Virus record (IMG/VR): IMGVR_UViG_3300031721_000051 | Span: 1 to 20,861 of that record | Origin: a virus | DNA: 20,861 nt | Direction: 5' to 3' (one strand) | In this document: positions 1-20,861 of the stretch, piece by piece | How the letters are laid out: the number at the start of each line of letters is the position of its first letter | Numbering within the stretch: position 1 is the stretch's first letter | Position numbers and translations under genes: made by a program | Notes under the pieces: model-generated | The model's input: only the letters and a program-made list of their open reading frames with translations | Database searches by the model: none | Told to the model about the DNA's origin: nothing

Positions 1-21
1 CATCTTAGTCTTGTTTTAGTT
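1..21 (-). repeat. Direct repeat copy A: leader of the next leftward gene
   Basis: This 21-nt sequence is identical to 106-126. Read leftward it is an A-rich leader (AACTAAAACAAGACTAAG) ending in ATG, with the ATG at 3-1. A further leftward gene therefore probably begins at position 3 and lies outside the window. The repeat also contains the stop codon of the small gene at 16-108. Confidence 0.6.
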
Positions 22-108
22 GTTTAAAAATAGTATCGCCAAATAAAACACCCAAGTTGCCAATATTGAAGCTACGCACCATTCAAACAAGTTATTTTTC
101 TTCTTCAT
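16..108 (-). CDS. Small membrane peptide, 30 residues
   Basis: This is an open frame of 30 codons plus TAA. The product starts MKKKNN, is followed by a hydrophobic segment from about residue 10 to 28 (including SILATWVFYLAILF) and ends in NN. That is the layout of a one-span membrane peptide with a positive N-terminus inside. Support comes from its position: the same 21-nt A-rich leader precedes its ATG and the ATG of the next leftward gene at position 3. No homology is recognised. Small phage membrane peptides include holins, superinfection-exclusion factors and lysis regulators, but nothing here chooses between them. The frame is short, so it could be chance, though the shared leader argues against that. 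Confidence 0.45.
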   Translation of the reverse strand: MKKKNNLFEWCVASILATWVFYLAILFLNN

Positions 109-126
109 CTTAGTCTTGTTTTAGTT
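106..126 (-). repeat. Direct repeat copy B: leader of the 30-residue membrane peptide gene
   Basis: This copy is identical to 1-21 over 21 nt and ends, leftward, in the ATG at 108-106. The A-rich, G-poor leader fits Bacteroidota translation initiation. The exact repeat suggests duplication of a translation start region between two successive small genes. Confidence 0.6.
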
Positions 127-227
127 AGTCCATAGTTGGGAAGGAATCCCGCCCTCCCCAACGCTGACTTTCAAATCCATTTCAAGATTTCTTTAGTAAC
201 ACTCACGCAGTCACCTCTCGTAATAGT

Positions 228-369
228 CAAGGATGATGGAATCGAACCACCTTACTACTAACTGCATCTATGTATAGCCTTGTTCAGAACTTCGTGGGCA
301 TCAATAGCAGAGCCTTTTATGTAGTACCTCCTCGATAGAGGCTCACAGCTCCAACTGTGACAATCCTTG
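228..369 (-). ncRNA. 142-nt tRNA-like structured RNA, unidentified
   Basis: On the minus strand the 5' end CAAGGAT (369-363) pairs perfectly with ATCCTTG (234-228) as a 7-bp acceptor-like stem. Directly inside the 3' strand is a T-arm: a 5-bp stem (251-247 with 239-235, one G-U) and a 7-nt loop TTCGATT, which fits the T-loop consensus. After the acceptor comes TG and then a D-arm-like hairpin (360-343, TCACAG/CTGTGA) with GG in the loop. The interior holds a small CCTC/GAGG hairpin and a long arm (326-321 with 258-253, then 310-307 with 265-262, 306-304 with 271-269, 299-297 with 279-277). At 142 nt it is about twice a normal tRNA, and no CCA is encoded. It could be a tRNA with an insertion, a reduced tmRNA-like RNA or a viral tRNA mimic. 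No tmRNA tag was found. Confidence 0.4.
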
Positions 370-375
370 GGGTTG

Positions 376-411
376 CCTAGCTCCGTTCACTCAAGCAGTT
401 TAGTAGCTAGG
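376..411 (-). other. Hairpin just upstream of the tRNA-like RNA
   Basis: CCTAGCT (376-382) and AGCTAGG (405-411) are perfect 7-bp complements around a 22-nt loop. The hairpin sits between the stop of the 58-residue gene (450) and the 5' end of the tRNA-like RNA (369). It may help define or process that RNA's 5' end. There is no T-run, so it is not a classical terminator. Confidence 0.35.
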
Positions 412-449
412 ACTTTAGTTTGCAGCGTTCAAGTAGCTTGCTCTCTTAA

Positions 450-626
450 TTACTGTCCGTACTGTCTACCATTTAAGGTAGCACCTTGTTGACGGAAGTT
501 TCTGGGGGATGTTTTATTTGAATGTGATACTACACCTTTCCTGCTGTCACCCATCATTAATTGGAACGCACTCTTAGTTACATTCTTTACTGTAGTATCT
601 TTTTGTATTGGTTTAGCTTTCGGCAT
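450..626 (-). CDS. Hypothetical basic protein, 58 residues
   Basis: I do not recognise this product. It is basic (many Lys and Arg), begins MPKAKPIQKD and has a polar C-terminal half rich in Ser, Asn, Gln and Arg, with no hydrophobic segment. The frame is open upstream to 683, but the ATG at 626 is preferred because it overlaps the 3' end of the preceding gene (613-909) by 14 nt, as other gene pairs here do; starting at 683 would give a 71-nt overlap. It is the last leftward gene before the non-coding stretch holding the tRNA-like RNA. A basic, probably flexible protein of this size might bind nucleic acid, but that is a guess. Confidence 0.6.
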   Translation of the reverse strand: MPKAKPIQKDTTVKNVTKSAFQLMMGDSRKGVVSHSNKTSPRNFRQQGATLNGRQYGQ

Positions 627-909
627 TGTGTTTGTCTTTAAATCTGTTTGTTGTATATCCGCATTGAGATATAGGTTCAACATTGGTTATCTTAATCTCA
701 CAACCTAATGACTTACCATTCCTAATCTTTAATCCTTCCACTAGGTAGCTGTTGAACTCTGTATCGTTAAGCATCTCTAAGGTGTTGCCTAAGCACACCT
801 CTCTACTAGTCTTGACTGATACTTTATCCGTAAGAACTATCTCATTCTTACGCTTACCGTACTGTCTAACCTCATAGGTTAAAGAATTAAAGTATATAGG
901 CATCTTCAT
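613..909 (-). CDS. Hypothetical protein, 98 residues
   Basis: The family is not recognised. The product has mixed charge and is soluble, with no membrane segment or signal peptide. The N-terminal part (MKMPIYFNSLTYEVRQYGKR) looks like beta strands, and a central part rich in Thr, Asn and Glu follows. The start at 909 overlaps the stop of the DnaA-like gene (906) in an ATGA arrangement, which suggests translational coupling. Its place right after the DnaA domain IV gene makes a role in DNA metabolism or regulation possible, but the sequence itself does not show one. Confidence 0.65.
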   Translation of the reverse strand: MKMPIYFNSLTYEVRQYGKRKNEIVLTDKVSVKTSREVCLGNTLEMLNDTEFNSYLVEGLKIRNGKSLGCEIKITNVEPISQCGYTTNRFKDKHNAES

Positions 910-1394
910 TTCTTAGCCCACAAATCTACATTCTTTAACACAATTCTAAGTATCTCCTCAACTCTAACAGGTACAGATTTATTTACTATACTAGCCTTTG
1001 TGAAGGCATACCTAGCTTTAAATATATCATCCACCTTCTCATTGTCTATGCAATCCTTTAGAGACGAAATGTATATGTCATTTTCAGACGCATCTTTTAT
1101 ATATCGTACACTATGGATTACTGTTGAATGGTCTTTGTTGGTTATCTTACCTATGTCTTCCAGAGTTAATGTTGTCTTGCTTCTTAATGCATAGTGCAAT
1201 AGGTGTCTTGCTAATGTCTTATCTCTAACTCTAGAGCTTTTCATTTCGCTTAAACTAACACCCATTAACTTTGACACTAAGCTTACGCAAAGAGGAACGT
1301 ATCGTTTGTTGTTAAACAAATCTTCTGAGTCTCTCTTCTTTTTATGAAACAACTTCTCTGAATCTATCCTTACTCTCTCTTCGAAACTTATCAT
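906..1394 (-). CDS. DnaA domain IV-like DNA-binding protein
   Basis: The central part, about residues 40-105, resembles the C-terminal DNA-binding domain (domain IV) of the initiator DnaA. It has an Arg-rich helix (SSRVRDKTLARHLLHYALR), then the IGKI segment and KDHSTVIHS at 87-95, matching the DnaA signature (usually GGRDHTTVIHA). In DnaA this helix-turn-helix reads DnaA boxes in origins. There is no Walker A or B motif and, at 162 residues, no room for the AAA+ domain III, so the protein should bind DNA without ATP-driven assembly. It could mark a phage origin, compete with host DnaA or repress transcription. The gene overlaps both neighbours by 4 nt in the same leftward operon as DnaB. The domain call is fairly secure; the role is inferred. 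Confidence 0.8.
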   Translation of the reverse strand: MISFEERVRIDSEKLFHKKKRDSEDLFNNKRYVPLCVSLVSKLMGVSLSEMKSSRVRDKTLARHLLHYALRSKTTLTLEDIGKITNKDHSTVIHSVRYIKDASENDIYISSLKDCIDNEKVDDIFKARYAFTKASIVNKSVPVRVEEILRIVLKNVDLWAKK

Positions 1395-1627
1395 AACACT
1401 TCGTTAAATTCTATTTCTATAAAAGTTTCCTTAGCAAATGTCGGACATATACTATGTATATCGTGTGCTATTTCTTTTATCTTAATGTCAGCTAAGTCTT
1501 TATCTTCTTGAGTAGATTCTCTTCCCAGGTTAGATTGTACTATAGAGTTCTTATGTAGTAACTTATCTATCTTAGCTTTTATCTTACTGTTGGTATAGTA
1601 CTTAGACCCTTCTTTGGTAGTCTGCAT
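1391..1627 (-). CDS. Hypothetical protein, 78 residues
   Basis: The family is not recognised. The N-terminal half is basic (Lys-rich, including KIKAKIDKLLHKN) and the C-terminal half is acidic (TQEDKDLADIKIKEIAHDI and EIEFNEVL). The content is largely helical, with no membrane segment. It starts inside the 3' end of the cyclotransferase gene (26-nt overlap) and its stop overlaps the DnaA-like gene start as ATGA. Three co-translated genes in a row (cyclotransferase, this one, DnaA-like) are typical of dense phage operons and say little about function. Confidence 0.6.
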   Translation of the reverse strand: MQTTKEGSKYYTNSKIKAKIDKLLHKNSIVQSNLGRESTQEDKDLADIKIKEIAHDIHSICPTFAKETFIEIEFNEVL

Positions 1628-1961
1628 AATTTCCTGTTTTAATTAATTTCCCTTGCTTATCGTTAAAATAAACCCAAGCCTTATGTTCAAGCCCATCCAC
1701 GACTATGTCCACTTGTTTTCTTTTATACCATTTAGGGTGACCCTCTAGTATATCAAGTATTTCAAACGTAGTCTGGTCAACCATATATAGTTCTCCAGTT
1801 ATATTAACTACAGGTTCGGTCTCGACTAAGAAAGGTATACCATCTCCATACATGGCATACTTCTCTTTAGTCAATCCCTTCCCAAGATTCATCATTCTCT
1901 TCATTATAAAGTGATTGTGAAAGCCACTTCTTAATGTTCCGTATACAAAGACATTCTCCAT
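1602..1961 (-). CDS. Gamma-glutamylcyclotransferase-like protein (GGCT/AIG2-like fold)
   Basis: The 119-residue product begins with the hallmark VFVYGTLRSG (residues 4-13), followed by GELY near 57 and LDILEGHPKWYKR, whose Glu is the expected general acid/base. This is the core of the gamma-glutamylcyclotransferase superfamily, which releases 5-oxoproline from gamma-glutamyl amines, and the length is typical. Family members often sit with amidoligases and glutamine amidotransferases, where they may remove gamma-glutamyl protecting groups or reverse ligations. This phage encodes both partners (8576-10066 and 10203-11231). The start overlaps the exonuclease stop as TAATG, and the 3' end overlaps the next gene. 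Fold confidence is high; the substrate is unknown. Confidence 0.85.
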   Translation of the reverse strand: MENVFVYGTLRSGFHNHFIMKRMMNLGKGLTKEKYAMYGDGIPFLVETEPVVNITGELYMVDQTTFEILDILEGHPKWYKRKQVDIVVDGLEHKAWVYFNDKQGKLIKTGNYADYQRRV

Positions 1962-2743
1962 TAAACAATTACTATGTTACCTCCGTTAAGGTCTGTAACC
2001 AGCTCGTTGCTGATGTACTCTTTGTATATCTTTATAGTAGACTCTACTTGTTTGTTACCAAACTCAATAGCCTGCTCGCTCATCTTGTATATACCTACTC
2101 CGAACGGGGCTTTAAGTTCAACCATAATAAAGTAGAAGTCTTTCTTCTTAGTACCATTAAGGTAGAAGGCTGCTTGCTGTGTTATCTTATAGTCATTAAC
2201 AAACTTGTTAAAGCTCTCATGGTCAGCTCCCTTACTTGTAGTCTTTAAGTCTACTAAGTAATCTTCACCCTCTGCATCTACCTTACCTTTACATTTAAGT
2301 CCAGTCTCAACATCTTCCCAGAAGTGTATAGTTTCTCTACCCTTTGCTTCATTCATTAGGTGAGCTGCGTTAATGTTGCTGTATATATTCTCATGCATAC
2401 GCTCAAAAGCAAACTCATAGTGTCCAGGGACAGGCTTTCTACCGTCAAGAGTTTCTTCAAACTCCGCATACATAGCCTTACCAACCTTAGTTCTCTTATC
2501 GAACTTGGGTGCGAATACATATCTAGATTCAAACTCTTCAGGCTCTAATATGTAGCAGTGGAATGCACTACCTACTATAAGAGACTCTGTTTCTTTATGT
2601 TCCATATTTAAGTAATGGTCTAACCTCATCGTGCTACCAGTCATTAACTGTTTAAGCATACTGTTGGTTACATACATGTTGTCTGCAAAGTATGTATCGT
2701 CATTTACTATATATGTATCTTCTAACTTCTTAACTTCCCGCAT
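1961..2743 (-). CDS. RecE/exonuclease VIII-like PD-(D/E)XK exonuclease
   Basis: The 260-residue product fits phage exonucleases of the RecE C-terminal type (PDDEXK fold), which resect double-strand ends 5' to 3' for single-strand annealing. Visible motifs are GSAFHCYILEP near 58-68 (the His-bearing helix), Asp156 in GKVDAE, VDLKTT at 164-169 (the D-hydrophobic-K core, Asp165 and Lys167) and QQAAFY at 189-194 (the Gln-x-x-x-Tyr helix). The length matches stand-alone phage forms and no helicase part is present. It overlaps the HTH gene upstream by 14 nt and the cyclotransferase downstream by 1 nt. Together with SSB, the Sak4-like ATPase and RusA it would make a recombination system. Confidence 0.85.
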   Translation of the reverse strand: MREVKKLEDTYIVNDDTYFADNMYVTNSMLKQLMTGSTMRLDHYLNMEHKETESLIVGSAFHCYILEPEEFESRYVFAPKFDKRTKVGKAMYAEFEETLDGRKPVPGHYEFAFERMHENIYSNINAAHLMNEAKGRETIHFWEDVETGLKCKGKVDAEGEDYLVDLKTTSKGADHESFNKFVNDYKITQQAAFYLNGTKKKDFYFIMVELKAPFGVGIYKMSEQAIEFGNKQVESTIKIYKEYISNELVTDLNGGNIVIV

Positions 2744-2963
2744 TGATTGTATATTTTGCTACTGTTGCTGAATCATTCCATCTTGTTGGAACGCTTATGT
2801 TTTCCGTGTCAAACTTATATCCTTGGTCTTTAAGGATAAAGATAGTAGCGGCTAATCTAGTGTTACCTAGCTCCTTGAATGCGTCGAACGATGTGATGCT
2901 ACCATATTCTTCTAGGTATGCTATCAATCTCGTTGCATGTGTTGCTTTAGTTTTGCTCATCAT
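2730..2963 (-). CDS. Small helix-turn-helix protein (HTH_39-like)
   Basis: The 77-residue product carries a pattern seen in small phage helix-turn-helix proteins: RLIAYLEEYGSITSFDAFKELG, then NTRLAATIFILKDQGYKF. It is a three-helix winged-type fold in which an ITS(F)DAF helix precedes the recognition helix (TRLAATIFILKDQG). It could regulate this operon or help the exonuclease neighbour engage DNA; neither is shown. Two adjacent ATGs (2963 and 2960) are possible starts. The start lies inside the 3' end of the preceding 81-residue gene, and the stop overlaps the exonuclease start by 14 nt. Confidence 0.7.
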   Translation of the reverse strand: MMSKTKATHATRLIAYLEEYGSITSFDAFKELGNTRLAATIFILKDQGYKFDTENISVPTRWNDSATVAKYTINAGS

Positions 2964-3192
2964 CTATATTTATAACTTCGACTTTAGTGTCTTGTTGCAT
3001 CCGTCTCATGGCTACAACATCTATAATCTCCTGAGCTATAGCTGTCCTTCTTGCTTCAGGTAACTCTTTGTATAGAGATAACGCCTCAGCTGTTGCTGAC
3101 TTATGGTCTAATGCATTTAACCACTGTGTATATACGCTAGTAACTTCAGCGTTAAACTCTCTTACTCTTTGTTGTTTCTTATTTGTCGCCAT
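2947..3192 (-). CDS. Hypothetical helical protein, 81 residues
   Basis: The family is not recognised. The product is mostly predicted helix: a basic N-terminus (MATNKKQQRVREF), a central Ala/Glu/Leu-rich part (SATAEALSLYKELPEARRTAIAQEI) and an acidic end (NIDDEQN). It has no membrane segment and no Cys. The gene overlaps the RusA-like gene upstream by 14 nt and the HTH gene downstream by 17 nt, so the three are probably translated together. It may be an accessory factor of the recombination genes, but this is only by position. Confidence 0.6.
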   Translation of the reverse strand: MATNKKQQRVREFNAEVTSVYTQWLNALDHKSATAEALSLYKELPEARRTAIAQEIIDVVAMRRMQQDTKVEVINIDDEQN

Positions 3193-3574
3193 TGCTTAGT
3201 ACTTTAATGTATACTCCTGGATTTTCTTTATCAACGTGGTAGCCACTGAAGTGTGGTACAATGATGTCGCAGTTATCATCTTCAATCCAACCCCACTTAA
3301 CCATAAGGTCTTGTATTGTTTGGGCAGGATTTATATAATCAAACTTTCTTCTACTACTACGAACAAAATACATGTCTATATGTATGGGTAAAGGAAGTTC
3401 GATTCCCGCTGCGTCAAACAGCATAGTATCGAACTCTTCTTTAGATTGTATATAGAGTTGCTTTGTATCCTTAATGTAGTTTCTAGTAACCTTACTGTGT
3501 ATCAGCATTTTACCTGTCCACTGTTTACTATTCTTGCTTGAGGGTACGTTCCCTGGTATGAATATTCCTTTCAT
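3179..3574 (-). CDS. RusA-like Holliday junction resolvase
   Basis: The 131-residue product matches the RusA family of phage endodeoxyribonucleases, which cut four-way junctions as dimers. The N-terminus (FIPGNVPSSKNSKQW) matches the opening G-x-P-x-x-K/N pattern of the family. The core acidic residues are visible in KFDYINPAQTIQD (Asp79, Asn82, Asp89) followed by the GWIEDDN turn (Asp99, Asp100), the family's G-(hydrophobic)-x-x-DD element. Length is typical (about 120-135). The start is preceded by an A-rich leader (ACTAAAAAAGAAAAG) and by the hairpin at 3597-3627, so this gene may be under separate control from the SSB gene upstream. A role in resolving replication or recombination intermediates before packaging is expected. 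Confidence 0.8.
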   Translation of the reverse strand: MKGIFIPGNVPSSKNSKQWTGKMLIHSKVTRNYIKDTKQLYIQSKEEFDTMLFDAAGIELPLPIHIDMYFVRSSRRKFDYINPAQTIQDLMVKWGWIEDDNCDIIVPHFSGYHVDKENPGVYIKVLSNGDK

Positions 3575-3596
3575 CTTTTCTTTTTTAGTAAATATA

Positions 3597-3627
3597 GCAG
3601 CGAGTTGCTAGTCCCCCAACTCGCTGC
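3597..3627 (-). promoter_or_regulatory. Perfect 10-bp hairpin between SSB and RusA genes
   Basis: GCAGCGAGTT (3597-3606) and AACTCGCTGC (3618-3627) pair perfectly around an 11-nt loop. In the leftward transcript it follows the SSB stop by 12 nt and is followed by TATATTTACT rather than a T-run. It may be an attenuator or an RNA-processing or stability hairpin that lets SSB be made in excess. TATATTTA after it is one base from the Bacteroidota -7 consensus, so a weak internal promoter is possible. Confidence 0.5.
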
Positions 3628-3639
3628 ATAATTTAGTTT

Positions 3640-4182
3640 TTAGAAAGGCATGTCATCAACCACAGCTGTAGCTGTAGACTGACCAGCCATCTCTTTAGCA
3701 TCGTTAAACGAACGTAAATCTTCAGGGCTTAGTGTCTTATTCCAAGACTCCTCAAAGGTAACCTCTTCGCCAGCTTTAGCAGGGAATTTGTAGTCTGCTA
3801 TACTTTTGATTACAGGATTTCCTTCCTTATCGTTAGTCCAATACTCTCTTGTAGCAAAGACTGCAGTTATACTCTTACCAACTGTTTGCTTACAAGCTAC
3901 TGCATAGTCTTTAAAGTCTGTAACACCAGCAGCCATTAACAATCTCTTAAGCATTTTAGCTTTAAAGTTTGCAGCTTCAGGGGTTTGACCTTCTCTATCT
4001 CCGAAAAGACGGGCCTTACCTAACGCTCCACCTGTTGTTTCCATGTGGAAGTCAATGTATGGCGTGTTAGCATTTGGATTGCTGGCCCGTGAAGACTCAA
4101 TCTTTGTAATTTTAACTTGGTGTACACCAGCTTTGATGTACTGAGTTGATGTTGCGTCTACTGTTTCTAAGTTTTTAAACAT
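3640..4182 (-). CDS. Single-stranded DNA-binding protein-like (phage SSB)
   Basis: The 180-residue product ends in VVDDMPF, the acidic tip with terminal Pro-Phe (compare DDDIPF in E. coli SSB) by which SSBs recruit partner enzymes. The N-terminal half (VHQVKITKIESSR, then TPYIDFHMETTGG and ARLF) reads as beta strands compatible with an OB fold, and a flexible Ala/Thr-rich linker precedes the tip. The gene lies directly after the Sak4-like ATPase (17-nt gap), a pairing often seen because such annealases work with SSB. A strong hairpin follows the stop, which may allow higher expression. The sequence is divergent from housekeeping SSB, so the call rests on tip, size and neighbours. Confidence 0.7.
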   Translation of the reverse strand: MFKNLETVDATSTQYIKAGVHQVKITKIESSRASNPNANTPYIDFHMETTGGALGKARLFGDREGQTPEAANFKAKMLKRLLMAAGVTDFKDYAVACKQTVGKSITAVFATREYWTNDKEGNPVIKSIADYKFPAKAGEEVTFEESWNKTLSPEDLRSFNDAKEMAGQSTATAVVDDMPF

Positions 4183-4199
4183 GTTTTTGGTTTTAATGA

Positions 4200-4841
4200 T
4201 TAATTGTAATACTCTTCACACTTTTCTATCACCTGTGCAAGGTCATTGTCTATATATAGTTCATCGAACATTTCCATTGGACTTTTCGCTGAATCTTTAC
4301 CCTGAGATTGAGTTCTAAACCTATGCTTAGTGCCTCCCTCTTCATTTGAATAATGGTTATCAGTGAATAGACAAAGAACAAACTCCTTCTCTACTCTCTT
4401 CTTCCATCTGTTACCGTCAACAGCTACAAATCTTTCTTGTACACCATCTTCTCCATCATAAGCTCCGTCTATAGCTAAGTATATTATATACTTTTCTGTA
4501 TTCTTACTCATGTTTAGGATACGGTCTATCTCCTTATTATAAAAAGACCATACGTCAAAGCCTTTAAATCTCACGTCAGCCTCTCTGTATATCATTTCGA
4601 TAAGAGAAGTGAATGATTCTATTACGATAGTATCAATGTCTGGAGATTCAACTGCCTTTTTAAACGCTGTATTGAATGTATTAAGGTCAGGGATAGGCAT
4701 GTTCTTGAAGTTTTTAGCTCCTCTGAACGGTAATTGCTTTCTCTCTGTATTTAATACAGCTGTTCTTTCTGCGTTAAGGTTACGCAAGGACGATGACTTA
4801 CCTGAGCCACTCTTTCCCACTACTATAATGTTTGGTTTCAT
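4200..4841 (-). CDS. RecA-core phage ATPase, AAA_24/Sak4-like
   Basis: The 213-residue product has Walker A GKSGSGKSS at residues 9-17 and a Walker B-like strand DTIVIES at 70-76, followed by the ERFVAVDGNRWKKRVEKEF region typical of phage nucleotide-binding proteins of the AAA_24 type. The Sak4 group of single-strand annealing proteins has this size and architecture: a bare RecA core without N- or C-terminal extensions. Adjacent SSB, an exonuclease and RusA in the same operon support a recombinase role. The start codon overlaps the HU-like gene stop as ATGA. An alternative is a DNA-packaging or replication ATPase; the neighbours favour recombination. Confidence 0.75.
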   Translation of the reverse strand: MKPNIIVVGKSGSGKSSSLRNLNAERTAVLNTERKQLPFRGAKNFKNMPIPDLNTFNTAFKKAVESPDIDTIVIESFTSLIEMIYREADVRFKGFDVWSFYNKEIDRILNMSKNTEKYIIYLAIDGAYDGEDGVQERFVAVDGNRWKKRVEKEFVLCLFTDNHYSNEEGGTKHRFRTQSQGKDSAKSPMEMFDELYIDNDLAQVIEKCEEYYN

Positions 4842-5071
4842 TTCTTTGTTGGTAGTTTAATTATCTGTTCAACTTTTAACTTGTCTGGCTTTTTGTAATG
4901 CTCTCTCTTTGAGGTTACAAACTTCATAAACCCTCTCAATAATATATTTTGTTTCTTACCTATCAGATTCTGTATTTCTGCAAAGGTTAATGAAACAACT
5001 TTCAATATCTTGTAGGCAGGGATGTTCGTTCTCTCAGAGACAGCCTTACTTATTTCTTTAAAGTTTCTCAA
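4838..5071 (-). CDS. HU/IHF-like DNA-binding protein
   Basis: The 77-residue product resembles the HU/IHF family in layout: two N-terminal helices (FKEISKAVSERTNIPAYKILKVVSLTFAEIQNLI), a turn, then a strand with LLRGFMKFVTSKRE, the counterpart of the GFGxFxxxxR element. The second Gly is replaced by Met, and the DNA-gripping arm that normally follows is short and Lys-rich (HYKKPDKLKVEQ). HU-like proteins bend or coat DNA as dimers and could assist origin opening or genome compaction. It overlaps the helicase gene by 4 nt and the ATPase gene by 4 nt. Confidence is moderate because the family is short and variable. Confidence 0.65.
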   Translation of the reverse strand: MRNFKEISKAVSERTNIPAYKILKVVSLTFAEIQNLIGKKQNILLRGFMKFVTSKREHYKKPDKLKVEQIIKLPTKK

Positions 5072-6384
5072 TGCTTTATATAGTTTTGTAAGCTTTTTCG
5101 TTGTTCAAATTTAGTGAATTTATTGTTGAAAAACAAGAATATGTTACCTATTCCTACGTTTCTACCCTTAGCAAATATGATTTCTGCAAGACCTCTAACG
5201 TCACCTCCATTCTCATCAACTTCAAACCCGTAATACTCTGGTCTATACACGAGCATGACGGTATCAGCCGCCTGTTCAATCTCACCTGACTCACGCAAAT
5301 CACCTAACGATGGTCTGCAACCAGGTCTTTTCTCTACACCTCTACTCAATTGAGATAGAGCCATCACACATATATTAAGTTCCTTAGCTATGTTTTTTAA
5401 ACCTCTAGCTATAGCTGAAACTTCTTGCTCACGACTCCTACCTTTAGTGTTATTACTAACCAACTGAAGGTAGTCTATCATCACAAGCTTCACGCCCTTA
5501 CTTAATACATACCGCCTTATTCTGTTAAGTAAATACTGAAGGCTGGTGTTGCTGCACTCGTCTATATATAGGGGCATCTTTTCTAAAGCTCCTACAGTTT
5601 TATGCATAACATGCCAATCACCTTCAGCTAACTCACCAGAAGACAGTGTCTTGTTTTCTATATATGAATCAGATGCAACCAATCTTGTTATCAATTGGTT
5701 TACAGACATTTCATACGAGAATATAACCGAAGGCACATCAGCTCTTGATGCATTGTATGCTAAGGCTAAAGCTAAACTTGTCTTACCCATAGATGACGCA
5801 CCACCTACAATTATAAGGTCTTGCTCTTTCCATCCACCAGTATGCATATCTATCTCATCAAAGCCACTTGTTATACCTGTAAGCCCTTCCTTGGTTGAAT
5901 TAAGCTCAACCTCTTCAACGAAACCTTTAAGCTGCTTGACTATGTCAGGCATATCATCGGAATTGGTATCGTTTATCTTTGTTAACTCCTCTACAGCTAT
6001 ATCGATAGCCCCTTCTACACTTCCTTCCTTTCTAACAACTACCTGTCTTAGACGCTCTAATACTTTCTCTAAGTTTATGGTCTTGTTGTCGGACGTTAGT
6101 TCGGTTATGCAGTTAACAAAATCATAAGAATAAAAGTCATCAGAATATAAAGATGCTATATAAAACATAGCGTCCTTGTATCCCATTTCTTTTAGCTCTC
6201 TATCCAGTGACAGCATATCTATTGACTTCCCCTGCTGATAAAACCCTTCCATCGCTGAAAATATAGCCTTATTGTTAGGTGTCACGAATAAATCGTTGTT
6301 TAATGCACTGAAATGGTCATAATACAGGTCTTTTTTATTTAAAAGCTTAGACAACACTGCCTTTTCTACATCTTCTCTTATCAT
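5068..6384 (-). CDS. dnaB: Replicative DNA helicase, DnaB family
   Basis: The 438-residue product has an N-terminal DnaB interaction domain (about 1-100; EKAVLSKLLNKKDLYYDHF, PNNKAIFSAM) and a RecA-like motor domain from about 165. Walker A is GASSMGKTS (195-203) and Walker B is VMIDYLQL (301-308), followed by the RSREQEVSAIARGLK and ALSQLSRGVEKR segments and the GDLRESGEIEQAADTVM motif typical of DnaB. DnaB unwinds DNA 5' to 3' at the fork as a hexamer. It is slightly shorter than bacterial DnaB (about 450-500), as is common for phages. It is coupled to the loader-like gene upstream and the HU-like gene downstream by 4-nt overlaps. No primase domain is present. Confidence 0.95.
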   Translation of the reverse strand: MIREDVEKAVLSKLLNKKDLYYDHFSALNNDLFVTPNNKAIFSAMEGFYQQGKSIDMLSLDRELKEMGYKDAMFYIASLYSDDFYSYDFVNCITELTSDNKTINLEKVLERLRQVVVRKEGSVEGAIDIAVEELTKINDTNSDDMPDIVKQLKGFVEEVELNSTKEGLTGITSGFDEIDMHTGGWKEQDLIIVGGASSMGKTSLALALAYNASRADVPSVIFSYEMSVNQLITRLVASDSYIENKTLSSGELAEGDWHVMHKTVGALEKMPLYIDECSNTSLQYLLNRIRRYVLSKGVKLVMIDYLQLVSNNTKGRSREQEVSAIARGLKNIAKELNICVMALSQLSRGVEKRPGCRPSLGDLRESGEIEQAADTVMLVYRPEYYGFEVDENGGDVRGLAEIIFAKGRNVGIGNIFLFFNNKFTKFEQRKSLQNYIKH

Positions 6385-6962
6385 TTTCTTCCTAGTATTA
6401 TCATTTTCTTATCAATTACGTCAGGAACTTCATTATCCCACTCCTCATTTTTAATCCACCTCTCAAGGTGTTTAAATTGTGGATGAAATTCATCTTTATA
6501 GTCCATGTGTGTCTTATACTTTATTTGTTTTTCCAAACTACTCAGTATAGACGTGAACATTTCCTCTGTTAGATTTATAGACAAGAATATCTCTTTACTG
6601 ACCTTCTTACCTATTTTTATCGGATATAACTTCCATAGTTTTTCAAACCATGTAGCTCTAACATCTTTAAGTATATGGAAAGCAATCTTTTTAGATACAT
6701 TACCATTAAATAACTTAGAACCTTTAGCTGTTACTTTAACAACCTTAGTATTCTCGTTAAATGTTAGGTAATTCTGCTTTCTTAACTCTGTATATGAGTT
6801 AGATATATTAACATCCTTTAAACCGTACTTATCTATAAGCCCTTTATGATACATTTCATTCCTAAAATTCTTATGAAAATGTAAAACTAGCACGTCAACA
6901 ATAGTCAACGCACTAGCTTTATCAAAACTTATCTTTAAAAACTGTATAATAAGCTCATTCAT
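6381..6962 (-). CDS. Replication initiator or helicase loader-like protein
   Basis: The 193-residue product has an N-terminal part (about 1-85) that reads like a winged helix: helices, then LTFNENTKVVKVTAKGSKLF as a wing. Its C-terminal part (about 105-180) has the pattern WFEKLWKLYPIKIGKK, then helices, then HPQFKHLERWIKNEEWDNE. That second pattern recurs in phage replication proteins encoded beside DnaB, often annotated as replication protein O or DnaT/loader-like. It lies directly upstream of dnaB with a 4-nt overlap, the usual position for a loader. No ATPase motif is present, so it is not of the DnaC type. The role is inferred from pattern and position. Confidence 0.65.
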   Translation of the reverse strand: MNELIIQFLKISFDKASALTIVDVLVLHFHKNFRNEMYHKGLIDKYGLKDVNISNSYTELRKQNYLTFNENTKVVKVTAKGSKLFNGNVSKKIAFHILKDVRATWFEKLWKLYPIKIGKKVSKEIFLSINLTEEMFTSILSSLEKQIKYKTHMDYKDEFHPQFKHLERWIKNEEWDNEVPDVIDKKMIILGRK

Positions 6963-7873
6963 TAGTTCATACTAACTCCCGTAGCTTTCATTTCCTTAAT
7001 AATCATCTGTAAAGCTTTCTTTGTATATGCTCCACTATTTCCTACCAGTAATTCATAATCAGCACTCCAAGTAGTGTGTTCATAATGCTTATGTGTAAGG
7101 TAATGAGTTAGACCATTGAACAATCCATAATAACTACGACCTTTACGTTCGTATTCATCAGTTATAGAGTCCCTTAATAGCTCTCTTTTAGCTAAAACGG
7201 ACTTTACAACACGCTTTTTACCCTCAATCTTAGCTACAACGTCCATAATCTTTGCTGCAAACTCTTCTGTAGGTTGATTGTTGGACATGATAGTGAACAG
7301 ATTAAACAATCCATCTGTATTACGTTGAATAAGTTCGTTTATGAAGCCACCATTTTGTTTTTCAATACTCTTAGTGTGCTTAACAACGTGGTTATTGTCC
7401 TTGTCAGCCATTAGTGTAGCGAACATATTAGAACAACTATGCATCATAGTACTTATTCCGTAGACAAGACGTTGACTACCATCATGTGATGATAATGCAT
7501 ATAGATATAAATCAACATCATCATCAATAGTACCTGATTTTACAGATATATTCTTGAGCAGTCTAATAAAGAAAAATACTTTCTTCCCTCCATTAAAATG
7601 TCCACATCTTGAGCGATTTAAATCATAGCTACCAGGTTCAAGCTTATCTAGTATACTATCTAATAGCACGTCATTCTGCATTACTGTATATCTACCACGG
7701 ACAGGACCTAAAGCCTCACCTGTAGTAGTGTTTACTGTACAATAGAATGGTGTATCTGAATACGTTAATGGTGTTGCTGAATTGGTTGCTACCTCTTCAT
7801 GCTCGTACGCCATCTTTAATTTGTTAACGGTAAAGTCTAACTCACCATCAGCTAAAAATTTCTCTTTAATCAT
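6962..7873 (-). CDS. DUF932 family phage/plasmid protein
   Basis: The 303-residue product matches the DUF932 phage/plasmid-like family: an N-terminal GRYTVMQNDVLLDSIL segment, a central GGKKVFFFIRL strand pair, LYLYALSSHDGSQRLVYGI and the MHSCSNMFATLM segment that corresponds to the conserved CxN part of the family. The family is common in phages and plasmids; its biochemical role is not established, and it is often found near replication and recombination genes. The length is in the usual range (about 270-350). The stop overlaps the next gene's start as TAATG, and the start overlaps the 68-residue gene by 8 nt. Confidence 0.8.
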   Translation of the reverse strand: MIKEKFLADGELDFTVNKLKMAYEHEEVATNSATPLTYSDTPFYCTVNTTTGEALGPVRGRYTVMQNDVLLDSILDKLEPGSYDLNRSRCGHFNGGKKVFFFIRLLKNISVKSGTIDDDVDLYLYALSSHDGSQRLVYGISTMMHSCSNMFATLMADKDNNHVVKHTKSIEKQNGGFINELIQRNTDGLFNLFTIMSNNQPTEEFAAKIMDVVAKIEGKKRVVKSVLAKRELLRDSITDEYERKGRSYYGLFNGLTHYLTHKHYEHTTWSADYELLVGNSGAYTKKALQMIIKEMKATGVSMN

Positions 7874-8072
7874 CTCCTAGTTTTTTACGAAGTTTAATTA
7901 TTTCTTGTATAAGGTCATTGTCTTCATCTGGGATATATTCCCCGCTGAAATTAATGTACTTATTTGTTACGTCTCTTGCATACTCGTGTATGAGAGCTAA
8001 ATCTTCTTTAGTTTCTCTCACCATTTTCTCCAAGGCTTCTATCCTTAAAAGGTTAAAGTCTGATGTACTCAT
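7866..8072 (-). CDS. Small acidic coiled-coil protein, 68 residues
   Basis: The family is not recognised. An N-terminal heptad-like helix (LLRIEALEKMVRETKEDLALIHEYA) suggests a short coiled coil. An acidic middle (GEYIPDEDNDLIQEI) and a Lys-rich helix follow, ending LGDD. It overlaps the DUF932 gene downstream by 8 nt and the 76-residue gene upstream by 4 nt, so it is clearly in the translated chain. It could be a partner subunit of the DUF932 protein, but nothing in the sequence shows that. Confidence 0.6.
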   Translation of the reverse strand: MSTSDFNLLRIEALEKMVRETKEDLALIHEYARDVTNKYINFSGEYIPDEDNDLIQEIIKLRKKLGDD

Positions 8073-8299
8073 GATAGGTTTAGTTTTTTAGTTACTACTA
8101 TATCTAATACTCCATAGTTGGTAGATGAATTTACTATATATCCTCTACCTCTTAATGCATCCATGATTTGATGACGATAATTCCACAGGTCTTTATCCCA
8201 GTTTCTTTCGTCACATACAGACAACTTAGTTGTACCGTCATTTTCTACATTGTTAACCATTCCATCTATAAGGTTCTGTATCTCTTGTTCTGTATTCAT
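8069..8299 (-). CDS. Hypothetical protein, 76 residues
   Basis: The family is not recognised. The product begins with an acidic helix (MNTEQEIQNLIDGMVNNV) and contains WDKDLWNYRHQIMDALRGRGY followed by strand-like IVNSS and VLDIVVTKK. It has no membrane segment. Both ends overlap neighbours by 4 nt (ATGA at 8296-8299 and at 8069-8072), which supports it as a real gene in the leftward operon. Confidence 0.6.
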   Translation of the reverse strand: MNTEQEIQNLIDGMVNNVENDGTTKLSVCDERNWDKDLWNYRHQIMDALRGRGYIVNSSTNYGVLDIVVTKKLNLS

Positions 8300-8469
8300 G
8301 ATGGTGAATCATTTAAATTGTTAAACTTATCCTCAAATACAAGGTCAAGCTCTAATTTTTCGCTTAATGGTAGGTGACTGTATAGCCACTCTATCTCATC
8401 TATAGGTTGGTCACATTCATCTAGTAACCACTCTGCGTATAGTTGAGAGAATTTCTTAGGCTCTGTCAT
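8296..8469 (-). CDS. Small acidic protein, 57 residues
   Basis: This open frame of 57 codons plus TGA is supported by context: its stop overlaps the start of the 76-residue gene as ATGA, and its ATG is preceded by an A-rich leader (AACTAAATAAAAACAAA). The product (MTEPKKFSQLYAEWLLDEC..., ending NNLNDSPS) is acidic with aromatic and Trp residues, mostly helical, with no membrane segment. It is the first gene downstream of the three-way-junction RNA structure at 8492-8575, so that structure would lie in its leader. Function is unknown. Confidence 0.65.
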   Translation of the reverse strand: MTEPKKFSQLYAEWLLDECDQPIDEIEWLYSHLPLSEKLELDLVFEDKFNNLNDSPS

Positions 8470-8491
8470 TTTGTTTTTATTTAGTTAATAA

Positions 8492-8575
8492 TATATAAGG
8501 GCACACATGTGGTTCGCCAGTATCGGCTTGAATCACGGTCTTAAAGAGGCTTACTCAATTCCTCTACCCTATATA
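8492..8575 (-). ncRNA. Three-way-junction RNA structure in an operon gap
   Basis: The ends TATATAAGGG (8492-8501) and ACCCTATATA (8566-8575) pair over 9 bp with one bulged A. Inside are two hairpins. One is GTGGTTC/GAATCAC (8509-8515 with 8530-8536, one G-U) extended by GCC/GGC (8516-8518 with 8525-8527). The other is AGAGG/CCTCT (8545-8549 with 8561-8565). The leftward transcript would carry this fold immediately after the amidoligase stop codon and 22 nt before the ATG of the 57-residue gene. It is one of the few gaps in an otherwise overlapping gene chain. It may be a riboswitch, a processing site or a partial terminator; no known class was recognised. Confidence 0.45.
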
Positions 8576-10066
8576 CTAATTCATACGGCTATTCTTCAGC
8601 GGGTTGCCAAAGTAATTAGCTCTCTTCTTACAATATTCCCATAAAGGCTCATGGAATTTAGGTTTAAGGCTGGCTGTTAGAACTTCTTTCAAAGTTACAG
8701 GACCTCTCCTACTATACATGGCATTCATTATTCGTCTCTGGTTATTCTCTGCAAATCTAACTATAGACATACATATAAGCAACCAATTGTATATCTTATC
8801 GAATTCAATTGTTGCACTATGTGGTCTAAACTCAATCGTGTCAGGACCTGAAGCCGCTGAACAATTAGTTAGATTAATCCAAGTATATCTCTGAGAGTTG
8901 TAATGCCCACCAGGGTGAGACCTTTTCTTATTGTATGTCTGACCTATCTTATTACCTATAGTAATCTCTCCTAAGATGTCTCTATAGTTGTGAAAACTAA
9001 GACGGTCTACAGATTCAGGTATTAACTTACAGTAAGTATTACTCTTTCTTGATGATGGAAGTATAGAGTATACATCGTCTTCAATCTGGCTACATAGTTT
9101 AAGAATCATAATAGATAACCTTCTATTGTTAGAAGCTCCTCCTATATGAATATGTACACCACACTTCTTATCAGTTTTAGCACCTTCCTCAGCTAACGCT
9201 GCACAAAGTTTCTGTAACTGTCCAACTCCTTTATCACCTTTAAGAACACCAGTCACATATTCAGGTCCTTCTGTAGAACCATCATATACAGCCTTAACAT
9301 TCAAGCCATAGTTACCTAAGTAACTCTGATTACAGGTTTCTACTTCAACGCCAAAGGTGTATTCATTACCTGATGTCTTATAGAAAGTCGTATCACCTTT
9401 CTGCATGTAAGTGTTGTCGAAATAATTGTTATCTCTATTGTCTTCACAACACTCGCTATCGTCATGTACATAAGAATCACAACAATCTCTTAGATTAACA
9501 CAGCAATTTGCCGCAGTTTGGTAGCATTCATAATACTCCTGTTGGTCTTCCGAATATACATAGTCATTGCTATTATCAACATCTATGTATCCTTGGTCTC
9601 CACAATTCAAATTACCAAACCTACACTTCTCCTCATACTGGAAATAACATTCCTGAGAGTCTCCATCGTCCTCTCCAACCCATACAATTTGGTTATCGTC
9701 ACAATTTAAGCTCTCAATCCTATATTCATGCTCTATAATACAGCAATCTCTCTCTCGTAAGTACTTATAAAAGTTCTTAAAGAACCGTATAAATGGGCTA
9801 GTCGTTCCATTATCAGCCGCTCTCTCTAAACCCATAGAACTTATAGCTCTACCTTCTGTATAGTTAAGATGTATTTCATGCCACAAATTGTAATGACCAC
9901 CCCCTGAGAGGTAGTCATTCAACTTGTTTATTAATTCAGCTTTAGGTTTAGCACAACCTAGAAAGCATTCTTCAGGTACGCTCATCGTGGATGATAGTGA
10001 CCGTGAAGTTATATTAAGAACTGCTAACCTTTCGGTTACGAACTCGTCTAACGGATTGTTTGGCAT
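8576..10066 (-). CDS. Putative amidoligase with Cys-rich acidic insert
   Basis: The C-terminal half of this 496-residue protein matches the putative amidoligase family (glutamine-synthetase-like fold): FGVEVET (238-244), DGS..GPEYVT (262-272), CGVHIHI (302-308), RYTWINLT (393-400) and TIEFRPHSAT (410-419). These Glu, His and Arg positions would bind ATP, metal and the carboxylate. Such enzymes join a carboxyl group to an amine, giving amide- or peptide-like bonds. Residues about 108-207 are strongly acidic and hold 13 Cys with repeated Tyr/Asp/Glu-rich stretches, possibly a metal-binding insert. The N-terminal 50 residues look helical. The stop abuts the RNA structure at 8492-8575, and the start overlaps the 53-residue gene. 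The class II amidotransferase lies one small gene upstream. Confidence 0.85.
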   Translation of the reverse strand: MPNNPLDEFVTERLAVLNITSRSLSSTMSVPEECFLGCAKPKAELINKLNDYLSGGGHYNLWHEIHLNYTEGRAISSMGLERAADNGTTSPFIRFFKNFYKYLRERDCCIIEHEYRIESLNCDDNQIVWVGEDDGDSQECYFQYEEKCRFGNLNCGDQGYIDVDNSNDYVYSEDQQEYYECYQTAANCCVNLRDCCDSYVHDDSECCEDNRDNNYFDNTYMQKGDTTFYKTSGNEYTFGVEVETCNQSYLGNYGLNVKAVYDGSTEGPEYVTGVLKGDKGVGQLQKLCAALAEEGAKTDKKCGVHIHIGGASNNRRLSIMILKLCSQIEDDVYSILPSSRKSNTYCKLIPESVDRLSFHNYRDILGEITIGNKIGQTYNKKRSHPGGHYNSQRYTWINLTNCSAASGPDTIEFRPHSATIEFDKIYNWLLICMSIVRFAENNQRRIMNAMYSRRGPVTLKEVLTASLKPKFHEPLWEYCKKRANYFGNPLKNSRMN

Positions 10067-10209
10067 AATTTCCCAATATTATCAATTATAACTTTCAATT
10101 CTTTAGTGTCAACAGTGACACCCTTACGTTCTTCAAGCTTTTTAGTCGCTTGGTATAATTCTTTAACATACTCAGTATCAGCGCATAGTGTTAATAGTTT
10201 CTCTAACAT
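10048..10209 (-). CDS. Small helical protein, 53 residues
   Basis: This frame has 53 codons plus TAG. It overlaps the amidotransferase 3' end by 7 nt and the amidoligase 5' end by 19 nt, so it fills the space between those two enzymes exactly. The product (MLEKLLTLCADTEYVKELY..., ending IDNIGKLCQTIR) is helical with Lys/Glu-rich heptad-like spacing and two Cys. It may be a small partner of one of the two enzymes, but no family is recognised. Confidence 0.65.
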   Translation of the reverse strand: MLEKLLTLCADTEYVKELYQATKKLEERKGVTVDTKELKVIIDNIGKLCQTIR

Positions 10210-11231
10210 ACCAGTATACTTTTGTTGTTAACAACTTCCACTTCTTTCTCGTTGCTCGTACCTTCGGTTTGAAGCTCTTGCTTAATTAACAGAATGAAAT
10301 TACTTATAGCTAAGTCATCATCTTTCTCTAACCAACCATGATATTTCATCTCGTTGTATGCTAACTCAAACGCATCTAACCCAGACTCTACATGATTGTA
10401 CCAATCGTTGTTAAGCTCTTCAATATAAGACTCAGTCTGCGTTTCAGGTAAATCTTCTTCTGAATTCCAAGTACTCCACCACTTCTCGTCATGAGCTGTG
10501 TTGTCGTAGTAAGAATCGACTTTATCGAACGTACCCTGAGTTATCTTATTATTTTTACCGTATTCATACCAAGGTTTAGTTTCTTTCTCAACAGCAGTTA
10601 CCTTTATTTCAGTAGCTGTATCAAGCGAACCATCTTCGTTATATATGAACAAGAAGTTTGGTACTACTTCTTTAACGTCCTTCTTATTGGAAGCTAAAGC
10701 TGTAAGACCCTCTTTCTTAGACGAGAATATAATACCATCATCTGTTCTTAACTTAAACAGAGGATTGTTACGTTTGTATACATGAAGTTTACCTGTTATC
10801 ATGTCAACCCATAAAGCATTGATAGTTCCATTGTGACTACCTAATGTTTTCACATCGTCAGTCTTCTCAAGGATACTATATATAGCCTTACTATCTACGT
10901 CAGTAACTTCTAAATCATTCTCCTTTAGATTCTCTTTATGATTACCTAATACACCATTGTGTACTCCAGCATATTTACCATAAATATAAGGATGTGAGTT
11001 ATCAGCTGTAATCTCACCATGTGTACTGTACCGTGTATGACCAAGAAAGCTATTTGTTGTTGTATCGTTGATGATACTTAACAGATTACCTGACTCGTCA
11101 AGACATTTATATACATTACCATTGATGATAGCTCCAGAGCTGTGACCACCACGACTATCGTTGTCGTTCATTAGATACATTAATTTATTAATCGGTGTAT
11201 CTTTCCCGATATAAGCTACAATTCCACACAT
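10203..11231 (-). CDS. Class II glutamine amidotransferase (Ntn hydrolase)
   Basis: The product starts MCGIVAYIG, placing the nucleophile Cys at position 2 as in GlmS, PurF and GltB glutaminase domains. GHTRYSTHGE and GVHNGVLGN supply the Arg and Asn-Gly residues that bind glutamine and form the oxyanion hole, and DSKAIYSIL matches the later Asp position. The domain spans about residues 1-205 and would release ammonia from glutamine. The remaining 135 residues are acidic and Trp/Tyr-rich with no recognised synthase domain, so the acceptor enzyme must be separate. The nearby amidoligase is the natural candidate. The gene starts 5 nt after the 79-residue gene and overlaps the 53-residue gene. 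Confidence 0.9.
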   Translation of the reverse strand: MCGIVAYIGKDTPINKLMYLMNDNDSRGGHSSGAIINGNVYKCLDESGNLLSIINDTTTNSFLGHTRYSTHGEITADNSHPYIYGKYAGVHNGVLGNHKENLKENDLEVTDVDSKAIYSILEKTDDVKTLGSHNGTINALWVDMITGKLHVYKRNNPLFKLRTDDGIIFSSKKEGLTALASNKKDVKEVVPNFLFIYNEDGSLDTATEIKVTAVEKETKPWYEYGKNNKITQGTFDKVDSYYDNTAHDEKWWSTWNSEEDLPETQTESYIEELNNDWYNHVESGLDAFELAYNEMKYHGWLEKDDDLAISNFILLIKQELQTEGTSNEKEVEVVNNKSILVC

Positions 11232-11236
11232 ACTTC

Positions 11237-11476
11237 CTATAATTTTAAAGTTATTGATTTGGCTAATACAATTAAAGCTTCTCTATTCTCTCTTACGAAA
11301 GCATTTAGAAACTCCTCTTCTTCAACCTCTTCTGCTATTTCTTCTGTTATCTCTCTATGAGCCGTGATATGGTCATGATAATCTGCATCTTCTATCTCAT
11401 AGAAGTTTACATCAAACAATGGGGCAAGAACACTACGTTCCTGCTCCTCCATTGCTAGTTCTTTCATTCTTCCCAT
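11237..11476 (-). CDS. Acidic hypothetical protein, 79 residues (paralogue of next gene)
   Basis: The family is not recognised. It opens MGRMKELAMEEQE, closely matching the start of the neighbouring gene product (MGKMKELLLDEQK). The central part is very acidic (EITEEIAEEVEEEEF) and helical. The ATG directly follows the TAG of the upstream gene. The matching N-termini suggest tandem duplication followed by divergence. The helical acidic character is compatible with a protein-binding or DNA-mimic role, but that is speculation. Confidence 0.6.
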   Translation of the reverse strand: MGRMKELAMEEQERSVLAPLFDVNFYEIEDADYHDHITAHREITEEIAEEVEEEEFLNAFVRENREALIVLAKSITLKL

Positions 11477-11683
11477 CTACTCTTTCTTTAATTGTTTAAC
11501 AATTTCATCGTAAACTTTGTTATGTACAACCTCAGCATCACACCCATCTAATTCGGGTATAGTGCTATGTATTATCATATTCAACGTCTCGCTCCATGAC
11601 TCCATGAAGTCATCTGTGATTTGCTCTACAAGTCCCGATAATTTCTGTTCATCGAGGAGTAATTCTTTCATCTTTCCCATCAT
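11477..11683 (-). CDS. Acidic hypothetical protein, 68 residues (paralogue of previous gene)
   Basis: The frame is open upstream to 11725, but the ATG at 11683 (or the adjacent one at 11680) is preferred. It overlaps the upstream stop as ATGA and gives a product, MMGKMKELLLDEQK, whose start aligns with the neighbouring protein MGRMKELAMEEQE. The rest is acidic and helical (LVEQITDDFMESWSETL) and ends in a Lys-rich tail (IVKQLKKE). Function is unknown. The earlier in-frame Met would put a Tyr/Arg-rich extension inside the upstream gene and is less likely. Confidence 0.6.
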   Translation of the reverse strand: MMGKMKELLLDEQKLSGLVEQITDDFMESWSETLNMIIHSTIPELDGCDAEVVHNKVYDEIVKQLKKE

Positions 11684-12111
11684 GTAAAGTCTACAGTTAT
11701 AAGACCTGAGTCTATGATGGTACACGTCATAGTACTCGACATATTTATGACTAATTTCTTAGCGTCAACCTGACCTGTACGTGCTATCTTTCTGTACTCC
11801 TTCATTGGCTCGTCTAATACCTTAGACTCGATGATAGTGACAGGCTCAACCTTAGTCTTCTTGACTGATTTAACAGTACTCTTAACTCTTTCAGGTTTAG
11901 TATTAATCTCGTAATACAACTGAGCATGAGCCTTTTTGTATTCAGGATTACCAATCCCTTTGATACTAGCACGCTTCATACGTGGCGGTAAATCATTTTC
12001 ATTTTGTGGGATTATTTTCTTACCTAACCTTGTAACGTACACCTTATTCTTAATAAGGTTCGCTACGATTCTTTGACGAATCATCGTCTTTGTTATAACA
12101 GTCTTAGCCAT
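11680..12111 (-). CDS. Hypothetical basic protein, 143 residues
   Basis: The family is not recognised. The N-terminal two thirds are strongly basic (MAKTVITKTMIRQRIVANLIKNK, PPRMKRASIKG, VKSTVKSVKKTKVE), and the C-terminal part is neutral and strand-like, ending SGLITVDFT. It could bind nucleic acid or RNA, judging only by charge. Its ATG overlaps the TAA of the 59-residue gene (TAATG) and its stop overlaps the next start, so it lies within a coupled chain. Confidence 0.6.
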   Translation of the reverse strand: MAKTVITKTMIRQRIVANLIKNKVYVTRLGKKIIPQNENDLPPRMKRASIKGIGNPEYKKAHAQLYYEINTKPERVKSTVKSVKKTKVEPVTIIESKVLDEPMKEYRKIARTGQVDAKKLVINMSSTMTCTIIDSGLITVDFT

Positions 12112-12290
12112 TATTTCTTCTTGTTTAATAATTTAAGAAGCTTAGCTCTTTGCTTAGCTCCGCAGGTTTTCATCACTTGACGAATTCCTGTTTCAGTGCT
12201 GATTAACTCATTGTAATAAGCCAATCTTTCTGTTGCCTCCTCTCTGAGGACTTCTTTGCGCTCTCTTCGAGCATTCACTAATCCAGCCAT
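12111..12290 (-). CDS. Small basic helical protein, 59 residues
   Basis: This frame of 59 codons plus TAA shares one base with the next gene's ATG (TAATG). The product (MAGLVNARRERKEVLREE..., ending KLLKLLNKKK) is helical and Arg/Lys-rich with a possible short coiled coil. It is the first gene of the long leftward chain that runs to 450, and it begins 24 nt after the 3' end of the tRNA-like element at 12315-12377. An RNA-processing step at the tRNA-like element would therefore create the 5' end of this operon's mRNA. Function is unknown. Confidence 0.65.
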   Translation of the reverse strand: MAGLVNARRERKEVLREEATERLAYYNELISTETGIRQVMKTCGAKQRAKLLKLLNKKK

Positions 12291-12314
12291 AGCTTTCAGT
12301 TTAGTTTGGTTAGT

Positions 12315-12377
12315 AGAAGAGGGTGGAATCGAACCACCTGAGTCGTAAACTTTAACAACGCTCCAAGCAACTCTTCT
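12315..12377 (-). tRNA. tRNA-like element, 63 nt, with minimal or absent D-arm
   Basis: Minus-strand AGAAGAG (12377-12371) pairs perfectly with CTCTTCT (12321-12315), and one further A-T pair is possible outside it. The T-arm is GGTGG-TTCGATT-CCACC (12338-12322), directly next to the acceptor strand as in tRNA. The region for the D-arm is only about 10 nt (TTGCTTGGAGC), allowing a 3-bp stem with TGG loop or none. The anticodon arm can pair as GTTGT/ACGAC with an 8-nt loop, or less well as CGTTG/TTACG with a 7-nt loop TTAAAGT and a 5-nt variable loop, so the anticodon cannot be assigned. No CCA is encoded. At 63 nt it is about 10 nt short of normal. It may be a truncated tRNA, a relic or a processing signal. 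Confidence 0.45.
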
Positions 12378-12382
12378 ATATT

Positions 12383-12547
12383 GTTAAGATGAATCAGAGA
12401 TACTGACTTCTTTATAACTCTCATAGAGTATCTTAACCAATGCCGTCCTATTTTGGTTGTAGGCAACAGCTTATCCTACGTACTTTCTTTTCTAGGCGTA
12501 TCTACCTAGATTGCACGTCTGCAATTGTTTATACAGTCCTTGACTGT
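12383..12547 (-). ncRNA. String of RNA hairpins including a compact three-way junction
   Basis: GTTAAGAT (12383-12390) pairs with ATCTTAAC (12430-12437) over 8 bp and encloses two hairpins: TCAG/CTGA (12394-12397 with 12403-12406) and ACTCT/AGAGT (12417-12421 with 12425-12429). Further along are GTAGG/CCTAC (12459-12463 with 12475-12479), TCTAGG/CCTAGA (12491-12496 with 12505-12510), TTGCA/TGCAA with a 4-nt loop (12511-12524) and ACAGTC/GACTGT with a 3-nt loop (12533-12547). Six short perfect stems in 165 non-coding nt, directly upstream of the tRNA-like element in the leftward transcript, suggest a structured leader or small RNA. No known class is recognised and the strand is inferred. Confidence 0.4.
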
Positions 12548-12569
12548 AATACTCTAATGGGTAGGGAAA

Positions 12570-12578
12570 GAGAGAGTT
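12570..12578 (-). promoter_or_regulatory. Repeated AACTCTCTC element, copy 5
   Basis: Leftward it reads GAAACTCTCTCTTTCCC, matching copy 4 at 13176. It lies just past the stop of the 122-residue gene and upstream of the structured leader and tRNA-like element. The upstream half-element is weak here (GGTATATTT inside the gene end). It is a candidate promoter for the long operon starting at 12290. Confidence 0.35.
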
Positions 12579-12585
12579 TCTATAC

Positions 12586-12954
12586 TCAATTCTTAAATAT
12601 ACCAACGGCTAAGCACCTTTGATAGCACTCCCATAATGATTCATTCCTTTTATAGAACTCTTCTGCAGTCATACCTTTAGGAAAGTGTGTGTCTTTACCC
12701 TTGTTAACAATATCTCTATGTAGACTACCTAAATCACCAGAAGAATAATAAGGCACTTCATTGGTGAAAGTAGTCGCATCAAATACTTGCGGGTAATCTA
12801 CATCGTTAGGATATTCTTCATCTTCGCTTGTATCTACAAACACACCTAAATCATATTTATGACCCTTAGAGTCTATAAACGGACCTAAGTATGTCGAATA
12901 CTTAATTTGCTCCCACGCATCAGGGTGGAACAACTTTACATTTACTTGTATCAT
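12586..12954 (-). CDS. Hypothetical acidic protein, 122 residues
   Basis: The family is not recognised. The product begins with strand-like MIQVNVKLFHPDAWEQIKYS, has a very acidic centre (VDTSEDEEYPNDVDYPQVFD) and ends in a helical part with GMTAEEFYKRNESLWECYQRCLAVGIF. It has two Cys and no membrane segment. It is flanked by non-coding regulatory sequence on both sides, unlike the overlapping genes further left, so it is probably expressed as its own unit. Repeated element copy 4 lies about 220 nt upstream of its ATG. An A-rich leader (TTAACTAAAAGACGAAGAC) precedes the start. Confidence 0.6.
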   Translation of the reverse strand: MIQVNVKLFHPDAWEQIKYSTYLGPFIDSKGHKYDLGVFVDTSEDEEYPNDVDYPQVFDATTFTNEVPYYSSGDLGSLHRDIVNKGKDTHFPKGMTAEEFYKRNESLWECYQRCLAVGIFKN

Positions 12955-13056
12955 GTCTTCGTCTTTTAGTTAATGTTAAACTATGTTAATACTGTGACAA
13001 CTTGTGTCAAACACTTAAATATAAATAGGATATACCCATTGTCGGGCATACTTCAC

Positions 13057-13087
13057 TTGTTTGTTAAATATATAATCGCTACCTTTG
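13057..13087 (+). promoter_or_regulatory. Bacteroidota-type promoter match, rightward
   Basis: TTG (13057-13059), 20 nt, then TACCTTTG (13080-13087) matches the Bacteroidota consensus TTG-N19-21-TAnnTTTG. No rightward gene follows for over 2 kb, so a transcript from it would be a small or antisense RNA against the leftward transcripts. A chance match in AT-rich sequence is possible. Confidence 0.35.
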
Positions 13088-13175
13088 GTGGGTAGGTGGT
13101 TAAATACTTAATGCAGATGCACTGAACACTTAAATAGAACACATAGTCTATAGTGTTAAAGTGATTGCAGTGAAA

Positions 13176-13211
13176 GAGAGAGTTTCCAAGACTCTAAAGA
13201 CACTGTATATC
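13176..13211 (-). promoter_or_regulatory. Repeated bipartite element, copy 4
   Basis: Leftward: GATATACA (13211-13204), 19 nt, then AACTCTCTC (13184-13176). It has the same two blocks as the copies at 14294, 14715 and 15184, without the AGTGATAGTGA box. It lies ahead of the leftward gene 12586-12954. Confidence 0.45.
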
Positions 13212-13379
13212 AGGCACTTGAAAGCCTAAAACGCAAGAGTGTTACTCCATATCTACTACATATTCCCCTCAAATACGTTATATAGGTGGTTCTGGAACAT
13301 GTCCACACAAACATACACACAAACAAACCGAGTGTACTACTGTGTATGTACTCTGGGGTGATAGTGAGAGCATAATAAG

Positions 13380-13413
13380 AAAAAAGCGAAGACATACCGT
13401 AGTACATCTCCGC
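13380..13413 (-). terminator. Intrinsic terminator of gene 13426-14250
   Basis: GCGGAGATGTAC (13413-13402) pairs with GTATGTCTTCGC (13397-13386) over 12 bp (three G-U pairs) around a TACG tetraloop, followed leftward by six T. It begins 12 nt after the gene's stop. This is a classical Rho-independent terminator for the leftward transcript. Confidence 0.85.
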
Positions 13414-13425
13414 AATCTAATTAGC

Positions 13426-14250
13426 CTAACCGAAGTTAAGACCGTAATCTGCTGTGCCTGCTGAATCAACAGGTGCTTTCTCCGTTGTGGACTTAGCATC
13501 ATCAGATTTCTCAACGCCTGAACAAGACATAAGAGCGCCTCTTGCTGACATCTTAGCTCTAATGTTCGCACCTTTTAGTGCAAGCAAGTCGTAGTTAAGC
13601 TCAGTCTGGAACACGTCAAGCATGTCGCAGTCTTCAAGGATGTGGAATAGCTTCGTAATTATCTTACTTGGCTTGTTATCCTTCCCTGTCAATCGCTCTA
13701 CAGTCCAACCTGCTCCTTCAAGAGTAGCAAATAGCTGGTGGTACTGAGGCATCACCTGCAGACCTTTCTTAGCCAACTGTGTTGCACGGTACTTAGCAAA
13801 CTCTACTTGACATTGTGCAATCGAGCGTAGTCCGTAAACCACGCGTTCTTCGGTGAATAAGAAGGCCTCTGTAGCCGTTCTGTAGTCAAGAAGTTCCAAT
13901 GTCAAACACAAGTTCATACCATCCTTACTACCTGCATTGGTAGCAACAACACTAATCAGTCGCATGTTATGTTCCACTCCATCATAGCCTGCACGTTTAC
14001 TGACATCAGTAATCTTTAGACCCGATAGCTCGGACATATACAACGGCATAGCAGGTGTTTCCACAACGGGAATAGCCTCTACTACAGCTGTAGCTTGGGG
14101 TTGAGCGTCAGTATTTAGCTCTGACGTAGCTGTTGGAGCACCAAACACAAAGTTTGACGCATTCTTAAAGATGCTGTTTTCAGCCATATCCATAAGGGTT
14201 GTGCAAGTTTCCGACAGAGGCATAGCCTCCCTTGCGATTAATTTAAGCAT
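13426..14250 (-). CDS. Hypothetical protein, 274 residues
   Basis: The family is not recognised. The N-terminal 70 residues are Ala/Thr/Pro-rich and probably flexible. A compact part follows from about residue 85 (SGLKITDVSKRAGYDGVEHN, then LCLTLELLDYRTATEAFLF, strand-like), then helices with LRSIAQCQVEFAKYRATQLAKKG. A Ser/Thr/Lys-rich tail ends ADYGLNFG. The frame is open to 14292, but ATG 14250 is preferred: the sequence before it (ACTATCCGAGGTACG) matches that before the next gene (ACTATCCGAATC), and the earlier Met overlaps the repeated promoter-like element. A Met at 14187 (MAENS) is also possible. It ends at a strong terminator and is likely a single-gene unit. Base composition is richer in G+C than most of the window. 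Confidence 0.65.
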   Translation of the reverse strand: MLKLIAREAMPLSETCTTLMDMAENSIFKNASNFVFGAPTATSELNTDAQPQATAVVEAIPVVETPAMPLYMSELSGLKITDVSKRAGYDGVEHNMRLISVVATNAGSKDGMNLCLTLELLDYRTATEAFLFTEERVVYGLRSIAQCQVEFAKYRATQLAKKGLQVMPQYHQLFATLEGAGWTVERLTGKDNKPSKIITKLFHILEDCDMLDVFQTELNYDLLALKGANIRAKMSARGALMSCSGVEKSDDAKSTTEKAPVDSAGTADYGLNFG

Positions 14251-14293
14251 CGTACCTCGGATAGTACAATGTAATAGTAATGTTGTAGACAAT

Positions 14294-14363
14294 GAGAGAG
14301 TTATTTCCTGTATGGGATATGTATATGTATATGGTCACTATCACTAGGAGGCTCTCGCCCCCT
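14294..14363 (-). promoter_or_regulatory. Repeated module, copy 3: hairpin, AGTGATAGTGA box, bipartite element
   Basis: Leftward order: hairpin AGGGGGC-GAGA-GCCTCCT (14363-14346), TAGTGATAGTGA (14346-14335), CATATACA (14333-14326), 23 nt, AACTCTCTC (14302-14294), then ATTGTCTACAAC. It lies between the stop of 14369-14656 and the start of 13426-14250. It likely combines termination of one unit with initiation of the next. Confidence 0.6.
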
Positions 14364-14368
14364 AATAA

Positions 14369-14656
14369 CTAAAACCTATCTCCTGGTCTAGGAGCAGTCC
14401 ACTGTAATTCCTTGGTCAGCTTGGTAGCTGCGAAGTTCAGTACCATCACTCCTTGGCGTGGACTGTTGTACCACACACAACCACAGCTTGGGACTTTACT
14501 CCCTTTAGCTCTGCAGGTTGTCTGATACTGCATTATCCTCTTCAGTAAGTCAGAGCGTTGCTCTCTTACTTTGTCGGAGAACTTCCAACCTTTAGATACG
14601 TGGCTGTTCTTTGTAGTCCCTGGGTAATTCCATGTTATGTTTATAGTCATACGCAT
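14369..14656 (-). CDS. Hypothetical basic protein, 95 residues
   Basis: The family is not recognised. The product is basic and Trp/Tyr-containing: TINITWNYPGTTKNSHVSKGWKFSDKV, then a Lys/Arg-rich helix (REQRSDLLKRIMQYQTTCRAKGSK), a Cys pair (SCGCVWYN) and a strand-like end. The start may be Met1 or Met3. It is bounded on both sides by copies of the repeated regulatory module and so forms its own unit. Its G+C is near 50% over a sampled 60 nt (14401-14460), against 38% in 7201-7260, which suggests a different origin from the replication operon. Confidence 0.6.
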   Translation of the reverse strand: MRMTINITWNYPGTTKNSHVSKGWKFSDKVREQRSDLLKRIMQYQTTCRAKGSKVPSCGCVWYNSPRQGVMVLNFAATKLTKELQWTAPRPGDRF

Positions 14657-14714
14657 GATTCGGATAGTTTAATGTCCTTTAGTTAGAACCGATAGGACAA
14701 TTGTTGTAGTTAAT

Positions 14715-14783
14715 GAGAGAGTTCTTTTATATCCTGCAGTAGCTGTGTATATCGTCACTATCACTAGAGGGCGTGAGCCCCCT
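14715..14783 (-). promoter_or_regulatory. Repeated module, copy 2: hairpin, AGTGATAGTGA box, bipartite element
   Basis: Leftward order: hairpin AGGGGGC-TCAC-GCCCTCT (14783-14766), TAGTGATAGTGA (14766-14755), GATATACA (14753-14746), 22 nt, AACTCTCTC (14723-14715), then ATTAACTACAAC. It precedes the gene 14369-14656 and follows the gene 14792-15121. The stem differs from copy 3 in sequence but keeps its pairing. Confidence 0.6.
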
Positions 14784-14791
14784 GTGTGATA

Positions 14792-15121
14792 CTAGAATGG
14801 TAAGTCATCGTTAATCATTTGGTAGAGAGTCTCAATCTCCACCTCTCTAGCGATGATGTTGTCGCCAAGCTGCTTCTGCTTCTGTTGAAGCTCAGCAATC
14901 TGACGAGAGACACGAGCGTGTCTAATCACATCTTGTACGTCATTGTACAATTGGATTGTCATCACCGCAGTGATGGTTGTGAACCCTTTGTGGTTGCTAG
15001 ACTCAAGTCTAAAGCAATCATTGTTGTTCAATGCAGAAGCCACACGTACTGTGAAGTCTGCAGTCTTGATGCGCAATACAATCTTGCACAATCCTAAGTC
15101 CAGGTTTTGAAATCCGTACAT
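14792..15121 (-). CDS. Hypothetical protein with an SSB-like C-terminal tip, 109 residues
   Basis: The family is not recognised. The N-terminal 65 residues alternate strand-like segments (CKIVLRIKTADFTVRVASAL, then TTITAVMTIQLY). A helical, heptad-like part follows (RQIAELQQKQKQLGDNIIAREVEIETLYQM), and the protein ends INDDLPF. That end is the acidic Pro-Phe tip of bacterial SSBs (DDIPF or DDLPF), also seen in this phage's own SSB (VDDMPF). The domain before it does not look like an OB-fold SSB of normal length. The protein may dock on SSB-binding enzymes of the host or phage. It lies alone between two copies of the repeated module. The tip could be coincidental. Confidence 0.65.
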   Translation of the reverse strand: MYGFQNLDLGLCKIVLRIKTADFTVRVASALNNNDCFRLESSNHKGFTTITAVMTIQLYNDVQDVIRHARVSRQIAELQQKQKQLGDNIIAREVEIETLYQMINDDLPF

Positions 15122-15183
15122 AATCGGTCAGCCATAACACCCATAGGTGCGTGGACGCTGATTCCCACTAGTTGTAGGCAAGT

Positions 15184-15257
15184 AGAGAGTTGTTTTCTCC
15201 GCCCGTCATTTTATGTGCATATCATCACTATCACTAAGCAAGGTCTCCCCTGCTCAG
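15184..15257 (-). promoter_or_regulatory. Repeated module, copy 1: hairpin, AGTGATAGTGA box, bipartite element
   Basis: Leftward order: hairpin CTGAGCAGG/CCTTGCTTAG (15257-15249 with 15243-15234), TAGTGATAGTGA (15236-15225), GATATGCA (15223-15216), 24 nt, AACTCTCT (15191-15184), then ACTTGCCTACAAC. It precedes the gene 14792-15121. The stem sequence is unrelated to copies 2 and 3, but the position is the same. Confidence 0.6.
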
Positions 15258-15264
15258 CAATTCA

Positions 15265-15606
15265 TTACTCATTCATTCTGTTCTTGAACTCCTTCATCCC
15301 TCTCTTCACTGACTCTTTAGACAAGGCACTGTGAGGTAGCTGTCCTTCAGCTGACCAGTCTTCTGGGTACAATGCACAGTGGTCAAGGTAAGCTGACTCC
15401 TTCTTGAGGAAGTACATCAGTTCATCTTGTGGAATGTCCTCCACTGCTAATGACCCACCATCGTAGACTAACGTGCCATCGATGTCAATCCATCCATTTC
15501 TTAACTTAATGTTAAGCTTGTTTGCACTGCTGTCAATCAACAAATACAATGCATACACAGCACACACTGCAAGTATTCCGAACATAACTATTGTAGGCGT
15601 ATTCAT
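15265..15606 (-). CDS. Single-pass membrane protein, 113 residues
   Basis: The product has a hydrophobic N-terminal segment (residues about 5-24, IVMFGILAVCAVYALYLLI) and then a soluble, acidic part (WIDIDGTLVYDGGSLAVEDIPQDELMYFL) with a Lys/Arg-rich end, fitting an N-terminal membrane anchor. The frame is open to 15621, and Met at 15621, 15612 or 15606 could start it. The last is chosen because GATTATG also precedes the next gene's ATG. It is the first leftward gene after the divergence point, so it is probably expressed early. A membrane-anchored early protein might act in superinfection exclusion or host takeover; the sequence gives no direct evidence. Confidence 0.65.
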   Translation of the reverse strand: MNTPTIVMFGILAVCAVYALYLLIDSSANKLNIKLRNGWIDIDGTLVYDGGSLAVEDIPQDELMYFLKKESAYLDHCALYPEDWSAEGQLPHSALSKESVKRGMKEFKNRMNE

Positions 15607-15657
15607 AATCATTGCCGACACTAAGGTAGTGGCATCTCCATTTAGTTGAAGGCAATT

Positions 15658-15665
15658 AGAGTGTT
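15658..15665 (-). promoter_or_regulatory. Repeated element, copy 0 (diverged)
   Basis: Leftward AACACTCT (15665-15658) followed by AATTGCCTTCAACTA aligns with copy 1 (AACTCTCTACTTGCCTACAACTA). The upstream GATATACA block is not seen; instead there is a C-rich tract. It lies ahead of the membrane protein gene. Confidence 0.4.
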
Positions 15666-15676
15666 TCTCAAGTTAA

Positions 15677-15718
15677 GGGGGGGCTTCAAAAGTTTCTTAG
15701 TGGTAGGGGGCTTTTAAC
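15677..15718. repeat. G-tract repeats in the divergent intergenic region
   Basis: AGGGGGGGCTT (15676-15686) and AGGGGGCTT (15705-15713) repeat in direct orientation, with GTTAA before the first and TTAAC after the second as an inverted pair. They sit between the divergent leftward and rightward units, where operator sites are expected. Confidence 0.35.
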
Positions 15719-15759
15719 ATATAACGTCCACACCCACAAAAACATAAAAAATTTTTAGT

Positions 15760-15767
15760 TATCTTTG
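15760..15767 (+). promoter_or_regulatory. Bacteroidota -7 element for the rightward unit
   Basis: TATCTTTG fits TAnnTTTG and lies 26 nt before the ATG at 15794. No TTG is present 19-21 nt upstream, where an A-rich stretch stands instead. The leader (AATAATTTAAAAAAAATTC) is A-rich as in Bacteroidota. Confidence 0.6.
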
Positions 15768-15793
15768 GTTAAATAATTTAAAAAAAATTCATA

Positions 15794-16276
15794 ATGGGTA
15801 AAAGAAAAGTAGTAAAAACGGTAGACGCTAGCGGTAATAAGAAGAAGGTTGTTACTAGAAGAAGCGGGACAGTTGTAACCAAAACTGAGAGAGATGGTGG
15901 TTCTTTAGGTGTTAGAAAGGCTAAACGTGTCACTAAAGCTGATGGTTCTTCTAAGACTAAGTCTACAATCAAAAAGTCTAATGGCTCTAAGATAAAATCA
16001 AAGACAGCTTATAGTGCTGATGGTTCTTCTATAAAGAGAAAAAGCACTTTTAAGGACGGTTATGGTACTAAGACTAAGAACAGTTCTTCTAGTAAATCTG
16101 ATGGTTCTTCAAAATCCAAGTACACGACTAATTCTAAAACTCCTGGTAAGACTTACGTACAAAAAAGTAAAACCACTTCTGGCGGTAAAACTACAGAGAA
16201 GTATAAAAGCACTAGATTAGGTGAAAATAAAACTAAGAACAAATATTCAAAGGGTGGTTTAGTCCAACATAATTAA
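15794..16276 (+). CDS. Lys/Ser/Thr-rich repetitive protein, 160 residues
   Basis: This protein is extremely basic and low in complexity, with very few hydrophobic residues. It contains a degenerate repeat of about 20-30 residues built on DGSS followed by a K-x-K cluster: RDGGSLGVRKA, ADGSSKTKST, ADGSSIKRKST, SDGSSKSKYT, with related NGSKIKSKT. It is likely disordered, like histone-H1-type tails. It is the first rightward gene, with its own promoter-like site and a strong terminator, so it is expressed as a single gene. Possible roles are DNA condensation, RNA binding or a virion component; none is shown. It ends KGGLVQHN. Confidence 0.7.
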   Translation: MGKRKVVKTVDASGNKKKVVTRRSGTVVTKTERDGGSLGVRKAKRVTKADGSSKTKSTIKKSNGSKIKSKTAYSADGSSIKRKSTFKDGYGTKTKNSSSSKSDGSSKSKYTTNSKTPGKTYVQKSKTTSGGKTTEKYKSTRLGENKTKNKYSKGGLVQHN

Positions 16277-16350
16277 TGATATATTAAAAAAAATTTTATA
16301 TATTTACGGCAGTTCGTTTTTGGTTAACGGATTATCTGTTCATAATAAGT

Positions 16351-16380
16351 AGGGGGTGATATTGTCACCCTTTATTTTTT
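16351..16380 (+). terminator. Intrinsic terminator of gene 15794-16276
   Basis: GGGTGA (16354-16359) and TCACCC (16365-16370) form a 6-bp stem, extended by A-U and G-U pairs at 16351-16353 with 16371-16373, around the loop TATTG. TTTATTTTTTT follows. The promoter of the next gene overlaps it. Confidence 0.85.
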
Positions 16381-16391
16381 TCTTATATTTG
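16362..16391 (+). promoter_or_regulatory. Bacteroidota promoter TTG-N19-TATATTTG overlapping the terminator
   Basis: TTG (16362-16364) lies in the terminator loop and stem edge. After 19 nt comes TATATTTG (16384-16391), an exact match to TAnnTTTG. The ATG of the next gene is at 16396, only 5 nt beyond, so the expected start site falls at or next to the ATG and the mRNA would be nearly leaderless. Confidence 0.75.
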
Positions 16392-16395
16392 ATGT

Positions 16396-16695
16396 ATGAC
16401 AGAACATATAAAAACCAAATTCGGAGTAATTAGACAAAAGAAAGACGGAACATACAATGGTTACGTTAATCATGGAAGCAATTACTTTAAGATAGATGAA
16501 GAGGACGTGTTTATTGATTATGTTGACTTAGGTTATATAGTACAGCACAACGAGTATATAATGCAGGGAGGAAGCAGCATTAAGTACACTTACACGTGGA
16601 AAGATAAGGACGGAATGATTAACGAAGAACCAGTAGTAAGTATAGTGCCTCCCACAATGGTAATGAGGACTAACTTAATTAAACTAGGAGCTTAA
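16396..16695 (+). CDS. Hypothetical protein, 99 residues
   Basis: The family is not recognised. The product is strand-rich (FGVIRQKKDGTYNGYVNHGSNYFKI, then YIMQGGSSIKYTYTWKDKDG), with aromatic and Gly residues but no membrane segment or Cys. It is the first gene of the packaging cluster. Its promoter ends 4 nt before the ATG, and its stop overlaps the next gene as TAATG. A small structural or packaging accessory role is plausible by position only. Confidence 0.65.
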   Translation: MTEHIKTKFGVIRQKKDGTYNGYVNHGSNYFKIDEEDVFIDYVDLGYIVQHNEYIMQGGSSIKYTYTWKDKDGMINEEPVVSIVPPTMVMRTNLIKLGA

Positions 16696-17228
16696 TGTAT
16701 TTAGTTAATCTAGATAAGACTGGCAAGGTCATAATGGACGACAGCGTAAATGCTGTAGAAGAGTTCAGAGAAGTAATATCAACGAAAGGTTTAGGGATGA
16801 AGGGAATGTTGTATGTATCGCTATTCTGCGACTACGACAGTATATACCGTCATTTTACAGACACTGAACGAGCTCGTATGATAGGTAGTGTTATCTTTAA
16901 CAACTACGACTGGAAGGGTTCAAAAAATCCGAAAATCGCTAACGCGATACTGATGTATAAGAAATTACAGTTTGACCCTCTTGACGCTCAGCTTCTCGCT
17001 TTCAATGAGAAGATAAACGAGTACACGGACCTAATGAAGAAGGTTACGATAGAGGAAGACAATGCGTTGGACTGGCAGAAGATAATGATTGGTATAGATA
17101 AGATACTATCTACAAGACAGAAGTTGTTGGATGCTATCGAGCGTAGAGGTGCTCGTACTAAGATTTCAGGGGATGGTGAGTTAAACTATCTAGAAAAGAA
17201 ACAATCAGTATTAGATAAGAATGGGTAA
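16695..17228 (+). CDS. Hypothetical protein upstream of TerL, 177 residues
   Basis: I do not recognise a family. The product is helical, with a mixed first half (MYLVNLDKTGKVIMDDSVNAV, then LYVSLFCDYDSIYRHFTDTERARMI) and a Lys/Glu-rich helical second half (LLAFNEKINEYTDLMKKVTIEEDNALDW) compatible with a coiled coil. It overlaps the TerL start by 8 nt and the previous gene by 1 nt. The terminase small subunit is usually encoded directly before TerL and is often an oligomer-forming helical protein of this size. That makes it the leading guess, but no helix-turn-helix is clear, so it is left unnamed. Confidence 0.7.
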   Translation: MYLVNLDKTGKVIMDDSVNAVEEFREVISTKGLGMKGMLYVSLFCDYDSIYRHFTDTERARMIGSVIFNNYDWKGSKNPKIANAILMYKKLQFDPLDAQLLAFNEKINEYTDLMKKVTIEEDNALDWQKIMIGIDKILSTRQKLLDAIERRGARTKISGDGELNYLEKKQSVLDKNG

Positions 17229-19017
17229 CATTAAGAAATACGCTCCTATTATACATCAGGGTATTCCTGATTTCAATCCAGAAAGCGTTTCATATAGAGA
17301 ATTTTGGGATGAGCAAATAGAGAGATGCAAGCACGGGTATAAGCCTCCAGGGATGGATTTCATTACTGGTAAACATTATTATTATCTAAACTTCTATAAA
17401 ATTTTAGGTAATTCTGGTGAGAAGGGTGGTCGTAAATCTCTTATCGCTCCTTGGTATAGAGACATGGATAAGGAATACTTTGACTTGTTCGATACGTGCA
17501 AGGAAGAAGAGAAAGGAATGATTGTTATTAAGGCTAGGGATAAAGGGTTCTCTTATATGAATTCTGGTATCCTAGCTCAGGAGTATACATTTTACCCACA
17601 CAATGAAGTAGGTATTGCAGCTGGTTTACAAGTTACAGCCGATTCATTTTTCCAAAAAGTTAAGAAAGGTTTATATAATCAAGAGAATATCTTTAGGCAT
17701 TCTATTTTAAAAGATGCTGATGAGGTAGTTCGTTCTGGTTATAAAAGAAAAAATATCGAAGGTAAGTGGGAGATTGGTGGTTTCCAGTCTGTTATACATT
17801 GCCGTACAATGAGTAATCCTGAAGTATTTAAAGGAGAGCGTTTATCTGTTATGGTATTTGAGGAAGCTGGGGAATTTAAAGAGTTACTTAACGCTTATAT
17901 GTCATCGAAAGCATGCTTCATGGATGGGAACGAACAATTTGGTGTTCCTATTATTGGTGGTACGGGTGGTGATATAGAAACCTCTTCTAAGGATTTCATG
18001 GATATGTATTATAATGCTGATGCGTTTAATCTTATCCCTATGTTTATTCCTGCTACAAAATGTTACCATGGGTTCTTTGATACTAAGACTGGAATCTCTC
18101 AGGAAGCAGAAGCAAAGGAAAAGCTTATGGCAGAGAGAGACCAACTGAAGAAGTCAGACAATCAAAAGGGTTTCAATCTTCATATACAAAACTATCCACT
18201 AACCGTAGAGGAGGCATTCTTACAGACTAAGTCTTCTATGTTTAACGTAGCTAAGATTAACGACCAAAGGAGCGCTATACTTTCCAGTAATACGCTAACT
18301 AATCAAGTACAAAAAGGTTACTTAGAATGGGAGGGTGAAGAAATGAGTGTTAGATGGATACCAGATGGTGCTGGACCTTATAGAATACTTGCTCACCCAA
18401 AGACAGAATACAAAGGCTTAGACATTGGAGGTATTGATTCTTATGACCAAGACCAGGCATCTACAGATTCTTTAGGTTCTGCTGTTATATATAGGAGATT
18501 TTACAGTACTGAGATGGCTAGTAACTACGTTGTAGCCGAGTACACAGAAAGACCAAGGACAGCAGAGGAGTTTTGGGATGGGTGTCTTAAACTGGCTGTT
18601 TACTATAACTCAGAAATGTTAATAGAATTTACCAAAATAGGTATTATTGACTACTTCAAGAGAATGGGAGGTTTAAAGTTCTTAAAAGAAAGACCTACGG
18701 CAGCTCACTCTCCAAAGACTGTAAATAGAAATAGGTACGGTATCCAAATGAACAAGCATACTAAGGCTGTGATGGAGCAATACCTACAGAAATACGTAGA
18801 AGAAAACTGTGACGACATATATTTCATTGACTTATTAGACGAATTAGCGAACTATAGAGTACGAAATACGGATAGGGTTATTGCGTTTGGACTGTGTCTT
18901 ATACATGACATTGACATTTACGAAAAAAGTGTTAAATTTGGGGAGTCAGAACAAAAAAACTTAGGATTCGTATACTACCGTAGAGAAAATGGTAGGCTAG
19001 TACCGTATAAAGAATAA
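17221..19017 (+). CDS. terL: Terminase large subunit
   Basis: The 598-residue product has the two parts of a packaging motor. The ATPase has a Walker A-like KARDKGFS (104-111), with Arg in the position usual for phage terminases, and Walker B VMVFEEAG (210-217), where paired Glu follows the hydrophobic strand. The nuclease part begins near GLDIGGIDSYDQD (Asp401, Asp406), the RNase H-like first Asp motif, with later acidic residues near the LLDELANY segment. TerL cuts concatemers and drives DNA into the prohead through the portal. The start overlaps the upstream gene by 8 nt, and the portal gene follows after 7 nt. A relationship to crAss-like TerL is possible but not shown here. Confidence 0.95.
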   Translation: MGNIKKYAPIIHQGIPDFNPESVSYREFWDEQIERCKHGYKPPGMDFITGKHYYYLNFYKILGNSGEKGGRKSLIAPWYRDMDKEYFDLFDTCKEEEKGMIVIKARDKGFSYMNSGILAQEYTFYPHNEVGIAAGLQVTADSFFQKVKKGLYNQENIFRHSILKDADEVVRSGYKRKNIEGKWEIGGFQSVIHCRTMSNPEVFKGERLSVMVFEEAGEFKELLNAYMSSKACFMDGNEQFGVPIIGGTGGDIETSSKDFMDMYYNADAFNLIPMFIPATKCYHGFFDTKTGISQEAEAKEKLMAERDQLKKSDNQKGFNLHIQNYPLTVEEAFLQTKSSMFNVAKINDQRSAILSSNTLTNQVQKGYLEWEGEEMSVRWIPDGAGPYRILAHPKTEYKGLDIGGIDSYDQDQASTDSLGSAVIYRRFYSTEMASNYVVAEYTERPRTAEEFWDGCLKLAVYYNSEMLIEFTKIGIIDYFKRMGGLKFLKERPTAAHSPKTVNRNRYGIQMNKHTKAVMEQYLQKYVEENCDDIYFIDLLDELANYRVRNTDRVIAFGLCLIHDIDIYEKSVKFGESEQKNLGFVYYRRENGRLVPYKE

Positions 19018-19024
19018 AAAAACT

Positions 19025-20861
19025 ATGGGTTTAAAAAAATACTCTTTTCCAAGACAGTCTATATCCGACAGCGAAAAAGATTTAGAATGGTGTAAAGAAA
19101 ACTTAAAAGCTATTACTAAGTATGTTGGTAGTAATAGTAGTGGTCCTGAATCTAAACTTTCGGGTAGAGAAAAAGATATAGCTAATTATAATCTCTATAA
19201 TGGTCATTTAAATGCTGCTGATTATGAATACATAACAGACCAGTACGGAATACCTTATCCTGCGCAATTAGCAAACTTCCCTTTAATATCTACTAAGATT
19301 GACTTATTAGTTAATGAAGATGGAGAAAGACCTTTAGATAAGAAAGTTAAATCAATAAATAAAAAAGCTGCTATAAGAAAAGAGAACTTTAAGGTCTCTA
19401 TGGTGGTAAATAAACTATTGAAAGAAGTAAAGCACGAGTTCAAAGAGAAGTTTGGAGTCGAAGCTGAAACTGAAAACGATAAATTCCCTATACCAGACGA
19501 CATAGATGAATATATGCGTTATGAGTATAAGGAGCTTATAGAAGAGGTTTGTCAGGACGGGTTAGATTACCTTATTGATAGATACAGACTTAAAGATACG
19601 TTCAGAGATGGACTGAGAGACTTCTTAGTTACAGGTAAGGTATTCTACAAGGTGTATATCAAAAACGGAGACCCGTTTACAAGAAGAGTAGACCCTAGAA
19701 CCCTTATCTGGGACAAGACAGTACAAAGCGATTACTTAGAGGACGCTCAATGGGCAGCCGAAGAAAGATGGCTTACTGTTAATGAAGTTATAGATGAGTA
19801 TAGAGATGATTTAGAACCTAAAGATATACAGAAGTTAGAAGAGCTTGGTGCTATTAATAGTAACGAGGGATTGTCTAATTTCAATAGTGAGTTTGATTGG
19901 GTGGACTACTCAGAGAACAAAGGCGTAAGATTACGTATTGTTACTGCTGAATGGAAGTCTATTAAAGAACTTAAATACAAAGTTTCAGAAAACAAACACG
20001 ACCCTAAGACTCCATTTAAAAAAATCGTAAAGACCGACTATAAATCTCGTAAAAACGAGAAAATGGAAAGTATTTTCGTAGACGATGTATGGGAAGCTAC
20101 AGAAATAGCTGGTCAAGTATGGGTTCAATGCAGAAGACGACCTAATCAGGTTCGTTCAGTGGATGATGCAGGTAGTACACCTCTTTCTTATGCTGGATGT
20201 ATACATAACCACACAACTGGTAATAGTAAGTCATTAGTTGATTTATTACGCCATACACAAATGCTCTATAACATTGTACATTACCATATAGAACTTACAT
20301 TGGCTAGAGCTGGTGGTAAAGCTGTTATATATGACGTTGCACAATTACCTACTAATATTGGTATGGATATGCAGACTGTAATGTATCACTTGAAGACTGA
20401 TGGGGTAATACCTATCAATAGTATGCAAGAAGGTGGAGATGCTACTAAGTTTAATCAATTCCAACAGGTAGATTTTACTTTATCTAGCTCAGTACAGCAA
20501 TTAATAAACCTTAAGCTTATGCTTGAGCAAACTGCAGGACAAATATCTGGAGTATCACCTCAAAGAGAGGGTGCTATATCTCAGTATGAGTATGTTGGTA
20601 ATGTTCAGCGTTCTGTAGTACAATCTTCTTTATCTACAAAGGGTTGGTTTCACCAGCACAATGAAGTGAAGAAAATGGTATTCGAAAGACTTTGTAATCT
20701 TATGAAGATAAGTTGGTCTGAAGGAAAGAAGGCAGGTTACGTATTAGGAGATGGTGGATTTAAGTTCTTAAATGTATTACCTGATATTGCATTAAATGAC
20801 TATGGTATATTTATAGGAGATTCTGGTAAAGATGATGCTATGAGGAAAATGGTTCAAGAGA
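19025..20861 (+). CDS. Portal protein, 5' part (runs off the window)
   Basis: The frame is open from ATG 19025 to the window end: 612 codons and no stop. The N-terminal part has the portal-like sequence NYNLYNGHLNAADYEYI, then FPLISTKIDLLVNEDGERPL. In the middle come DGLRDFLVTGKVFYKVYI and FTRRVDPRTLIWD, the wing and stem region seen in phage portals, and later LRHTQMLYNIVHYHIELTLARAGGKAVI. The C-terminal part seen includes ISGVSPQREGAISQYEYVGNVQRSV. Portals form the dodecameric channel for DNA. The position directly after TerL supports the call. A large size (over 612 residues) and this motif set are compatible with crAss-like or related Bacteroidota podoviruses, but this is not proven. Confidence 0.85.
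   Translation, partial: MGLKKYSFPRQSISDSEKDLEWCKENLKAITKYVGSNSSGPESKLSGREKDIANYNLYNGHLNAADYEYITDQYGIPYPAQLANFPLISTKIDLLVNEDGERPLDKKVKSINKKAAIRKENFKVSMVVNKLLKEVKHEFKEKFGVEAETENDKFPIPDDIDEYMRYEYKELIEEVCQDGLDYLIDRYRLKDTFRDGLRDFLVTGKVFYKVYIKNGDPFTRRVDPRTLIWDKTVQSDYLEDAQWAAEERWLTVNEVIDEYRDDLEPKDIQKLEELGAINSNEGLSNFNSEFDWVDYSENKGVRLRIVTAEWKSIKELKYKVSENKHDPKTPFKKIVKTDYKSRKNEKMESIFVDDVWEATEIAGQVWVQCRRRPNQVRSVDDAGSTPLSYAGCIHNHTTGNSKSLVDLLRHTQMLYNIVHYHIELTLARAGGKAVIYDVAQLPTNIGMDMQTVMYHLKTDGVIPINSMQEGGDATKFNQFQQVDFTLSSSVQQLINLKLMLEQTAGQISGVSPQREGAISQYEYVGNVQRSVVQSSLSTKGWFHQHNEVKKMVFERLCNLMKISWSEGKKAGYVLGDGGFKFLNVLPDIALNDYGIFIGDSGKDDAMRKMVQE

Follow-up and report, generated by a model that had tools for sequence, protein, structure and literature searches.

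Six copies of a pyrimidine-rich element of about 24 nt, AACTCTCTC-ATTGCCTACAACTA, all on the minus strand (Table 1), precede leftward early genes or leaders in the window (the whole stretch of 20,861 nt analysed here, which is an entire viral contig), and from their sequence and distribution they may be interpreted, with a probability of about 0.6, as early promoters, or as the core recognition part of such promoters, whose reader would be a phage factor that co-evolves with them, most likely the virion RNA polymerase. An earlier note on this DNA had proposed a bipartite candidate promoter or activator site, specific to the phage and recognised by a phage factor or a modified host polymerase. 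The bipartite design does not stand, as described below; the phage-factor reading fits the repeated core, found at six sites above background and conserved in the core only, its placement ahead of early units, the lack of a host promoter there, the concerted replacement of the element between related phages, the presence of a gene for a crAss-type RNA polymerase, and the division of transcription reported for crAss-like phages (PMC10136315).

The window virus is a marine crAss-like phage. Each of its proteins that was tested has a 100% identical counterpart in a 67.8-kb IMG/VR contig (G001), which also encodes the crAss muzzle protein by which membership of Crassvirales was judged (PF25731, E 2.6e-120). 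The assignment follows from this protein, from matches of the window's large terminase (TerL) to crAss-like and other Bacteroidota phages at ~28-30% identity, and from a ~4,000-aa protein with a 6VR4-like core. The leftward early genes, below 15.6 kb, include those for a DnaB helicase, a Sak4-like protein, an exonuclease, an amidoligase and a glutamine amidotransferase, and the rightward arm, with its onset at ~15.8 kb, encodes TerL (17221-19017), portal, major head protein and muzzle protein. Rfam and ARAGORN gave no matches on the window, and searches for relatives of two small early proteins recovered the same phage only. The amidoligase gene (8576-10066) and the class-II glutamine amidotransferase gene (10203-11231) are adjacent on the minus strand; the early arm of phage phi14:2 features adjoining gamma-glutamyl cyclotransferase, ATP-grasp and aminotransferase genes.

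Exact AACTCTCTC is found on the minus strand at 12578-12570, 13184-13176, 14302-14294 and 14723-14715, and nowhere on the plus strand, with diverged versions AACTCTCTA at 15191 and AACACTCTA at ~15665. This agrees with the earlier note, except that copy E, listed there as a diverged "CTCTCTC-only" form, in fact carries the full exact sequence. Also borne out were the continuation of four copies (A, B, C and F) into TTGCCTACAACTA-like sequence and the position of each copy upstream of a leftward ORF or long leader, which holds for all six, every one of them outside ORFs. Conservation of copies D and E is limited to the first half. A matrix was built from the gap-free 26-nt alignment of the six copies, as the earlier note had suggested, and every site was scored with itself left out. 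The left-out copies reached 15.8-22.7 bits, as against 13.4 bits for the best non-site in the window and the other pieces of G001, and in composition-matched random sequence only 0-4 positions per 2 million attained such scores. The element is thus a conserved sequence upstream of units and enriched over the genome, as looked for in a phage-polymerase promoter. The core is 77% identical among the window copies while the 26 nt on each side are 24-27% identical (77-84% within a genome and 24-36% for flanks when relatives are included), which points to selection on the core and away from gene conversion over a longer repeat unit. A scan of the viral collection with TAGTGATAGTGANNATAT returned 95 stretches, nearly all with a single match; more than one was found only in this phage (3) and in that of contig L006 (2).

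Table 1. Features of the early arm and divergent region, in window coordinates (DR, divergent region; hairpin block, hairpin + TAGTGATAGTGA + NNATAT).
Feature	Position	Strand	Support or remarks
Copy F (AAACACTCTAATTGCCTTCAACTAAA), leading the leftward arm	15641..15666	-	matrix, random-sequence control, placement
Copy C (CAACTCTCTACTTGCCTACAACTAGT)	15167..15192	-	matrix, random-sequence control, placement
Copy A (GAACTCTCTCATTAACTACAACAATT)	14699..14724	-	matrix, random-sequence control, placement
Copy B (TAACTCTCTCATTGTCTACAACATTA)	14278..14303	-	matrix, random-sequence control, placement
Copy D (AAACTCTCTCTTTCACTGCAATCACT), precedes long non-coding leader	13160..13185	-	matrix, random-sequence control; 3' half weaker
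Copy E (AAACTCTCTCTTTCCCTACCCATTAG), precedes leader	12554..12579	-	matrix, random-sequence control, placement; 3' half weaker
Hairpin block, after stop of 15265-15621	15212..15261	-	
Hairpin block, after stop of 14792-15121	14742..14789	-	
Hairpin block, after stop of 14369-14656	14322..14367	-	
Host-type -7 box (TAnnTTTG), TATCTTTG, of divergent rightward (late) arm	15760..15767	+	conserved offset in relatives
DR, candidate late-activator site	15667-15760		clade-conserved
Non-coding island ACCACYTACCCACCAAAGKTAC...TTTGACATTGTCAAGT...TATTTAAGTGTTT	~13099-13000	-	between copies D and E; also in relatives
tRNA-like stretch	~12376-12308	-	just ahead of small conserved gene

The first half of the proposed bipartite element, GATATACA or a close variant, had been placed before four copies. 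An exact match is present only at 14753 and 13211; position 14333 has CATATACA instead and 15223 has GATATGCA, and copies E and F lack the sequence. A separate block, made up of a hairpin followed by TAGTGATAGTGA and NNATAT, lies behind the stop codons of three early genes, with GATATACA as its tail; two pairs of the hairpin are changed on both sides. Two such blocks each are present in the related contigs L008 and L006, and the gap between block and element varies from ~15 to ~50 nt among relatives (up to ~50 nt in L006). Copies E and F have no hairpin block, and at copy D GATATACA has neither a preceding hairpin nor a counterpart in L006. The variable spacing and the membership of GATATACA in a post-stop hairpin block indicate two separate modules, and a single bipartite unit was accordingly rejected. 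We infer that the unit before each block probably ends there, in a 3'-end or terminator structure. By itself GATATACA is a weak signal, with 46 one-mismatch matches in the window against 29 expected (none of 100 shuffles reached 46), many of them intragenic; nine occurrences are on the leftward strand and one on the opposite strand.

The most telling pattern emerged from comparison with close relatives. Absence of the element upstream of orthologous genes had been named in advance as a result that would speak against a promoter, and AACTCTCTC is indeed missing at the corresponding places of L006, whose TerL is 91% identical to that of the window; yet a different repeated sequence, the GAGTCTTTT-based GAGTCTTTTnTYTTnTnCAA, is present there in five copies upstream of the corresponding genes and leaders. 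Left out in turn, these copies score 19.8-25.2 bits versus 15.1 for the next best place, and there is no cross-recognition, the window and L006 matrices each being blind to the other's sites. In L008 (TerL 90% identical), AACTCTCTCrTTGACAGCAACTAA is found in three copies. Relatives were also searched for pyrimidine-tract repeats in non-coding left arms, with purine tracts as a control, and then rescanned. Thirteen further relatives each have a pyrimidine-tract core of their own, which recurs 2-7 times upstream of leftward early genes, while the purine-tract control gave zero or at most 2-3: seven copies of a TTCTTCTCTTTATTAATTAA-like core in L036, five and four of a CTATCGYCTCYTYCTTTTATTACTTA-like core in L045 and L048, three of GCTTCGCCTTGTTCTCTCTTTTGATT in L046, five in L050, four each in L025, L028, L043 and L055, at least four in L080, and, less certain, three in L011, three in L067 and two in L020. 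The sites lie on the leftward strand throughout, 64 of the 66 being outside called ORFs, and the copy preceding a conserved CCACCAAAG island is 74-98 nt from it in six contigs despite the differing sequence of the copy itself. Since these sites were picked by a repeat search, their matrix scores are not independent tests, unlike their strand, positions and confinement to the early arm. Such a pattern, in which a different but equally repeated version occupies the same kind of places, would be expected if the reader of the promoter belongs to the phage's own transcription machinery and co-evolves with it.

A candidate for such machinery is encoded by the phage. The ~4,000-aa ORF contains a GSDxDGD motif and is matched in 14 of 17 relatives' contigs. 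Comparison of the giant protein with the PDB by phmmer gave no match, and a two-sequence profile against phi14:2 gp66 was not significant. A core profile of 14 rows matches the P23-45 virion polymerase gp96 (8h2n, E 2.7e-4), and the core model (mean pLDDT 79.5) is matched by Foldseek to phi14:2 gp66 (6VR4, E 3.8e-21, TMq 0.66). By profile and predicted structure, then, the protein is a giant two-barrel RNA polymerase of the crAss type, with a putative location in the virion. Its core is 48-61% identical among the compared genomes, versus 90-91% for TerL. Across three genomes, element identities of 71, 52 and 46% rank in the same order as polymerase identities of 60.7, 51.9 and 48.4%, the closest element pair being the window and the L008 type (polymerase 60.7%); here contig G023 was taken as the remainder of the L008 phage, as inferred from origin in the same metagenome and a spacing of ~250 nt on the G001 map. 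The three-genome ranking fits co-evolution specific to the polymerase, but this is not claimed, as the major head protein ranks the closest pair identically and the effect is not separable from shared ancestry.

The main competing explanation, which we regard as rather unlikely, has the element serving as an operator or promoter part for a phage-encoded activator, sigma-like factor or repressor acting with host RNA polymerase, while the virion polymerase would read a different signal. Concerted change requires a trans-acting partner, whose identity it leaves unspecified, and TCACTATCA sites upstream in many relatives represent another element acting at the DNA or RNA level. Against this, and as the earlier note had stated for the window, none of the six copies matches the Bacteroidota promoter TTG-N19-21-TAnnTTTG; with the spacing widened to N17-23, the promoter is likewise missing from all 66 sites, which come from 16 genomes, and TAnnTTTG alone occurs near only three. 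Moreover, transcription of the first early units has to precede the synthesis of any phage protein, a task that falls to the virion polymerase in crAss-like phages, the host polymerase transcribing the late genes (PMC10136315). The host-type box is found on the late arm, at an offset of 104-107 in 12 of the 13 contigs where the divergent region was located, and this contrast with the early sites fits the published early/late split. The divergent region, upstream of the TAnnTTTG box of the rightward arm, features C (or G) runs, a centre resembling CAAAAGTTTTG, and GTGTGGACGTTATATG, and is a candidate late-activator site.

Alternatively, the element could function in the RNA of early leaders, for instance by enhancing translation, directing processing or binding a protein, with promoters elsewhere. 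Four window copies, and most of those in L008, L028 and L036, lie 9-45 nt before a start codon, and hairpins follow some copies by inspection. However, the distance to any start codon is 100-400 nt for copies D and E and for many copies in relatives, and since copy F leads the arm, the leftward start must be within ~100 nt of it, so that a purely RNA-level role appears improbable. Iteron-like replication, packaging or recombination sites, suggested by the clustering of copies ~1.2-6.9 kb from terL and by the strongly conserved non-coding island between copies D and E, are very hard to reconcile with a single constant orientation and one gene-spaced copy ahead of each unit, with no close tandem arrays.

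If the promoter reading is correct, each copy would drive a leftward transcript covering a small early gene or a leader, with the start at or just behind the element, and the pyrimidine-tract core would be recognised by a phage-specific factor and not by unmodified host polymerase. The most likely reader would be the giant virion RNA polymerase that is brought into the cell along with the DNA. Sites and factor would diverge in step, giving each phage lineage its own consensus, and in this lineage the separate hairpin block between units would probably end the preceding transcript.

Promoters of T7-type and N4-type phages are likewise near-identical within a genome and diverge with the cognate polymerase, and N4 injects its polymerase for early genes. 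Those polymerases belong to a class unrelated to that of the window phage, whose element occurs in few copies, in the early arm only, and has no consistent hairpin, unlike N4: by inspection no small promoter hairpin of N4 type was found, a short GAG/CTC-type arm being present in some window copies but absent from others, from L008 and from L006. A further parallel comes from phages with a two-barrel virion RNA polymerase, whose early units are preceded by copies of a short conserved motif; related phages are reported to share it only if they carry the enzyme (PMC10770324). The window phage is alike in its repeated early-unit motif and in a polymerase related by profile; the likeness is one of description. 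Those motifs are AT-rich or GC-rich and mapped by ONT-cappable-seq, whereas the window element is a pyrimidine tract, predicted from sequence, that differs between close relatives. With phi14:2 the window phage shares the polymerase fold (6VR4), divergent early and late arms, and, by inspection, a TATCTTTG box on the late side. Unlike in the window phage, a comparable repeat was searched for and not found in cultured phi14:2, nor in crAss001, and no promoter motif for gp66 or for other crAss-type polymerases was found in the literature searched.

It is possible, though at somewhat less than even odds, that crAss-type virion RNA polymerases read a promoter class which is as yet undescribed and to which the element belongs, with pyrimidine-tract promoters restricted to the early arm and polymerase-promoter pairs specific to each lineage across a large marine crAss-like clade. 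The word "undescribed" is provisional, the main phi14:2 polymerase paper having been outside the literature search. What is new here is a lineage-specific, repeated early-arm element replaced in concert between close relatives. The crAss-like phages rank with the most abundant phages known, and their virion polymerase, for which a structure is available, is related to RNA-interference polymerases. More than 12 lineages, each with several copies per genome, provide ready templates, with a sister lineage's version as built-in control, for asking whether and how such a polymerase recognises DNA sequence.

Other conserved features were noted in the early arm. TCACTATCA occurs at 13367 (-) and, inverted (TGATAGTGA on the minus strand), at 14346, 14766 and 15236, the inverted copy forming the 3' side of the hairpin block in the window lineage. 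It is present in many relatives, with 63 leftward-strand versus 10 opposite copies in 862 kb of their loci, and often follows a terminator hairpin with a T-run and precedes ATGCRCGGTAGT-like repeats; it is possibly a regulator site or a transcript-end element. The island ACCACYTACCCACCAAAGKTAC...TATTTAAGTGTTT, also present in L006, L020, L025, L043, L045, L046, L054 and others, is a candidate origin, operator or regulatory RNA. The tRNA-like stretch, AGAAGAG ... GGTGGTTCGATTCCACC ... CTCTTCT, is called as no tRNA by ARAGORN and folds no better than shuffled sequence; equivalents with AAGCAGG...CCTGCTT ends are found in relatives, the stretch being located at ~4190-4100 in L006 and ~5155-5070 in L011.
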